A DNA stretch of 64,000 bases, from assembly GCA_016184365.1 (NCBI GenBank), contig JACPCW010000078.1:1-64000 (forward strand). The letters run 5' to 3'. The position numbers and the translations under genes are program-made. The DNA is from Candidatus Rokuibacteriota bacterium. Its GTDB lineage: Bacteria > Methylomirabilota > Methylomirabilia > Rokubacteriales > CSP1-6. Below are positions 1-64,000 of the stretch, in pieces (position 1 is the first letter of the stretch; each line of letters opens with the position of its first letter). A model generated the notes under the pieces. That model made no database searches. It was not told the origin of the DNA and saw only the letters and a program-made list of their open reading frames with translations.

Positions 1-2
1 TG

Positions 3-584
3 CTGACGATCACGAACGTCGTCGGCTCGGCGCTGGCGCGCGAAGCGACCGGCGTGCTGTACATGCACGCGGGACCGGAGATCGGCGTGGCGTCGACCAC
101 GGCGTTCGTGACGATGATCGTGTCCACGTACCTGCTGGCGCTCTGGCTCGGGCGGCAGCGTGGCGCCATCACGGCCGAGGACGTGAAGAAGCACATCCAC
201 GACCTCGTCGAGATTCCGCGGCTCGTCGAGACGGTGCTCGAGCAGGACGGCCGCATCGCGGCGCTCGCGCGTGAGCTCGCCGGCGGCGAGATGAAGCACG
301 GGCCGATCGCGCTCATCGCGGACCGGCTGCCGGTCGTCGCGCTCATGCCGCGCGACGGCTCCTACGACCGCATGCTCGGGAACATCGAGGAGGTGCGCGC
401 GCGCGACGGCCTGGTGATCGCGATCGCTCACCCGGGGGACCGGACGGTCGCCTCGAAGGCGGATCACGTCATCGACGTGCCGCTGGCGGCGGAGCTGCTG
501 CTGCCGATCCTCACGACGATCCCGCTGCAGCTGCTCGCGTACCACATCGCGGTGCGCCTGGCGAAGTCGGTCACGGTCGAGTAA
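3..584 (+). CDS. glmS: Glucosamine-6-phosphate synthase, C-terminal part (5' end outside window), with internal deletions
   Basis: The gene runs in from the left edge. The reading frame opens with the isomerase-domain signature NVVGSALAREATGVLY, then HAGPEIGVAS, and closes with LAKSVTVE, the invariant GlmS C-terminus with the Schiff-base lysine. GlmS makes glucosamine-6-phosphate from fructose-6-phosphate and glutamine for cell-wall synthesis. This copy is odd. After IAALARELA the frame jumps straight to GGEMKHGPIAL, omitting about 40 residues that in the family include the ALEGALKLKE segment (K485 and catalytic E488 in E. coli). The roughly 11 residues before LAKSVTVE are missing too, and the usual STKAFTTQ reads STTAFVTM. 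The equivalent of H504 (KHGP) is kept. The frame is intact, so this may be a diverged SIS-domain paralog, a decayed GlmS or an assembly artefact. Confidence 0.75.
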   Translation: MTITNVVGSALAREATGVLYMHAGPEIGVASTTAFVTMIVSTYLLALWLGRQRGAITAEDVKKHIHDLVEIPRLVETVLEQDGRIAALARELAGGEMKHGPIALIADRLPVVALMPRDGSYDRMLGNIEEVRARDGLVIAIAHPGDRTVASKADHVIDVPLAAELLLPILTTIPLQLLAYHIAVRLAKSVTVE

Positions 585-618
585 ACGCAACGCGACGGCC
601 GCCGACGCGGGTGATCGA

Positions 619-684
619 GACCGGCCCCGGGTGTCCCGGGGCCGGTCGAGCGTTCGGGGGTTCGGGGGCCATTTCGGGGCCCCC
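619..684 (+). repeat. Two-hairpin intergenic element, copy 1
   Basis: Hairpin 1 (619-647) is a perfect 13-bp stem, GACCGGCCCCGGG with its complement, closed by loop TGT. A G-rich spacer follows, then hairpin 2 (664-684), stem GGGGGCC with loop ATTTCGG. The element lies about 25 bp before the pcrA start. It is not followed by a T-tract. Confidence 0.85.
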
Positions 685-697
685 ATCTCAAACGGTT

Positions 698-703
698 TAC
701 AAT
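698..703 (+). promoter_or_regulatory. Candidate -10 element for a leaderless pcrA transcript
   Basis: TACAAT lies only 6 nt before the pcrA ATG. A -10 box at this distance would start transcription at or next to the start codon. No Shine-Dalgarno sequence is visible, and the poor -35 (TTTCGG) falls inside repeat copy 1. The same arrangement recurs at 40426, 39367 and 52198. Confidence 0.45.
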
Positions 704-709
704 CCGTCG

Positions 710-2860
710 ATGCCCTTCGATGTCGTACGCCTCCTCGACGAGCTGAATCCCGCGCAGCGCGACGCAGTGACCGCCGGCGATGGTCCGCTCCTCGTCCTCG
801 CCGGCGCCGGCAGCGGCAAGACGCGCGTGATCGCCCATCGCATCGCGCACCTGGTCGGCGTGCGCGACATCCATTCGCGTAACATCCTCGCCGTCACGTT
901 CACGAACAAGGCGGCGGGCGAGATGGCGCGACGCGTGGATGCGCTCGTGGCGCCGCTCGGGATCCGCGCCCCGCTGATCGCGACGTTCCACTCGGCGTGC
1001 GTGCGCATCCTGCGTCAGCACGGGCGCGCGATCGGGCTGCAGCCGAACTTCACGATCTACGACGAGGACGATCGCCAGGCGCTCGTGAAGGAATGCATGA
1101 AGGAAGGTGAGCTGGTCGAGCGCGCCTTCACGCCGTCGATCGTGGCCCACCGCATCTCGTATCTGAAGAACCAGATGCTGAGCGTCGCGGACACGCTCCG
1201 CGATGCGCGCGGGCCCTGGGAGCAGAAGCTCGCGCTCGTGTATTCGCGCTACGAGAAGCGGCTGCGGGAGACGGGCGGCGTCGACTTCGACGACCTGCTA
1301 CTGCAGACCGTGCGGCTCTACACCGAGTCGCCGGAGACGCTCGCGTGGTACCGTGGTCTCTGGCGCCACGTGCTCGTGGACGAGTACCAGGACACGAACC
1401 GCGCGCAGTACCAGATCATCCGGATGCTCACGTCGGAGCATCGCAACGTCACGGTCGTCGGCGACCCGGACCAGAGCGTGTACAAGTGGCGCGGCGCCGA
1501 CATCCGCAACATCCTCGACTGGGAAGCCGACTATCCCGACACCAAGGTCGTCAAGCTCGAGCAGAACTACCGATCGACGCAGCGCATCCTGTCGCTCGCC
1601 GCGGCCGTCATCGCCAACAACCGCGCGCGCAAGGACAAGACGCTCTGGACGGAGAACCCCGAAGGCGACACCGCGCGCGTGTATCGGGCGTGGGACGAGC
1701 ACGAGGAAGCGAACTTCGTCGCGCGGACGACGCTGACCATCCGAAGCGAAGGCGTGCCGTGGGACGGGGTCGCGATCTTCTATCGCACCAACGCCCAGTC
1801 CCGCGTCGTGGAAGACGCGCTGCGCCGCGCGCGCATCCCGTACACGATCGTCGGCGGCGTGCGATTCTACGAGCGCAAAGAGATCAAGGACACGCTGGCC
1901 TACCTGCGCCTGATCCTGAATCCGAACGACGACGTGGCGTTCCGCCGGGCGATCGGCGCGCCGCCGCGCGGCATCGGCGCGACGACCCTCGCGCGGCTCG
2001 ATGAAGTCGCGATGGACGACGCGACACCGCTGCTGCGAGTCGCGGAAAAGCCGCCGCCGGACGTCCGCGGCAAAGCGCGTCGCGGGCTCGAAGACTTCTT
2101 CGCGCTGATCACGCGGCTGTCGGCCGATCGTCCGTCGATGCCGGCGCCCGCGTTCATCGATCTCGTGCTCAACGCGTCCGGTTACCGGAAATCGCTCGTC
2201 GACGAGCGCTCGCCCGAGTCGGAGGCGCGGCTCGAGAACCTGGAAGAGCTCGTCGCCGCCGCGGAAGATTACGTCCACGCGACGCCGGACGGAACGCTCG
2301 AAGGCTTCCTCGACAGCGTCGCGCTCATGAGCGACATCGATGAGCTCAAGGACGCGGAGTCGCGCGTCACGCTCATGACACTGCATTCGGCCAAGGGGCT
2401 CGAGTTCCCGGTGGTGTTCCTGACCGGGCTCGAGGAAGGCGTCTTCCCGCACGCGCGGTCGATGGACGACCCGGAGGAGATCGAGGAAGAGCGCCGGCTG
2501 TGCTACGTCGGCATCACCCGCGCGCGCGAGCGACTGTACCTGTCGTTCGCGCTCCACCGGCGGATTCACGGCTACGGCGTCGGCGAGCCGTCGCGCTTCC
2601 TGCGCGAGATGCCCGAGGCCGAGCTGCAGTTCGTCAACGTCCGCCGGGCGCCGGACTTCGAAGCGGCGGCGCCGGTCGAGCGCTTCGAGGACGAGTCGTG
2701 GCCGATCAAGGTGGGCGCCCGCGTCCGTCACGCGCGGTTCGGCGAAGGGCTGGTCGTCGGCGTCGAGCGCGACGGCGCGGACACGATCGTCACGGTCGGC
2801 TTCGCGAGCGTCGGCCGCAAGCGTCTGTCGATGCAGTACGCGCAGCTGGAGCAGATCTGA
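710..2860 (+). CDS. pcrA: ATP-dependent DNA helicase PcrA/UvrD (superfamily 1A)
   Basis: A 716-residue 3'-5' helicase for nucleotide-excision repair and removal of stalled complexes. Walker A is AGAGSGKTR (about residues 31-39). Walker B is DEYQDTN (about 224), followed by [12 protein letters not shown] and the QNYRST motif. Motif V/VI segments are [11 protein letters not shown] (about 557) and [11 protein letters not shown] (about 600). The last 50 residues ([17 protein letters not shown] onward) form the Tudor-like tail that in PcrA/UvrD contacts RNA polymerase. The ATG at 710 is chosen because earlier in-frame codons lie inside repeat copy 1 and match no family sequence. The length is normal. 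gatC follows 2 bp after the stop. Confidence 0.95.
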
Positions 2861-2862
2861 CC

Positions 2863-3150
2863 ATGATCACGAGACAGGACGTCGAGCACGTCGCGCGCCT
2901 TGCCCGCCTGCACCTGTCCGACGACGAAAAGGAGCGCATGCGCGTCCAGCTCGACGCGATCCTCGCGTACATCGACAAGCTGACGGCGCTCGACATCGAG
3001 GGCGTCGAGCCGACCTCGCACGCGGTGCCGCTCCTGAATGTCATGCGCGACGACGAGCCGGCGCCGTCGATGCCGCAGGGCGACGCGCTCGCGAATGCGC
3101 CGGACCGCGCCGGCGAATTCTTCCGCGTGCCGCGCATCATCGAGGACTGA
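2863..3150 (+). CDS. gatC: Asp-tRNA(Asn)/Glu-tRNA(Gln) amidotransferase subunit C
   Basis: A 95-residue GatC, the small subunit that clamps GatA and GatB together in the GatCAB complex. That complex amidates misacylated Glu-tRNA(Gln) and/or Asp-tRNA(Asn). The N-terminus [16 protein letters not shown], the central [11 protein letters not shown] and the C-terminal region with DEP and a final FFRVPRI are typical. The stop codon shares its final base with the gatA start (TGATG), so the two are probably translationally coupled. The order C-A-B is a common bacterial arrangement. Confidence 0.95.
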
Positions 3151-4616
3151 TGCCGACCGCGCTCACCGCGCTGACGATCCACGAGCTGACGGAGCGCTAC
3201 CGCCGCGGCGACGTGAAGCCGTCCGACGTCGCCGACGCGTATCTGTCGCGCATCGAGCGTCTCGACGGCGACGTCGGCGCCTATCTCGCCGTGACGCACG
3301 ATCGCGCGCGTGCCGCCGCGCGCGCCGCCGACGAGCGCTATCGCGCCGGACGCCCGCTCGGTCCGCTCGATGGCGCGCCGGTCTCGATCAAGGACGTCTT
3401 CTGCACCCGTGGCGTGCCGACGACGTGCGGCTCGAAGATCCTCGAGGGTTTCGTGCCGCCGTACGACGCGACGGTCGTGGCGCGCCTCGAGGCGGCCGGC
3501 GCCGTGATGCTCGGCAAGACGAACATGGACGAGTTCGCGATGGGCTCGTCCACCGAGCACTCGGCGTACAAGCTGACGCGCAATCCGTGGGACCTCTCGC
3601 GCGTGCCCGGCGGCTCGTCGGGCGGTTCGGCCGCCGCGGTCGCCGGAGAGCTCGGCCTGGCCGCGCTCGGCACGGACACCGGCGGATCGATCCGCCAGCC
3701 CGGCGCGTTCTGCGGCGTCGTCGGTCTCAAGCCGACGTACGGCCGCGTGTCGCGCTACGGCGTCATCGCGTTCGCGTCCTCGCTCGATCATCCCGGCCCG
3801 CTCACGCGCGACGTTCGCGATTGCGCGCTGGTGCTCCGGGCGATCGCGGGCGTCGACCCGCACGACGCGACGTCCGTCGACGAACCCGTGCCGGACTATG
3901 CGGCGCTCCTCGACCAGGGCGTCCGCGGGCTCCGGCTCGGCGTGCCGCGCGAGTACTTCGCCGAAGGCCTCGATCCGGAAATCGAGCGGGCGGTGCGCGC
4001 CGCGATCGAGCGCCTGCGCGATCTGGGCGCGACGCTCGAAGACGTGTCGCTGCCGACGACGGATTACGGACTCGCCGTGTACTACATCGTCGCGCCCGCC
4101 GAAGCGTCGTCGAACCTCGCGCGCTACGACGGGGTGAAGTACGGGCTCCGCGCGCCGGGCGGCAAGGACCTCATCGACATGGAGAGCCGCACGCGTGCGG
4201 CCGGCTTCGGCGCCGAGGTGAAGCGACGGATCATGCTCGGCACCTACGCGCTGTCGGCCGGCTATTACGACGCCTACTACGGGCGCGCCCAGAAGGTGCG
4301 CACGCTCGTGAAGCGCGACTTCGAAGCCGCGTTCGCGCGCGTCGACCTGCTCCTCGCGCCGACGACGCCGAGCGTGGCGTTCAAGCACGGCGAGAAGGAA
4401 GATCCGCTCGCGATGTACCTGAACGACGTGTACACGGTCGGCGGCGATCTCGCCGGGCTGCCCGCGATCTCGGTGCGCTGCGGCTTCAGCAGCAACGGGT
4501 TGCCGATCGGACTGCAGATCATCGGCCGGCCCTTCGACGAGGCGCGCGTGCTGCGGACGGCGTACAGCTACGAGCAGGCAACCGACTGGCTCGCGCGCCG
4601 GCCGGAGCTCGCATGA
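3150..4616 (+). CDS. gatA: Asp-tRNA(Asn)/Glu-tRNA(Gln) amidotransferase subunit A
   Basis: A 488-residue amidase-signature protein, the glutaminase subunit that releases ammonia from glutamine for GatB. The Ser-cisSer-Lys catalytic set is visible: K81 in [11 protein letters not shown]156 in [13 protein letters not shown] and S180 in [12 protein letters not shown]. The C-terminus has the expected [15 protein letters not shown]. Its start overlaps the gatC stop. The stop is followed by about 100 bp containing repeat copy 2 and then gatB. Confidence 0.97.
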
Positions 4617-4640
4617 CTGCCGGACAGCGTGAGTTCGAGG

Positions 4641-4708
4641 CGCGCCACGGCTTCGCCGAGGCGCGTCCGAGCGTTGGGGGGGTGGGGGGCCATGTCGGGG
4701 CCCCCCAC
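4641..4708 (+). repeat. Two-hairpin intergenic element, copy 2
   Basis: Hairpin 1 (4641-4665) has stem CGCGCC, an A.A mismatch, then CGGC closed by loop TTC. Hairpin 2 (4682-4708) is a perfect 10-bp stem GTGGGGGGCC with loop ATGTCGG. It sits between co-directional gatA and gatB and ends 8 bp before the gatB ATG. There is no T-tract. Confidence 0.9.
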
Positions 4709-4716
4709 GTTGTCCA

Positions 4717-6168
4717 ATGACCATCTTTCAGACGGTCATTGGACTAGAGGTCCATGCCCAGCTCCTGACGCGCTCGAAGATGTTCTGCGGCTGCGCGACG
4801 ACGTTCGGCGCGGCGCCGAACACGCAGACCTGCCCCGTCTGCCAGGGCATGCCGGGCGTGCTGCCGGTCGTGAACCGGCGCGCGATCGAGTTCGCCGTCC
4901 GTACGGCGCTTGCCTTCGACTGCCGCATCAATGCGGCGTGCCGGTTCGCGCGCAAGCACTACTACTACCCGGACATGCCGAAGAACTTCCAGATCAGCCA
5001 GTATGAGGAGCCGCTGGCCGAGGAAGGCCATCTCGACATCGAGCTCGCCGACGGCACGCCGCGCACGATCGGCATCCAGCGGCTGCATCTGGAAGAAGAC
5101 GTCGGCAAGCTCGTGCACGAGGGCACGCTCGAGACCGCGCAGGCGAGCCTGGTCGACTTCAACCGCGCCGGCATGCCGCTCATGGAAACGGTGTCGAAGC
5201 CGGATATCCGGTCGCCGGAAGAGGCGTCGGCCTACCTGCGGGCCTTCCGCGCGGTGCTCGTCTATCTCGGCGTCTGCGACGGCAACATGGAGGAAGGGTC
5301 GCTGCGCTGCGACGCCAACGTGTCCATCCGACCGCGGGGCACGGCCGAGCTCGGAACGAAGGTCGAGATCAAGAACCTCAACTCGTTCCGTAACGTGCAG
5401 CGCGCGCTCGAGTACGAGGTGAAGCGGCAGGCGGACGCGCTCTCGCGCGGCGAGCGGATCGTGCAGGAGACGCGGCTGTGGGACGCCGACCGCGGCCACA
5501 CGCGATCGATGCGCTCGAAAGAATACGCGCACGACTATCGCTACTTCCCCGAGCCCGACCTGACGCCACTCGCGCTCGACGCGCGGTGGATCGACGAGAT
5601 TCGCGCGTCACTCCCGGAGCTGCCACGCGCACGGCGCCGGCGGTTCGTCTCGCAATACCAGCTGCCCGCCTACGACGCCGACCAGCTGACGCAGAGCCGC
5701 GCGCTCGCCGAGTACTTCGAGGCCGCGGTGACGGCGGGCGCATCGCCGAAGGCGACCGCGAACTGGACGATGTCCGAGCTGCTGCGTGAGATCGCGGCCG
5801 ATGACGAGGATGCGATCCGCCGCTCGCCCGTCTCGCCCGCGAACCTCGCCGGTCTGCTCCGCCTGATGGACGAGGGCACGATCAGCGGCAAGATCGCCAA
5901 GGACGTCTTCGGAAAGATGGTCCAGACGGGCGACACCGCCCAGGCGATCGTCGAGCGCGAAGGTCTCACCCAGGTCGCCGACGCCGGGGCGATCCGCGCG
6001 ATCGTCGACGACGTGATCGCCAGGAACCCCAAGGCCGTCGCGGACTTCAAGAACGGCAACGCCAAGGCCGCCGGCGCGCTCGTCGGGCAGGTGATGAAGG
6101 CGACGCAGGGCAAAGCGAACCCCGCGCTGGCCAACCAGCTGGTCCAGGAGAAGCTGACGAAAATGTGA
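4717..6168 (+). CDS. gatB: Asp-tRNA(Asn)/Glu-tRNA(Gln) amidotransferase subunit B
   Basis: A 483-residue GatB, the kinase/transamidase subunit that activates the misacylated tRNA with ATP and adds ammonia from GatA. Zinc-site cysteines C24, C26, C39 and C42 are present (KMFCGC and TQTCPVC). The [18 protein letters not shown] signature, the EDVGKLVH segment and a C-terminal tail-binding (YqeY-like) domain are intact. The ATG at 4717 comes right after repeat copy 2. No Shine-Dalgarno motif is visible between the second hairpin and the start, so initiation may depend on coupling, on the structure, or on a leaderless message. Confidence 0.96.
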
Positions 6169-6178
6169 CCGGGTGACC

Positions 6179-6184
6179 TATAAT
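6179..6184 (+). promoter_or_regulatory. Candidate -10 box of ftsE
   Basis: A perfect TATAAT lies in the 29-bp gap between the gatB stop and the ftsE ATG (6198). The -35 region, inside the end of gatB, is weak (TGACGA). A start of transcription 6-8 bp downstream would leave only a few bases of leader before the ATG. An in-frame GTG at 6189 would be too close to the box. Confidence 0.45.
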
Positions 6185-6197
6185 CGAAGTGCCCGTT

Positions 6198-6869
6198 ATG
6201 ATTGAGCTTCAGGGCGTCTGGAAGACCTTCTCTGTTGGGCCCGTGAAGGTCCCCGCCTTGAGCGACGTGTCGTTCAGGGTGACCCGCGGCGAGTTCGTCG
6301 TGCTCACGGGTCCCAGCGGCGCCGGCAAGACCACCCTCCTCCGTCTGCTCTACCGCGAAGACGTGCCGAGCGAAGGCGAGATCTCCGTGCTTGGTCAGGA
6401 GTTGAATTCCGCCCGGCGCAGAGAAGTCGCGGCGCTTCGCCGTTCCATCGGCATCGTCTTCCAGGACTCGAAGCTGCTGCCGGGCCGCACGGTGTACGAG
6501 AACATCGCGTTCGTGCTGCGTGTGACCGGCACGCAGAGGAGCGAGATCACCGCGCGCGTCTTCGACGCGCTGCGCGCCGTCGGTCTGTCGGCGCGCGCGC
6601 AGGCGTATCCCGCGCAGCTGTCGCAGGGCGAAGCGCAGCGTGCCGCGCTCGCGCGCGCGATCGTGCGCCGGCCGACGCTGCTGCTCGCCGACGAGCCGAC
6701 GGGCAACATCGACGACGCCATGGCGGCGGAGATCCACGACGTCATCAAGGACATCTGGGTCAGCGGCACGACGGTGCTGTTCGCGACGCACCAGGCGCGC
6801 CTGGCCACGCTGCTCAAACGCCGCACGCTCGTCCTCGAAGGCGGGCGCCTCGTGAAAGACCAGGGCTAG
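6198..6869 (+). CDS. ftsE: Cell-division ABC transporter ATP-binding protein FtsE
   Basis: A 223-residue ABC ATPase. Walker A is TGPSGAGKTT (about 37-46), the Q-loop VFQDSKLLPG, the signature LSQGEAQR (family form LSGGEQQR, so the G is changed to Q), and Walker B LLLADEPTGN. FtsE works with FtsX at the septum to switch on peptidoglycan hydrolases through a LytM/coiled-coil factor. ftsX starts 4 bp after the stop. A degenerate LytM protein follows ftsX, consistent with the usual FtsEX-EnvC type module. Confidence 0.92.
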   Translation: MIELQGVWKTFSVGPVKVPALSDVSFRVTRGEFVVLTGPSGAGKTTLLRLLYREDVPSEGEISVLGQELNSARRREVAALRRSIGIVFQDSKLLPGRTVYENIAFVLRVTGTQRSEITARVFDALRAVGLSARAQAYPAQLSQGEAQRAALARAIVRRPTLLLADEPTGNIDDAMAAEIHDVIKDIWVSGTTVLFATHQARLATLLKRRTLVLEGGRLVKDQG

Positions 6870-6872
6870 CCG

Positions 6873-7754
6873 GTGCTCGGCTTCCTCATCGCGGAGGCGC
6901 TGCGGGACCTCCGGCGCGCAGGTCGCGTCGCGCTGTCGGCGATGCTGCTGATCACGCTCGCGCTCGCCGCGCTCGGCGCCTTCTGGACGCTGACGTCGAA
7001 CCTCGGCGACGCCGTCGCGAAGTGGCGCGACCGCGTCCGCGTCATCGTGTATCTCAAGTCGGAGCCGGATCCGGCGAGCGTGCCGGCGCTGCTCGCGCGC
7101 GTGCAGGCGGTGCCCGGCGTCGCGAGCGCGACGTACGTCGGCCGCACGCAGGCGCTCGCCTCGCTCAAGCGCGTGCTCGGCAAGGACGCCACGGTCGTCG
7201 ACCACCTCGGCGCGAATCCGCTGTCCGCGTCGATCGAGATCGCGCCGGCGGCGTCGGCCTCGGCGTCGCCGGAAGCGGCGCGCGCGATGCTCGCGCGTCT
7301 CGCGGAGTTTCCCGAGGCCGAAGAGGTCGCCGGCAGCGCCGACTGGGTGGAGCGGCTGTCCGAGTGGCAGCGTCTGCTCGCGTTCGTCGGTCTCGGCATC
7401 GGCGGCGTGCTGGCACTTGCCGCGATCCTGACCGTGACGACGGCGACGACGCTCGTGCTGCACGCGCGACGCCAGGAGACGGAGATCATGCGGCTCGTCG
7501 GCGCGCCGGAGTTCGTGATCCGTCTGCCGCTCCTGCTCCAGGGCATGCTGCAGGGCCTCGTCGGCGCGGTCGTCGCGGTCGGGCTGCTCGTCGGCGCCTG
7601 GCGTCTCGGCGCGCCGCACTTCGAGCCCCTGATCGAGCTCACGCTCGGTCTGCCGCAGCTCACGTTCATGCCGCCGGTCCAGCTGGCGGCCCTGGTCGTC
7701 ACGGGCACGCTGCTCGGCGGTCTCGGCGGCTGGCTGGCGCGGGCCGGCCGGTGA
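6873..7754 (+). CDS. ftsX: Cell-division protein FtsX
   Basis: A 293-residue permease-like protein starting at GTG. One membrane segment lies near residues 20-42. A large extracytoplasmic loop carries the RVRVIVYLK and SLKRVLGKDATV motifs, and three C-terminal membrane segments follow (about 170-195, 215-245 and 265-290). FtsX transmits the FtsE ATPase cycle across the membrane to an EnvC-like hydrolase activator, which here is probably the next gene. Separated from it by repeat copy 3. Confidence 0.9.
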   Translation: MLGFLIAEALRDLRRAGRVALSAMLLITLALAALGAFWTLTSNLGDAVAKWRDRVRVIVYLKSEPDPASVPALLARVQAVPGVASATYVGRTQALASLKRVLGKDATVVDHLGANPLSASIEIAPAASASASPEAARAMLARLAEFPEAEEVAGSADWVERLSEWQRLLAFVGLGIGGVLALAAILTVTTATTLVLHARRQETEIMRLVGAPEFVIRLPLLLQGMLQGLVGAVVAVGLLVGAWRLGAPHFEPLIELTLGLPQLTFMPPVQLAALVVTGTLLGGLGGWLARAGR

Positions 7755-7778
7755 TCGGCGAAACGGGCGTGATCGAGA

Positions 7779-7846
7779 AGCGCCACGGGTTCCCCGGGGC
7801 GCTGCGAACGCTGGGGGGCGTGGGGGGCCATTTCGGGGCCCCACAC
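7779..7846 (+). repeat. Two-hairpin intergenic element, copy 3
   Basis: Hairpin 1 (7779-7803) has stem AGCGCC, an A.G mismatch, then CGGG closed by TTC. Hairpin 2 (about 7820-7844) has a left arm with six G and a right arm with only four C, so this copy is slightly degraded. It ends about 5 bp before the ATG of the LytM gene. Confidence 0.85.
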
Positions 7847-7849
7847 CTG

Positions 7850-9055
7850 ATGACGTTCCGGCGCGTCGCGATCCTCGCCGCCCTCGCCGTCATCGCCGGC
7901 ATGACACCGGCGACGGCGCAGGCGCCGAAGAAGGACGATCGGCTGCAGCAGGAGCAGAAGCGACTCCAGGAAACGCAGCGCCAGCTGAAGGACGAGCGCG
8001 AGAAGGCCGCGGAAGCACGCCGCCGTGAGACGTCGGTGCTCGCGGAGCTCGAGGAGATCGACCGGCGGCTCGCCGAGAAGCAGCGCGAGGTGAAGCAGCT
8101 CGACGGGAAGATCCGGCGCGCTCAGGCCGACGTCCAGGGGCTGCGTGGAGAGATCCGGCGGCTCGAGGGCGACCGTACGAGTCAGCAGGAGGCGCTCGCA
8201 CAGCGGCTGCGAACGATCTACAAGGTGCACGCGCAGGGCGGTGCGCTGCCGCTGATCCTGTCGTCCGACGATCCGGTCGCGCGCGCAGCGACGGTTCGGC
8301 AGCTCGCGCGAGTCGCCGTTCTGGACGCCCGGATCATTCGAGAGTATCGTGTAACTTCGGACCGACTCGGAGAGAAACGGTCACGGGAGGAAGCGCGCGA
8401 GGCCGAGCTCGCGGGCCTCCGGGTGGACGCCCGGCGCGAACAGCAGGAAGTCGATCGCGAAGCGGGGAAACGTCGCGTGCTGCTCGCGAAAGTTCGTGAC
8501 GAACGCGTCTACCACGAGCGGATGGTCGGCGAGCTCACCGAGGCGTCACGCCGCCTTGAAGCGTTCATCCGCGATCTTCAGGCCAAGCAGCGCCGCCTGG
8601 CCAAGATTCCCCCGCCGAAGGGTGGCGTCGAGCCACCGGGCACCGGGTTCGGCACGCTGCGGGGACGGATGCCGTGGCCGACGGCCGGTCGGATCGTGAC
8701 CGCCTTCGGCGCGCAGGTGCATCCCCGGTTCGGAACGCGGACGTTCCGGAACGGCGTCGACATCGAGGCCAGCGAAGGCACCGACGTTCTCGCGGTGTAT
8801 CCGGGGAACGTCGTGTACACGGGATGGTTCAAAGGTTACGGTAACCTGATCATCCTGGACCACGGGCACGAGTACTACACGCTGTACGCGCACGTCGCGG
8901 AGATCCTGGTCCGCGAGGGAGACGACGTGAAGCAGGGCCAACGGATCGGAACCGTCGGCGATACCGGATCGCTCGCGGGCGCCCGGCTGTACTTCGAAGT
9001 GCGGTATCAGGGCAAGCCGCTCGATCCAGAACACTGGCTCCGGCAACGGGGCTGA
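7850..9055 (+). CDS. EnvC-like LytM (degenerate M23) peptidoglycan hydrolase activator
   Basis: A 401-residue exported protein. Residues 1-25 are a signal peptide (hydrophobic core, then ATAQA). Residues about 30-120 and 180-240 are Glu/Lys/Arg-rich coiled coil. Residues about 273-401 form a LytM domain (GRIVTAFGAQVHPRFGTRTF, then YGNLIILDHGHEYYTLYAHV). Zinc-ligand positions are changed: the first HxxxD reads NGVDIEA, and the last HxH reads RLYFEVR. This resembles E. coli EnvC, which activates amidases rather than cutting peptidoglycan itself. It directly follows ftsEX, which supports that role. The ATG at 7850 gives a clean signal peptide. Some LytM proteins with fewer ligands are active, so loss of catalysis is inferred. 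Confidence 0.85.
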   Translation: MTFRRVAILAALAVIAGMTPATAQAPKKDDRLQQEQKRLQETQRQLKDEREKAAEARRRETSVLAELEEIDRRLAEKQREVKQLDGKIRRAQADVQGLRGEIRRLEGDRTSQQEALAQRLRTIYKVHAQGGALPLILSSDDPVARAATVRQLARVAVLDARIIREYRVTSDRLGEKRSREEAREAELAGLRVDARREQQEVDREAGKRRVLLAKVRDERVYHERMVGELTEASRRLEAFIRDLQAKQRRLAKIPPPKGGVEPPGTGFGTLRGRMPWPTAGRIVTAFGAQVHPRFGTRTFRNGVDIEASEGTDVLAVYPGNVVYTGWFKGYGNLIILDHGHEYYTLYAHVAEILVREGDDVKQGQRIGTVGDTGSLAGARLYFEVRYQGKPLDPEHWLRQRG

Positions 9056-9083
9056 TGCGGTGAAGGGGCATCAGGGGGAATCC

Positions 9084-10325
9084 ATGAAGAAGGCGTTGGT
9101 CATCGGTTCGCTGCTCGTGGTGTTGACGCTGTCGCTCGGCGGGTCCGCTGCGAGCAAGAGCACGAACGGGAGCGCGACCTACGAACAGCTCCGCCTGTTC
9201 ACCGAGGTGCTCTCGATCGTGCAGAACCAGTACGTGGACGAGGTGCCGCCCAAGGAGCTCATCTACAGCGCGATCAAGGGCACCCTCCGCGGCCTCGACC
9301 CCCACAGCTCCTTCCTGGATCCCGAGAGCTATCGCGAGATGCAGGTCGAGACGTCCGGCAGCTTCGGCGGCCTCGGCATCGAGATCACGCTGAAAGACGA
9401 CATCCTCACCGTGGTCGCCCCGATCGAAGGCACGCCCGCGTACCGCGCCGGCCTGCACACGGGCGATCGCATCGTGAAGATCGACGGCCTCGTGACGAAG
9501 GACATGTCGCTGCCCGACGCGGTGAAGCGGATGCGCGGCAAGCCGGGCTCGAAGGTGACGATCAGCGTCATGCGCGAGGGCCTGACGGAGCCGAGGGACT
9601 ACGAGATCACGCGCGAGCAGATCCGCGTGCAGTCCGTGCGCAGCCACGACATGGGCGGCGGCATCTTCTACATCCGGCTCCGCCAGTTCCAGGAGCAGAC
9701 GCCGAGCGATCTCGACCAGACGCTCGACCGCTTCGCGAAGGCGGGGATGAGGTCGCTGATCCTGGACCTCCGGAACAACCCGGGCGGTCTGCTGACCGCG
9801 GCCGTCGAGGTCTCGGAGAAGTTCGTCGACGACGGCAAGCTCGTCGTCTACACCGAGGGCCGCGTGCGAAACCAGAACATGCGGTTCTCGGCGCACGCGA
9901 AGAAGGGCTACAACGCGCTGCCGATGGTCGTCCTCGTGAACCAGGGCAGCGCCAGCGCGTCGGAGATCGTGGCGGGCGCGCTCCAGGACTGGGGCCGCGC
10001 GATGGTGGTCGGCACGCAGACGTTCGGCAAGGGCTCCGTGCAGACGATCATCCCGCTGTCCGACGGCTCCGGCCTGCGACTCACCACGGCGAAGTACTTC
10101 ACGCCGAAGGGCCGCTCGATCCACGGCAAGGGCATCACGCCGGACATCGTCGTCGAGCTGCCGAAGCTGGACCCGACGAAGGACCGCCCGCTGCCCGGGC
10201 CGGATCCGATCGAAGAGCTGAAGAAGGACATCCAGGTGCAGCGCGCGCTCGACGTCATCAAGACCATGCGCGTGATGGAGCAGCAGCGCGCAGTCCAGAG
10301 CCAGCCGACGGCGACGAGCCGATAG
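9084..10325 (+). CDS. ctpA: C-terminal processing peptidase (S41 family)
   Basis: A 413-residue exported serine protease. The signal peptide is MKKALVIGSLLVVLTLSLGG. A PDZ domain is at about 90-165 (FGGLGIEI, then GTPAYRAGLHTGDRIVKIDG). The Ser-Lys dyad lies in VNQGSASASEIVAGAL (Ser near 290) and FGKGSVQTIIPL (Lys near 315), and TPDIVVE closes the domain. It trims or degrades periplasmic proteins, often together with LytM activators such as the preceding gene. The ATG at 9084 is chosen because AGGGGGA lies 5 nt upstream; the GTG at 9060 lacks this. Confidence 0.93.
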   Translation: MKKALVIGSLLVVLTLSLGGSAASKSTNGSATYEQLRLFTEVLSIVQNQYVDEVPPKELIYSAIKGTLRGLDPHSSFLDPESYREMQVETSGSFGGLGIEITLKDDILTVVAPIEGTPAYRAGLHTGDRIVKIDGLVTKDMSLPDAVKRMRGKPGSKVTISVMREGLTEPRDYEITREQIRVQSVRSHDMGGGIFYIRLRQFQEQTPSDLDQTLDRFAKAGMRSLILDLRNNPGGLLTAAVEVSEKFVDDGKLVVYTEGRVRNQNMRFSAHAKKGYNALPMVVLVNQGSASASEIVAGALQDWGRAMVVGTQTFGKGSVQTIIPLSDGSGLRLTTAKYFTPKGRSIHGKGITPDIVVELPKLDPTKDRPLPGPDPIEELKKDIQVQRALDVIKTMRVMEQQRAVQSQPTATSR

Positions 10326-10336
10326 GCGAATGTCGA

Positions 10337-10406
10337 GGAGCGCCCCGGGGAACCCGGGGCGCTCCGAGGGTTGGGGGGTATGGGGGGCCATCTCGGGGCC
10401 CCCCAT
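10337..10406 (+). repeat. Two-hairpin intergenic element, copy 4
   Basis: Hairpin 1 (10337-10365) is a perfect 13-bp stem GGAGCGCCCCGGG with loop GAA, the reverse of the TTC loop in other plus-oriented copies, as if hairpin 1 were inverted. Hairpin 2 (10380-10406) is a perfect 10-bp stem ATGGGGGGCC with loop ATCTCGG. Four G-runs lie between 10368 and 10398. It lies directly before tsaD. Confidence 0.9.
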
Positions 10407-10415
10407 TCTTATCAA

Positions 10416-11420
10416 TTGAGGATCCTCGGGATCGAGAGCTCGTGCGACGAGACGGCCGCCGCCGTGGTCGAAGACGGCCGTCGCATCGTGTCGAGCGTGG
10501 TGGCCTCGCAGGACGCGATCCATGCGCCCTACGGCGGCATCGTGCCGGAGCTCGCATCGCGCCGGCATCTCGAGATGATCGTTCCCGTCGTCGAACAGGC
10601 GCTCGCGGATGCCGGCATGCGCGTCTCTGACGTCGACGCCGTCGCCGTCACGCAGGGCCCGGGCCTCGTCGGCTCGCTGCTGGTCGGCTGCTCGATGGCG
10701 AAGGCGCTGGCGTACGCGCATCGACGGCCGCTCGTGCCCGTCAATCACCTGGAGGGTCACGTCTACGCGTCGTTCCTGGCCGACGACGCGCCGACGCACC
10801 CGTTCGTCGCGCTCGTCGTGTCCGGCGGCCACACCGCGCTCTATCACACGGACGCGCCCCTCTCGTACACGCTCGTGAGCGAAACGCGCGACGACGCGGC
10901 GGGTGAAGCGTTCGACAAGGTCGCCAAGCTGCTCGGCCTCGGATTTCCGGGCGGGCCGGTGATCCAGCGCATGGCCGAGACCGGCGACCCCGCGGCGATT
11001 TCGTTTCCGCTCGCGCACATGACGGATCAGGCGCCGGACTTCTCGTTCAGCGGCATCAAGACGTCGGTGTCGCTCTTCGTGAAGCGCGCCGGCACGCTGT
11101 CCGACGAGCGGGTGGCCGACGTCGCGGCGTCGTTCCAGGCGGCGGTCGTGAAGATGCTGGTGGGGAAGACGGTGAAGGCCGTGCTCCGCACCAGCGCGAG
11201 GCGCGTCGTGCTGACGGGCGGCGTGGCCGCGAACGGCCCGCTGCGCGCGGCGCTCGCCGCGGCGGCGACCGAGCACGGCTTCGTGCTCCACGTCCCGCCG
11301 CGAATCCTCTGCACCGACAACGCCGCGATGATCGCGGCCGCGGGCACCGCGCGTTTCCTGGCGGGCGCGCGCGCGACACTGGAAATGAACGCGATCCCGG
11401 ACCTGAGCCTGGCGGCATGA
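10416..11420 (+). CDS. tsaD: tRNA N6-threonylcarbamoyladenosine transferase
   Basis: A 334-residue TsaD, which transfers threonylcarbamoyl to A37 of ANN-decoding tRNAs. The start is set at TTG 10416 because the family begins with RILGIESSCDETAAAVV. An ATG inside repeat copy 4 at 10380 would add 12 repeat-coded residues (MGGHLGAPHSYQ) and cannot be excluded. The metal-binding HLEGH (H110, H114), VVSGGHTAL and the C-terminal GGVAANGPLR and PPRILCTDNAAMIA motifs are present. No Shine-Dalgarno motif is seen. The stop overlaps the next start (ATGA). Confidence 0.93.
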   Translation: MRILGIESSCDETAAAVVEDGRRIVSSVVASQDAIHAPYGGIVPELASRRHLEMIVPVVEQALADAGMRVSDVDAVAVTQGPGLVGSLLVGCSMAKALAYAHRRPLVPVNHLEGHVYASFLADDAPTHPFVALVVSGGHTALYHTDAPLSYTLVSETRDDAAGEAFDKVAKLLGLGFPGGPVIQRMAETGDPAAISFPLAHMTDQAPDFSFSGIKTSVSLFVKRAGTLSDERVADVAASFQAAVVKMLVGKTVKAVLRTSARRVVLTGGVAANGPLRAALAAAATEHGFVLHVPPRILCTDNAAMIAAAGTARFLAGARATLEMNAIPDLSLAA

Positions 11421-12490
11421 ACTTCGAATCCGTTCTCGCGGGCCTCCCGGACGCCGTGATCGCCATCGACGGGTCCGGCCGCGTCGTGTTCTGGAACGCG
11501 GCGGCCGAGGAGCTCACCGGCCGGTCGGCCCGGCGCGCGACGGGGCGGTTCCTGAAAGAGATCGTCGCGCCGGCCGCATCGCTCGTCCGGCGGCTCGACG
11601 AAACGCTCGCGACCGGCGAGCACCGCTCCGAGCCGGAGGCCGCCATCGACACCGTCGAAGGCCAGCACATCCCCGTGAGCGTCGTGACCGCGCCGCTCTT
11701 CGCGCGCGACGGCCGCGTGGAGGCCGCGGTCGCGGTGCTCCGCGACGTCTCGCGCATCCGCCAGCTCGAAGCGGAGGTGCGCCGCGGTGAAACGCTCGCG
11801 GCGGCCGGCCGCATGGCCGTCGGCCTCGCGCACGAGATCCGGAACCCGCTCGGGTCCATGCGCGGCGCGGTGCAGCTGCTCGCGCGCGAGCTCGGGGCCG
11901 AGTCTCCGCTGCTCGAGTACACGGACGTCCTCACGAAGGAAGTCGACCGCGTCAACCGGATCATCGAGATGCTGCTCGACCTCGCGCGCCCGGTACAGCT
12001 CCGGCTCGTGCCGCTGAACCTGCACCAGCTCCTCGAGCGCGTCGCCGTGCTGTCGGAGGAGATGGCGCGCGAACGTCGGGTGACCATCGTCCGGCGTTAC
12101 GATCCGAGCCTGCCGCCGATCGCGGGGGACGAGGACCTCATGCTGCAGGTCTTCCACAACCTCGTGCGCAACGCGATCGACGCGATGCCGAACGGCGGGC
12201 ATCTCACGCTCATGACGCGCGTGAGCCGCCATCCGCTCTTCGGGAAGATCGATCTCGGCACCGGACAGCGCACGTTCGTCGAGGCGCAGGTCGGCGACGA
12301 GGGCGCGGGGATTCCGGCCGACGTGCGCTCGCGGATCTTCGACCCGTTCTTCACGACGAAGGACCGCGGGCTCGGGCTCGGCCTGGCCGTCTGCCACCGC
12401 ATCGTCGAAGAGCATCGCGGCACCATCCAGGTCGAGTCCACGGAAGGGCGCGGCACGGTCGTGACGTGCTTCCTGCAGGTCGCGAAATGA
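11417..12490 (+). CDS. PAS-domain sensor histidine kinase (NtrB-like)
   Basis: A 357-residue cytoplasmic histidine kinase with no membrane segment. An N-terminal PAS domain (about 1-110, DAVIAIDGSGRVVFWNAAAEELTG) precedes a dimerisation/phosphoacceptor domain with H139 in GLAHEIRNPLGSMRGA. A C-terminal ATPase domain follows (N-box NLVRNAIDAMP, then DEGAGIPADVRSRIFDPFFTTK and GLGLGLAV). It overlaps the downstream sigma54-type regulator (ATGA), so the two form a two-component pair. The architecture matches NtrB, but the signal is not known. Confidence 0.92.
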   Translation: MNFESVLAGLPDAVIAIDGSGRVVFWNAAAEELTGRSARRATGRFLKEIVAPAASLVRRLDETLATGEHRSEPEAAIDTVEGQHIPVSVVTAPLFARDGRVEAAVAVLRDVSRIRQLEAEVRRGETLAAAGRMAVGLAHEIRNPLGSMRGAVQLLARELGAESPLLEYTDVLTKEVDRVNRIIEMLLDLARPVQLRLVPLNLHQLLERVAVLSEEMARERRVTIVRRYDPSLPPIAGDEDLMLQVFHNLVRNAIDAMPNGGHLTLMTRVSRHPLFGKIDLGTGQRTFVEAQVGDEGAGIPADVRSRIFDPFFTTKDRGLGLGLAVCHRIVEEHRGTIQVESTEGRGTVVTCFLQVAK

Positions 12491-13920
12491 GCGCGCGGAT
12501 TCTCATCGCCGACGACGAGGACAACCTGCGCTGGGTGCTCGCGCGCAGCCTCCGTCAGGCCGGGTACGACGTGACCGCGGTCGAGGACGGCCCGTCCGCG
12601 CTGCAGGCGTTCGCGGACAACCCCTTCGATCTCGTGTTCCTCGACGTGAAGATGCCGGGCATGAGCGGCCTCGACGCCCTCGCGCGGCTCCGCGAGCTCC
12701 ATCCCGACGCGCAGGTCGTCGTGATGACCGCGCACGGCACGATGGACACCGCGATCCAGGCGATGCAGCGGGGCGCCTACGACTATCTCGGCAAGCCGTT
12801 CGACCTCGACGAGGTCGTGCTGCTCGCCGAGCGCGCGCTGACGGCGCGACGGCTGACGCAGGAGGTCGCGCAGCTGAAAACCGGCCTCTCCGAGGTCTGG
12901 GAGTTCGGCGCGCTCATCGGCCGCCATCCCCGGATGCAGGACGTCTACAAGACGATCGGGCGCATCGCGGCGAGCGACGTGACGGTCCTCTTGCGCGGCG
13001 AATCCGGCACGGGCAAGGAGCTCGTCGCGCGCGCGGTCCATCACTACAGCCGCCGCGCCGGCCGGCCGTTCGTCGCCGTGTCGTGCGCCGCCATCCCCGG
13101 CACGCTGCTCGAGAGCGAGCTGTTCGGCCACGAGCGCGGCGCGTTCACCGACGCGAAGGAGCGGAAGCTCGGCAAGCTCGAGCTGGCCCACGGCGGGACG
13201 TTCTATCTCGACGAGGTCGGCGACATGCCGCTCGAGCTGCAGGCGAAGATGCTCCGCGCGCTCCAGGAGCGGACGATCGAGCGCATCGGCGGCCGCGAGC
13301 CGATCCGCATCGACGTCCGCGTGCTCGCCGCGACCAACCGCGACCTCGAAGCGCTCATGAAGGACGGCCGGTTCCGCGAGGACCTCTATTACCGGCTGAA
13401 CGTCGTCACGGTGAACCTGCCGCCGCTTCGCGAGCGCCGCCGCGACATCCCGCTCCTGGTCGAGCACCTGCTCGCCAAGCACGGCCCGGAGCTCGGCGAA
13501 CGGGGCATCGCGCCGGACGCGCTCGATCGGCTGGTCGGCTACGAGTGGCCCGGCAACGTGCGCGAGCTCGAGAACGTGATCCAGCGCGCCATGGTCATGG
13601 CGACCGGCGGCGTCATCCTGCCGGAGCACCTGCCGATCGGTCCCGTCTCGGCGGCGGCCTCGGTCGCGGTCGACGCGACGCTCGAGGAGATCATCGAGCG
13701 CAAGCTGCTCGAGTGCGTCCGCGGGTTACGCTCGAACGCGAATCTCTACGACCTGATGATCGGCCTCGTCGAGAAGCCGCTGCTCCGCGCCGTCCTCCGC
13801 GAGACCGCCGGCAACCAGGTCCGCGCCGCGCAGATCCTCGGCATCAACCGGAACACCCTGCGCAAGAAGCTGACCGAGCACGGCATCGACCCGGGCGAGC
13901 TCGGCGGCCAGCCCGAATAG
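12487..13920 (+). CDS. Sigma54-dependent response regulator (NtrC family)
   Basis: A 477-residue activator. The receiver domain (1-120) has DDEDN, the phosphoacceptor Asp in FLDVKMPG (about 52) and KP near 105. The AAA+ domain (about 140-370) has Walker A GESGTGKE, and the sigma54 contact loop reads GAFTDA rather than the commoner GAFTGA. Walker B is GGTFYLDEVGD. A Fis-type helix-turn-helix ends the protein (GNQVRAAQILGINRNTLRKKL). It should activate sigma54 promoters when phosphorylated by the overlapping kinase gene. An extra segment of about 60 residues between AAA+ and HTH (EEIIERKLLECVRGL onward) is longer than in classical NtrC. Confidence 0.93.
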   Translation: MSARILIADDEDNLRWVLARSLRQAGYDVTAVEDGPSALQAFADNPFDLVFLDVKMPGMSGLDALARLRELHPDAQVVVMTAHGTMDTAIQAMQRGAYDYLGKPFDLDEVVLLAERALTARRLTQEVAQLKTGLSEVWEFGALIGRHPRMQDVYKTIGRIAASDVTVLLRGESGTGKELVARAVHHYSRRAGRPFVAVSCAAIPGTLLESELFGHERGAFTDAKERKLGKLELAHGGTFYLDEVGDMPLELQAKMLRALQERTIERIGGREPIRIDVRVLAATNRDLEALMKDGRFREDLYYRLNVVTVNLPPLRERRRDIPLLVEHLLAKHGPELGERGIAPDALDRLVGYEWPGNVRELENVIQRAMVMATGGVILPEHLPIGPVSAAASVAVDATLEEIIERKLLECVRGLRSNANLYDLMIGLVEKPLLRAVLRETAGNQVRAAQILGINRNTLRKKLTEHGIDPGELGGQPE

Positions 13921-13936
13921 CGGCTCACTGCTTCGT

Positions 13937-14029
13937 CTATTTCTTCTTGCGGGCGCCGGCCTTCTTCTTCTTGGTCTCGCCCTTCTTCCGCCGCGAGCGC
14001 TTCCTGCTCTTCACACCTCGAGGTGGCAT
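13937..14029 (-). CDS. 30-residue lysine/arginine-rich peptide
   Basis: A short minus-strand frame of 30 residues, about 60% Lys/Arg, starting MPPRGVKSRKRSRRKKG and ending in three lysines. A strong Shine-Dalgarno sequence (GGAGG, 6 nt before the ATG) supports it. It converges with the preceding regulator gene (16 bp between stops). A role in nucleic-acid binding is plausible from the charge alone. It could also be a chance frame, though the ribosome site and compact gene-sized gap argue for a real gene. Confidence 0.5.
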   Translation of the reverse strand: MPPRGVKSRKRSRRKKGETKKKKAGARKKK

Positions 14030-14111
14030 GGAAACCTCCGGGGCGGCGCGTGGTCCGCCCCGGAACGACGTGACAACGCATGGGCCAACGGGCAACGGGA
14101 AGGAGCGCGAC

Positions 14112-14873
14112 ATGACGGTCAGAGTCGAGACGCGGGACGCGATCGCGACGGTGATTCTCGAGCGTCCGGAGGCACGCAACGCGGTCGACGGCCCGACGGC
14201 GCGTGCGCTCGCGGATGCGTTCCGGGCGTTCGAGCGCGATGACGCGCTGAGAGTCGCGGTGCTGTGGGGCGCCGGCGGGACGTTCTGCGCCGGCGCCGAT
14301 CTGAAATCCTTCGGCACCGAGCGCGGCCTGCGCGTCGAGGCCGACGGCGACGGCCCGATGGGCCCGTCGCGGATTCCGTTCTCGAAGCCGGTGATCGCGG
14401 CCGTGGAGGGTTACGCGGTCGCGGGCGGGCTCGAGCTGTCGCTCATGTGCGATCTGCGCGTGGCGTCCGAGACGGCCGTGTTCGGGGTCTTCTGCCGCCG
14501 CTGGGGCGTGCCGCTCATCGACGGCGGCACCGTGCGCCTGCCGCGCCTGATCGGGCTGTCGCGCGCGCTCGACATGATCCTCACCGGCCGCCCGGTCGCT
14601 GCCGCCGAAGCGTTCACGATGGGGCTCGCGAATCGCGTCGTGCCGGCGGGCGCGGCGCGCGTGGAAGCGGAAGCGCTGGCGCGGACGATCGCCGCGTTCC
14701 CGTTCCGGTGCGTCGTGAGCGACCGGCGGTCGGCGCACGAGTCGCTCGGGCTCGGCGTCGAAGAGGCGATGGCGAACGAGTTCGCGCTCGGCAGGGTGAC
14801 ACGCGATTCGGGAGAGAGCGCGGACGGCGCGCGGCGGTTCGCGTCAGGCGCAGGACGGCACGGCCAGTTCTAG
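14112..14873 (+). CDS. Enoyl-CoA hydratase/isomerase family protein
   Basis: A 253-residue crotonase-fold protein. The oxyanion-hole segments are FCAGADLKSFG (about 58-68) and AVAGGLELSLMCDLRVA (about 103-119), followed by FGVFCRRWGVPLIDGGTVRLPRLIG. The second catalytic Glu of true hydratases (usually in PE.xLG) is replaced here by the CRRWGVPL context, so isomerase, hydrolase or other crotonase chemistry is possible. AAGGAG lies 9 nt before the ATG. Monocistronic, between the NtrC-type gene and a convergent unknown gene. Confidence 0.85.
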   Translation: MTVRVETRDAIATVILERPEARNAVDGPTARALADAFRAFERDDALRVAVLWGAGGTFCAGADLKSFGTERGLRVEADGDGPMGPSRIPFSKPVIAAVEGYAVAGGLELSLMCDLRVASETAVFGVFCRRWGVPLIDGGTVRLPRLIGLSRALDMILTGRPVAAAEAFTMGLANRVVPAGAARVEAEALARTIAAFPFRCVVSDRRSAHESLGLGVEEAMANEFALGRVTRDSGESADGARRFASGAGRHGQF

Positions 14874-14883
14874 CCGTCCGCGC

Positions 14884-15477
14884 TCACATCACATCGAACC
14901 AGACGAGACGTCCTTCGATCGTCGCTTCGAGGCGATGATCGATCGCGGGATGGAGACGGTGCAGGTGATCGAGCGCCGCCTGGAGATCGCCCGTCGAGGC
15001 GTGCAGGTCCGGATGACCGAGCATCTGATCGAGCTCGATGCTCGCGTCGCGCGCCTTGGCGTTGACGAAGGCGGCGTAGAACCCGATCTGGCGAAGCGTC
15101 GCGGCCCGCAGCCGTTCGTGGAACGGGATCAGCCGCGCCGGCACGGCGAGGCGCTCGAGCTTCAGCAGGAAGCCGAGCTGGCCGGCACGGAACTCGTCGA
15201 GGTGCTGGCGATATTCCGCCACGGGCCGCCGGCCGCGGAGCGCGCGCTCGAGGGTCCCGCGGTTCACGATCGCTTCGTCGAGGAGCTCGGTGACGCCGGC
15301 GAGATAGACCGGCTCGTCCTGCCGCTCCCCGCCGCGTTCTCTGAACGACGCCGTGCCGATGGCCGACGCGACCGACGAGCCGAGCTCCACGTACGGCTCG
15401 GCGCTGAGCATCAGCACCGGCGCCGCGAGCGCGGCAGCGACAACCCCCCGGACCACACGCCTGATCGGAAACGGCAT
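14884..15477 (-). CDS. Exported protein of unknown function
   Basis: A 197-residue protein with an Arg-rich signal peptide (MPFPIRRVVRGVVAAALAAP). The remainder is mostly alpha-helical, with LDEAIVNRGTLERALRGR and a C-terminal LDQMLGHPDLHASTGDLQ segment. I do not recognise the family. The start at 15477 is preferred over 15501 because GAGGAGG lies 6 nt upstream and the signal peptide then begins normally. It converges with the enoyl-CoA hydratase gene with a 10-bp gap. Confidence 0.7.
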   Translation of the reverse strand: MPFPIRRVVRGVVAAALAAPVLMLSAEPYVELGSSVASAIGTASFRERGGERQDEPVYLAGVTELLDEAIVNRGTLERALRGRRPVAEYRQHLDEFRAGQLGFLLKLERLAVPARLIPFHERLRAATLRQIGFYAAFVNAKARDASIELDQMLGHPDLHASTGDLQAALDHLHRLHPAIDHRLEATIEGRLVWFDVM

Positions 15478-15618
15478 CGACGGCCTCCTCGATTCCTTCA
15501 TCGGCGGCGGAGAATAGCAGGCGTCGTGCCGAGCGTCGAGTGCTAATACTTTCGGGTACTTACCCGCGGCCGTGGCGAGGGATCGCTCAGGCGAGTCGGG
15601 CAGAAACGAGCCAGGTGA

Positions 15619-16602
15619 TCAGGAAGAACGCCCTGACGCTAGGCCCACGCCCTTGGCGCCGAACGGGCCGTGCTCGGACGGGACCTCGACCAGCACGGAT
15701 TCGACGCCCGGCATCTCCGCCACGTGCGGCAGCGCGTAGTCCATCAGCGTCGCCGACTGCAGCCGGCCGCTCTCGTCGTACGCCATGCGCTCGAGCAGCG
15801 CCCAGCCGACGCCCTGCGCGACCGCTCCCGCGATCTGGCCGTCGATCTCCGCCGGGTTCAGCGCGCGTCCGACGTCCTGCACCACGACCTGGTCCACCAC
15901 CGTCACGCGTCCCGTATCGGGGTCGACCTCGACGTCGGCGAGATGCACCGCGAAGCCGGGCGCGCGCACGACCGTCGCCACCGAGCCGCGGCCGTACACC
16001 GGCTCGTGCTTCGCGCCGAACGACATCGAGAGCGCCGCGATCTTCGCGATCGGCAGCGTGCGGTTCGGAACGCCGCGCACGCGGACGGCGCGATCGGCGC
16101 TCTCGAGGTCCTCGACGGCGGCCTCGAGCTCGCTCGCCGCGATGCGCAAGACTTGCTGGCGGGCGTCCTCGGCCGCGCGCTTGACCGCGGCGCCGACGGT
16201 GTAGGTGATCTTGCTGCCGCCGGACGCGCCCGCGTACGGCGCCGACGCGGAGTCCGCGTTCACGACCTGCACGGCGTCCAGCGGGAGTCCGAACGCTTCG
16301 GCGGCGATCTGCGTGAAGCCCGTGTTCGTGCCGGAGAGATCGACGGACCCGACGATGATGGCGACCGACCCGTCGTTGTTGAGCCGGCACACCGCGCTCG
16401 ACGGCTCCACGCCGCCCACCCAGCCGCCGATCGCGATGCCGCGCCCGCGCCGTACGCCGTCGCGCGGGTGGTCCCGCGTACGGCGCTGGCGCTCACGAAG
16501 CTTCTCGAGACACGCCCGGAGGCCGATGCGCGGCCACGGGCGGTCGTTCGGCATCGGATCGCCCTCCTGCACGGCGTTGCGCATGCGCAGGTCCAGCGAC
16601 CA
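15619..16602 (-). pseudogene. Molybdenum hydroxylase large-subunit remnant (xanthine dehydrogenase/CoxL family)
   Basis: Only the C-terminal half of a molybdopterin-binding subunit remains. The homology starts abruptly at about 16600 (LRMRNAVQEGDPMPN, WPRIGLRACLE), with no N-terminal half upstream. It contains GGSKITYTVGAAVKRAAEDA and VVVQDVGRALNPAEIDGQIAGAVAQGVGWALLE, then breaks off after GPFGAKGVG, where the family continues for 40-60 residues to its end. The frame goes on as unrelated LASGRSS. Both ends being lost marks a gene fragment. Intact relatives lie at 40461 and 44303. The unassigned 115 bp beyond its end shows nothing recognisable. Confidence 0.75.
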
Positions 16603-16721
16603 TCGACGCGGGGAATCGACCGGCCGATGACGGACGCGTGCGCGGGAGTCATGGATTCAGTGTACGGACCGCGTCACGCGCGGCCGGACGAGCTCGACGC
16701 GCTTCGGCGCCTCGCGCGCTC

Positions 16722-18543
<1,822 letters not shown>

Positions 18544-18597
18544 GCGTTGGTGCAGGCAGGCTACGCCCAAAGGCGTCATCGATCAAGGGAGCGCACG

Positions 18598-19149
18598 TCA
18601 GCAGTTCAACGGCATGAACGCGGTCTGCCAGCGTGCCCGGCGAACCGAGAGCGCCGGCATGTCGACCGGCCGTCCGTTGATGACGAGGCGCGGATAGCGA
18701 ACCGACAGGGTCGTGCCCGGCGCGTCCGGCACGTCGAGCGGCGTGTCCACGTCGACGTACACGCCGCGATGGTAGGTCTTCGATGGCGCGTGCCGCATCG
18801 GCAGCGTGGCGCCCGCGATCCGTTCCGTCGGCGGCAGGTCGATGATCTCGTCACGGCCGTCGCGCGTGCGGTAGACGCGCACCCTCGGAATCCGGCGCGT
18901 CTGCTCGGATGCGCCGGGACGACTCACGAGCACCGTGGTGCTCTCGAGCGCAACGTCGACGCCGGACGGCACGCGCAGCGACAGCGACGGCCTCATCTTC
19001 GAGTCCACATCGACGGCCTGGAACGACACGGTCACGCCGCTCACGTCGAACGTGACGACGTCGTGCGGCCCGACGCACTTCGACCGCTCGACGCGCGCAC
19101 CGGCGACGAGGCGTGGCCGGGTTGGCATGTCGTTGCCCGGTGATATCAT
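18598..19149 (-). CDS. Hypothetical protein
   Basis: An unrecognised protein of 183 residues (ATG 19149) or 176 residues (ATG 19128). It is rich in Val, Arg and Asp with a beta-strand pattern (VVTFDVSGVTVSFQAVDVDSK, LSLRVPSGVDVALESTTVLV) and ends in cysteine. No signal peptide, membrane segment or catalytic motif is visible. It is transcribed divergently from the LLM gene at 19171, leaving a 21-bp shared gap, and lies upstream of the thiC riboswitch on the same strand. Confidence 0.6.
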   Translation of the reverse strand: MISPGNDMPTRPRLVAGARVERSKCVGPHDVVTFDVSGVTVSFQAVDVDSKMRPSLSLRVPSGVDVALESTTVLVSRPGASEQTRRIPRVRVYRTRDGRDEIIDLPPTERIAGATLPMRHAPSKTYHRGVYVDVDTPLDVPDAPGTTLSVRYPRLVINGRPVDMPALSVRRARWQTAFMPLNC

Positions 19150-19170
19150 CGCGCGCACCTGGAGGCCGTC

Positions 19171-20370
19171 ATGAAAATCTGCATGTTCCATCTCATGCCG
19201 TATCGCTTCCTGCCGCCGGACTTCGAGAACCGCTACCGCTCGGTCTGGGTCGACGTGCCGCACGAGCTGTACGACGCGCAGAAGACGCACGGGCTCTACA
19301 ACGAGTTCCTCGACGAGCTCGAGTTCGCGGAGCGCCAGGGCTTCGACGGGCTCTGCGTCAACGAGCACCACAACAACGCGTACGGTCTGATGCCGTCGCC
19401 GAACCTCATGGCCGCGGCGCTCACGCGGCGCACGTCGAAGGCGGCGATCGTCGTCCTCGGCAACAGCCTCGCCGCGTACAACCCGCCGATCCGCGTCGCC
19501 GAGGAATTCGCGATGCTCGACGTGCTGTCCGGCGGCCGGCTCGTCGCGGGATTTCCCGTCGGGACGCCGATGGACATGAACTTCGCGTACGGCATCGACC
19601 CGTCGACGGTGCGCGACCGGTACAACGAGGCGCACGACCTCGTCATCCAGGCGTGGACGCGACCGGACGTCTTCGCGTTCAACGGCAGGTACACGCAAGC
19701 GCGCTACGTGAACATCTGGCCGCAGCCGCTGCAGAAGCCGCATCCGCCGGTGTGGATTCCCGGCGGCGGCAGCCTCGAGACGTTCGAGTGGACGGCGAAG
19801 CGCGACTACGTCTACTGCTACCTCTCGTATTACGGCTACAAGCGCGGCAAGGGCATCATGGACAGCTTCTGGCAGACGATCGAGGGACTCGGCGTCGAGG
19901 ACAATCCGTACCGCGCGGGATTCCTGCAGCTCGTGTGCGTCGCCGACACGGACGCCGAAGCCGAGAAGCTCTACTTCCCGCACGTGCACTACTTCTATCA
20001 GAAGTGTCTGAACGTCTGGGAGGGCTTCGCGGAGCCGCCGGGCTACCGGACGCCCGCGACGATCAGGGCGGGCGTGCGCGCGCAGTTCGGCGCGAAGGCG
20101 AAGAAGATCCGCGCCGAGCTGAACTGGGCGAAGTACATGGAGAACGGCTACGTGATCGCCGGGAGCCCGGCGACGGTCCGGGATCAGCTCCTGGACTGCG
20201 TGAAGAGCCTCCGCATCGGCCATCTCATGGTGCTGATGCAGATCGGCTCGATGCCGAAGGACCTGACGCTCCGGAACATCGAGCTCTTCGCGCGCGAGGT
20301 CATGCCGCACGTCCGCGACGTGTGGCCGGCGTACTCGGACCGCTGGTGGCCGGCGGGAGCGACGGCGTGA
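19171..20370 (+). CDS. LLM-class flavin-dependent oxidoreductase
   Basis: A 399-residue bacterial luciferase-like (F420/FMN) TIM-barrel protein. Typical segments are EFAERQGFDGLCVNEHHNN near 50, NSLAAYNPPIRVAEEFAMLDVLSGGRLVAGFPVG (read in parts, about 105-140), KPHPPVWIPGGG near 190, and a C-terminal GSPATVRDQL helix. GGAGG lies 6 nt before the ATG. It is the first gene of a four-gene unit with overlapping ends (LLM, hydrolase-like, SDR, LLM), which suggests a joint oxidative pathway. The substrate is unknown. A second LLM ends the operon. Confidence 0.9.
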   Translation: MKICMFHLMPYRFLPPDFENRYRSVWVDVPHELYDAQKTHGLYNEFLDELEFAERQGFDGLCVNEHHNNAYGLMPSPNLMAAALTRRTSKAAIVVLGNSLAAYNPPIRVAEEFAMLDVLSGGRLVAGFPVGTPMDMNFAYGIDPSTVRDRYNEAHDLVIQAWTRPDVFAFNGRYTQARYVNIWPQPLQKPHPPVWIPGGGSLETFEWTAKRDYVYCYLSYYGYKRGKGIMDSFWQTIEGLGVEDNPYRAGFLQLVCVADTDAEAEKLYFPHVHYFYQKCLNVWEGFAEPPGYRTPATIRAGVRAQFGAKAKKIRAELNWAKYMENGYVIAGSPATVRDQLLDCVKSLRIGHLMVLMQIGSMPKDLTLRNIELFAREVMPHVRDVWPAYSDRWWPAGATA

Positions 20371-21230
20371 GCCGGCGCGAGATCGACGAGCGACACGGCT
20401 CCGCCGGGTCGCTCGGAGCGGTGGGGGGTCTGGGGGGCCATGTCGGGGCCCCCCAGGAGCACTTCGTCCCGTTGCGCGACGGCGTCGTCACGCTCCGCGT
20501 GCTGTCGGCAGGACGCGGCGCGCCGCTCGTGTACTTCCATTCGTTTCACGAGGTCGAGCCGTGGTCGCCGTTCCTCGACCGGCTCGCCGAGCGCTTCACG
20601 GTGTACGCGCCGGTGCATCCGGGCGCACCAGGATCGTCCGGCGTCGAGACGCTCGATGGCGTGTACGACCTGACGCTCGCGTACGACGAGCTCTTCGATG
20701 CGCTCGGTCTCGCGAATCCGCATCTCGTCGGCCACGGGTTCGGCGGCATGGCGGCGGCGGAGACGGCCGCGGTGTTTCGGCGCCGTCCGGCTCGGCTCGT
20801 GCTCGTCTCGCCGCTCGGGCTCTGGCTCGACCAGACGCCGAGCGCGGATCTGCTGATCCTGCCGGTCGAAGAGCTGCTCGCGGCGCTCTGGGCCGATCCG
20901 AGCTCGCCGGCGGCACGGGCGTGGGCGAGCGCGCCGGACGCCGATCCGGACAACGTCCCCGCGCTCGCGGCGTCGCTGCAGCGGCGATCGGCCATGGCGA
21001 AGTTCGTGTGGCCGATTCCGGACAGGGGGCTCGCCAGGCGTCTGCATCGCATCGTCGCGCCGACGCTGCTGCTGTGGGGCGAGAGCGATCGCGCCAACCC
21101 GCTCGTGTACGCCGAAGAGTGGCAGCGACGCGTCAAGGGCGCGGCGCTCCGCCTGCTGCCCGGTGGACACATGGTCATCCACGAACAACCCGACGCGGCC
21201 GCCGCCGCCGTCACGGAGTTTCTCACATGA
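20367..21230 (+). CDS. Alpha/beta-hydrolase fold protein lacking the nucleophile serine
   Basis: The protein is 287 residues from GTG 20367, which overlaps the LLM stop (GTGA), or 252 residues from TTG 20472. In the long form residues 8-30 are encoded by repeat copy 5 (RHGSAG through HVGAPQ). The TTG form has AGGAG 12 nt upstream and begins near the usual family N-terminus. The fold is clear: VTLRVLSAGRGAPLVYFHSFHE, DLTLAYDELFDALGL, and a late His in GGHMVIHEQP. The nucleophile elbow, normally GHSxG, reads VGHGFGGMAA, so Ser is replaced by Gly. It is therefore either not a serine hydrolase or uses other chemistry. The stop overlaps the SDR start. Confidence 0.8.
   Translation: MSRREIDERHGSAGSLGAVGGLGGHVGAPQEHFVPLRDGVVTLRVLSAGRGAPLVYFHSFHEVEPWSPFLDRLAERFTVYAPVHPGAPGSSGVETLDGVYDLTLAYDELFDALGLANPHLVGHGFGGMAAAETAAVFRRRPARLVLVSPLGLWLDQTPSADLLILPVEELLAALWADPSSPAARAWASAPDADPDNVPALAASLQRRSAMAKFVWPIPDRGLARRLHRIVAPTLLLWGESDRANPLVYAEEWQRRVKGAALRLLPGGHMVIHEQPDAAAAAVTEFLT
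20388..20456 (+). repeat. Two-hairpin intergenic element, copy 5 (possibly translated)
   Basis: Hairpin 1 (20388-20414) has stem GAGCGAC, an A.G mismatch, then CGGC closed by TCC. The outer stem pairs perfectly though its sequence differs from other copies. Hairpin 2 (20430-20456) is a 10-bp stem CTGGGGGGCC with loop ATGTCGG. It lies at the 5' end of the hydrolase-like gene inside an operon. Confidence 0.9.
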
Positions 21231-22030
21231 GCTCGCTCGATCCTGGAACGCTCGTCGAAGGGTGCGTCATCGTCACGGGCGGCGGGTCCGGCATCGGCCG
21301 CGCCATCGCCGAGCGGCTCGCGCGCTGCGGCGCTCCCGTCGCCGTCATGGACGTGCTGTCCGACGGCGGCAAGGAAACGGTCGACGTGATCGCGCGCGCC
21401 GGTGGCCGGGCGATCTTCCTCGAAGGCGACGTGAGTCGCTGGGCCGACGTCGATGCGACCGTGGGCGCCGCCGTCCAGCAGCTCGGGCCGCTCGGCACGA
21501 TGGTGAACGCCGCCGGCATTCTCGACGGCTACGCGACGGCCGACGAGATGTCGCCGGCGGTGTGGGAACGCGTCATCGCGATCGATCTCTCCGGCACGTT
21601 CTACGGCGCGAAGCGCGCGCTCGGCGAGATGCTCCCGCGCGGTCGCGGCCGGATCATCAACATCGCGTCCGTCGCCGGGCTCGTCGGTGACGGCGGCGGC
21701 GCCGCGTACGTGTCCGCGAAGCACGGCGTGGTCGGCCTCACGAAGCGCATGGCGACCACGTACGCGCCGCTCGGGATCACCGTCAACGCGATCTGCCCCG
21801 GGCCGATCGCGACGGGCCTCAGACCGAATTCGGCGCGGCTGCTCGGCTCCGACGCGCCCCCGATGCGCGGCATCGGAGGCGACGACGCCGCGATTCGCGC
21901 GATCGTGCCCGCCGGGCGCCGCGGCACGGTGGAGGAGGTCGCCGCGGCGGCGCAGTTCCTCGCGAGCGAGGCCGCCGGGTACGTCACGGGAACCACGATG
22001 GTCGTGGATGGTGGATGGGTCGCCCGATGA
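21227..22030 (+). CDS. Short-chain dehydrogenase/reductase
   Basis: A 267-residue Rossmann-fold oxidoreductase. The cofactor motif is TGGGSGIG (about 18-25), then NAAG near 92. The catalytic Ser-Tyr-Lys set is in NIASVAGLVG and AAYVSAKHG (Tyr-x3-Lys intact). VDGGW ends the protein. It should oxidise or reduce an alcohol/ketone with NAD(P). The start overlaps the previous stop and the stop overlaps the next start (both ATGA), so it is co-translated with the two LLM genes and the hydrolase-like gene. Confidence 0.92.
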   Translation: MSSLDPGTLVEGCVIVTGGGSGIGRAIAERLARCGAPVAVMDVLSDGGKETVDVIARAGGRAIFLEGDVSRWADVDATVGAAVQQLGPLGTMVNAAGILDGYATADEMSPAVWERVIAIDLSGTFYGAKRALGEMLPRGRGRIINIASVAGLVGDGGGAAYVSAKHGVVGLTKRMATTYAPLGITVNAICPGPIATGLRPNSARLLGSDAPPMRGIGGDDAAIRAIVPAGRRGTVEEVAAAAQFLASEAAGYVTGTTMVVDGGWVAR

Positions 22031-23169
22031 TCACGAAATTCTCCGCGCTCTTCGTCGGTCAGATCGAGCTCGACAACATCGGTCTCGGCGGCACGCCGGC
22101 CGACGAGCGGCGCTATTCGAACGAACGGTGCGCCGAGGTGTACTGGACGGCGCGCGACGTCGCCCAGGCGATGGACGAGCTCGGGTACTACTGCCTCTGG
22201 ACCGCCGAGCATCATTTCCAGCGTGAGGGGTACGAAGTCCTGCCGAACCTCGTCCAGCTCGGCTTGTGGCTCGCGACGCAGACGCGGCATCTCAAGTTCG
22301 GCTGCGCGTTCAACGTGCTTCCGATGTGGCACCCCATCCGGATCGCCGAAGACTACGCCATGGCGGACATCGTCACCGGCGGCCGCGTGATCATGGGCAT
22401 CGGGCGCGGCTACCACACGCGCGAGGTGGAGACGTTCGGTGCGCCGCTGCTCGACCAGGCGGCGAATCGCGAGCTGTTCGAAGAACAGTACGACGTCATG
22501 ATGAAGTGCTTCAACGAGGAGTCGTTCTCGCACCGCGGGAAGTACTACACGATTCCCGCGGACGTCGACTACCGCGGCTATCGCCTGCGGGACCTCACGT
22601 GCGTGCCGCGTCCGATCCACCGCCCCGTCGAAATCTGGATGCCGATCGCGTCGGGCAAGTCGATCGACTGGATGGCGCAGAAAAATCTCAAAGCGATGGT
22701 CACGCTGAACGGCGAGACGATCACCGAGCAGATGCTCACGCAGTACCGCGACGCGTGCGCACGCCACGGCCGACAGAAGCAGCTCGGCGAAGACGTCTGC
22801 TGGGGCGTCGGTCTCTATCTCGCCGACAGCCAGGCCGAGGGCGTCCGCCGGCTCGAGCCGTCGCACGACGAGCGCTACAAGTGGTTCGCGCCGTTCGGTT
22901 TCGTCCGCTACGCGGACGAGCAGGGACGCGTGTGGGGCACGCCCGGCGCGCCGGCGCGCATTCCGACGCTCGCGGAAGGCGTCAGGCAGAAGGCGTGGCT
23001 GGTCGGCCGCCCGGAAGACGTCATCGAAGAGATCCGCGCCGTCGAAGCGAAGTACCCGGGCCTCGACCAGATGATGATCCACTGGGCCGAGGGCCTGTCG
23101 CCGAAGGAGTTCAAGGAACAGCTCACCTGGTTCGCGCGCGAGGTGATGCCCGCGTTCACGCGACGCTAG
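22027..23169 (+). CDS. LLM-class flavin-dependent oxidoreductase (second of operon)
   Basis: A 380-residue luciferase-like protein. Segments AMDELGYYCLWTAEHHFQREGYE, FGCAFNVLPMWHPIRIAEDYAM (read in parts) and GGRVIMGIGRGYHTREVE match the family, and a long insertion near 150-200 holds the substrate side. The ATG at 22027 overlaps the SDR stop. It differs clearly from the LLM at 19171, so the operon has two distinct flavin oxidoreductases rather than a tandem copy. Two hairpins and a T-run follow the stop. Confidence 0.9.
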   Translation: MITKFSALFVGQIELDNIGLGGTPADERRYSNERCAEVYWTARDVAQAMDELGYYCLWTAEHHFQREGYEVLPNLVQLGLWLATQTRHLKFGCAFNVLPMWHPIRIAEDYAMADIVTGGRVIMGIGRGYHTREVETFGAPLLDQAANRELFEEQYDVMMKCFNEESFSHRGKYYTIPADVDYRGYRLRDLTCVPRPIHRPVEIWMPIASGKSIDWMAQKNLKAMVTLNGETITEQMLTQYRDACARHGRQKQLGEDVCWGVGLYLADSQAEGVRRLEPSHDERYKWFAPFGFVRYADEQGRVWGTPGAPARIPTLAEGVRQKAWLVGRPEDVIEEIRAVEAKYPGLDQMMIHWAEGLSPKEFKEQLTWFAREVMPAFTRR

Positions 23170-23173
23170 CGCA

Positions 23174-23249
23174 GTACCCCCAGGGGGTACCTTCTACTCG
23201 GCGGCCGTCGTGTCGGAGGCCGCCGAGACCCCCAGCGGTTGGGTTTTCT
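23174..23249 (+). terminator. Probable intrinsic terminator after the LLM operon
   Basis: Two perfect hairpins follow the stop. 23174-23190 has arms GTACCCCC with a one-base loop. 23197-23227 has 10-bp arms CTCGGCGGCC with an 11-nt loop. A TTTT-containing pyrimidine stretch (23244-23249) follows about 16 bp later. The T-run is a little far from the stem, so efficiency is uncertain, but it is the best terminator-like signal in the window. Confidence 0.5.
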
Positions 23250-23250
23250 C

Positions 23251-23282
23251 TTGACTCCCCCTCGTACGTATGGTGGTAATAC
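23251..23282 (+). promoter_or_regulatory. Candidate promoter of the SWIB-like gene
   Basis: TTGACT (23251) and TAATAC (23277) are separated by 20 bp, longer than the 17 bp optimum. They stand 50-80 bp before the ATG at 23331 and directly after the putative terminator, where a new promoter is needed. Confidence 0.4.
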
Positions 23283-23330
23283 CCCCCAGGGTCCGGGCGG
23301 CACTACACATCACCGAGGAGGCGGAAAGAC

Positions 23331-23507
23331 ATGGCGAAAGCAGCGGCGAAGGGCGGACGGAAGCCGTTCGGAGGCTTCTCGATCAGCTTCAAGGGCGCGA
23401 CTGATTCCCTCGAGTCGGTGTTCGGCTCGACGCCGATCGGTCCCGCAGAGATGACGAAGAAGCTCTGGGTGTACGTGAAGCGGAAGAAGCTCTCCGGCAA
23501 GCGATAA
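23331..23507 (+). CDS. Small basic protein resembling the N-terminal half of a SWIB domain
   Basis: A 58-residue protein with GAGGAGG 9 nt before its ATG. Residues 25-55 (LESVFGSTPIGPAEMTKKLW, then VYVKRKKL) match the first part of the SWIB/MDM2 fold as I know it (a variable loop, P, then E-V-TKKLW-x-YIK-x2-x-L). The domain stops there, before the usual second half. The N-terminus is Lys/Arg-rich. SWIB domains in bacteria are associated with chromatin or DNA-binding proteins of unknown role. It could be a truncated SWIB protein or a small, naturally half-length version. Repeat copy 6 begins 5 bp after the stop. Confidence 0.65.
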   Translation: MAKAAAKGGRKPFGGFSISFKGATDSLESVFGSTPIGPAEMTKKLWVYVKRKKLSGKR

Positions 23508-23511
23508 CCAC

Positions 23512-23582
23512 TTGGGGGGCCCCGAAATGGCCCCCCCAACCCCCCACACCCTCGGAGCGCCCCGGCGAAGCCGTGGCGCTCC
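23512..23582 (-). repeat. Two-hairpin intergenic element, copy 6
   Basis: Minus orientation, between convergent genes. Hairpin 2 (23512-23539) has six G against seven C, loop CCGAAAT as read on plus. Hairpin 1 (23554-23582) has stem GGAGCGCC, a C.T mismatch, then CGGC closed by GAA as read on plus. Confidence 0.88.
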
Positions 23583-23612
23583 TCGATTTCCGGCTCCCGT
23601 TCGTGCTGGAGT

Positions 23613-24119
23613 CTACCCGGCGGTGACGACGAGGTAGGCGCGCGCGACCCAGGCCGCGTAGTACTGCATGTACGGCACCCACGCGGTGTTGAACGCGTAG
23701 ATCCCGACCGCGAGCCCGACCGCGAGCACGACGACGACGGCGCGGTGGGGAATGGTGTCGGGGAGCGGCAGCATGTGCGCCACCGCCGACAGCACGAAGA
23801 GCACGAGGATCATCGCCATGATGATCGCGATCGGCGTGATGAAGATGAACAGCGACAGCACGACCAGCGCGTCGACCCACGCCGTCTCCGTGTCGATGAA
23901 ACGTTCCTCGATCTTCGGATTCTTGCTGACGCGGTCGAGCTTGGCGCGGACGCCGGCCTGGCCCTTTTCGAGTTTCTGACTGATCTTCTGTTCGACGACC
24001 TCGACCTTGTCCTCGAGCGTGTCGACCACGTTGCCGAGCGCGCCGAAGTACGCCGCCACCACCACGGCCGCCAGGATCAGCAGCAGCCACTGGCTGAACC
24101 CCCACGTGGACTGGCTCAT
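23613..24119 (-). CDS. Membrane protein with coiled-coil segment, unknown function
   Basis: A 168-residue protein. A membrane segment lies at about 8-28 (WLLLILAAVVVAAYFGALG), then a charged coiled-coil stretch (VVDTLEDKVEVVEQKISQKLE, about 31-70), then three more membrane segments (about 80-165). No family recognised. Its ATG overlaps the stop of the HAD gene, so it is the last gene of a minus-strand unit (DacA, HAD, this). Confidence 0.8.
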   Translation of the reverse strand: MSQSTWGFSQWLLLILAAVVVAAYFGALGNVVDTLEDKVEVVEQKISQKLEKGQAGVRAKLDRVSKNPKIEERFIDTETAWVDALVVLSLFIFITPIAIIMAMILVLFVLSAVAHMLPLPDTIPHRAVVVVLAVGLAVGIYAFNTAWVPYMQYYAAWVARAYLVVTAG

Positions 24120-24790
24120 GCGAGGCCCTCCCGAGGCAGCTCTGCAAGGCTCCTGATGACGAGGTCCGCGGACACGCCGAGCTCTTCGGCGGCCGCGTTC
24201 ATCCGGTTGCACCACGCGACGCGGTAGCCGAACGCCTTCGCGCCGGCCACGTCCCAGCCGTTCGACGAGATGAACAGCAGCTCGCCGGCCGGGATGCCGA
24301 GCGTGTCCGGGCCGATCGCGTAGGCGCGCGGCGACGGCTTGAAGATCTTGGCGCGGTCGACGGAGAGGACCGCATCGAAACAGTCGCCGAGGCCGCTCGA
24401 GGCGACCGCGGCGGCGAGCATCTTCGGCGATCCGTTCGACAGGATGCCGAGGCGCTGGCCGCGGAGCCGATCGAGCGCCTCGCGGGCGTCGGGGAAGCAG
24501 GCCAGCGACAGATACGCGTCCATCAGCCGGGTCACGTCGGCGTCGCTCGCGGTGAGGCCGAGCCGCCGGATGGCGTGACGGAGCGCCGCTTCGGTGACGG
24601 CCCAGAAGTCCTCGTAGCGTCCCATGAGCGAGCGCAGCCACGTGTACTCGAGCTGCTTCTGGCGCCAGAGCATCGAGAGCGCGACCGGGTCGCCGGTGAT
24701 CGTGCGGCCCGCTTCGACGACGGAGTGCACGTCGAAGAGCGTGCCGTAGGCGTCGAAGAGGTAGCCGCGGATTCGGGGCGCGTCGCTCAC
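24116..24790 (-). CDS. Haloacid dehalogenase type II (HAD superfamily)
   Basis: A 224-residue HAD hydrolase with GTG start. The catalytic Asp is in YLFDAYGTLFDV (residues about 10-21). The Arg/Leu-rich cap has MLWRQKQLEYTWLRSLMG, typical of L-2-haloacid dehalogenases. LGILSNGSPKML holds motif II and KPSPRAYAI the motif III Lys. FISSNGWDVAGAKAFGYRVAWCNR ends the core. It likely hydrolyses 2-haloalkanoic acids to hydroxy acids. Its GTG overlaps the dacA stop and its stop overlaps the next ATG. Confidence 0.9.
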   Translation of the reverse strand: MSDAPRIRGYLFDAYGTLFDVHSVVEAGRTITGDPVALSMLWRQKQLEYTWLRSLMGRYEDFWAVTEAALRHAIRRLGLTASDADVTRLMDAYLSLACFPDAREALDRLRGQRLGILSNGSPKMLAAAVASSGLGDCFDAVLSVDRAKIFKPSPRAYAIGPDTLGIPAGELLFISSNGWDVAGAKAFGYRVAWCNRMNAAAEELGVSADLVIRSLAELPREGLA

Positions 24791-25725
24791 TGACGTTCGA
24801 CCGCGCGACGCGCGCGCGTCCGCCGCTTCGGCGCCTCGCGCTTCACGGTCGGCGGCTCCTGGACCTCGAGGCCCGTCTCCGTGAAGGCGAACCGCAGCAG
24901 CTTCTTCGCGTCGGCGAACGACAGCGCCCGCGAGCGCGCGCCGAGCACGACCATCAGGAACTGCTGACCGTCGCGCCAGGCGGCGACGGACAGGTTGTAC
25001 CCCGCCTCGTTCGTGAACCCGGTCTTGAGCGCCTGCACGCCACCCGGATCCTGGAACAGCGGGATGTGCCGGGCGTAGAGCCGTCGGTTGTAGAGGAACG
25101 TCTGGCCGCCGAGCATCGTGCGCGAGCCCGGGTGATCCAGGAGGAGGCGCGACGTCAGCTCGGCGATGTCTCGGGCGCACGTGCGCTGGCGGGGATCGGG
25201 CAGCCCGTGCGGGTTCGCGAACCGCGTCGACGTGAGGCCGAACTCCTGCGCCTTGGCGTTCATGCGCTCGACGAACGCGGCTTCGTCGGCCGCGAGATAT
25301 TCCGCGAGCGCCGTCGCCGCGTCGTTCGCCGAGGCGATCGCGACACCTTCCATGAGCGTCCGCACGGCGACCTGCTCGCCCGTCCGAAGCCCCATGCGGT
25401 AGCGCGGCGTCGTCGCGGCGTTCCGGCTCACCGTCGCGAGATCGTCGAGCGCCACACGTCCGTCTTCGAGGTCCGCGTACGCGAGGTAGAGCGTCATCAG
25501 CTTCACGAGGCTCGCGGGCGCGTGATCGTCGTCGGAGTTCTTCGCGTAGAGGACCCGGCCATCGGGATCGAGGAGCAGGACCGCTTCGGCGCTGAGCGCC
25601 AGGGCGCGCCCGTTCTGCGCGGCGCTGTGGCCGAGCGATCGACCGTTCTGCGCGACGGCGGGGCCGGGAACAAATATCGCGGCGCCAATGAGCGCCGCGA
25701 GGACAAACCGAGGGAAATACACCAC
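24787..25725 (-). CDS. dacA: D-alanyl-D-alanine carboxypeptidase (PBP5/6 type)
   Basis: A 312-residue exported penicillin-binding protein that trims the terminal D-Ala of peptidoglycan stems. Signal peptide at 1-25. SxxK is S72-K75 in ASLVKLM, SxN is S132-N134 in ASANDAA, and KTG is in ALKTGFTNEAGY (about 235). The C-terminus is Arg-rich (RRTRARRAVERQ) and lacks an obvious amphipathic anchor. The N-terminal mature region repeats AQNGR twice. It is first in a minus-strand unit with HAD and a membrane gene. Confidence 0.93.
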   Translation of the reverse strand: MVYFPRFVLAALIGAAIFVPGPAVAQNGRSLGHSAAQNGRALALSAEAVLLLDPDGRVLYAKNSDDDHAPASLVKLMTLYLAYADLEDGRVALDDLATVSRNAATTPRYRMGLRTGEQVAVRTLMEGVAIASANDAATALAEYLAADEAAFVERMNAKAQEFGLTSTRFANPHGLPDPRQRTCARDIAELTSRLLLDHPGSRTMLGGQTFLYNRRLYARHIPLFQDPGGVQALKTGFTNEAGYNLSVAAWRDGQQFLMVVLGARSRALSFADAKKLLRFAFTETGLEVQEPPTVKREAPKRRTRARRAVERQ

Positions 25726-25770
25726 TCGTATTCTAGCCGGACGTGCGTCCGGGAAACAACGAAAAGCCGG

Positions 25771-26040
25771 TCAGCGGACGGCCTGCTTGAGCTCCTTCGA
25801 CGGTTTGAACCGGGGCGTGCGTCCCGCGACGGTCACGGCTTTGCCCGTGCGGGGGTTCGCGATCGTCCGGGGGCGCCGCCGGGCGGCGGTGAAGGTCCCG
25901 AAGCCGACCAGCGTCACCGAATCGCCGCGCTTCAGCGAGGTGAGGATGCCGCCGAGCATCGCGCGCATCGCGCGTTCGCCGGCCGCTTTCGACCAGCCCG
26001 CGGCGTTGGCCATCCGGACCGCGAGATCGGCGCGGTTCAC
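25771..26040 (-). CDS. HU/IHF-family DNA-binding protein
   Basis: An 89-residue histone-like protein. NRADLAVRMANAAGWSKAAGERAMRAM at the N-terminus, GDSVTLVGFGTF and the beta-arm RRRPRTIANPRTGKAVTVAGRTPRFKPSKELK (read in parts) match HU. It bends DNA and organises the nucleoid. The start is a GTG sharing one base with the upstream stop (TAGTG). It is part of a three-gene minus-strand unit with the PCP_red and membrane genes. Confidence 0.93.
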   Translation of the reverse strand: MNRADLAVRMANAAGWSKAAGERAMRAMLGGILTSLKRGDSVTLVGFGTFTAARRRPRTIANPRTGKAVTVAGRTPRFKPSKELKQAVR

Positions 26041-26552
26041 TACATCCCCATCACGCCGCGGGCCTCGTCCATCACCGGTTCGGTGATCGTCGGGTAGCCC
26101 TTGCTCTCGGCGTAACGTTCGATCGCCCGCCGCGCCATCGGCCGGATGAACGCCGGGATGCGCTCGACACGCGCTTCGGCTTCCGGCGCCCACGGCACCG
26201 TCGCCGGCGTGCTGGCGGCGCCGTCGGCAAGCATGCCGGCGAACGGACAGCCGCTCGTCGTGCTCTCGGTCGCGGCGTCGGCGGTGACCGCATCCGGCGA
26301 GCCGTCGAACGCGTCCGTACGCTGGCTCGCGAGGCTCGACCGGAGATGCTCGAACGGCGCCGGCGGCGTCGTGCGGCCGCCGACCTTCACGCCGAGGCTC
26401 TGCACCATCTGCGTCTCGAGCGGATTGGTCAGCATCGCGACGCGGAATCCGCACTCGGGGCACCGGAACGTGACCGCGAGCGAGCCTTCCTGCGGTCCTT
26501 CGGTGCTGAAGAGCTTCATCGGCTCGTCGCAGTCGAGGCAGAGGAACTTCAT
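26040..26552 (-). CDS. Zinc-ribbon protein with C-terminal PCP_red-like domain
   Basis: A 170-residue protein. The N-terminus has a CxxC (CLDC, residues 5-8) and CPEC (31-34) pair that looks like a zinc ribbon. A Thr/Ala/Pro-rich middle follows, then a C-terminal 50 residues (WAPEAEARVERIPAFIRPMARRAIE, then ITEPVMDEARGVMGM, given in parts) that match the short domain at the end of light-independent protochlorophyllide reductase BchB (PCP_red). No photosynthesis genes are present, so the domain has another job here. The stop overlaps the HU start. Confidence 0.8.
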   Translation of the reverse strand: MKFLCLDCDEPMKLFSTEGPQEGSLAVTFRCPECGFRVAMLTNPLETQMVQSLGVKVGGRTTPPAPFEHLRSSLASQRTDAFDGSPDAVTADAATESTTSGCPFAGMLADGAASTPATVPWAPEAEARVERIPAFIRPMARRAIERYAESKGYPTITEPVMDEARGVMGM

Positions 26553-26866
26553 GGCCGCGACATTCTATCACCGCGGATGCGCGGCCAGCGGGCGGTCGCG
26601 GGCGGCGTCTGCAGTCCGGCGATCACGGCGATCGCATACAGGACGACCCACCACGGGCCGCCGACGAGCGCGCGCAAGACGACGACGCTCAGGAGCACGT
26701 ACGCCGAGAATCGCGCGCGCGGATGCCGGCGCCAGAGGAGCCAGGCGACGAACGGCGCGGCGGCGCCCGACAGCCACCAGCCGTGCGCGAGGGCGATGGC
26801 CGCGTAGGCGGCGATCGAGGCGGGAATGGCAAGAATGACAAGGCGCGCAACCCGCACGCGCGCCAC
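26549..26866 (-). CDS. Small integral membrane protein
   Basis: A 105-residue protein with about three membrane segments (LVILAIPASIAAYAAIALAH, about 8-27; a short one near 36-45; and VLLSVVVLRALVGGPWWVVL, about 57-76). The family is unknown. The stop overlaps the start of the PCP_red gene (ATGA), making it the first gene of that unit. Confidence 0.75.
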   Translation of the reverse strand: MARVRVARLVILAIPASIAAYAAIALAHGWWLSGAAAPFVAWLLWRRHPRARFSAYVLLSVVVLRALVGGPWWVVLYAIAVIAGLQTPPATARWPRIRGDRMSRP

Positions 26867-26928
26867 GGTATTCGGCGCGCGTCGCGCGTGTCAAACCGCG
26901 GAGCCTGTGTTAGGTTGGATCGTCGGGC

Positions 26929-27003
26929 GCCGGTGTAGCTCAGTGGCAGAGCAGCGGTTTCGTAAACCGCAGGTCGTGGGTTCAAGTCCCACCGCCGGCT
27001 CCA
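26929..27003 (+). tRNA. tRNA-Thr (anticodon CGT)
   Basis: A complete cloverleaf. The acceptor GCCGGTG pairs with CGCCGGC (one G-U). The D-arm has AGCTCAGTGGCAGAGC, the anticodon stem GCGGT/ACCGC holds loop TTCGTAA, the T-arm is GTGGG/CCCAC with loop TTCAAGT, and an encoded CCA ends it at 27003. The anticodon CGT reads ACG codons. Confidence 0.97.
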
Positions 27004-27170
27004 GCACCCTCCCACTCCCGCTCACAAGACGTAGCGCTTCCTCGTGCACGCACGCGCTAACCGTGGTGTCGCCGATTTTCTGCGAGCCGCGCGTGACGCC
27101 GTCGCTAGCATGCTCCTCGTGCGATGCGTGCCCTGTGCCGTGAACGTGACCGTGAGGAGCGGAGACGACG

Positions 27171-27686
27171 ATGCGTGAGCTGACGATCCTGACGCTCGTG
27201 TTGGCTGCTGCACTCCTGGCTGCCGGTTGCGCCGCCTTGTCCGGCACGCCGTCACCGTCGACCGCGGCGCCCGCGCCGGTCGTGGCTGCCGGGATGATGG
27301 CGCCCGAGGAAGTCGTTCCCGCCGTGACCGAGGCCGTGAAGTCGAGCCCGGCGTCGGCGGCGGCGATCGCCGGCGCGTCGAGCGTCGCGGTACCGGATCA
27401 GGCCGCCGGCATCCGGAGCGCCGTCATCCGTCTCGCGCCGGACGACGCCGCGTCGATCGTGGCCGCCACGGACGTGAAGCCCCGTCCGCCCGCCGTGACG
27501 CGCGTCGAGATTCCGAATCCGGATCGGGTGGCGACGATCGTGGCGTCCGCGGACAAGGCGCGCATCGAGCCGGCGGGCGTGTCGGGATACGTGCCGCAGG
27601 GACTGTCGCGGTTCGGCTCCGACATCACGCGCGTCCTCGCGACCGCGGCGCGGAGCGTGCGTCAGTTCGTCGACGACCTGCGTTAG
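27171..27686 (+). CDS. Putative lipoprotein, unknown function
   Basis: A 171-residue protein with a lipoprotein signal: hydrophobic LTLVLAAALLAAGC with lipobox LAAGC (Cys 20). The mature chain is Ala/Val/Pro-rich and low in complexity, with two related segments (SIVAATDVKPRPPAVTRVEI and TIVASADKARIEPAG), and it ends in SVRQFVDDLR. GAGGAGCGG lies shortly before the ATG. About 165 bp separate it from the tRNA gene, with nothing recognisable between. Confidence 0.75.
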   Translation: MRELTILTLVLAAALLAAGCAALSGTPSPSTAAPAPVVAAGMMAPEEVVPAVTEAVKSSPASAAAIAGASSVAVPDQAAGIRSAVIRLAPDDAASIVAATDVKPRPPAVTRVEIPNPDRVATIVASADKARIEPAGVSGYVPQGLSRFGSDITRVLATAARSVRQFVDDLR

Positions 27687-27692
27687 TCGAGC

Positions 27693-27756
27693 AGCGCCAC
27701 GGCTACGCCGGGGTGCTTGCGAGCGTGGGGGTATGGGGGCCATTCGGGGCCCCCAT
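27693..27756 (+). repeat. Two-hairpin intergenic element, copy 7
   Basis: Hairpin 1 (27693-27717) has stem AGCGCC paired to GGTGCT (one G-T), an A.G mismatch, then CGGC closed by TAC. Hairpin 2 (27733-27756) is a perfect 9-bp stem ATGGGGGCC with loop ATTCGG. It fills the gap between convergent genes, and its last base is the first base of the P450 stop codon. Confidence 0.9.
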
Positions 27757-28955
27757 CAAGAAAAATCCACCGGCAGCGCCGTCACGCCGCGGAACACCAG
27801 CGAGTCCAGCCACGGCAGCCGATCGCTCGCGAGCGCCAGGCCGGGGAGCCGCGCGAGCGCCGGCACCGCGATCTGAGCCTCCAGCCGCGCGAGCGGCGCG
27901 CCGACGCAGAAGTGGATGCCCGCCCCGAACGCGATGTGTCGATTCGGATCGCGCGTCACGTCGAAGCGATCCGGCTCCTCGAACTGCCGCGGATCGCGGT
28001 TCGCTGCGTTGATCATGAGGAACAGGCGCTCGCCCGGGGCGATCGTCGCGCCGTCGATGGCGTCCTCCGCGGCGGCCACGCGGACCATCGCGCCCGACGG
28101 CCCGTCGTAGCGGAGCATCTCCTCGACGGCCGAGCCGGCGAGCGCGGGATTGGCGCGCAGCCGCGCGAGCTGATCCGGATGTCGGAGCAGCGCCAGCATC
28201 CCGTTACCGATCAGGTTCGTCGTCGTCTCGTGGCCCGCGAAGAGCAGCAGGATCGCCGTGGCCACGAGCTCGTCGTCGGCATACGTCGGATCCTGCGCCT
28301 GGGCGGAGGCGAGCGCGCTCGTGAGATCGTCTTTGGGTGCACGCCGCCGGGCGTCGAGCAGGCCGCGGAAGTAGTCCTGCATCTGCACGAGCCCCTTCGC
28401 CGCCCGCTCGTACTTGTCCGGCGTGGCGACCGCGCTGCCGACGAAGGTGGCGAGCTCGTCGGACCATTCCTTGAGCGTCGGCCGGTCGGCCGCCGGCACG
28501 CCGAGCATGTCGCCGATGACCGCGATGGGCAGCGGATACGCGAAGTCACGGATGAGGTCCATCTGCCCCTGGTCGCGGACGCGGGCGAGGAGCTCGTCCA
28601 CGATCGCCTCGATGCGCGGACGCAGCCGTTCGACGGCGCGCGTCGTGAACGTGCGGTTCATGAGCGCGCGCAGCCGCGTGTGCTTCGGCGGGTCGGTGAA
28701 GACGGCCCAGAGACCGAGCGTGCGGCCGAGCGTCTCGATGAGCGGCGCGTCGTGGCGGCCGGCCCGGTGCCGGACGAACGGCGTGATGCGATCGGACGAC
28801 AGTCGTTCGTCCGTCAGGCACGCGCGGACGTCGGCGAACCGCGTGACGACCCGGCCGCCGAGGATCGCGCTCGTGTGCACGGGATCGGCGTCCTGGAGCC
28901 GGCGGAACGTCGGGTACGGATCGGCGATGACGGCGGGAAGCCGCGGGTCGTACAC
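27756..28955 (-). CDS. Cytochrome P450
   Basis: A 399-residue class I bacterial P450. The I-helix is LLFAGHETTTN (about residue 245), the K-helix ExxR is EEMLR, and the heme-binding FGAGIHFCVGAPLAR carries the axial Cys near residue 347. The N-terminus PRLPAVIADPYPTFRRLQDADPV is typical. The start is set at GTG 28955; upstream sequence in the same frame has no family match. No ferredoxin or ferredoxin reductase gene is nearby, so the redox partner must be elsewhere. Confidence 0.92.
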   Translation of the reverse strand: MYDPRLPAVIADPYPTFRRLQDADPVHTSAILGGRVVTRFADVRACLTDERLSSDRITPFVRHRAGRHDAPLIETLGRTLGLWAVFTDPPKHTRLRALMNRTFTTRAVERLRPRIEAIVDELLARVRDQGQMDLIRDFAYPLPIAVIGDMLGVPAADRPTLKEWSDELATFVGSAVATPDKYERAAKGLVQMQDYFRGLLDARRRAPKDDLTSALASAQAQDPTYADDELVATAILLLFAGHETTTNLIGNGMLALLRHPDQLARLRANPALAGSAVEEMLRYDGPSGAMVRVAAAEDAIDGATIAPGERLFLMINAANRDPRQFEEPDRFDVTRDPNRHIAFGAGIHFCVGAPLARLEAQIAVPALARLPGLALASDRLPWLDSLVFRGVTALPVDFS

Positions 28956-29007
28956 GATGCGCCGATCGTACCTCGCGGCGGCGCCTGGTTGCGCTTCTGC
29001 GGCTGTT

Positions 29008-29391
29008 TCAGCGCGTCGAGGTCCCGCGCGGCGACGCGCTCGGACGGTCGTCAGCTTTGCCGGATCGCAGGCGCGCGAGCGTCGGCGCATCGAGACGTCC
29101 GGTGACCTCGAGCGCTTCGTCCTTCTGGAATTTCTGAACGGCGGCACGGGTCTTCGGACCCATCCGGCCGTCGTCGTCACCCGCATCGTAGCCGCGCGCA
29201 TTCAACGCGCGCTGCGCGGCCTTCACCGGGTTCGCCTCGCGGTCGACGCGCGTCGTCTTGTCGGACAGGCGCTCGAGCTTTTCGGACATGGTTTCGCGAG
29301 GCTTCTCGTCGCGCCGTTCGGCCGCGGCGACGCCGGACACGAGCGTCGCCGTGAACGCGATACCAAGAGCGGCTGCCAGGAGCGTTCGCAT
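29008..29391 (-). CDS. Exported peptidoglycan-binding-domain protein
   Basis: A 127-residue protein with signal peptide MRTLLAAALGIAFTATLVSGVAAA. A charged stretch follows (EKLERLSDKTTRVDREANPV), then a PG_binding_1 three-helix domain (about 65-115: VKAAQRALNARGYDAG, GRMGPKTRAAVQKFQKDE, LDAPTLARL). GGAGG lies about 8 nt before the ATG. It has no catalytic domain, so it is probably a wall-binding accessory protein. Confidence 0.85.
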   Translation of the reverse strand: MRTLLAAALGIAFTATLVSGVAAAERRDEKPRETMSEKLERLSDKTTRVDREANPVKAAQRALNARGYDAGDDDGRMGPKTRAAVQKFQKDEALEVTGRLDAPTLARLRSGKADDRPSASPRGTSTR

Positions 29392-29494
29392 GCTGCGACC
29401 TCCGCGACACACTCCGCATGCAAGCGCGCGGCCTCCGAGAACGTGCAGCGCGCTGCACACCGCGCCGGCGCGCGCGCCGGCCAGGGCTCGCGGT

Positions 29495-30142
29495 TTACCG
29501 GTGGCGATGATTCGTGCCGGCGCCGGGCAGCATCGGCTCGAGCAGCGCGACCATCTCCGGGCTGTTCCATTCCCGTGGGCCGACCGCAAAGCCCACCACG
29601 TCGCCGCCGGGCTTGACGATGAACGTCGCCGGCAGCGCCGTGACCCGCCACTTGCCGGCCGTCTCGAGGTCCGGATCGAGCACGATCGGAAACGTCAGCC
29701 GGAGATTGTCGAGGTAGGGCTCGAGGATGGCGCGCGGCGCCCCGCGATCGACGGAGATGCCGACCACGACGAGACCGCGGTCGCGGAATCGCGTCCACAG
29801 CGCCTCGAGGGCGGGCATTTCGAGCGTACACGGCTGGCACCACGTCGCCCAGAAATTCAGGATGACGAGCTTGTCGCGCCACTGGTCGAGCGTGGCGGTG
29901 CCGCCGTCGAACTTCGCCAGCCGGAACGCCGGACCGCGCTGGCCGTCCTTCAGCTCGACGACGCCGGCGCGCTCGAAGGCGTCGAGCTCCTGCTCAGGCG
30001 CGTGATGGCGCCCGCCGCTCTCCCCCGGCCGCCGCACGGGTAGCGCCCACACGAGCGCAACGACGAGCACGAGGCCGAGGACGGCCCGGATGATGGTCTG
30101 GCGGCGGACGGGGCCGCGTAACGTCGTGGACCAGGCGCGCAC
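29495..30142 (-). CDS. Membrane-anchored TlpA/ResA-like thiol-disulfide protein
   Basis: A 215-residue protein. One membrane anchor lies at about 17-35 (IIRAVLGLVLVVALVWALPV). The thioredoxin-fold redoxin domain has the active site FWATWCQPC (C102, C105), FPIVLDPDLETAGKWRV and the cis-Pro region ALPATFIVKPGGDVVG. It acts outside the cytoplasmic membrane, probably reducing disulfides in cytochrome or enzyme maturation. The GTG start shares one base with the livF stop (TAGTG), so it is co-transcribed with the transporter, an unusual partner. Confidence 0.88.
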   Translation of the reverse strand: MRAWSTTLRGPVRRQTIIRAVLGLVLVVALVWALPVRRPGESGGRHHAPEQELDAFERAGVVELKDGQRGPAFRLAKFDGGTATLDQWRDKLVILNFWATWCQPCTLEMPALEALWTRFRDRGLVVVGISVDRGAPRAILEPYLDNLRLTFPIVLDPDLETAGKWRVTALPATFIVKPGGDVVGFAVGPREWNSPEMVALLEPMLPGAGTNHRHR

Positions 30143-30849
30143 TACACTCCGAGTTTCTCGCGCGTGACCGGGCTTTCGCGCAGCTCCTTCGACGGTCCTT
30201 CGAAAACGATCACGCCCTTCTCCATGATGTACCCGCGATCGCAGATGGCGAGCGCGACGCGCGCGTTCTGCTCGACGAGCAGCACGGTGACGCCGTGGCG
30301 CTTGAGCTCGCCGATGATGTCGCGGATCACGCGCACCATCGCGGGCGCCAGGCCCTGCGTCGGCTCGTCCATCAGGATCAGCCGCGCGCCGGCCATCATC
30401 ACGCGCCCGATCGCGAGCATCTGCTGCTCGCCGCCGGACAGCGTCTTGCCGGCCTGATCGATGCGCTCGCGCAGTCGCGGGAAGTAGCCGAAGACCTGCT
30501 CGTAGCGCTCGCGCCGGAGCTTCGCGGAGCGATCCGCGACCGCGGAGAGGCCGAGCTCGAGATTCTCGCGGACGGTGAGACCGGGGAAGATGCGCCGGTT
30601 CTCCGGCACGAGCCCCACGCCGAGCCGCGCGATCTCGTGCGGCGTCAGGCCGCTGACGGGCTGGCCTTCGAACTCGAGCGCGCCGCGCCACGGGCGCAGG
30701 AAGCCCATGACCGTTTTCATCAGCGTCGTCTTGCCCATGCCGTTCCGGCCGAGCAGGGCGACGGCCTCGCCCTGGCGCACGTCGAGCGACACGCCGAAGA
30801 GGATCGGCGTCGCTCCGTACCCGGCATGGACGTCACGGATCGACAGCAT
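30142..30849 (-). CDS. livF: Branched-chain amino acid-type ABC transporter ATPase LivF
   Basis: A 235-residue ABC ATPase. Walker A is LGRNGMGKTTLMKT, the signature TLSGGEQQMLAIGR, Walker B ARLILMDEPTQGLAP, and the LivF hallmark VPENRRIFPGLTVRENL. It pairs with LivG to power uptake through LivH/LivM. It lies 3 bp after livG. In bacteria of this type such systems often carry aromatic or other organic acids rather than amino acids. Confidence 0.93.
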   Translation of the reverse strand: MLSIRDVHAGYGATPILFGVSLDVRQGEAVALLGRNGMGKTTLMKTVMGFLRPWRGALEFEGQPVSGLTPHEIARLGVGLVPENRRIFPGLTVRENLELGLSAVADRSAKLRRERYEQVFGYFPRLRERIDQAGKTLSGGEQQMLAIGRVMMAGARLILMDEPTQGLAPAMVRVIRDIIGELKRHGVTVLLVEQNARVALAICDRGYIMEKGVIVFEGPSKELRESPVTREKLGV

Positions 30850-30852
30850 GGG

Positions 30853-31611
30853 TCAGTCCTCGGCGCCGCCGAGGTACGCCTCGATGACGTTCGGGTCGGC
30901 GCGCACGACGTCCGGCGGCCCCTCGGCGATCTTCTCGCCGAAGTGCAGGACGGCCACGCGATCGGAGATGCCCATCACGACGCTCATGTCGTGCTCGATC
31001 AGCAGCAGCGTGAGCCCGCGCGCCTTCACGATCTGCCGGATGAGCGTCGTGGCTTCCTTCGTCTCGCCGGGCGTCATCCCGGCGGTCGGCTCGTCCAGCA
31101 TGAGCAGCCGCGGCTCCGTCGCGAGCGCCAGGCAGATCTCGAGATACCGCTGCTCCCCGTGCGACAGGTTCTCGGCCAGCTCCTCGCGCCGCCCGAGCAG
31201 CCCGAACGGCTCGAGCAGGTCGTGGACCTTGGCGTCGACCGGCGACCGGCGCCACAGCGAGGCGAGCCGGCCCGATTCCGGCTGCCGCGACTGCACGGCC
31301 ACCGCGACGTTCTCCCACACGGAGATCTCGGGAAAGATGTTCGTGATCTGGAACGTCTTCGCGAGCCCGCGGCGATTGATCCGCTCGGGCGCGAGCCCCG
31401 TGATGTCAGTCCCGTGGAACACGACGCGGCCGCGGGTCGGGACGTGCAGCCCGGCGATCACGTTGAACAGCGTCGACTTGCCGGCGCCGTTCGGGCCGAT
31501 CACGGAGAAGATCTCGCCGGACGCGACGCCGATCGTCACGTCGGTCAGCGCGGCGAGCGCGCCGAAGTCCTTGCCGACGCGGTCGATTTCCAGGATGGGG
31601 GGCCCCGACAT
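30853..31611 (-). CDS. livG: Branched-chain amino acid-type ABC transporter ATPase LivG, start codon inside the repeat
   Basis: A 252-residue ABC ATPase. Walker A is GPNGAGKSTLFN, then KTFQITNIFPEISVWENVAVA, the signature NLSHGEQRYLEI and Walker B LLMLDEPTAGMTPGET. No usual start codon lies near the family N-terminus (ILEIDRVGKDFGALAAL). The nearest is the ATG in the loop of hairpin 2 of repeat copy 8, giving MSGPPILEID. The repeat thus appears to supply the start codon and the first residues. Confidence 0.9.
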   Translation of the reverse strand: MSGPPILEIDRVGKDFGALAALTDVTIGVASGEIFSVIGPNGAGKSTLFNVIAGLHVPTRGRVVFHGTDITGLAPERINRRGLAKTFQITNIFPEISVWENVAVAVQSRQPESGRLASLWRRSPVDAKVHDLLEPFGLLGRREELAENLSHGEQRYLEICLALATEPRLLMLDEPTAGMTPGETKEATTLIRQIVKARGLTLLLIEHDMSVVMGISDRVAVLHFGEKIAEGPPDVVRADPNVIEAYLGGAED

Positions 31612-31664
31612 GGCCCCCCATCCCCCCCCGCGCTCGGGGCGCCCCGGGGAACCCGTGGCGCCCC
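31594..31664 (-). repeat. Two-hairpin intergenic element, copy 8
   Basis: Minus orientation, within the liv operon. Hairpin 2 (31594-31622) is an 11-bp stem whose loop reads ATGTCGG on the minus strand, the ATG being the probable livG start. Hairpin 1 (31636-31664) has stem GGGGCGCC on plus, a C.T mismatch, then CGGG closed by GAA. Confidence 0.92.
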
Positions 31665-31682
31665 TCGACTCCCCCCCGCCGC

Positions 31683-32621
31683 TCATGCCTCGACGGTGCG
31701 CCGGAACAGGCGGCGGATGCCGAGCAGGCCCTTCGGCATGACGAGCACGATGAAGATGAGCACGAGGCCGATGACAATGAAGTACCAGTCGACGTACGAC
31801 GAGACCTTGTCGCGCAGGATCGTGAAGAAGGCGCCGCCGATGATCGGCCCGACCAGCGTGCCGATGCCGCCGATCATCACCGAGATGATGAACTCGCCGG
31901 ACTCGGTCCACACCATCAGGTCGGGCGTCGCGAACGCCGAGCGCATCGGATAGATCGCGCCGGCCAGCCCCGTCAGCAGCGCGGAGATCACGCACACGAC
32001 CATCTTGTAGCGCTGCACGTCGTACCCGAGGAAGCGCGCGCGCTCCTCGTTCTCGCGGATCGCGACGAGCACGCGGCCGAAGTGCGACGCGACGAGCACG
32101 CGGCACACGACGTACGCGAACACGAGGTACCCGAGCACGAGGTAGTACTTCTGCATCGCGGTCTCGATCGGCACGCCGGGCCAGAAATGCGCGTCGGGCA
32201 GCCCCTGGATGCCGTCCGAGCCGCCGAAGGTCTGCGTGTAGCGGAAGATCGTGTAGATGACCTCCGCGAAGATCAGCGTCAGCAGCGCGAAGTAGATGCC
32301 GCGGCGGGCCGTGGCGAAGTAGGCGACGACCGCCGCGTACAGGCCGACGACCACGATCGAGAAGGCGAGGCACAGCGGCAGCGACGTGTAGCCGCGCTCG
32401 AGCAGCACCGCGGTCGCATAGGCGCCGAGGCCGTAGAACGCCGCGTGGCCGAACGACACGAGGCCGGTGTACCCCATCAGCAGATCGAGGCTCATCGCGA
32501 TCGTGCCGAAGAGCAGGGCGTCGAACGCGAGCAGCAGGTAGTACCGCGACATCCCCGGGACGAACGGCAGCGCCGCCAGCGCCGCGAAGACCACGAGCGC
32601 GCGGTACTCGCCGGGCCTCAT
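31683..32621 (-). CDS. livM: ABC transporter permease LivM
   Basis: A 312-residue integral membrane permease with eight or more hydrophobic segments and the family signature LLMGYTGLVSFGHAAFYGLGAY (in parts). REN.ERARFLGYDVQRYK, the cytoplasmic coupling loop, is present. GGIGTLVGPIIGGAFF lies near the end. It forms the channel with LivH. The start overlaps the livH stop (ATGA), and repeat copy 8 separates it from livG. Confidence 0.93.
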   Translation of the reverse strand: MRPGEYRALVVFAALAALPFVPGMSRYYLLLAFDALLFGTIAMSLDLLMGYTGLVSFGHAAFYGLGAYATAVLLERGYTSLPLCLAFSIVVVGLYAAVVAYFATARRGIYFALLTLIFAEVIYTIFRYTQTFGGSDGIQGLPDAHFWPGVPIETAMQKYYLVLGYLVFAYVVCRVLVASHFGRVLVAIRENEERARFLGYDVQRYKMVVCVISALLTGLAGAIYPMRSAFATPDLMVWTESGEFIISVMIGGIGTLVGPIIGGAFFTILRDKVSSYVDWYFIVIGLVLIFIVLVMPKGLLGIRRLFRRTVEA

Positions 32622-33496
32622 TCGAGCACGCCCTCCCGCCCGAAGAAGCCGCGCGGCCGCACGATCAGGACGAGGATCATGATGCCGAAGATCGCGATCG
32701 CGACACGCTGCGGGTTCATCCACAGCGTCAGCAGGCTCTGCGTGATGCCGATGACGAAGGCGGCGACGACCGAGCCGCCCATCGATCCCATGCCGCCGAG
32801 GATCACCACGATGAACGCGAGCAGGATCATCTCGACGCCCATCTGCGGGTACACGGTGAAGATCGGCGCGAGGAGGAGGCCGGCGAGCGCCGCCAGCGCG
32901 GCCGAGCCCGCGAAGCTGAACGTGAACACGCGCGGCACGTTCACGCCGAGCCCGTCCAGCATCTCGGCGTCCTGCACGGCGGCGCGCACGAGGATGCCGG
33001 CGCGCGTCTTGGTGAAGAAGAGCCAGATCGCGAGCAGCAGCATCGACGAGATGGCGAGCAGGAAGAGCCGGTAGTTCGGGTACGTCATGCCGAGCATGTC
33101 CGTCGAGCCGGTGACGGGAGGCATGACGCGCCGTATCTCGCCGCCCCAGATCTGGCGCGCGCCTTCGCGGAAGACGAGGGCCAGCCCGAACGTCAGGATG
33201 AGGCCGTAGAGCGGCTCCCGGTGGTAGAGCGGCCGGAGCGTGGTGACCTCGGTGACGACGCCGAGCGCGCCGACCAGGAGCGGCGCGGCGATCAAGGCCA
33301 CCCAGAACGACTGGGTGAGCCCGATCGTCGCGATGCCCGCGTACGCCCCGAGCATGTAGAGCTCGCCGTGCGCGAAGTTCATCACGCCGAGGAGCCCGAA
33401 GATGACGGTGAGGCCCAGCGCCAGCAGCCCCAGCGCGGCCCCGAAGACGAGGCCGTGCAGGAGCTGCGGCAGCAGGATGGCGACCAGGTAGTCCAA
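32618..33496 (-). CDS. livH: ABC transporter permease LivH
   Basis: A 292-residue permease. LLALGLTVIFGLLGVMNFAHGE (in parts, about 22-45) is the LivH signature, with several membrane segments and GGMGSMGGSVVAAFVIG near 225. The start is a TTG directly after the livK stop, with no gap, so translation is likely coupled to livK. It pairs with LivM. Confidence 0.93.
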   Translation of the reverse strand: MDYLVAILLPQLLHGLVFGAALGLLALGLTVIFGLLGVMNFAHGELYMLGAYAGIATIGLTQSFWVALIAAPLLVGALGVVTEVTTLRPLYHREPLYGLILTFGLALVFREGARQIWGGEIRRVMPPVTGSTDMLGMTYPNYRLFLLAISSMLLLAIWLFFTKTRAGILVRAAVQDAEMLDGLGVNVPRVFTFSFAGSAALAALAGLLLAPIFTVYPQMGVEMILLAFIVVILGGMGSMGGSVVAAFVIGITQSLLTLWMNPQRVAIAIFGIMILVLIVRPRGFFGREGVLE

Positions 33497-34723
33497 CTAC
33501 TTCTTCTTCTTGATCTCCCAGGAGAACCCCTCGACCGGGTCCTTGCCGACCATCGGCTCGCCGATCGAGTCGGAGCCCGCGATCTTCGCGATCGGGACGT
33601 TCTTGCCCTTCTCGATCCGGTAGAGGTGCATGTCCATCACGACCTGGTGGTCTGCCTTGCGGATGCACTGCCGGCCGACGTGCGTCCCGTCGAGGCACAT
33701 GCCCTCGAGCGCCGCGGACACCTTGTCGGCGTCGAAGCTCTTGACCTTCTCGACCGCCGCCGCCCAGAACTTCACGCCGTCGTAGGAGCCGGAGGTGATG
33801 TTGGCGTCCGTGCCGAACCTGTTCTTGTACTTCGCGTTGAACGCCTGCATGTCCTTGTCGGGGTTGTACGGCGAGAAGTGGTTGAGCTGGACGAAGCCCT
33901 CCATCGGCTCGGCGATGGCCGGCAGGTCGGCCTGGAGCAGGAAGCAGTCGATGCCGGCCATCTTGTACTTCTTCGTCATGCCGAACGAGTGGAGCTGCGT
34001 CATCAGCCGGAGCGAGTCCGTGCCGGCGAACGCGACGAACAGCACGTCGGGATTCGTCTTGTTGATGTCGCCGAACCAGGGGCTGAAGTCCTTGGTGTCG
34101 AGCGGGGCGCCGGCGACGCCGACGATCTCGCCGCCGAGCTTCTCGATCGCGGTCTTGAACTGCCGGCCGTCCGACTGGCCCATCGCGTAGTCGGTGTAGA
34201 AGATGTAGACGCGCTTGCCCATCTTGTCGAGGATGTACTTCGCCAGGCCGTTCGCCTGCATGCGCGAGTCGGGCTGGTTCGAGAAGTAGTACTTGTGGAA
34301 CTTGGTCGTCCGCATGAACTCCGCGCACGAGACCGCGTTCCAGTGGATGACCTTGTGCTTCTTGGTGACGTCCATGACCGCGAGGGTGGCGCCACTGGAG
34401 ACCGCGCCGACGAGCAGCTTGACGTCGTCCTGGAGGATGAGCTTCTCCGCCTTGCGCACGGAGGGCCCGGGCTTCGTGTCGTCGTCCTCGGTGATGATCT
34501 CGATCTTGTGGCCGAGCACGCCGCCCTTGGCGTTCAACTCTTCCACGGCGAGCTGGATGGCCATCGTCGCCTGCTTGCCGTAGCCCTCGAACACGCCCAC
34601 CTTCGAGCCGAGGTCGCCGATCTTGACGACCTTCGACTGCGCGAAGGTGCCGCCGCCGACGAGCGCGAGCGAGGCGACGACGAGCACGGTGACGACCATC
34701 GCGAGCCAGAGTGTTCGCTTCAT
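33497..34723 (-). CDS. livK: ABC transporter substrate-binding protein, LivK type
   Basis: A 408-residue periplasmic-binding protein (Peripla_BP_6). Signal peptide at about 1-28 (WLAMVVTVLVVASLALVGGG, cleavage after TFA). VVKIGDLGSKVGVFEGYGKQ, GVLGHKIEIITEDDDTKP and GAVSSGATLAVMDVTKKHKV follow. AAGGAGGG lies 4 nt before the ATG. The ligand is not clear; Tyr, Trp and Asp around the cleft fit small carboxylates or amides as well as amino acids. The start overlaps the stop of the preceding unknown gene. Confidence 0.92.
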   Translation of the reverse strand: MKRTLWLAMVVTVLVVASLALVGGGTFAQSKVVKIGDLGSKVGVFEGYGKQATMAIQLAVEELNAKGGVLGHKIEIITEDDDTKPGPSVRKAEKLILQDDVKLLVGAVSSGATLAVMDVTKKHKVIHWNAVSCAEFMRTTKFHKYYFSNQPDSRMQANGLAKYILDKMGKRVYIFYTDYAMGQSDGRQFKTAIEKLGGEIVGVAGAPLDTKDFSPWFGDINKTNPDVLFVAFAGTDSLRLMTQLHSFGMTKKYKMAGIDCFLLQADLPAIAEPMEGFVQLNHFSPYNPDKDMQAFNAKYKNRFGTDANITSGSYDGVKFWAAAVEKVKSFDADKVSAALEGMCLDGTHVGRQCIRKADHQVVMDMHLYRIEKGKNVPIAKIAGSDSIGEPMVGKDPVEGFSWEIKKKK

Positions 34724-35391
34724 GGGGCCCTCCTTGTCGAACGTGACAGCGTCTCCACGACCGTTGCGAGATGTTCGCCGATCCGGGTGAACGGCGCGGC
34801 CAGCGTGGCCGGGTCGGCCGACCCGCGCCGCCCTGCCGGGCGGGGCCCGGAGCAGGGGTTCGCGGCGGCCGGTGCGTTGGTGGTCTTCGCGAGGCCCTCG
34901 GCCTCGTCGAACGCGAGGCGGATCGCGACCGCCGTCTTCGGGTCGCGCTGCGAGACGGCGAAGTCGATCAGGTTCCAGTACCGCCAGATCGCTTCGAGGA
35001 AGCGCCCGGCCGTCGCGCGCCGCGCGTCCGCGGACGTGGCGGCGTCCCGGGCCTTCGCCGCCGCTTCGACGGCCATGTCGCGCGCGAGCGCGGCCATGAG
35101 CGCCACGATGAGCGCTTCGGCGCCCGCCACGTCGCCGGCGCGCAGCGCCGCGCGCGTCCCGGTCTCGATCCCCGCGGGCAGTCGGGCGGCGTCCGTCCGC
35201 ATGGTCCGGCGCACGGCGCCGTCCTCGAAGAGCCGGAGCGCGACGTCGGTCTTCCGGGCCCGGAGCGCCGCCTTGAGCTGCTTGAAGTTCTGCGAGAGCT
35301 CGTTGTCGCGCGCGGTGTACGTGCCGACGTGATGCGCGGGCGCCGGCGCCGCGGTGAACGCGGTGGCGAGCGCGAGCGCGCCGGCGGCCAC
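34720..35391 (-). CDS. Exported helical protein in the liv operon, unknown function
   Basis: A 223-residue protein with a signal peptide (VAAGALALATAFTAAPAPA, GTG start). The mature chain begins HHVGTYTARDNELSQNF and is predicted all-helical, with a Cys in the tail (NPCSGPRP). I know no family for it. The start shares one base with the preceding stop (TAGTG) and the stop overlaps the livK start (ATGA), so it is firmly within the transporter operon and may assist binding or sensing outside the membrane. Confidence 0.75.
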   Translation of the reverse strand: MAAGALALATAFTAAPAPAHHVGTYTARDNELSQNFKQLKAALRARKTDVALRLFEDGAVRRTMRTDAARLPAGIETGTRAALRAGDVAGAEALIVALMAALARDMAVEAAAKARDAATSADARRATAGRFLEAIWRYWNLIDFAVSQRDPKTAVAIRLAFDEAEGLAKTTNAPAAANPCSGPRPAGRRGSADPATLAAPFTRIGEHLATVVETLSRSTRRAP

Positions 35392-35927
35392 TACGCGCGC
35401 CCCATGCGCGCGGCGACGAGCGCCACCAGCCACCACATCGCGACGATCGTGGCGCCTCCGAACGGGATCCAGAACAGCCATTCCGCGATCGCCTTTCCCC
35501 TCTCGAGCCCGGTGTACGGGACGAGCGCGCTCCACGCGAGATAGCCGAGAGGATAGCCGGCGCCGCCGACCGTGAGAAGCCACACGATGGCGCGTCGCGC
35601 CACGGGCGAGACGACGAGCGTCGTCGCGGCCGTGGTCGTGACCAGGATGACGAGCCCCATCCCTTCCGCGTGCATGTGGAACAGCCGGAGGCCGCCATCG
35701 ATCTTCACGAGCGCTTCGTCCAGGATCTGCTCGTCCACGTCGCGGACGCCGACGAGGCCGTGCGTCGCCGGCCGCTCGAGCATCGCGGCGCGGGCCCATC
35801 GCGTGACGTCGAGGTTGAACCGCACCATCGAGGCGCCGCCGACCTCGGCGACAGCGATCAGCGCGACGGCGACGAGGATGACGACGATCGGCGGGCGTTG
35901 CCAGAGCCCGGGCGCGGTCACCGTCAC
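35391..35927 (-). CDS. Four-helix membrane protein, paralog of the next gene upstream
   Basis: A 178-residue protein with about four membrane segments and a motif LFHMHAEGMGL in the second half, preceded by PATHGLVGVRDVDEQ. The neighbour (35924-36439) has HTHAEGVGV and PTVHGFAGSAEYDEE at matching places, so the two are tandem paralogs. Two conserved His next to Glu suggest metal or heme binding; this is inference. The GTG start overlaps the neighbour's stop (GTGA). Confidence 0.78.
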   Translation of the reverse strand: MTVTAPGLWQRPPIVVILVAVALIAVAEVGGASMVRFNLDVTRWARAAMLERPATHGLVGVRDVDEQILDEALVKIDGGLRLFHMHAEGMGLVILVTTTAATTLVVSPVARRAIVWLLTVGGAGYPLGYLAWSALVPYTGLERGKAIAEWLFWIPFGGATIVAMWWLVALVAARMGRA

Positions 35928-36439
35928 GACGCACGCCGCCCGACGGAGATCGCGAGCACGACGACGACGCCGACGAGGGCCGCGATCATCGCGCTGCCGA
36001 GCGGCGTCAGCACCCAGCGTTCCGCGAGCTCGACACCGGCCTCCCGCCCGCGTTCGACGACGGCGATCGCGTAGACCAGATAGCCGAGGGGGAAGAGCCC
36101 GCCGAGCGCGACGAGCGCCTGGAGCCCGGCGCGCGCGCGCGTCCACGGGACGACCGTCGCGATCACGGTCCCGACGACGAACACGATGACGCCGACGCCC
36201 TCGGCGTGCGTGTGGAAGAACGACAGCCCGGCTTCGGCCGCGAAGACGGTGCGCCCGGTGACCTCCTCGTCGTACTCGGCGGACCCGGCGAAGCCGTGGA
36301 CCGTCGGGTTGGCGGCGATGCGCGCGCGCGCCCAGTCGGCGAACGGGGCGCGCGCCTGCGACATCACGGCGCCACTCGTCTCCCCGAGCGCAATCATCAC
36401 GAGCGCGACGACGACGACCAGCCACGGCGGGCGTTTCAC
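35924..36439 (-). CDS. Four-helix membrane protein with HTHAEG motif (first gene of the liv operon)
   Basis: A 171-residue protein from GTG 36439 (GGAGG 11 nt upstream); a longer frame to 36547 starts with Arg-rich non-membrane sequence and is less likely. Membrane segments lie at about 8-26, 75-95, 105-125 and 145-165. The HTHAEGVGVIVFV stretch sits before segment 2, and GGLFPLGYLVYAIAV matches GGAGYPLGYLAWSAL of the neighbour. It is probably first in an operon reaching tlpA at 29495. No family recognised. Confidence 0.72.
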   Translation of the reverse strand: MKRPPWLVVVVALVMIALGETSGAVMSQARAPFADWARARIAANPTVHGFAGSAEYDEEVTGRTVFAAEAGLSFFHTHAEGVGVIVFVVGTVIATVVPWTRARAGLQALVALGGLFPLGYLVYAIAVVERGREAGVELAERWVLTPLGSAMIAALVGVVVVLAISVGRRAS

Positions 36440-36608
36440 GCGGTGTCGGCCTCCAGTAGGGCGCGGCCGCAGCACGGCGCGCCGGCGCCGCCGGCGCGTG
36501 TGCGAGGCGCGTCTGTGAAAGTGGCGCGACCTTACCACGTGCAGCAACTGTCACCAACCGGCGGCGACGCTTGTCGCCGCGCGGCGCATGTGGCACGTTT
36601 GGCCGCAC

Positions 36609-38048
36609 ATGCGGAGCGGCGACGACTACATCCGCCGTCTGCGGGACGGCCGCGCGATCTACCTCGACGGCGAGCGGGTCAAGGACGTGACGCGACATCC
36701 CGCGTTCGCCGAGCCCGTGCGTCGCGTCGCCGACATCTACGACCGCGCGCGCGCCGCCGCCGACGATCCGGCCGTCACGTTCGTCGGTCCGGACGGACGC
36801 CGGCGGAGCAACATGTGGCTCGTGCCGCGGTCCGCCGACGATCTCGCCGCGCGCCGGCGCGTGCATCGCTTCTGGGCCGAGCCGACGTACGGGTTGATGG
36901 GACGCACGCCGGATCACGTCGCGTGCGTGCTCACGGCGTTCGCCTCGTGGCGGCAGCTCTTCGACCGCGCCGGCCGGGAGTTCGGCGATCGCGTCGTGCG
37001 GTTCTACGAGCGCGCGCGTGACGACGACCTCTACGTCGCCTACGCGATCGTGCCGCCGCAGATCGACCGTAGCGCGCCGGCGCACCGGCATCCCGAACCG
37101 TTCCTCCATCCCGGCGTGGTGCGCGAGACGGACGCCGGGATCGTCGTGCGCGGGTCGCACGCGATCGCCACGTCGGTCACGATGGCGGACTGGTTGTTCG
37201 TCTCCTACATCACACCGCTCGTGCCGGGCGACGAGGCGTACGCGGTCTCGTTCGTGCTGCCGGTCGACGCGGAGGGGCTGCGGCTCTATCCACGGCGGCC
37301 TTACGCCACCATGGCGACGAGCGTCTACGACTACCCGCTCTCGTCGCGCTTCGACGAGGTCGACACGACCGTCGTGTTCGACGACGTGTTCGTCCCGTGG
37401 GAGCAGGTGTTCATCGACCGCAACGTCGAGCTCGTGAACGCGCAGTTCCACGAGACCCCGTCGCACGCCACCGCGAACTTCCAGTCGCTGGTGCGATTCG
37501 GCGTGAAGCTCGAATTTCTCGCCGGCCTCGCCATGAAGCTGGCGGAAGTGCAGGGCGGCGACGCCGAGGCGGGCACGCAGGCCACGCTCGGGGGGGACAT
37601 CGCGACGTTCTGCGCGACGTTCGACGCGCTGAACCACGCGGCGGAGCGCTTCCCGCTGGTCACGGACGGTGTCGCGCGGCCGCACCCGCAGTACATCTAC
37701 GCCGGCATGAGCCTTCAGCGTCGCGTCATCGTCGATCTGCTGCGCACGCTCCGTGAGCTCGCGGGCGGCGCGTTCCAGAACGTGCCGTCGTCGGAAGCGA
37801 ACTTCCTCGCCGACGAGACGCGCGAGCACACGACCCGCTACTTCCAGTCGCGCGCCGCCGGCGCGCGCGACCGCATCAAGCTCGTGAAGCTCATCTGGGA
37901 CTTCGTCGGGACGGAGTTCGGCGGGCGGCACCTGCAGTACGAGATGTTCTATTCCGCGTCACAGACCGTCGTGAACCGGCGCATGTTCCGCTCGTACGAC
38001 TGGAACCGCGCCAAGGCCATGGTCGACCGCTGCCTCGGCGAGTATTGA
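36609..38048 (+). CDS. 4-hydroxyphenylacetate 3-hydroxylase (HpaB)-family monooxygenase
   Basis: A 479-residue flavin-dependent monooxygenase, acyl-CoA-dehydrogenase-like fold. The N-terminus MRSGDDYIRRLRDGRAIYLD, then GERVKDVTRHPAFAEPV, is typical, as are DVFVPWEQVFIDR and the C-terminal GTEFGGRHLQYEMFYSASQTVV (in parts). An ATG seven codons upstream (36588) is also possible. The family hydroxylates phenols using FADH2 supplied by a separate reductase, or acts as a CoA dehydratase in some members; the precise reaction is open. Divergent from the liv operon. The 169-bp gap has hairpins but no clear promoter. Confidence 0.88.
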   Translation: MRSGDDYIRRLRDGRAIYLDGERVKDVTRHPAFAEPVRRVADIYDRARAAADDPAVTFVGPDGRRRSNMWLVPRSADDLAARRRVHRFWAEPTYGLMGRTPDHVACVLTAFASWRQLFDRAGREFGDRVVRFYERARDDDLYVAYAIVPPQIDRSAPAHRHPEPFLHPGVVRETDAGIVVRGSHAIATSVTMADWLFVSYITPLVPGDEAYAVSFVLPVDAEGLRLYPRRPYATMATSVYDYPLSSRFDEVDTTVVFDDVFVPWEQVFIDRNVELVNAQFHETPSHATANFQSLVRFGVKLEFLAGLAMKLAEVQGGDAEAGTQATLGGDIATFCATFDALNHAAERFPLVTDGVARPHPQYIYAGMSLQRRVIVDLLRTLRELAGGAFQNVPSSEANFLADETREHTTRYFQSRAAGARDRIKLVKLIWDFVGTEFGGRHLQYEMFYSASQTVVNRRMFRSYDWNRAKAMVDRCLGEY

Positions 38049-38059
38049 ATTGATCTTGA

Positions 38060-38125
38060 TGGGGGCCCCGACATGGCCCCCAAGCCCCCAACGCTCGGCG
38101 CGCCGCGGGGAACCCGCGACGCGCC
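38060..38125 (-). repeat. Two-hairpin intergenic element, copy 9
   Basis: Minus orientation, between two plus-strand genes. Hairpin 2 (38060-38082) starts 11 bp after the hpaB-like stop, 8-bp stem TGGGGGCC. Hairpin 1 (38097-38125) has outer stem GGCGCG/CGCGCC, a C.A mismatch, then a 6-bp CGCGGG stem closed by GAA. Confidence 0.88.
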
Positions 38126-38149
38126 TCGATCACCGGAGGACGTACTGAG

Positions 38150-39337
38150 GTGGCCACGCTGGGACTCGTCAACGTCGGCGCCGTCGCGACCGGTGTTCTG
38201 GCGACACCGACGGTCGAAGCCGACGCGATTCTCGTCGAGGACGGCCGCATCGTGGCGATCGGCCGCGAGGCGCTCCCCGCGGCCCGCGAGGCCGCGGTCG
38301 TCGTCGACTGCCTCGGCACCACCGTCATGCCGGGACTCATCGACTCGCACTGCCATGTCGTGCTCGGCGATTACACCCCGCGACAGAAGACGGTCGACTT
38401 CCTCGATTCGTACGTGCACGGCGGCGTCACGAGCGTCGTGTCGGCCGGTGAAGGGGTGCACGCGCCCGGCCGCACGCACGCGTCGGCGGCCGCGAAGGCG
38501 CTCGCGATCGCCGCGGCGGCCTGCTACGCCGGCTTCCATCCGAACGGCATGAAGGTCAACGCCGGGTCGGTGATCCTCGAGCCGGGACTGACGGACGACG
38601 ACTTCGCCGAGATGGCGCGGCATGGCGTGCGCCACGCGAAGTACGGGTTCGGCGGCTACGACAACCCGCGCGACGGCGAGCCCGAGGTGCGGCGCGCCCA
38701 GAAGCACGGGCTCTGCGTCATGTCGCACAGCGGCGGCACGTCGATCCCGGGCTCGAGCCCGATCGACCACGAGACGCTGCTGCATCTGAAACCGGACGTC
38801 GCCGGCCACGTCAACGGCGGCACGACCGCGCTCGACGACGACGGCGTGCGACGGCTCGTGGTCGAGAGCGACATGGCGCTGCAGGTCGTCCAGGCGGGCA
38901 ATCTCCGTTCGTCCCTGCTGATCGTGCGCCTCGCGCGCGAGGCCAACGCACTCCACCGGGTCTGCATCGCCAGCGACACGCCGACGGGCACGGGCGTCAT
39001 GCCGATGGGCTGCGTCAAGACGGTCGCGGAGCTGTCATCGCTCGGCGGGCTCGCGCCGGCCGAGACGATCGCGCTCGCGACGGGCAACAACGCGCGCGCG
39101 TTTCGCCTCGCGACCGGCACGCTCGCGGTCGGTCAGCCCGCGGACCTGGTCGTGTGCGACGCGCCGGTCGGCTCCTCGGCGCGCGACGCGTTCGGCGCCA
39201 TCGCGCGCGGCGACATCCCGGGCATCTCCTGCATCGTGATCGACGGGGTCGTGCGCGTCGGTCGGAGCCGCAACACGCCGCTCGCGCAGCGCCTGGCGAC
39301 GATCACGGGTGCGTCAGTGGCCGGCGCGGGTCACTGA
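38150..39337 (+). CDS. Metal-dependent amidohydrolase, enamidase-like
   Basis: A 395-residue TIM-barrel amidohydrolase with GTG start and GGAGG 10 nt upstream. Metal-site motif MPGLIDSHCHVVLGDY at about 60-75, a Lys candidate in RHAKYGFGG, VMSHSGGTS with His, GHVNGGTTAL and CIASDTPTGTG with Asp. The GHVNGG-type segment and overall layout recall enamidase of nicotinate fermentation (6-oxotetrahydronicotinate to 2-formylglutarate). With the molybdenum hydroxylase operon downstream this suggests attack on an N-heterocycle, but a general cyclic-amide hydrolase is equally possible. Confidence 0.8.
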   Translation: MATLGLVNVGAVATGVLATPTVEADAILVEDGRIVAIGREALPAAREAAVVVDCLGTTVMPGLIDSHCHVVLGDYTPRQKTVDFLDSYVHGGVTSVVSAGEGVHAPGRTHASAAAKALAIAAAACYAGFHPNGMKVNAGSVILEPGLTDDDFAEMARHGVRHAKYGFGGYDNPRDGEPEVRRAQKHGLCVMSHSGGTSIPGSSPIDHETLLHLKPDVAGHVNGGTTALDDDGVRRLVVESDMALQVVQAGNLRSSLLIVRLAREANALHRVCIASDTPTGTGVMPMGCVKTVAELSSLGGLAPAETIALATGNNARAFRLATGTLAVGQPADLVVCDAPVGSSARDAFGAIARGDIPGISCIVIDGVVRVGRSRNTPLAQRLATITGASVAGAGH

Positions 39338-39366
39338 CAACGGCGAACCGTATCGGATTCTCGACG

Positions 39367-39396
39367 TTGACGGCCGTGCCCGGTGGTGGCCACAAT
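39367..39396 (+). promoter_or_regulatory. Candidate leaderless promoter of the 63-residue membrane protein gene
   Basis: TTGACG (39367), an 18-bp spacer and CACAAT (39391-39396). The ATG (39403) follows 6 nt after the -10 box, and no Shine-Dalgarno motif is seen. The GGTGGTGGC segment before the -10 recurs in the promoter at 52198. Confidence 0.5.
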
Positions 39397-39402
39397 CAGC
39401 GC

Positions 39403-39594
39403 ATGGACGCGGTGCTGAGGGTCGTGACCGAGCACACCTTTCAGTCGGCGGTGCTGCTCGTGAGCATCATCCTGACGACGTTCGTCGGCTACCTGGTCTA
39501 CCGCGTTCACCGCAGCTCGCAGCAGCTCGAAGGCCTGATCGCCGCGACGTACCTCGAGGCCCGCCGGGCGCTCGAGGCCGCCGCGAAGCGATAG
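39403..39594 (+). CDS. Small membrane protein (63 residues)
   Basis: One membrane helix at about 14-34 (SAVLLVSIILTTFVGYLVYR), then a charged helical tail (SSQQLEGLIAATYLEARRAL). It is similar in size, layout and promoter to the 64-residue protein at 52232. Function unknown. No ribosome site, which fits the leaderless promoter upstream. Confidence 0.6.
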   Translation: MDAVLRVVTEHTFQSAVLLVSIILTTFVGYLVYRVHRSSQQLEGLIAATYLEARRALEAAAKR

Positions 39595-39598
39595 TCAG

Positions 39599-40348
39599 TT
39601 ACCGAAAGTCGTCCTCCGTCACGCGGACGACGGTCTCCGCCTCCGCGACCTGGAGCGACTTCTGAAAGCTTCCCGTGGCCAGCACCACGAAGCCCAGCTG
39701 CGTCGTCGACTCCACGCGTAGCCGGAGCGGGCCGAGCGGCATGGTGCGGCTCGTCGTCCCCTGCGGTCCCAGCGGGAGACATGGCGTCTCATCGTTCACG
39801 CAGACGTTCAGGTTGCGGCGCGTGTCGTTGACGAACTTCACGTTGGCGGTCGTGATCTTCGGCGGCGCGGCGATGGCTTTCGTCGTCGTCGCAGGCGGCG
39901 GTGTGGCGGTCGGCGCCCCCGGTGCGGCTGGTGTCGCCGGCGTTGCCGGCGCCGCCGGCGCCGGTTGACGGCCCGGGGCGGACGACACCGCGGTGCCGGG
40001 CCGGACGTGCTGAATCTCCGTCACGCGCTCGGCGGGAACGGACAGCGTGCCGAACGCGGAGGCGAGCGTCACCTGCCCGGCGCCGATGGTGCCGTGCACC
40101 ACGGAGCCGTCGTCGAGCGTGAGCGTCGTGCCGACGAGCGACTGGATGCGGCGCGGGTCGATCCGGATCTCGCCGCCGAACGTCGTCTTCACGATCACGG
40201 TGCCGCCGGTGATCGCGCCATGCAGCACGCTGCCTTCGTTCACGTGGAGACGGGTGACCGAGGTCGCCGCCGTCCCGCGGGATGGCTGGGCCACGGCGGT
40301 CGCCACGAAGATCAGGACCAGGCCGAGCGTCGTGAGCGCCTTCGTCAT
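39599..40348 (-). CDS. Exported two-domain protein with Pro/Ala linker, unknown function
   Basis: A 249-residue protein. Signal peptide at 1-20. An N-terminal beta-rich segment (about 35-115) has two similar repeats (VLHGAITGGTVIVKTTFGGE and VVHGTIGAGQVTLASAFGTL), which may form an adhesin- or Sm-like barrel. A Pro/Ala/Thr linker of about 40 residues follows, then a beta domain with two cysteines (NLNVCVNDETPCLPLG). GAGGAGGAG lies before the ATG. The two Cys could form a disulfide outside the cytoplasm. No family recognised. Confidence 0.75.
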   Translation of the reverse strand: MTKALTTLGLVLIFVATAVAQPSRGTAATSVTRLHVNEGSVLHGAITGGTVIVKTTFGGEIRIDPRRIQSLVGTTLTLDDGSVVHGTIGAGQVTLASAFGTLSVPAERVTEIQHVRPGTAVSSAPGRQPAPAAPATPATPAAPGAPTATPPPATTTKAIAAPPKITTANVKFVNDTRRNLNVCVNDETPCLPLGPQGTTSRTMPLGPLRLRVESTTQLGFVVLATGSFQKSLQVAEAETVVRVTEDDFR

Positions 40349-40425
40349 GGCCGCTCCTCCTCGATGTCGGACGTGCCGGCCACTGTAGGAACCGCGCGCA
40401 CCGGAGTCAAGGACGGCCGCGTCGC

Positions 40426-40454
40426 TTGACAACGTTGGGGCCGCTTCGTACGTT
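40426..40454 (+). promoter_or_regulatory. Promoter of the molybdenum hydroxylase operon (leaderless type)
   Basis: A perfect TTGACA (40426-40431), exactly 17 bp, then TACGTT (40449-40454), and the GTG start 6 nt later (40461). The transcript would begin at or within a base or two of the start codon. It is the best sigma70-like promoter in the window. Confidence 0.7.
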
Positions 40455-40460
40455 GCGCCG

Positions 40461-42950
40461 GTGACCTCCGAAGGCTGGATCGGCAAACCCGTCACGCGCG
40501 TCGAAGACGCGCGGCTGCTCACGGGCCGCGGCACCTACATCGACGACCTCCCGATGCCGCACGCGCATCACGCGGCGATAGTGCGATCGCCCTACGCGCA
40601 CGCGCGCATCCTCGGGTACGACGTGCGCGCGGCGCTCGCCATGCCGGGCGTCGTCGGTGTCGTGACCGGCGCCGACGTCGCCGCGAAGACGAAGCCGTTC
40701 GCGGTCGGCGTGACGTCGCCCGTCCACTACTACTGCACGGCGACGGACAAGGCGCGCTTCGTCGGCGAGCCCGTCGCCGTGGTCGTCGCGCGCGATCGCT
40801 ACACCGCCGAGGACGCCGCGGAGCTCGTGCAGGTCGACTACGAGCCGCTGCCCGCCGTGGTCGATCCCGAGCGCGCGCTCGACGCCGACGCGCCGGTGCT
40901 GCACGAGAAGGTCGGCACGAACCTCGCGAACCACCGGCGGCTCGTGTACGGCGATCCGGACCGCGCGTTCGCCGAGGCCGAGGTCGTCATCCGCGAGCGG
41001 TTCCGCTTCCCGAAGATCGGCTCCACGCCGATCGAGACCTATGGGATCGTCGCGCGGTGGGACCCGATCGACGAAGTGCTGACGATCTGGGCGAACTTCA
41101 TGGGCCCGTTCATCATGCATCCGCTCACGGCGCGCGTGCTCGGCCTGCCGGAAAACCGGATGCGGCTCATCGTGCCGCAGGACATCGGCGGCAGCTTCGG
41201 CATCAAGACGAGCATGTTCCCGTACATCGCGCTCATCGGGCTCACCGCGATGACGACGGGCGTGACGGTGAAGTGGATCGAGGACCGCCGGGAACACCTG
41301 CTCGCGTCGTCGAGCGGCACCGACCGCGTCGCGTACCGCGAGCTCGCCGCGAAGAAGGACGGTACGATCCTCGGCATGCGGTTCCGCTGGTACGACAACG
41401 TCGGCGGCTACATCCGCAGCCCCGAGCCCGGCTGCAGCTATCGCCCGCTCGGCAACTACGTCGGGCCGTACCGCTTCCAGCACCTCGAGGTCGAAGCCTC
41501 GACGGTGATGACGAACAAGAGCCTCACGGGTCCGAACCGCGGCTACGCGTGCGGCCACCTCTACTTCGAGAGCGAGCGCATGGTCGATCTGCTCGCCGAG
41601 AAGCTCGGCATGGATCCGGTCGCGGTCCGGAAGAAGAACCTGATCGCGACGGACGCCTTCCCGTACCGGACGCCGACCGGCGGCCTGTACGACTCGGGCG
41701 ATTACGCCGGCGCCTTCGACCGTGCGCTCGAGATGGCGCGGTACGACGAGCTCCGTCGCGAGCAGGCGAAGGCGCGTGCCGCGGGGCGCTACGTCGGCAT
41801 CGGCATCGCGCTCGCGGTCGATCCGTCCGTGTCGAACATGGGCTACGTCGCGACGGCGCTCGATCCGCAGTTCCGCGCCAAGCCGGAATACCTCGCGAAG
41901 TCGGGCGCGATGGAAGCGGCGACGGTGAAGGTCGACCCGCTCGGCCGGGTCACCGCGATCCTCGGCACGACGCCGCAGGGCCAGGGACACCAGACGATCG
42001 TGAGCCAGATCGTCGCGCACGAGCTCGGGCTGACGCCGCGCGACGTCACCGTGGTCGACGAGATGGACACCTTCACGCGCATCTGGTCGATCTCGTCGGG
42101 CACGTACTCGAGCCGCTTCGGGTCCGTCGGGACGAGCGCCACGGCGCTCGCGGCGCGCAAGCTGCGCACGAAGCTCGTCGAGTACGGCGCGCATCTCATG
42201 TCGCTGCCCGTCGACGAGGTCGAGTGGCGCGAGGGCGCGGTGCGCGCGAAGAGCGGCAAGGGCGCGTCGTACACCATCAAGGACCTCGCCGGGCGCGGCC
42301 ACTGGAACACCGAATCGCTGCCGGAAGGCATCGAGGCGGGGCTGCAGGCGACGGCGGTCTTCCACTTCGACGTCGCGAAGGCCGTCGACGAGCACGACCG
42401 GGTGAACTCGTCGAACACCTACGGCTTCATCGCGGAGGTCATGGCGGTCGAGGTCGATCCGAGGACCGGCGCCGTCAAGATCCTGCGCTACGTGACCGTC
42501 CACGACGCGGGAACGATCATCAACCCGCTCATCGTCGAAGGACAGATCTACGGCGGCGCGCTGCACGGTCTGGGCGGCGCGCTCTACGAAGACATGCAGT
42601 ACGACGCCGACGGCCAGTGCCTGACCGCGACGTTCATGGACTACCTCGTGCCGACGGCGTGCGAGGCGCCGACGATCGACATCGCGCACGTCTCGTCGCC
42701 GTCGCCGCTGACCACGCTCGGCTCGAAGGGCCTCGGCGAGTCCGGCACGATGACGGTGCCGGCGGTCGTCGCGAACGCCGTCTCCGACGCGCTCGCGCCC
42801 ATCGGCGTGCGCATCAACGAACTGCCGATCAACCCGTCGGCGCTGTGGGCGCGCATCCATCAAGCGGGGGGCCCCGACATGGCCCCCCGCACCCCCCACT
42901 CGCTCGGAGCGTCCCGGGAAACCCGTGACGCTCCTCGATCCGCCGGATGA
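40461..42950 (+). CDS. Molybdenum hydroxylase large subunit (xanthine dehydrogenase/CoxL family), copy 1
   Basis: An 829-residue molybdopterin-cytosine-dinucleotide-binding subunit. [19 protein letters not shown] is the N-terminus, then DIGGSFGIKTSMFPY near 240, LGTTPQGQGHQTIVSQIV near 500, and TVHDAGTIINPLIVEGQIYGG near 685. The active-site loop reads TGPNRGYACGH rather than the PYRGxGRP form of copy 2, so the substrates probably differ. The last 29 residues (from QAGGPDMAPRTP) are encoded by repeat copy 10, and the stop then overlaps the next gene's ATG. Starts at GTG 40461 under a strong promoter. Confidence 0.93.
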   Translation: MTSEGWIGKPVTRVEDARLLTGRGTYIDDLPMPHAHHAAIVRSPYAHARILGYDVRAALAMPGVVGVVTGADVAAKTKPFAVGVTSPVHYYCTATDKARFVGEPVAVVVARDRYTAEDAAELVQVDYEPLPAVVDPERALDADAPVLHEKVGTNLANHRRLVYGDPDRAFAEAEVVIRERFRFPKIGSTPIETYGIVARWDPIDEVLTIWANFMGPFIMHPLTARVLGLPENRMRLIVPQDIGGSFGIKTSMFPYIALIGLTAMTTGVTVKWIEDRREHLLASSSGTDRVAYRELAAKKDGTILGMRFRWYDNVGGYIRSPEPGCSYRPLGNYVGPYRFQHLEVEASTVMTNKSLTGPNRGYACGHLYFESERMVDLLAEKLGMDPVAVRKKNLIATDAFPYRTPTGGLYDSGDYAGAFDRALEMARYDELRREQAKARAAGRYVGIGIALAVDPSVSNMGYVATALDPQFRAKPEYLAKSGAMEAATVKVDPLGRVTAILGTTPQGQGHQTIVSQIVAHELGLTPRDVTVVDEMDTFTRIWSISSGTYSSRFGSVGTSATALAARKLRTKLVEYGAHLMSLPVDEVEWREGAVRAKSGKGASYTIKDLAGRGHWNTESLPEGIEAGLQATAVFHFDVAKAVDEHDRVNSSNTYGFIAEVMAVEVDPRTGAVKILRYVTVHDAGTIINPLIVEGQIYGGALHGLGGALYEDMQYDADGQCLTATFMDYLVPTACEAPTIDIAHVSSPSPLTTLGSKGLGESGTMTVPAVVANAVSDALAPIGVRINELPINPSALWARIHQAGGPDMAPRTPHSLGASRETRDAPRSAG
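42864..42934 (-). repeat. Two-hairpin intergenic element, copy 10 (translated)
   Basis: Minus orientation, wholly inside the 3' end of the preceding reading frame. Hairpin 2 (42864-42890) is a perfect 10-bp stem GCGGGGGGCC. Hairpin 1 (42906-42934) has stem GGAGCGTC, a C.T mismatch, then CGGG closed by AAA. Confidence 0.92.
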
Positions 42951-43816
42951 AGCCTCCGAAGTTCGACTACCACGCGCCCACGACGGTCGACGAAGCGATC
43001 ACGCTCCTGTCGCGCTACGGCGACGACGCGAAGCTGCTCGCCGGCGGCCAGAGCCTGATGCCGCTCCTGAACTTCCGCCTCGCGCGTCCGGCCGCGCTCA
43101 TCGACCTGAACCGCGTGGAGGGGCTCGCCGGCATCCGCGAGGTGGACGGGCAGGTCCGGTTCGGCGCGATGACGCGCCAGCGCGCGATCGAATTCTCGCC
43201 GGTCGTCGCGCGGCGGCTGCCGCTGCTCGTCGAGGCGACGAAGCTCGTCGGCCATCTGCCGATCCGCTCGCGCGGCACGATCGGCGGCTCGATCGCGCAC
43301 GCCGATCCGGCGGCCGAGTACCCGGCGGTCCTGGCGGCGCTCGACGGCGAGGTGGTCGTGCGCGGGCCGCGCGGCGAACGTGTCGTGAAGCCCGCCGACT
43401 TCTTCCAGACCTATCTGACGACGACGCTCGGCCGCGACGAGGTATTGACGGAAGTGCGGCTGCCCGCCATGGACGGCAAGGCGGGCTGGGCGTTCGAGGA
43501 GTTCAGTCGCCGCCACGGCGATTTCGCGCTCGTCGGCATCGCGGCCATCGTCGCGGGCGACGGCGCACGCTGCACCATGGCGCGCCTGGCCACGGCGGGC
43601 GCCGGTCCGGTGCCGGTACGCCTGCGCGCCGCCGAGCGGATCCTCGAATCGCAGGGGCTCGGCGACGCCGCGATCGAAGCGGCCGCCGCGCGCGCCGCGG
43701 AGATCGTGGAGCCCGATTCCGATCTGCACGCCTCGGCGGCGTACCGGAAAAACCTGACGCGCGTGCTGACCGAGCGCGCGGTGCGGCGCGCCGTCACGCG
43801 CCTCGGAGGCCGCTGA
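42947..43816 (+). CDS. Molybdenum hydroxylase FAD-binding subunit (CoxM type)
   Basis: A 289-residue FAD subunit. The FAD-binding segments [19 protein letters not shown] (about 29-47) and [19 protein letters not shown] (about 108-126) are present. It passes electrons from the iron-sulfur subunit to the acceptor. Its ATG overlaps the stop of the first large subunit, after repeat copy 10, and the small subunit starts 1 bp after its own stop. Confidence 0.95.
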
Positions 43817-43817
43817 C

Positions 43818-44306
43818 GTGTCCGAGCCCGTCACCGTTCGTCTCACCGTCAACGGCGTCGCGCACGAAGGACGGTGCGAGCCGCGCAAGCTCCTCGTCGA
43901 TTTCATCCGTGAAGACCTCGGGCTCACGGGGACGCACGTCGGCTGTGAGCACGGCATCTGCGGCGCGTGCACCGTGCTGATCAACGGCGAGGCGGCGCGC
44001 TCGTGTCTGATGCTCGCGGTGCAGGCCAACGGCGCGGAGATCGCCACCGTCGAAGGCCTCGCGACCGGCGGCACGCTCCATCCGCTCCAGGAAGCGTTCC
44101 GCGAGCATCACGGCCTGCAGTGCGGGTTCTGCACGCCCGGCATGCTCATGACCGCGCTCGATCTGCTGCGCGTCAACCCGCAGCCGACGGAAGCGGAGAT
44201 CCGCGAAGGCATCTCCGCCGTGCTGTGCCGCTGCACCGGCTATCACGGCATCGTGAAGGCCGTCGAGGCGGCCGCGAAAGTCCTGGTACCCGCCAAGCGG
44301 GTGTGA
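43818..44306 (+). CDS. Molybdenum hydroxylase [2Fe-2S] subunit (CoxS type)
   Basis: A 162-residue protein with two iron-sulfur clusters. Plant-type cysteines C43, C48, C51 and C63 lie in [14 protein letters not shown] and RSCLML. The second cluster uses C102, C105, C137 and C139 in [10 protein letters not shown] and CRCTGYHG. It starts at GTG. It serves one or both large subunits of the operon (L-M-S-L). Its stop overlaps the next GTG (GTGA). Confidence 0.96.
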
Positions 44307-46651
44307 TCTCCCGTTCCCCATCGCTGATCGGCGCACGTGTCACGCGCGTCGAAGACGCGCGGTTGCTCACCGGGCGCGGTCGCTACGTCGCTGATCTCGA
44401 CGCGCCCGGCGCGGTTCACGTCGCGTTCGTGCGCAGCCCGCACGCGGCGGCGCACGTCGGTCGCATCGACGTCACGCGCGCGCTCGCGGAGCCCGGCGTC
44501 GTCGCGTGTCTGACCGCCGCCGACCTGGCGCCGCTCGCGCGGCCCATTCGCGCCGAGTCCCGAACGCGCGGCTACCGGGCGACCGATCTCGGCGCGCTGG
44601 CGTCCGGCGTCGTGCGCCATCAGGGCGAAGCCGTCGCCGCCGTCGTCGCCGAATCCCGCTACGTCGCTGAAGATGCCGCCGACCTCGTCGGCGTCGACTG
44701 GGAGCCGCTCCCCGCCGTCACCGACCCGCGCGCCGCGGCCGCCGCCGGGCCGTTCGTGCACGCCGATCTCGGGACGAACGTGATCCTCGAGCGCGAGTTC
44801 CGCACCGGCGAGGTCGAGCCGGCGTTCCGCGCGGCGACGCTCGTCGTCGCCGACCGGTTTCGCTTCCACCGTCACGCGGCGATCGCGATGGAGAACCGCG
44901 CGTGTCTCGCCGCGTGGGACACGGGCCGCGGCGACCTCACGCTGCACTCGACGACGCAGATCCCCGGCATGATCCGCGACGCGCTGGCCGACATCCTCGA
45001 TCTGCCCGGGCATCGCATCCGCGTCGTCGCGCCCGACGTCGGCGGCGGATTCGGCATGAAGACGATCCTCTATCCCGAAGAGGTCGCCGTGGCCGCGATC
45101 GCGCGGCGGCTCGGGCGTCCCGTGAAATGGATCGGCGACCGCCGCGAGGATCTCCTGACGTCGAGCCAGGCGTGGGACGAGCAGGTCGACGCCGAGCTCG
45201 CGGTCGACGGCGTCGGACACATCCTCGGCCTGCGCGCGACCGTGCTGTGCGACGTCGGCGCGTATTCCATGTATCCGTGGACGGCCTCGATCGAAGCCGT
45301 GCAGGTCATCAGCTTCCTGCCCGGGCCGTATCGCGTGCCGGCGTACCGCGGCGCGGTGCAGGCCGTGGCGACCAACAAGGCGCCGATGGGACCGTACCGC
45401 GGCGTCGGCCGGCCGGTGTCCGCGTTCGTCGTCGAAGGCCTGCTCGATCGCGCCGCCCGTCGCCTCCAGCTCGATCCCGGTGAGATTCGCCGCCGGAACT
45501 TCGTCCGACCCGATGAAGCGCCCTATCGATCCGCGTCCGGCGTCGTCTGGGACACGGCGACGTTCGCCGAGTGCCTCGAGCGCGCGTGCCGCATCGCGGA
45601 TTACGAGGGTCTGCGCCGGCAGCAACAGGAGGCCCGGGCCGCCGGCCGCTCGTTCGGCATCGGCATCGCGTCGTACGTGGAGTTGACGGGCGTCGGCTCC
45701 GCGATCCCGGCGTCGCCGGGCGCGGACATTTCGACCGGCACCGAAGGCGCCACGGTCCGCGTCGACGCGTCAGGCACGGTCACCGCGACGTTCGCCATCG
45801 CGTCGCAAGGGCAGGGGCACGAGACGACGCTCGCGCAAGTCGTCGCCGGCACGCTCGGCGCGCGACTCGGGGACGTCCGCGTCGTCCACGGCGATACGGC
45901 CGCCGGCCCGATCGGCAGCGGCACGTACGCGAGCCGCACCGCGGTGATCGCCGGCGGCGCCGCCGTGCGCGCCGCCGAAGCGGTGCGGGACAAGGCGCTG
46001 GTGATCGCCGCGCACCTCCTCGAGGCGTCCGCGTCCGACCTCGACGTCGCGGACGGCGTCATCAGCGTGCGCGGCGCCGGCGACCGGCGCGTCACGCTGC
46101 GCGAGGTCGCGCGCGCCGCATACGCCGCCGGCCGCCGCCTGCCGCACGGCCTCGAGCCCGGCCTGGAGGCGACGCGCTACTACGATCCGTACTTCGGCAC
46201 GGCGTCGGGCGCCACGCACATCGCGGTCGTGGAGATCGACCGCGCCGTCGCCGCCGTGCGCCTGCATCGCTACGTCATCGCGGAAGACTGTGGACGCGTC
46301 ATCAATCCGCTCGTCGTCGAAGGGCAGACGATCGGGGGCCTCGCGCAGGGCGTGGGTGCCGCGCTGCTCGAGGAAGTCGTCTACGACGGAGGCGGCCAGC
46401 TGCTGACGGGGACGCTGCTCGACTACCTGGTGCCGATGGCGACCGACATGCCGCCGATCACCGTCGAGCATCTGGATCGGCCGTCGCCGTCGACGCTCGG
46501 CGGATTTCGCGGCGTCGGGGAAGGCGGCACGATCGGCGCGCCGGCCGCGATCGCCAACGCGGTCTCCGACGCGCTGGCGCCGCTCGGCATCGAGATCACC
46601 GAGCTGCCGATCACGCCCGAGCGGCTCTTTCAGCTCCTCGCCGTGTGTTAG
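44303..46651 (+). CDS. Molybdenum hydroxylase large subunit, copy 2
   Basis: A 782-residue large subunit with GTG start overlapping the [2Fe-2S] stop. It has [37 protein letters not shown] near 250, [18 protein letters not shown] near 360 (the form usual in CoxL form-II relatives), [15 protein letters not shown] near 500, and [20 protein letters not shown] near 670. The two large subunits are clearly different proteins, and both appear complete. An SDR gene follows 11 bp later. Confidence 0.94.
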
Positions 46652-46662
46652 CCTCTGCCGCC

Positions 46663-47421
46663 ATGAACCTCGGACTCGAAGGCAAAGTCGCGCTCGTCAC
46701 CGGTGGCGCCCGGGACGTCGGGCGCGCCATCGTCGAAGCGCTCGCGCGCGAAGGCGCCGCGGTCACCGTCAATTACCTCTCGTCGGAACACGAAGCCGCC
46801 CGGCTGGTCGACGACGTCCGCGCGAAGGGCGGCCGGGCCATCGCCTGCCAGGCCGACGTCGCCGACTACGCCGCCGTCGAGGTGATGGTGGACCGCACGG
46901 TGGCCGAGCTCGGTCGCCTCGACGTGCTCGTGAACAACGCCGGCTACCTCGAGCAGAAGCTCTTCCTCGAGACGAAGCCGGAGGAGTGGAAGCGCCAGGT
47001 GGACGTCTGTTACACGGGCGTCCTCAACTGCTCCCACGTCGCCGGCCGGCGCATGGTCGCGCAGAAGGGCGGCCGCATCGTGAACATCGTCGGCGACTCG
47101 GCGCGCATCGGGCAGCCGCGGCTCGGCATCTCGGCCTCCGCGCGCGGCGGTGTGCTGTCGCTGACGAAAACGCTCGCCAAGGAGCTCGGCCGCGGCAACG
47201 TGACGGTCAATGCGCTCGCGCTCGGCTGGATCGAGACGAGCCACGTGGATCCGGCATGGCTCGCCGCGAACCGCGAGAAGATCCTGGCGCTCTATCCGAT
47301 CCGCCGTCTCGGTCAGCCCACGGACGTCGCGCCGCTCGTGACGTTCCTCGCGTCCGACCACGCCGGCTGGATCACCGGGCAGACGATCAGCGTCAGCGGC
47401 GGGTACTCGACGACGGGCTGA
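46663..47421 (+). CDS. SDR-fold protein with altered catalytic Tyr-Lys
   Basis: A 252-residue Rossmann protein. VTGGARDVGRAIVEALAREGA (in parts, about 12-32) binds NAD(P). VLVNNAGYLEQ is present and ITGQTISVSGGYSTTG ends it. Where classical SDRs have YSASKGGV, it has ISASARGGVLSL, so both the Tyr and the Lys of the YxxxK pair are lost. It may be inactive as a dehydrogenase or use another residue, as in some divergent SDRs. It follows the molybdenum hydroxylase operon by 11 bp and is probably co-transcribed. Confidence 0.85.
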   Translation: MNLGLEGKVALVTGGARDVGRAIVEALAREGAAVTVNYLSSEHEAARLVDDVRAKGGRAIACQADVADYAAVEVMVDRTVAELGRLDVLVNNAGYLEQKLFLETKPEEWKRQVDVCYTGVLNCSHVAGRRMVAQKGGRIVNIVGDSARIGQPRLGISASARGGVLSLTKTLAKELGRGNVTVNALALGWIETSHVDPAWLAANREKILALYPIRRLGQPTDVAPLVTFLASDHAGWITGQTISVSGGYSTTG

Positions 47422-47437
47422 GCGCGGGAGGATCGAC

Positions 47438-48193
47438 ATGCAGACGCGCATCGTGGCGATTTCGCACGCGTGGGGAGCGGGCGGCGACGGCATCGGACGG
47501 GCCGTCGCGGAGCGCCTGGGCTTCCGCTACGTCAACGAAGAGGTCATCACGCTGGCGGCGGACAAGAACGGGGTCGACGCGGCCATCGTCGCGGACGTCG
47601 AGCGACGGAAGGGGCTGCTCCACCGGCTCGTCGAAAGCCTGGACCGCGTGCCGGTGCTCGGACGCATCGGCGACGGCATCCTGATCTCGGACGCCAACGC
47701 GATCGCGCGCCGGAAGGACATGCGCGCGTTCATCGTCGCGGCGCTGCGCGACATCGCCGAGGCCGGCAGCGCCGTCATCGTCGCGCACGCGGCGTCGATC
47801 GCGCTGGCCGGTCGCACCGACCTCCTGCGCGTGCTCATCACCGCGTCGGATCCGACGCGCGTGAAGCGGCTGGCGGACGGCACCGGCGGCGACCTGGTCG
47901 CCGCGGGGAAGTTCATGGCGGAGTCCGACGCCGCCCGCGCGGATTACTTCCGGCGCTTCTACCGGCTCAAGCAGGAGCTGCCGACGCACTACGACCTGGT
48001 CGTGAACACCGATGCGCTCGACCTCGACGAGGCCGTGGACATCATCATCGCCGCGGCGCATCGCCGGTCGGGCGACTATCCAACCAACATCCTGGTCGAG
48101 GAGCGGCCCGCGCGGGCCAAGCCGCGTCGGCCCGCGCGACCGCGCGCGAAGTCCCGGCCGCGTGCCCGCCGGCCCGCCTCGCGCCGGCGCTGA
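47438..48193 (+). CDS. Cytidylate kinase-like P-loop protein
   Basis: A 251-residue protein of the cytidylate-kinase-like group. The N-terminus ISHAWGAGGDGIGRAVAERLG (about 8-28) resembles the Ser/Gly-rich nucleotide loop of that group (AAGGSGIG type) rather than a classical GxxxxGK[ST]. FRYVNEEVITLAA and LRVLITASDPTRVKRL continue the core. The last 35 residues are an Arg/Pro/Ala-rich basic tail, RPARAKPRRPARPRAKSRP onward. The true substrate is unknown. It lies 16 bp after the SDR gene. Confidence 0.78.
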   Translation: MQTRIVAISHAWGAGGDGIGRAVAERLGFRYVNEEVITLAADKNGVDAAIVADVERRKGLLHRLVESLDRVPVLGRIGDGILISDANAIARRKDMRAFIVAALRDIAEAGSAVIVAHAASIALAGRTDLLRVLITASDPTRVKRLADGTGGDLVAAGKFMAESDAARADYFRRFYRLKQELPTHYDLVVNTDALDLDEAVDIIIAAAHRRSGDYPTNILVEERPARAKPRRPARPRAKSRPRARRPASRRR

Positions 48194-48306
48194 CGGCGCC
48201 GTCCGGCTGATCGCGCGGCGTCAGGCCGCGAGGACGGGACCGTCGCCGTGAGGCGCATGATAACGTTGCCGGGTCCGCGCCATGACGAGGTAAGCCGCAC
48301 CACGCG

Positions 48307-49845
48307 ATGACGCTCTCCCGCACACTCGAGGTCGCTGCAGCGCGCACGCCCGACGCCGTCGGGATCGTCGACGGCGCGCGACGGCTCACCTATGCCGAGT
48401 GGGCGGCGCGCGTGCGTCGCGTCGCCGCGTCGCTCGCGGGGCTCGGCATCCGCCGCGGCGATCACGTCGTCCTCTCGCTGAAGAACCGCGAGGAGCACGC
48501 CACGGCGTACTGGGCATGCCAGCGGCTCGGCGCGATCGCCACGCCGCTCAACTGGCGGTACGCCCCCGGCGAGCTCGAGTACTGCGTCGCGGACGCGGAG
48601 GGCGTGGCCGTCGTCTTCGAGAGCGCCAGCCGCGACTCGGCGCTCGCCGCGCGGCCCAGGCTTCCTCGCGTCACGGCGTGGATCGCCGTCGGCGCGGACG
48701 CGCCCGCGGACACCGTGCCGTTCGACTCGCTCGCGTCGGGTGATGCAGATGCCGGCATGCCGCCGGACGGGGCCACCGATGCCGATCTGAGCATCATGCT
48801 CTACACGTCCGGCACGACCGGCCGCCCGAAGGGCGTGCCGCGGTTGCATCGCGCGGAGCTGTCCGCGGCCGTCGCGCACGTCGTGCAGAGCCGCAACGCG
48901 TTCGGCGACGTCACGCTCGGCGTGATGCCGCTCTACCACACGATGGGCGTGCGCTCGATGATCGCGATGGCGCTGCTGTCGGGCCGCCTCGTGTGTCTGC
49001 CGGACTGGAGCCCCGCCGAGGCCGCGCGGCTGCTCGAGACCGAGCGCGTGACGTCGCTCTATCTCGTCCCGACGCTCTACCACGACCTCGTGTCGCTGCC
49101 CGGTCTCGAGCGCCGCGACCTGCGCACGGTGAAGAAGATCGGCTACGCCGGCGCGCCGATGTCGAGCACGCTGACGGCGCGTGTCGCCGAGGTCTTCCGG
49201 CCGGACGTCTTCCTGAACCATCTCGGCAGCACCGAGATCTACACGTTCACGACCTGCGATCGCGTGATGCAGAAGCCGACGTGCGCCGGGCGGCCGGGCC
49301 TGTTCGGGCGCGTGCGCGTCGTGAAGCCGGATCCCGAGCGGCAGGGCCGTCCCGACGACGAGGTCGCGCGCGGCGACACCGGCGAGCTCATCGTCGGCCT
49401 CGACTCGCCCGAAGCGTTCGCCGGCTACTGGCGCCGCCCCGACGCGGATGCGAACGCGATCCGCGGCGGCTGGTACTTCACGGGCGATCTCGTGTACCAG
49501 GACGACGATGGCGATCTCTACGCGGTCGGGCGCGTCGACGACATGATCATCACCGGCGGCGAGAACGTGCATCCGGTGGAAGTCGAGGACGTGCTGCTGC
49601 GTCATCCCGGCGTGGCGGAGGCGTGCGTGGTCGGGCTGCCCGATCCGCGCCTGGGGCAGATCGTGGCCGCGTTCGTCGTGCCACGCGGGACCGTCGCCGT
49701 CGCCGAGCTCGACGCCTTCTGCCGGCGCGCACCGGACTTCGCGAGCTTCAAGCGGCCGCGCCGCTACGACCTCGTCGACGCGCTGCCGAAGAGTCCGACC
49801 GGCAAGCTGCTCCGACGGCGCCTCATCGACGAGCATCGCGGGTAA
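48307..49845 (+). CDS. Acyl-CoA synthetase (AMP-binding family)
   Basis: A 512-residue adenylate-forming ligase. The P-loop MLYTSGTTGRPKGVP lies at about 161-176, NHLGSTEIYTFTTCD near 301, the YFTGDLVYQDDDGDLYAVGR hinge region near 396, MIITGGENVHPVEVEDVL, and the C-terminal Lys in PKSPTGKLLRRRL. It activates a carboxylic acid to its CoA thioester. The context (aldolase and molybdenum hydroxylases) suggests an aromatic or heterocyclic acid. No gap over 115 bp to either neighbour. Confidence 0.93.
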   Translation: MTLSRTLEVAAARTPDAVGIVDGARRLTYAEWAARVRRVAASLAGLGIRRGDHVVLSLKNREEHATAYWACQRLGAIATPLNWRYAPGELEYCVADAEGVAVVFESASRDSALAARPRLPRVTAWIAVGADAPADTVPFDSLASGDADAGMPPDGATDADLSIMLYTSGTTGRPKGVPRLHRAELSAAVAHVVQSRNAFGDVTLGVMPLYHTMGVRSMIAMALLSGRLVCLPDWSPAEAARLLETERVTSLYLVPTLYHDLVSLPGLERRDLRTVKKIGYAGAPMSSTLTARVAEVFRPDVFLNHLGSTEIYTFTTCDRVMQKPTCAGRPGLFGRVRVVKPDPERQGRPDDEVARGDTGELIVGLDSPEAFAGYWRRPDADANAIRGGWYFTGDLVYQDDDGDLYAVGRVDDMIITGGENVHPVEVEDVLLRHPGVAEACVVGLPDPRLGQIVAAFVVPRGTVAVAELDAFCRRAPDFASFKRPRRYDLVDALPKSPTGKLLRRRLIDEHRG

Positions 49846-49877
49846 GATGGCCGGACTCGACCAGAGGAGGAACGATC

Positions 49878-50672
49878 GTGCGACCGAACACCGTCCGTGA
49901 GATCTGGGCGCGCGGCGAGGCCGTGGTGAACGGCTGGCTGTCGATCCCGTCGAGCTTTTCCGCCGAGGTCATGGCCCATCAGGGCTTCGATTCGCTCGTC
50001 GTCGACATGCAGCACGGCGTCATCGACTACGACACCGCGATCCCGCTGCTCCAGGCGATCTCGACCACCGGCGTGATCCCGCTCGCGCGCGTGCCGTGGA
50101 ACGATCCGGCGCGCCTCATGAAGATCCTCGACGCCGGCGCGTACGGGATCATCTGCCCGATGGTCAACACGCCGGCCGAAGCGGACGCGCTCGTGCGCGC
50201 GTGCAAGTACCCGCCGCGCGGGTATCGCAGCTGGGGACCGGTCCGCGCCTCGATCTACGCCGGCGGCACCGACTACGCGACGCGCGCGAACGCCGAGCTC
50301 ATCGTGATGCCGATGATCGAGACGGCGGAAGCGGTGAAGAACCTCGACGCGATCCTGAGCGTGCCGGGGATCGACGCGGTCTACGTCGGCCCGTCGGACC
50401 TCGCGCTCTCGATGGGCGCCGCGCCGAAGCTCGACCACGACGCGCCGGCGGTGGTGGAGGCGCAGCGCACGATCGTGAAGACCTGCCAGAAGCACGGCGT
50501 GTTCGCGGGCATCCACAACGCGACGGCCGCGTACGCGCTGAAGATGATCGCCGAGGGGTACCAGTTCGTGACGCTCGCGAGCGACAGCCGGTTCATGGCC
50601 GCGAAGGCGGCCGAGGAAGTCGGCGCCGTGCGCAAGACGGGCGTGAAGGCCGGCGTGCTGCCGGCGTACTGA
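49878..50672 (+). CDS. HpcH/HpaI-family aldolase
   Basis: A 264-residue class II pyruvate-dependent aldolase. DMQHGVIDYD (catalytic His), ARVPWNDP (pyruvate-binding Arg), MPMIETAEAV (metal Glu) and VYVGPSDLALSMG (metal Asp) are in family order. It cleaves 4-hydroxy-2-oxo acids to pyruvate and an aldehyde at the end of aromatic meta-cleavage or related pathways. The GTG start has AGAGGAGG 7 nt upstream. It follows the acyl-CoA synthetase by 32 bp. Repeat copy 11 begins 5 bp after its stop. Confidence 0.93.
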   Translation: MRPNTVREIWARGEAVVNGWLSIPSSFSAEVMAHQGFDSLVVDMQHGVIDYDTAIPLLQAISTTGVIPLARVPWNDPARLMKILDAGAYGIICPMVNTPAEADALVRACKYPPRGYRSWGPVRASIYAGGTDYATRANAELIVMPMIETAEAVKNLDAILSVPGIDAVYVGPSDLALSMGAAPKLDHDAPAVVEAQRTIVKTCQKHGVFAGIHNATAAYALKMIAEGYQFVTLASDSRFMAAKAAEEVGAVRKTGVKAGVLPAY

Positions 50673-50676
50673 TTAG

Positions 50677-50745
50677 ATGGGGGGCCCCGAAATGGCCCCC
50701 CATACCCCCCAGCGCTCGGAACCGCCCCGGCGAAGCCGCGGCGGT
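50677..50745 (-). repeat. Two-hairpin intergenic element, copy 11
   Basis: Minus orientation. Hairpin 2 (50677-50703) is a perfect 10-bp stem ATGGGGGGCC, 5 bp after the aldolase stop. Hairpin 1 (50721-50745) has ACCGCC/GGCGGT, a C.C mismatch, then CGGC closed by GAA. About 85 bp remain before the next gene. Confidence 0.92.
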
Positions 50746-50829
50746 CCTCGTCACCCGCTGGGGATCGGTTGCCGACACCTCCCGACAGTCCGGTGACACG
50801 CAATTCGCGTGGTAAGGTAAGCGGCCTGT

Positions 50830-52155
50830 ATGGACAGCAAGTATCTCGAGCCCGAGATCGAAACGGCGCCACGCGACACGCTCGCGCGACTGCAGATCGA
50901 CCGGCTGCGCGCGCAGGTCGAGCACGCCTGTCGCGGCACCCCGTTCTATCGCCGGAAGCTCGACGCCGCCGGCGTGAAGCCCGGCGACGTCCGCACGCTC
51001 GCGGACCTCCCGCGGCTGCCGTTCACGACGAAGGACGAGCTCAAGCAGAGCCAGGCCGATCATCCGCTGTGGGGCGACTTCCTCGCGGTGCCGTTCGAGG
51101 ACTGCCTGCGCGTCCACATGACGTCGGCGACGACGGGCCGGCCGCTCGCCTTCCTCGACACGAAGGACGACTGGTACGGCTTTTATCATTCGTACGCGCG
51201 CTCGCTGTACGCGTTCGGCCTCAGGAAGTCGGACGCGGTGATGGCGGCGTTCTCGTACGGCCCGTGGATCGGCTTCTGGTCCGGCGTCTTCGCGGCGCAG
51301 GACCTCGGGTGCCTCGTGTTCCCGGTCGGCGGCTTCTCCACCGAGCAGCGGCTCGACGCGCTGCTCACCTATCCGATCACCGCGCTCGGCTGCACGCCGT
51401 CGTACGCGCTCTTCCTGGCCGAGCAGGCGGCAAAGAAGGGGATCGACCTCGCGAAGCAGGCGAAGCTCCGGCTCACGTGGCACACCGGTGAGCCGGGCGC
51501 GTCGATCCCGGCGACGAAGGCGAAGATCCAGGCCGCGTTCGGCGCGCGCGTCTACGACCTGCCGGGGCTCACGGAGATCGCCGCGTGGGGCTTCGAGTGC
51601 CCCGAGGGCGACGGGCTGACGCACATCCACGAGGACTACGTGTATCCGGAAGTCCTCGACGAGCGCGACCAGCCCGTGCTGCCCGGCAGCGCGGGCGAAC
51701 TCGTGTTCACGAGCCTCTATCGCAAGGCGATGCCGCTCCTCCGCTATCGCACGCGCGACGTCGTGAAGCTCGCCGACCGGACGTGCCCCTGCGGCCGCAC
51801 GCTCGTGGCGCTCGACGGCGGCGTGCTCGCGAGGCTCGACGACATGAAGAAGGTGCGCGGCATCATCGTGTACCCGCGCCGTATCGAGGAGCTCGTGCGC
51901 CCGCACGCGGGCGTCGACGAGTTCCAGATCGTCTTCCGGCGCGTCGAGGGGCTCGACGACATCCTGATCCGCGTCGATCCGGCGCCGGCGCTGTCGACCA
52001 CCGAGCGCGCGGGGCTCGTGACGGCGCTGGAAGGCGCGCTGCGGACCGGGCTCGGCATCCGCGTCACCGTCGAGGCGACCGAGCCGGGCGCGCTGCCGCG
52101 CTGGGACCACAAGGCCCGGCGCGTCAAGGACGAGCGGACCGAAGTCCCGTTCTGA
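50830..52155 (+). CDS. Phenylacetate-CoA ligase family protein (PaaK-like)
   Basis: A 441-residue adenylate-forming ligase. CRGTPFYRRKLDAAGVKPGD, LPRLPFTTKDELKQ and the P-loop MTSATTGRPLAF near 97-108 match PaaK. LPGLTEIAAWGFEC and the RYRTRDVVKLADRTCPCGRT zinc/hinge segment follow. It makes aryl-acetyl or aryl-CoA thioesters. It stands alone, after a 157-bp gap that holds repeat copy 11 and then about 85 bp with no clear promoter (TAAGGT before the ATG is a weak candidate). Confidence 0.9.
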   Translation: MDSKYLEPEIETAPRDTLARLQIDRLRAQVEHACRGTPFYRRKLDAAGVKPGDVRTLADLPRLPFTTKDELKQSQADHPLWGDFLAVPFEDCLRVHMTSATTGRPLAFLDTKDDWYGFYHSYARSLYAFGLRKSDAVMAAFSYGPWIGFWSGVFAAQDLGCLVFPVGGFSTEQRLDALLTYPITALGCTPSYALFLAEQAAKKGIDLAKQAKLRLTWHTGEPGASIPATKAKIQAAFGARVYDLPGLTEIAAWGFECPEGDGLTHIHEDYVYPEVLDERDQPVLPGSAGELVFTSLYRKAMPLLRYRTRDVVKLADRTCPCGRTLVALDGGVLARLDDMKKVRGIIVYPRRIEELVRPHAGVDEFQIVFRRVEGLDDILIRVDPAPALSTTERAGLVTALEGALRTGLGIRVTVEATEPGALPRWDHKARRVKDERTEVPF

Positions 52156-52197
52156 CCGACACGGGCGCCGACGCGACCTGTATCTTCACGTCGACTC

Positions 52198-52226
52198 TTG
52201 CGTCGCACCGTGGTGGTGGCAGGATT
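52198..52226 (+). promoter_or_regulatory. Candidate leaderless promoter of the 64-residue protein gene
   Basis: TTGCGT (52198), 17 bp, then AGGATT (52221-52226), with the ATG 5 nt later at 52232. The spacer holds the same GTGGTGGC block as the promoter at 39367. Confidence 0.45.
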
Positions 52227-52231
52227 AGGCC

Positions 52232-52426
52232 ATGTCCGCAGGGCACACCGAGCTGTTGATCGTCCTCGCGATTTCGTTCGCGATCCAGATCTCCGGACTC
52301 GTCATTCTCGGCTTTCAGCTGTACGACTCGCGCAAGATGGTGGCGGAGTCGCAGCGCCTGACCCGCGCGGTGGGGGCGCTGGTGATTCAAGAGTCGGACA
52401 AGATCCGCCAGATCTTTCCGCGTTGA
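52232..52426 (+). CDS. Small membrane protein (64 residues)
   Basis: One membrane helix at about 7-27 (ELLIVLAISFAIQISGLVIL), then a helical tail (SRKMVAESQRLTRAV). Similar in layout to the gene at 39403. Its stop is followed directly by the TRAP permease stop on the other strand (no gap). Function unknown. Confidence 0.6.
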   Translation: MSAGHTELLIVLAISFAIQISGLVILGFQLYDSRKMVAESQRLTRAVGALVIQESDKIRQIFPR

Positions 52427-54349
52427 TCAGCGCTCGGCGTTCGCCACGTCCGCCCGCTCGGTGACTCGCCTGGCCGCCGCGCGTTCGCTCCGGGCGCGGA
52501 CGACCTGCCGGGCGATCACGCCCAGCACGATCGCCAGGCCCGCCGCGTCCGTGTAGGTCTCCGGCACGATCAGGGCGGGCGCGGCGACGAACAGCAGCGC
52601 CCGCTCGGCGCGCGTCGCCCGCGCCGCCAGGAAGCCGACCACCGCGCCCGCCATCGCGACCGCTCCGCAGGCCGCGGTGAGCGTCGTCCCGATGATCGCG
52701 AGCGCGGTGCCGTCCATGATGAGGCCCTGGTTGTAGACGAAGCCGTAGGCGACGATGAACGACGGCAGGCTGATCGCGAACGCGACCCAGCCCGTCTCCC
52801 AGACCGTCGCGCCGCTCAGCCCCGCGGCCGCGTAGGCGGCCAGCGCCACCGGCGGCGTCAGCATCGACAGGCACGCGAAGTAGAAGACGAAGAGGTGCGC
52901 GGCCATCGGCGGGATACCGAGGTTCACGAGCGCGGGCGCCATCAGCACGGCCGTCAGGATGTACGCCGAGGTCGTCGGCATGCCCATGCCGAGCACGATG
53001 CAGACGCCCATCGCGAGGAACAGCGTCGGCAGGAGCTGGCCGCCGGAGAGCGTGAGGAGCAGCGTGGTGATCTTGAGGCCGAGGCCGCTCTGCACGATCG
53101 TCCCGATGATGATGCCGGCCGCCGCGCACGGCACCGCGACCGCGAGGCTCTTCTCGGCGCCGCCGCGCAGCGCGACCAGCACCTCGCGCCAGCCCATCCG
53201 CGTGGAGCGCGTGACCCAGCTGATGACGATCGCGACGGCGCCGGCGCGCAGCGCGGCGGTCGTCGGCGAATACCCGTCGAGGATCTGCCAGACCAGGTAC
53301 ACGAGCGGGACGAGCAGGTGCGTGCGGCGCCACATGCCCTGGCGGACCGCGCGCATCTCCTCGGCGCCGATCGTCCGCAGGTCGTCGCGGACGGCGACGA
53401 GGTGCACGGCCGCGAACACGGCCACGTAGTAGAGCACGGCCGGGATGATCGCGGCCTTCACGACGGCGAGGTACGGCACGCCCATCATCTCGGCCATCAC
53501 GAAGGCCGCCGCGCCCATCACGGGCGGCATGAGCTGGCCGCCGGTCGAGGCGACGGCCTCCACCGCCCCCGCGAAGCGGGGCGTGTAGCCGACGCGCTTC
53601 ATCAGGGGAATGGTGAAGACGCCGGTGCCGACCACGTTCGCCACCGCGCTGCCGTTGATGGTGCCGAAGAGGCTGCTGGCGAGCACGGCGATCTTCGCCG
53701 GACCGCCGCGGAACCAGCCGCCGACCGACGTGGCGAGGTCGATGAAGAACCGGCCGCCGCCCGAGGCCTCGAGCACCGCCGAGAACAGCACGAAGTAGAA
53801 GACGATTTCCGCGGAGACGCCCGTCGGCACGCCCAGCAGCCCCTCGGGAGTGAGGAAGTTCACCTCGACGAACGTCGCGAGCGGGATGCCGCGGTGGCCG
53901 AGCGGACCCGGAATCCACGGTCCGATGAAGCCGTACGCGATGAAGACCAGTGTCACGAGCGTGAGCGCGAAGCCGAGGATGCGGCGGATCACCTCGAGCA
54001 CGAGGACGACCAGGCCCAGACCGAAGACGTAATCGAGCGGCGCGACGTCGTCCACGAACGGGATCCGCGTCACGATCCGCTCGTAGTCGAGCAGCATGTA
54101 GATCGCCGACCCGCCGGCGACGACGAGCGCGGCGATGGAGAACGCGCCGAACCGACCGGCCCGCGTCTCCTCGTGGCCGGCGCGCACGTGGAGCGCGGCG
54201 AGCGCCACCGCGAACGCCACGTGCACGATGCGGAACTTCAGCGGCTCGACGAGCGCGAACGCGCCGGCGTAGATCTGGAACAGCGACCACGCGACGGCGA
54301 TGGCGCCCGCCAGCCAGGCGGCGGCGCGCAGCGTGGCGGACGCCATCAT
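52427..54349 (-). CDS. TRAP transporter, fused 4TM/12TM permease (TAXI type)
   Basis: A 640-residue permease in which the small (DctQ-like) and large (DctM-like) parts are joined. More than 14 hydrophobic segments are visible. ASSLFGTINGSAVANVVGTG, AVEAVASTGGQLMPPVMGAAAF and CIVLGMGMPTTSAYIL (each in parts) are family hallmarks. It imports organic acids with sodium or proton symport using the periplasmic binding protein encoded next to it. The binding-protein gene ends 7 bp upstream. Confidence 0.92.
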   Translation of the reverse strand: MMASATLRAAAWLAGAIAVAWSLFQIYAGAFALVEPLKFRIVHVAFAVALAALHVRAGHEETRAGRFGAFSIAALVVAGGSAIYMLLDYERIVTRIPFVDDVAPLDYVFGLGLVVLVLEVIRRILGFALTLVTLVFIAYGFIGPWIPGPLGHRGIPLATFVEVNFLTPEGLLGVPTGVSAEIVFYFVLFSAVLEASGGGRFFIDLATSVGGWFRGGPAKIAVLASSLFGTINGSAVANVVGTGVFTIPLMKRVGYTPRFAGAVEAVASTGGQLMPPVMGAAAFVMAEMMGVPYLAVVKAAIIPAVLYYVAVFAAVHLVAVRDDLRTIGAEEMRAVRQGMWRRTHLLVPLVYLVWQILDGYSPTTAALRAGAVAIVISWVTRSTRMGWREVLVALRGGAEKSLAVAVPCAAAGIIIGTIVQSGLGLKITTLLLTLSGGQLLPTLFLAMGVCIVLGMGMPTTSAYILTAVLMAPALVNLGIPPMAAHLFVFYFACLSMLTPPVALAAYAAAGLSGATVWETGWVAFAISLPSFIVAYGFVYNQGLIMDGTALAIIGTTLTAACGAVAMAGAVVGFLAARATRAERALLFVAAPALIVPETYTDAAGLAIVLGVIARQVVRARSERAAARRVTERADVANAER

Positions 54350-54356
54350 CGGTCGC

Positions 54357-55361
54357 TTACTTCATCCAGCCCTTTTCGCGGTAGTACTTCTCCGCTCCCG
54401 GGTGCAGCGGCAGGCCGACGAGCTCGGGCTTCCACGCGACTTTCGGGTCGAACTTCGACAGGCCCTTGTGCGCGGCGACGAGCTGGTCCTTCCCCTCGGC
54501 GATCGACTTCGTCACGAGGTAGACGAGGTCGTCGGGCACGTCCTGCCGCGTGATGAACACCGTCGGGAACCCGACGACCGGCAGGTCCGCCTGCAGGCCG
54601 CGGAACATCCCCGCCGGCAACGTCTGCGGCTCGTAGCTGAACTTCTCGCGCATGGTGCGGACGAGCTCGGGCGGGATCGGCAGGAACTTGATGTCGTTCT
54701 GGAGCGCGATCTCGGTGATCGACGGATGCGCCGGCGTGATCACGGCGATGAGCGTGTTCATCCGGCCGTCCTTGATCGCCGCCGTGATCGTCGGGTAGTT
54801 CGTGTGCGCGACGCTGCCGCCGGCCTTCCGGATGTCCTCGTAGCTGAGGCCGAGCGCCTCGAGCAGGTTGCGCGAGCCATACTCGCCCGCGCTGCCGACG
54901 GCCAGCGTGCCCAGGCTGACCTTGCCGCGCTTCTCCTTCAGGTCGGCGAGCGACTGGATGCCGGCGTCGGCGCGGACGAGGGCGGCGAGGTAGTACGTGT
55001 CCATGCCGCCGGCGACGCCGCGCAGCATGTCGAGCTTCTGGTCGTAGGCGTGCTTGCCCTGGAACGCCCACTGGTTGGTGAGCGAGAAGCTGAACGCGAA
55101 CTCCGCCTTCTTCTGGGCGAGGAGCTTGGCGTTGCCGATGCCGCCCGACTGCGGCAGCACTTCGACCTTCGAGCCCGGTGGCAGCTTCGACCGCAACAGC
55201 TCGGCGACGGCCGCGCCGTAGACGTACCACGCCGTCCCCGGGCTCAGGGAGGCGATCGTGATCTGCGTGGGCGACGCCGCCCGGCCGAGCGTCGGGAGCG
55301 CCGCCGCGAGCGCGACGACGACGGCAACCGGAACGAGCACGAATCGGAGCGACATCCGCAT
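54357..55361 (-). CDS. TAXI-family TRAP transporter solute-binding protein
   Basis: A 334-residue exported binding protein. Signal peptide at about 1-28 (FVLVPVAVVVALAAALPTLG). ITIASLSPGTAWYVYGAAVAELL, the STGGS-like QSGGIGNAKLLAQKKAEFAF and GTLAVGSAGEYGSRNLLEALGL are typical of TAXI proteins. AAGGAGGG lies 5 nt before the ATG. It delivers its ligand to the fused permease downstream. The ligand is unknown. Confidence 0.92.
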   Translation of the reverse strand: MRMSLRFVLVPVAVVVALAAALPTLGRAASPTQITIASLSPGTAWYVYGAAVAELLRSKLPPGSKVEVLPQSGGIGNAKLLAQKKAEFAFSFSLTNQWAFQGKHAYDQKLDMLRGVAGGMDTYYLAALVRADAGIQSLADLKEKRGKVSLGTLAVGSAGEYGSRNLLEALGLSYEDIRKAGGSVAHTNYPTITAAIKDGRMNTLIAVITPAHPSITEIALQNDIKFLPIPPELVRTMREKFSYEPQTLPAGMFRGLQADLPVVGFPTVFITRQDVPDDLVYLVTKSIAEGKDQLVAAHKGLSKFDPKVAWKPELVGLPLHPGAEKYYREKGWMK

Positions 55362-55486
55362 AGGTTCCCTCCTTGAGCGTCGACGACTCGCGCAACCATC
55401 GGGCCATCCTCGCGTACTGTCAAGCCGCGCGATGGTACGATGCGCAGCCTGGGTCACTCACCGGCCCTCGATTCCAGGAGGTGTTC

Positions 55487-56509
55487 GTGAGAGCGGCGTA
55501 CTTCAAGGAGCACGGCGGCAGCGAGAAGATCCTGTACGGCGACTACCCCGATCCCGAGCCCGGTCCCGCGGAGACGCTCGTGCGCGTCCGCGCGTGCGCG
55601 CTGAACCAGGTCGACATGCTGCTGCTCGACGGGCGGTTCCCGCCGCCGGAAGGGCTGCCGCACGTCAACGGATGCGAGGTCGCGGGCACGATCGAGAGCG
55701 ACACCGTGAAGGGCTTCGCGAAGGGGGCCCGCGTCGTCGTGTTCCCCGGCTTCTCCTGCGGGACGTGCGAGTACTGCCTGCGCGGCGAGCGCACGGTGTG
55801 CCTGCGCTACGGCTATCTCGGCGCGCACAAGGACGGCGGCTACGCCGAGCTCGTGCGCGTCCCCGTGCCGAACCTGGTCGCGCTCGACGAGCGCCTCTCG
55901 TTCGAGGCCGCGGCGTCGCTGCCGCTGGCGGCGCTCACGTCCTGGCACGCGCTCGTGGTGCAGGCCGAGGTGAAGCCCGGCCAGACCGTGCTCGTGCACG
56001 CGGCCGGCAGCGGCGTCGGCAGCGCGGCGATCCAGATCGCGCGGCTCGCCGGCGCGCGCGTCATCACGACCGTCGGCTCCGACGACAAGATCGACTTCGC
56101 GAAGTCGCTCGGCGCCGAGGCCGTCGTGAACTACCGCACGCAGGACTTCGTCGAGGAAGTGCGGAAGTGGACGGGAAAGCGCGGCGTCGACATCGTCGTC
56201 GAGCACATCGGCGGCGAGACGTTCGAGAAGAGCGTCTACGCGCTGACGCGCCTCGGCGTCATGGTCTCGATCGGCTCGCACGACACGCACTGGGGCCGCA
56301 TGGACCTGCGTCAGGTCTACCAGAAGAACCTGCGCGTGAAGGGCACCAACCTCGGCTCGATCACCGAGCTCACGACGGTGCTGGACCACGTCGCGCGAGG
56401 CCTGCTCCGCCCCGTCATCGACCGCACGTTCCCGCTGTCGAACGCGCGCGCGGCCGTGCAGTACGTGCTCGATCGCAAGCAGAAGGGCAAGGTCCTGCTC
56501 GTCCCATGA
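55487..56509 (+). CDS. Zinc-binding quinone oxidoreductase / medium-chain dehydrogenase
   Basis: A 340-residue MDR protein. The GroES-like N-domain has structural-zinc cysteines in CGTCEYCLRGERTVC (about 86-100). The Rossmann domain has VHAAGSGVGSAAIQIARLAGA (about 167-187). NGCEVAGTIES precedes. GTG 55487 is chosen because AGGAGG lies 5 nt upstream and the sequence MRAAYFKEHGG starts like its relatives. The stop overlaps the next ATG (ATGA), so it is co-translated with an enoyl-CoA hydratase. Confidence 0.9.
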   Translation: MRAAYFKEHGGSEKILYGDYPDPEPGPAETLVRVRACALNQVDMLLLDGRFPPPEGLPHVNGCEVAGTIESDTVKGFAKGARVVVFPGFSCGTCEYCLRGERTVCLRYGYLGAHKDGGYAELVRVPVPNLVALDERLSFEAAASLPLAALTSWHALVVQAEVKPGQTVLVHAAGSGVGSAAIQIARLAGARVITTVGSDDKIDFAKSLGAEAVVNYRTQDFVEEVRKWTGKRGVDIVVEHIGGETFEKSVYALTRLGVMVSIGSHDTHWGRMDLRQVYQKNLRVKGTNLGSITELTTVLDHVARGLLRPVIDRTFPLSNARAAVQYVLDRKQKGKVLLVP

Positions 56510-57273
56510 GCGAATTCCTGTACGTCGAGCCGAACGGCGCGGTCGCGACCATCTGGATCGACCGGCAGCCGAAGATGAACACGATGACCGTCGCGATGCG
56601 GAACGAGTTTCCGGGCATCTTCCGCGCGCTCGACGCGGACGACGCCGTGCGGGTGATCGTCATCCGCGGCAAGGGCGGCAAGGCCTTCAGCGCGGGCGGC
56701 GACGTCGCGGAGTTCCTGACGCTCGCGCCCGCCGAGCTCGAGCAGTGGGGCGACACGCTCACGTCCGCCGAGCGCTGCCGCAAGCCCGTCGTCGCCGCGA
56801 TCGACGGGTTCACGATGGGCGCGGGGCTCGAGCTCGCCCTCGCGTGCGACGTCCGCATCGCCACGCGGCGCTCGGAGTTCGCGTTCCCGGAAGTCCGCCT
56901 CGGCATGATTCCCGGCAGCGGCGGCACCCAGCGCGCGCTGCGGCTGATCGGCATGACGCGCGGCAAGCTCTTCATGATGACGGGCCAGCGCATCGACGGC
57001 GAGCGCGCCGAGGCGTGGGGGCTCATCACCCGGTGCGTCGCCGACGACGGCCTCGACGCTGCGGTGGACGCGCTCACGAAGGAGCTCGCCGACCGGCCGC
57101 CGCTGGCGCTCCGGACGCTGAAGATGGTGCTGAACCGCGGCGCCGAGGCGCCGCTCGAGACGGCGCTGGAGCTCGAGCGGAAGTCGTACGCGTGGCTGCG
57201 CTCGACGCACGATTACGAAGAAGGCGTGAAGTCGTTCCTCGAGAAGCGTCCGCCGAAGTACCTCGGGAGGTAG
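56506..57273 (+). CDS. Enoyl-CoA hydratase/isomerase family protein
   Basis: A 255-residue crotonase. AFSAGGDVAEFL (about 61-72) and GFTMGAGLELALACDVRIA (about 100-118) form the oxyanion hole. FPEVRLGMIPGSGGTQRALRLIG carries the second Glu region typical of active hydratases. It should hydrate an enoyl-CoA. It sits between the MDR oxidoreductase and an LLM monooxygenase with 2 bp before the latter, so the three form one unit. Confidence 0.92.
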   Translation: MSEFLYVEPNGAVATIWIDRQPKMNTMTVAMRNEFPGIFRALDADDAVRVIVIRGKGGKAFSAGGDVAEFLTLAPAELEQWGDTLTSAERCRKPVVAAIDGFTMGAGLELALACDVRIATRRSEFAFPEVRLGMIPGSGGTQRALRLIGMTRGKLFMMTGQRIDGERAEAWGLITRCVADDGLDAAVDALTKELADRPPLALRTLKMVLNRGAEAPLETALELERKSYAWLRSTHDYEEGVKSFLEKRPPKYLGR

Positions 57274-57275
57274 CC

Positions 57276-58283
57276 GTGGCGCGTCCATCGTTCGGTCTCA
57301 TCCTCGCCAATCGCGCCGTCGTCCTCGGGGCCATCAAGGCGCGCGACCTGCTCGACTTCGCCGCCGAGGCGGACCGGTCCGGTGTCTTCGATGCGGTGTG
57401 GGTCGGCGACAGCCTCGTCGCGAAGCCGCGGCTCGAAGCGGTCACGCTCCTGAGCTCGCTCGCGGCGGTGACGTCGCGCGTGAAGCTCGGCGTCGGCTGT
57501 CTCGCGACGTTCGTCCATCGCCACCCCGTGCTGTTCGCGCACCAGTGGGCGAGCCTCGACGCGCTGTCCGACGGCCGCTCGTGGCTGGCCGTCTGTCTCG
57601 GCGGCCCGGATTCGGCGAACGCGGCGCAGGCGCTCGAGCATTCGGTGATGGGCATCCAGTCGAAGGAGCGCGTCGGCCGGCTCGAGGAAGGCATCACGAT
57701 CCTCCGCAAGCTCTTCGCGGAGAAAGGGGTGTCGCACGCCGGCGACTTCTATCGTTTCGAGAAGGTCACGATCGAGCCGCGACCCGTGCAGCAGCCCTGT
57801 CCGATCTGGATCGCGTCGAACCCGACGGCGCTCACGTGGAAGGGCGGCGCGAGCGCGGACGATTCGATCGTCGAGCGCAGCTTCCGTCGCGTGGCGCGCC
57901 ACGCCGACGGCTGGATGACGAACAAGCTGTCGCCGGAGGAGTTCGCGCGGCAGTTCGGCCGGATCCGCGAGATGGCGCGCGAGGAAGGCCGCGACCCGGC
58001 CGCGATCGGCAGCGCGCTCTACCACAACCTGAACATCTGCGCGGACCGGCAGGCGGGACTCGAGGAGACGAAGACGTTCCTCGACACGTACTACTCCGCG
58101 AAGTTCAGCCCGGCGTTCGTCGAGGGCTGGACCGTCGCGGGGCCGCCCGCGAGCTGCGTCGAGCAGTTCAAGCGCTACTTCGCCGCCGGCCTCGGCCACA
58201 TGTCGATCCGGTTGAGCTCATGGGACCAGCGCGGGCAGCTCACGCGGTTCCTCGACGAGGTGGCGCCCGCGCTCGTCGCGTAG
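57276..58283 (+). CDS. LLM-class flavin-dependent oxidoreductase
   Basis: A 335-residue luciferase-like protein, GTG start. SFGLILANRAVVLGAIKARD, ADRSGVFDAVWVGDSL, VKLGVGCLATFVHRHPVLFAHQ (in parts), and RRVARHADGWMTNKLSPEEF are typical. Its stop codon forms the first bases of the large palindromic region that follows. It ends the oxidoreductase/hydratase/LLM unit. Confidence 0.9.
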   Translation: MARPSFGLILANRAVVLGAIKARDLLDFAAEADRSGVFDAVWVGDSLVAKPRLEAVTLLSSLAAVTSRVKLGVGCLATFVHRHPVLFAHQWASLDALSDGRSWLAVCLGGPDSANAAQALEHSVMGIQSKERVGRLEEGITILRKLFAEKGVSHAGDFYRFEKVTIEPRPVQQPCPIWIASNPTALTWKGGASADDSIVERSFRRVARHADGWMTNKLSPEEFARQFGRIREMAREEGRDPAAIGSALYHNLNICADRQAGLEETKTFLDTYYSAKFSPAFVEGWTVAGPPASCVEQFKRYFAAGLGHMSIRLSSWDQRGQLTRFLDEVAPALVA

Positions 58284-58755
58284 CGCGGACTATTCATGAA
58301 CGATCGCGCACGAGCCGAACGGCATCCGCGACACGACCGCGAGTGGTGGGCTGAGGGTCGCTCCGGAATTCCGCGAGCGACGGCCCGCTCGGCGATGCTC
58401 ACGGGTGGAATCACGATGGTTCGCGCCCAGGCGAGGGTAGGGCCAACGGAATTCCGGAGCGACCCTCAGCCCACCACTCGCGGTCTCCCGTGACGCGATT
58501 TCATGTTCGCTGCGCGCCGTCATCGTGGCCGGTCATCGAACGGACATCACACCCGGCCGTCGCCGAGCCGAGTGCCGGGCTGGGGATCGTTCCGGCATTC
58601 CGTTGGCTTCGATCATCGAGACAACGCGCCACCACGGAGTGCGTTCCAAGCTTCTCGGCGAGCGGGCGATCGACTCGCGGAATGCCGGAGCGATCCCCAG
58701 CCCGGCGCTCGGTTTCGGCGGCTCGTGCGCGATCGTTCATGAGCAATCCGCGCTA
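58281..58755. repeat. Large nested inverted repeat (palindrome of palindromes), about 475 bp
   Basis: The whole gap between the LLM stop and the amidohydrolase start. The outer arms 58281-58317 and 58719-58755 are inverted copies of 37 bp with three mismatches. Inside, 58336-58373 and 58447-58484 form a perfect 38-bp inverted pair around a 73-bp loop, and 58567-58602 with 58678-58713 form a second pair (33 of 36 match). The two inner pairs are about 80% alike, and the right half read backwards aligns to the left half including the loops. So each half is itself a hairpin and the halves mirror each other. No frame in it is gene-like. It could be a non-autonomous mobile element (MITE-like) or a structural element. 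Confidence 0.9.
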
Positions 58756-58779
58756 GCGCGGCGCGCGACGGGGCGCACC

Positions 58780-60456
58780 ATGGCCGCTGAGCTCGTCGTC
58801 GTCGCGCGCCGGATCCTCACGCTCGATCGCGGCCGCCCCTCCGCGTCGGCGCTGGCCGTCGCCGGCGGCCGCATCGTGGCGCTCGGCAGTCGCGGCGACG
58901 TCCGGCGCTGGCGTGACCGCCGCACCGAGGTCCTCGAGTTCCCGGACGCGACCGTGATTCCCGGTCTCGTCGACGCGCATGCGCATCTCGACCGCGAAGG
59001 GCTCAAGCTCCTCTACCCGTCGCTCGCGCGCTGCCGCTCCATCGCCGACATCCAGCACGTCATCCGTCGTCTCGCCGCGGCCCGCAAGCCGGGCGAGTGG
59101 ATCGTGACGATGCCGGTCGGAGCGCCGCCGTTCTACCTCGACGTGCCGGGCTGCCTCGCGGAGCGGCGCTGGCCCACGCGCGTGGATCTGGACGCCGCCG
59201 CGCCCGATCATCCCGCCTACATCCGAGGCATCTGGGGGTACTGGAACAAGCCGCCCGTGTATTCCATCGCGAACAGCGCGGCGCTCCGGATCGCCGGCAT
59301 CACGCGCGACACCGTGCCGCCGAAGGGCGTCGAGATCCTCAAAGATCCGGCGGGCGAGCCGACCGGCGTGTTCGTCGAGTCGAACCTCATCCAGGTGATC
59401 GAGTTCACGCTGATGCAGGCGGCGCCGCGCTTCACGCGCGACGACCGGCTGCGCGCGCTCGCACGGTCGCAGGCGATCTACGCCGCGCGCGGCGTCACCG
59501 CGATCTACGAAGGCCACGGTGTGGCTCCGGAGGTGATCGACGTCTACCGCGAGGCGCACGAGCGCGGCGCGCTGCACGTGCGCGCGACGTTGGCCGTGTC
59601 GCCGACGTGGGAGGGCGCGGAGGAAGCCGAGACCGCGATGCCGGTGGTCGCCGCGTGGGCCGGCGGTCGCGGCCTCGGCGACGATCGGCTTCGCGTGGCC
59701 GGGATCTGCCTGCACTACGGCGGTGACGCCGAGGTCGCGCGCATCCTGCACGCGGCCCAGCCGTACACGGCGTGGGCCGGCTTCGTGGAGAGCGCGAACG
59801 CCGCGGACGCGTACCGCCGCCAGGCCGAGGTCGCCGCCCGTCACGGCCTGCGCGTGAACACGCTCGTCACGCGCTTCCTCGACGACGTCCTCGCCGCGTG
59901 GGAATCGGTGGCGCAGCGCACGCCGATCGACCGGCTGCGGTGGGTGGCGGTGCACCTCAACGTCGCGCGTGCGGATCACCTGGCGCGCCTGCGGCGACTC
60001 GGCGCGGTCGCGACGACGAACCCGATCAGCTATCTGTGGCGGTCCGCGGCGGCGGAGGTCGAGAAGAACGGCGGGGACGCGGACACGCTCATCCCGCACC
60101 GGTCGCTCCTGCGGCATCGCGTGCCCTTCGGCATCGCGACGGACAACAAACCGGCGAACCCGTGGGTGGCGTTCCGCGCCGTGGTCGAGCGGCGGGACAT
60201 GGCGACCGGCGTCGTGGTCGGCGCGCGCGAGCGGCTCACGCGGATGCAGGCGCTGCACGCGTTCACGGCCGGCGGCGCGTACATCACGAGCGCCGAGCGC
60301 GATCGCGGCACCCTCGCGCCCGGCCGCGCGGCCGACTTCGCCGTGCTGGACGACGATCCGCTCACGACGCCGTCCGGGAACCTCGACGACCTCACGTCGC
60401 GGCTGACCGTGGTCGGTGGACGCGTGATCCACCGCGCCGGCCGCGGCACCGGCTGA
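58780..60456 (+). CDS. Amidohydrolase family protein (YtcJ-like)
   Basis: A 558-residue metal-dependent hydrolase. ATVIPGLVDAHAHLDREG (about 52-69) gives the metal HxH. AIYEGHGVAPEVIDVYREAH, FGIATDNKPANPWVAFRAVV (Asp) and AGGAYITSAERDRGTLAPGRAADFAVLDDDPL (in parts) are family features. The N-terminal strand LVVVARRILTLDRGRPSASALAV is typical. ATG 58780 is used because upstream in-frame sequence lies in the large palindrome. The substrate is unknown. Confidence 0.88.
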   Translation: MAAELVVVARRILTLDRGRPSASALAVAGGRIVALGSRGDVRRWRDRRTEVLEFPDATVIPGLVDAHAHLDREGLKLLYPSLARCRSIADIQHVIRRLAAARKPGEWIVTMPVGAPPFYLDVPGCLAERRWPTRVDLDAAAPDHPAYIRGIWGYWNKPPVYSIANSAALRIAGITRDTVPPKGVEILKDPAGEPTGVFVESNLIQVIEFTLMQAAPRFTRDDRLRALARSQAIYAARGVTAIYEGHGVAPEVIDVYREAHERGALHVRATLAVSPTWEGAEEAETAMPVVAAWAGGRGLGDDRLRVAGICLHYGGDAEVARILHAAQPYTAWAGFVESANAADAYRRQAEVAARHGLRVNTLVTRFLDDVLAAWESVAQRTPIDRLRWVAVHLNVARADHLARLRRLGAVATTNPISYLWRSAAAEVEKNGGDADTLIPHRSLLRHRVPFGIATDNKPANPWVAFRAVVERRDMATGVVVGARERLTRMQALHAFTAGGAYITSAERDRGTLAPGRAADFAVLDDDPLTTPSGNLDDLTSRLTVVGGRVIHRAGRGTG

Positions 60457-60464
60457 GCGCGCCG

Positions 60465-60818
60465 GTGGGTCACGCGTCGCTGCCGCTGGCCGCCGAGCCG
60501 CCGAAACCAGGTGCCGGCCTGCGCGCGTTGTGGGGGCTCGCGGGCGTCGTCGCCGTCGCGGTCGGCGTTCAGGCGCTGCTGATCGCGGTCGGGCCGGGAC
60601 TCGCACGAGGCGCGGGCGCGCAGATCGCGGTGCCCGCCGGCATCGCGACGCTTCTGATCGGCGCGGCCATCGAGGCGCCGCGCGCGCGGCTCGTTCAGTG
60701 GGTGCTGATCGCGATCTCCGCGCTCGTCATCGCGCTCGGCGGCGCGACGCTCGTTCATCGGACTGGGGGCCCCGAAATGGCCCCCAGACCCCCAACGCTC
60801 GGAACCGGCCCGGCGTAG
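60465..60818 (+). CDS. Small membrane protein whose C-terminus is encoded by the repeat
   Basis: 117 residues from GTG 60465, with three hydrophobic stretches (about 26-48, 55-73 and 80-100: GVVAVAVGVQALLIAVGPGL, IAVPAGIATLLIGAAI, VLIAISALVIALGGATL). The last 17 residues (GGPEMAPRPPTLGTGPA) are coded by repeat copy 12, and the stop lies in the loop of its hairpin 1. The start 8 bp after the amidohydrolase stop suggests co-transcription. Function unknown. Confidence 0.6.
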   Translation: MGHASLPLAAEPPKPGAGLRALWGLAGVVAVAVGVQALLIAVGPGLARGAGAQIAVPAGIATLLIGAAIEAPRARLVQWVLIAISALVIALGGATLVHRTGGPEMAPRPPTLGTGPA

Positions 60819-60830
60819 CCGTGCCGGGTC
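60763..60830 (-). repeat. Two-hairpin intergenic element, copy 12
   Basis: Minus orientation. Hairpin 2 (60763-60787) is a 9-bp stem CTGGGGGCC with loop CCGAAAT. Hairpin 1 (60802-60830) has an imperfect outer stem, then CGGC closed by GTA, where the preceding gene's TAG falls. Its end is 4 bp from the stop of the minus-strand selenoprotein candidate. Confidence 0.9.
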
Positions 60831-60833
60831 TCG

Positions 60834-61370
60834 TCACCCCTCGGCGTCGAGGACTTCGTGCGTCGTCGCCGGCATGTCGGCGATGCCGAACGCGCGGTGC
60901 AGCCGCCCGAGCATCAGGAACGCCGCGCTGACGAGGCCGAGCTCGACGACCTCCGCGTCGCGGAAATGGCGGCGGAGCTCCGCGACGACGCCGGCGTCGA
61001 TCGCCGTGTGGTCCGTGGCGAGCCGCTCGGCGAACCCGAGCGCCGCCGCTTCGGCCGGCGTGCGCGCGCCCGCGTCCGCGAGCTTCGGCAGCAGGGCGTC
61101 GTAGAGGCCGGGAGCCTTCGCCGAAGGCTCGCGCGCCGTCCGTCAGCGATGGCAGGCGTTGAGCTCGGCGATGCGCAGCCGCACGAGCTCCTTCAGCGCG
61201 AACGGCAACCGGCCGCCATACTTCAGCGGGCGGTAGAACGCGAGGAACGCGGCGAACGCTTCCGGCGCATGACCGTAGACGCCGAACATCTCGTCGCCGG
61301 TGGCGCGCGCCATCGCGGCCAGCTCCGGATCGGCGATCTTTTCGGGCGCTAGTGTCGGGAGGTGCGCCAT
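60834..61370 (-). CDS. AhpD-like / carboxymuconolactone-decarboxylase-family selenoprotein candidate (TGA = Sec76)
   Basis: Reading through the TGA at 61145-61143 gives one 178-residue protein. The first 75 residues (GDEMFGVYGHAPEAFAAFLA, then LPFALKELVRLRIAELNACHR) are the usual N-terminal half of an AhpD/CMD-family protein. The rest, in the same frame, is its normal second half (APGLYDALLPKLADAGARTPAEAAALGFAERLATD, RRHFRDAEVVELGLVSAAFLMLGRLHRAFGI, given in parts). The TGA falls exactly on the second Cys of the CxxC redox pair: C73-H-R-U76. A perfect stem-loop follows (see next entry). The family reduces peroxides or disulfides with this pair. A plain nonsense mutation is the alternative; the intact rest of the frame argues against it. 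Confidence 0.82.
61112..61145 (-). promoter_or_regulatory. Candidate bacterial SECIS element with the UGA codon
   Basis: On the minus strand the TGA (61145-61143) is followed by 12 nt, then arm GAGCCTTC (61130-61123), loop GGC, and arm GAAGGCTC (61119-61112). The 8-bp stem is perfect. The loop starts 20 nt after the UGA with G in its first two positions. This meets the published bSECIS description: loop 16-37 nt from UGA, G among the first two loop bases, upper stem of 4-16 bp. Confidence 0.7.
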
Positions 61371-61495
61371 AACCGTCTCCTCGTCAGACTCGTAGTCGCG
61401 TTGCGAGCATCGTACTGCGGCTCGATGACGCGTATCATCACGTGGCGGCCGCTCAGAGGGTCGCTCATGCTCGTGATCGAAGCTGCCGCGGGGGT

Positions 61496-61759
61496 ATGTC
61501 CGTGAAGACGAATGAAGTGACGCTGTCCATTCCCGAGGAGACGCTGCTGGCTCTCAAGCTGACCCCGGCTGGTGTCGCCGATGAATTGCGTCTTGCTGCC
61601 GCGGTGAAGTTGTTCGAGCTTGGACGACTATCGTCCGGGGCGGCAGCGCTCCTTGCCGGCGTGCCACGGCCGGTCTTCCTTGCGAAGCTAGCGGACTACG
61701 GTGTGCCGACGTTTCGTCTCAGTGAGGCTGAGGTCGCCGAGGACGCGGCGCGTGCCTGA
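61496..61759 (+). CDS. UPF0175-family antitoxin-like protein
   Basis: An 87-residue protein. SIPEETLLALKLTPAGVADELRLAAAVKLFELGRLSSGAAALLAGVPRPVFLAKLADYGVP (shown in full only as its parts VADELRLAAAVKLFELGRLS and GAAALLAGVPRPVFLAKLAD) is the UPF0175 DNA-binding fold. Such proteins pair with DUF3368 PIN-type toxins. Its last eight bases overlap the next gene's GTG. Base composition here is more A/T-rich than the neighbours. Confidence 0.87.
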   Translation: MSVKTNEVTLSIPEETLLALKLTPAGVADELRLAAAVKLFELGRLSSGAAALLAGVPRPVFLAKLADYGVPTFRLSEAEVAEDAARA

Positions 61760-62239
61760 GGTCGTCGTCAATACCTCGCCGATGCAATACCTCTTTCAGA
61801 CAGGGCTACTCGAGATACTGCGTGCGTTGTACGGCACGGTCGTCCTTCCGGAGGCGGTCCAGATGGAGCTCGCGGAGGGGCGGTCGCGCGGCGTGGCGCT
61901 TCCAGATCCGACGTCCATGTCATGGATCACGATCCGAAGCGTTCGAAACCGAGCATTGTTGCCTCTTGTCACAGACCTCGGCCCGGAGAGCGTGAGGTTT
62001 TGGCGCTGGTCGCCGAGACGCCCGGTGCCGTCGCGCTCATCGACGATGCGATCGCCCGACGGCATGCTCAACTGCTCGGTATTCGATTCACCGGAACTCT
62101 CGGCGTTATTCTCAGAGCCCGCGCGGCTGGTCTGGTGCCGGCGGTAAGGCCGATACTGGATCGTCTGGATGCGCTCCGCTTTCGCCTCGATCCACATACC
62201 CGAGCGGCCGTCCTCAAGCTCGCCGGAGAGGTGAGTTGA
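61752..62239 (+). pseudogene. DUF3368 (PIN-like) toxin gene, frameshifted
   Basis: GTG 61752 opens PEVVVNTSPMQYLFQTGLLE, GTVVLPEAVQMELAEGRS, then MSWITIRSVRNRALLPLVTDLGP. At about 61980 the frame must shift by one base to continue as GEREVLALVAETPGAVALID, DDAIARRHAQLLGIRFTGTLG and so on to GEVS at 62239. Together this is a full-length DUF3368 protein of about 162 residues. A single base lost in the run GGCCCGG would explain it, so either the toxin is inactive or it is a sequencing error. It overlaps the antitoxin by 8 bp. Confidence 0.8.
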
Positions 62240-63027
62240 CTGCCGCGTGGGACGAAGAGTGGGAGGCGTGGCCGCGCGTCGCATTGCTCTCGTTCTGGCT
62301 ACGATTCCCGGCGGAGCTGGGGCAGTTCGGGAAAACGTCCGAGGCGCGAAAGGCAGAACGCGATCGTTTTCTCCGATACGGCTTGGAGTTGGAGGCAACC
62401 GAACGCGATCTGTCAGAGTGCGTCAACGAGCTGAGCCTCGCCTGCGAGACCCTGTACGAGGGGAATCTGACCCTCAAGAAATTTGCCGTCGTCTATCACA
62501 CGGACAACTTCAACGTGCGTCTCCACAAGATCAGCGAGAACGCTCACACGCTCGTCGCACTCACCGTGGGCCTCAATCCTGGCGCGCGCGGACCGGTCGG
62601 TGGCATCCCATTGAAAGAACAGCTTCGTCGCGCGCTGTCGAAGCGCCGGATCCTAGGGTTGTCTGAGGTCATGACTGAGTTCGAGAACAGCGACATAATT
62701 CGGAATGCGATCGAAGCTCGCCACGCATTCGTTCACCGCTACCGTGACGAGCCGGCGAGAGGATTTGGCGCCCGCGACCGCTACGCGTGGCTTCCGGAGC
62801 CGAAGGATGATCCGCTCGCCGAGGCCGTGAGACTGTTGAGCGAGACGGGTATCGATCTGTACGGGAAGCAGCGAGCGGAGGGTCTGGCTGCCGCCATTGA
62901 GCCCGTGCGGACCCTCCGCCGACGGCTGTTTACTGTAGCGGCAAGAGAAGTCCTCCGGCTCGGCACCGGATCACTGGCGCCGGATCGCATGGAGGAGTTG
63001 AAGACGTACATCGATCCTTTCGTGTGA
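62236..63027 (+). CDS. HEPN-like protein with Rx4H motif, unknown family
   Basis: A 263-residue helical protein from TTG 62236, which overlaps the DUF3368 stop, with GGAGAGGTGAG just upstream. The stretch NSDIIRNAIEARHAFVHRYR carries R162-x4-H167, the signature spacing of HEPN ribonucleases (R-x4-6-H). Earlier helices have FWLRFPAELGQFGKTSEARK and LSLACETLYEGNLTLKKFAV. I know no closer family. A HEPN domain next to a toxin/antitoxin pair points to a defence or stress RNase, but this is inference. Its base composition resembles that of the pair, so the three genes may have arrived together. Confidence 0.65.
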   Translation: MTAAWDEEWEAWPRVALLSFWLRFPAELGQFGKTSEARKAERDRFLRYGLELEATERDLSECVNELSLACETLYEGNLTLKKFAVVYHTDNFNVRLHKISENAHTLVALTVGLNPGARGPVGGIPLKEQLRRALSKRRILGLSEVMTEFENSDIIRNAIEARHAFVHRYRDEPARGFGARDRYAWLPEPKDDPLAEAVRLLSETGIDLYGKQRAEGLAAAIEPVRTLRRRLFTVAAREVLRLGTGSLAPDRMEELKTYIDPFV

Positions 63028-63059
63028 CAATCCGCGCGATCGACCACAGGAGCCAGCCG

Positions 63060-64000
63060 ATGGGATTCATGGACTTGCGCGAGTGGATCGCTCTCCTCGA
63101 AAAGGAGGAAGAGATCCGCCGGATCACTGCGGAGGTGGACTGGGACCGCGAGCTCGGCGCGATCGCGCGCCGCGTGCTCGAAAAAAAGGGGCCCGCGCTG
63201 CTGTTCGAGTCGATCAAGGGCTACCGCACCGGCCGCTGCACGAAGGTCTTCACCGGCGGGCTCGGCAGCCGCTCGCGGCTGGCGCTGGCACTCGGGTTTG
63301 CGAAGGACGTCTCGAACCGCGACGTCGTTCCGTACGTGATGCAGAAGAACAAGGAACGCGTGCCCGCCGTGACCGTCCGGACGGGACCGGTGAAGGACGT
63401 CATCGTCCGCGCGCCGGACGTCGACCTGAACGCGCTGCCGGTGCCGCGCTGGCTCTTCCGCGACGGCGGCCGGTACATCCACACGTTCTCCGGCATCGTC
63501 ACCCGCGACCCCGAGACGCGCGTGATGAACGTCGGCATCTACCGCGGCATGATCGGGACTCGCGACACGATCCCGATGCTGCTGATCAGGGGCGGGCAGC
63601 ACTGGGGCGCGCACTTCGTGAAGTACGCCGAGCGCGGCGAGCCGATGCCCGTCGCGTGCGTCATCGGCTGGGACCCGATCATGCCGTTCCTCTCCGGGTC
63701 GCCGATCCCGGCCGGCGTGTGTGAGTGGGACGTGATGGGCGCGTACCGCGGCGAGCCGGCCGAGCTCGTGAAGTGCGAGACGGTCGACCTCGAGGTGCCG
63801 GCGACGGCCGAGATCGTGATCGAGGGGTTCATCGGCCACGACGAGAGCCGGTACGAGATGGAAGGGCCGTTCGGCGAGTTCACGGGCTACGTGTCCGACC
63901 TGCCGACGCGCCGGCCGACGATGAACGTGACGGCGATCACGCACCGGCGCGACGCCATCTTCCGCGGCTGTCTCGAGGGCACGCTGCCGGGCTCGTACAG
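63060..64000 (+). CDS. UbiD-family (prFMN) decarboxylase, 3' end outside window
   Basis: The first 313 residues of a UbiD-type decarboxylase. MDLREWIALLEKEEEIRRIT opens it. DVDLNALPVPRWLFRDGGRYIHTFS (in parts), MNVGIYRGMI, KYAERGEPMPVACVIGWDP and the E/GPFGEFTGYVSD region (ExxFGEFTGY) that binds Mn and prenylated FMN are present. The enzyme removes or adds CO2 on aromatic or alpha,beta-unsaturated acids. AGGAG lies 7 nt before the ATG. It continues past base 64000. Confidence 0.93.
   Translation, partial: MGFMDLREWIALLEKEEEIRRITAEVDWDRELGAIARRVLEKKGPALLFESIKGYRTGRCTKVFTGGLGSRSRLALALGFAKDVSNRDVVPYVMQKNKERVPAVTVRTGPVKDVIVRAPDVDLNALPVPRWLFRDGGRYIHTFSGIVTRDPETRVMNVGIYRGMIGTRDTIPMLLIRGGQHWGAHFVKYAERGEPMPVACVIGWDPIMPFLSGSPIPAGVCEWDVMGAYRGEPAELVKCETVDLEVPATAEIVIEGFIGHDESRYEMEGPFGEFTGYVSDLPTRRPTMNVTAITHRRDAIFRGCLEGTLPGSY

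Follow-up and report, generated by a model that had tools for sequence, protein, structure and literature searches.

The catalytic residues of AhpD from Mycobacterium tuberculosis are Glu118, Cys130, His132, Cys133, and His137. AhpD-like selenoproteins with a CxxU motif were described in 2005 from the Sargasso Sea, where they comprised 27 sequences (PMC1088965), and were reported again in 2008 in the GOS survey (PMC2398784). As cited in PMC13188914, a Methylomirabilota MAG has 63 predicted selenoprotein genes. In the 64-kb stretch of Rokubacteriales DNA analyzed here (the window), a gene on the minus strand at 60834..61370 almost certainly encodes, as judged from sequence comparisons, a genuine selenoprotein of the AhpD superfamily in which the UGA at codon 76 is read as Sec. 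The window protein shares with the known AhpD-like selenoproteins (COG2128, TIGR01926; PMC1088965, PMC2398784, PMC13188914) its place in the CMD/AhpD superfamily, a Sec that replaces the second Cys of CxxC, and a bSECIS-like element directly 3' of the Sec codon. It differs from them in its divergent sequence, in having an Arg four residues past Sec, and in its Rokubacteriales host. It is a divergent addition to the AhpD-like CxxU selenoproteins that were already known. A first reading of the sequence, made without database searches (the sequence-only reading), had suggested a known chemistry whose presence in this lineage might have gone unremarked. The first half of that suggestion holds for the AhpD-like CxxU chemistry, while the second needs qualifying, because Methylomirabilota have already been reported to be rich in selenoproteins (PMC13188914). 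In the literature searched, we found no report that, throughout the order, Sec predominates over Cys in this family branch.

Among NCBIfam profiles, the top match of the window protein was TIGR01926 (peroxidase-related), and the score of 35.6 bits, under the cut-off of 81.8, points to a divergent subfamily. The second match was NF053654 (YciW-related (seleno)protein; GroundWater_YciW), which aligns over residues 31-150 and is matched at E <= 0.01 by 29/29 aligned members; at 30.1 bits, however, the window protein lies far under the curated cut-off of 310 bits and is therefore not a member of that family as it is curated. The Pfam CMD model PF02627 gave 19.1 bits and did not reach its gathering score of 23, and all 29 aligned relatives matched it at E <= 0.1. 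The window protein is thus better described as remotely homologous to the CMD/AhpD superfamily than as a scored member of PF02627, and its branch would be that of the peroxidase-related AhpD/CMD proteins. A profile of the 29 relatives matched the solved structures of PA0269 (2ijc, 2o4d), 2prr, and 2oyo with E values of 5e-30 to 2e-21, with 2ijc ranking first, and the single window sequence matched 2ijc at E 3e-11. PA0269 of Pseudomonas aeruginosa is thus the closest solved relative; it aligns over residues 35-156 with CAYC over CHRU and differs in being a Cys form and in having His at +4. An AlphaFold model computed on the single sequence had a mean pLDDT of 39.7 and was unusable.

The catalytic Glu and the CxxC/CxxU pair of AhpD peroxidases are present as E61, C73, and U76. 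As in M. tuberculosis AhpD, the Glu lies 12 residues before the first Cys of the C-x-x-C/U pair, whereas Arg75 and Arg80 occupy the positions of His132 and His137, and Sec that of Cys133. Here, we take residue 80 to correspond to the canonical AhpD His that lies four residues past the second Cys (His137 in M. tuberculosis). Among the aligned members, E61 is conserved in 28/29 and residue 76 is invariant, while residue 80 is Arg in 26/29 and His in two; His121 is found in 26/29 and Asp120 in 24/29. Because Arg replaces the His of the AhpD motif at +4 in 26 of the 29 members, peroxidase activity may not carry over to this branch.

The window copy stands alone, with a convergent amidohydrolase gene downstream and UPF0175 and DUF3368 genes upstream on the opposite strand. 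The latter two lie side by side (61442-62239, plus strand) in an arrangement that resembles a toxin-antitoxin pair. Only the frame 61922-62239 matches DUF3368; the N-terminal part may lie in the adjacent frame 61701-62147, and a frameshift in the DUF3368 gene is therefore possible. The orthologs of the selenoprotein gene have other neighbors. In one genome (G056), the start of the ortholog and the stop of a molybdopterin oxidoreductase gene overlap; in another (G042), the same is true of the ortholog's stop and the start of an acyl-CoA carboxylase carboxyltransferase gene. These overlaps with unrelated metabolic genes suggest recruitment into different operons.

By analogy with its relatives, we expect the product most likely to be a small, helical redox enzyme of the thiol/selenol type, and within that frame we consider it probable that it would act as a peroxide/disulfide reductase. 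Both the absence of the +4 His and the variable gene neighborhoods leave room for another substrate. A less probable but serious alternative is that the protein is a selenoprotein but not a peroxidase, i.e., a CMD-fold selenol enzyme that catalyzes, for example, reductive dehalogenation, as Bmp8, a debrominase with the CMD fold, does, or a reaction linked to a neighboring operon. The Arg at +4 and the Asp-His at 120-121 that is common in the family are in agreement with such a function, as are the match of the 29-relative profile to the Bmp8 structures 6ohi and 6ohj and the position of the orthologs in G056 and G042 directly against different metabolic genes. On the other side, the top NCBIfam profile is named peroxidase-related, as are several solved relatives. 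A broader scenario, in which the CMD fold has a selenium-dependent branch (C-x-x-U-x-x-x-R with the conserved Asp-His) that expanded in Rokubacteriales and left AhpD peroxide chemistry, with its copies recruited to different metabolic operons, appears unlikely to us.

The assignment as a selenoprotein applies to a coding sequence of 178 residues that extends from an ATG at 61370-61368 to a TGA stop at 60836-60834 and is supported by its frame, by similarity to orthologs along the full length, and by purifying selection on both sides of an internal TGA. A Shine-Dalgarno-like GAGGAG is located at 61377..61382 (minus strand), 6 nt 5' of the ATG. The frame contains exactly one internal TGA, codon 76 at 61145-61143, in the context N-A-C73-H-R-U76, and 102 residues follow it up to the natural stop. 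The codon for Cys73, which would be the resolving residue of the CxxU pair, is at 61152..61154 (minus strand), and Cys is found there in 28/29 aligned members. The sequence-only reading had described a single interrupting TGA at the second Cys of a CxxC pair, with about 100 family-like residues continuing beyond it, and all three elements of that description hold, with Cys at position 76 in those TGA-free homologs that align.

We identified three orthologs, with 74, 70, and 65% identity, one in each of three further genera within the family; they have a homologous Met start, similarity along the whole length, and the TGA in 3/3. Every match at E <= 1e-20 within the order has the TGA. The two further genomes from the genus to which the window belongs had no ortholog at E <= 1e-20, and tRNA-Sec was present in both, so the gene is patchy in its distribution. 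In a search of 95 genomes of the phylum, relatives were collected at E <= 1e-8, and 96/105 of these carry an in-frame TGA. Nine lack it, including one that does not cover the site; the three TGA-free sequences that could be aligned with the query have CEYC, CLSC, and CEYC, with Cys exactly at position 76. A scan of genome contigs added two distant Cys-type loci in Betaproteobacterial-type MAGs, both with CEFC and Cys at position 76. Thus, a comparison of homologs at this position, which had been proposed as a check, gave TGA in the orthologs and in nearly all closer relatives, and Cys, not Arg or Trp, in the distant ones. Among orthologs, pN/pS was 0.24-0.50 before the TGA and 0.41-0.53 after it, and third codon positions were the most variable on both sides. 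The pN/pS values together with the third-position excess after the TGA support that the downstream part is selected as protein.

These data bear on the explanation that the locus is a pseudogene or a sequencing error, in which a CxxC AhpD-like gene of the ordinary type acquired the TGA by nonsense mutation or through a wrong base call. The genome is a draft of 146 contigs and the TGA-free homologs have an ordinary CxxC, both of which are compatible with this explanation; nevertheless, it is refuted by the conservation of the TGA across genera, given that it is present in the three orthologs and, across many genomes, at the equivalent codon of almost every closer homolog. Moreover, selection at the protein level persists past the TGA, and a hairpin accompanies the TGA forms. 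We therefore regard a pseudogene or error as very improbable.

Consistent with selenocysteine insertion, the TGA is followed by a bSECIS-like hairpin, GAGCCTTC[GGC]GAAGGCTC, at 61112..61130 (minus strand), with its loop at 61122-61120. The published limits for a bSECIS are a loop of 3-9 nt, a stem of 4-16 bp, a G in the first two loop positions, and a distance of 16-37 nt from the UGA (PMC13188914). The hairpin 3' of codon 76 falls within every one of these limits, with a perfect stem of 8 bp that begins 12 nt 3' of the TGA, a GGC loop with G first, and a UGA-to-loop spacing of 20 nt; the stem, the loop, and the 12-nt offset are as the sequence-only reading had described them. When the codons downstream of the TGA were recoded synonymously, the observed stem score was reached in just 6/2000 trials, and a chance hairpin was ruled out on this basis. 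A scan of the 64-kb window for Sec-TGA candidates identified no second TGA with coding-like flanks on both sides and a comparable hairpin; the runner-up had a hairpin score of 14 versus 21 here.

The stem is also conserved among homologs that have the TGA. When the loop position was set to 20 nt, pairing at the six inner stem positions was seen in 83% of cells across 32 distinct sequences, and in a slid-partner control, in 40-50%. In seven Cys homologs, just 1-3 of the six inner pairs were formed at the hairpin position. The observed pairing was reached in 0/5000 shuffles of 14 non-redundant sequences, with the shuffles uncorrected for relatedness; the Cys forms and the slid control correct for relatedness in part. 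Among the orthologs, a compensatory change is evident, with CCT...AAG in two species and CCC...AGG in the other two, i.e., a T-A pair replaced by C-G. The expectation that the stem would be conserved in TGA homologs was thereby confirmed with covariation, and the stem is absent at this position in the Cys homologs.

The genome containing the window (G000; 5.58 Mb, 146 contigs, 90% complete) has the machinery for selenocysteine, as the sequence-only reading had asked to be checked. Contig C55 carries tRNA-Sec with anticodon UCA (70 bits; cut-off 47), SelB (368 bits; cut-off 242), and SelA (591 bits; cut-off 268). SelD was also found (349 bits; cut-off 125), and its gene has one in-frame TGA of its own (L024, C2:114596-115540), so that selD is probably itself a selenoprotein gene. 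A search for tRNA-Sec in G042, an 81% complete MAG with an ortholog, did not find it. An in-frame UGA is by itself silent on the inserted residue, but a reading as Trp, Gly, or Arg or leaky read-through in place of Sec has next to no probability, given that tRNA-Sec (UCA), SelA, SelB, and SelD are all encoded in the genome, that the UGA takes the place of the redox Cys, that the hairpin has bSECIS features, and that the gene itself terminates in TGA, which together with the Sec machinery also led us to reject an alternative genetic code.

For a selenoprotein read through UGA76, the following mechanism can be proposed. The ribosome would read UGA76 as Sec by means of SelB, Sec-tRNA(UCA), and the downstream hairpin; here, the machinery and the RNA element come from the sequence, and the insertion is predicted from them. 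The selenolate of Sec76 would then act as the nucleophile on a peroxide or another oxidized substrate, and Cys73 would resolve the intermediate as a selenenylsulfide, which a cellular dithiol donor may reduce.

G000 has four paralogs of the window gene, each with one TGA at the equivalent active-site codon. A search with the family profile identified one more TGA gene, with CAYU and a GGC-loop hairpin-like stretch 3' of the TGA (L086, C56:34033-34566), as well as a Cys form with CAYC. Altogether, the genome has six TGA genes of this superfamily, including the window copy. In one of the paralogs (L003, C88:37524-38042), Ala replaces the first Cys of the CxxU motif (Q-A-A-Y-U), leaving a Sec without an adjacent resolving Cys.

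Because the scores fall under the NCBIfam and Pfam cut-offs, automatic annotation probably truncates the gene, in line with the 75-residue truncated protein that the sequence-only reading expected from annotation. At their cut-offs, the NCBIfam and Pfam models tested miss this subfamily, and annotation pipelines probably report a 75-residue fragment not only here but also in the orthologs. The TGA in 96/105 relatives in the phylum, together with six such genes in a single genome, indicates a strong adoption of Sec by one superfamily in this lineage. The Sec and Cys forms provide a natural comparison set for asking why Sec persists.
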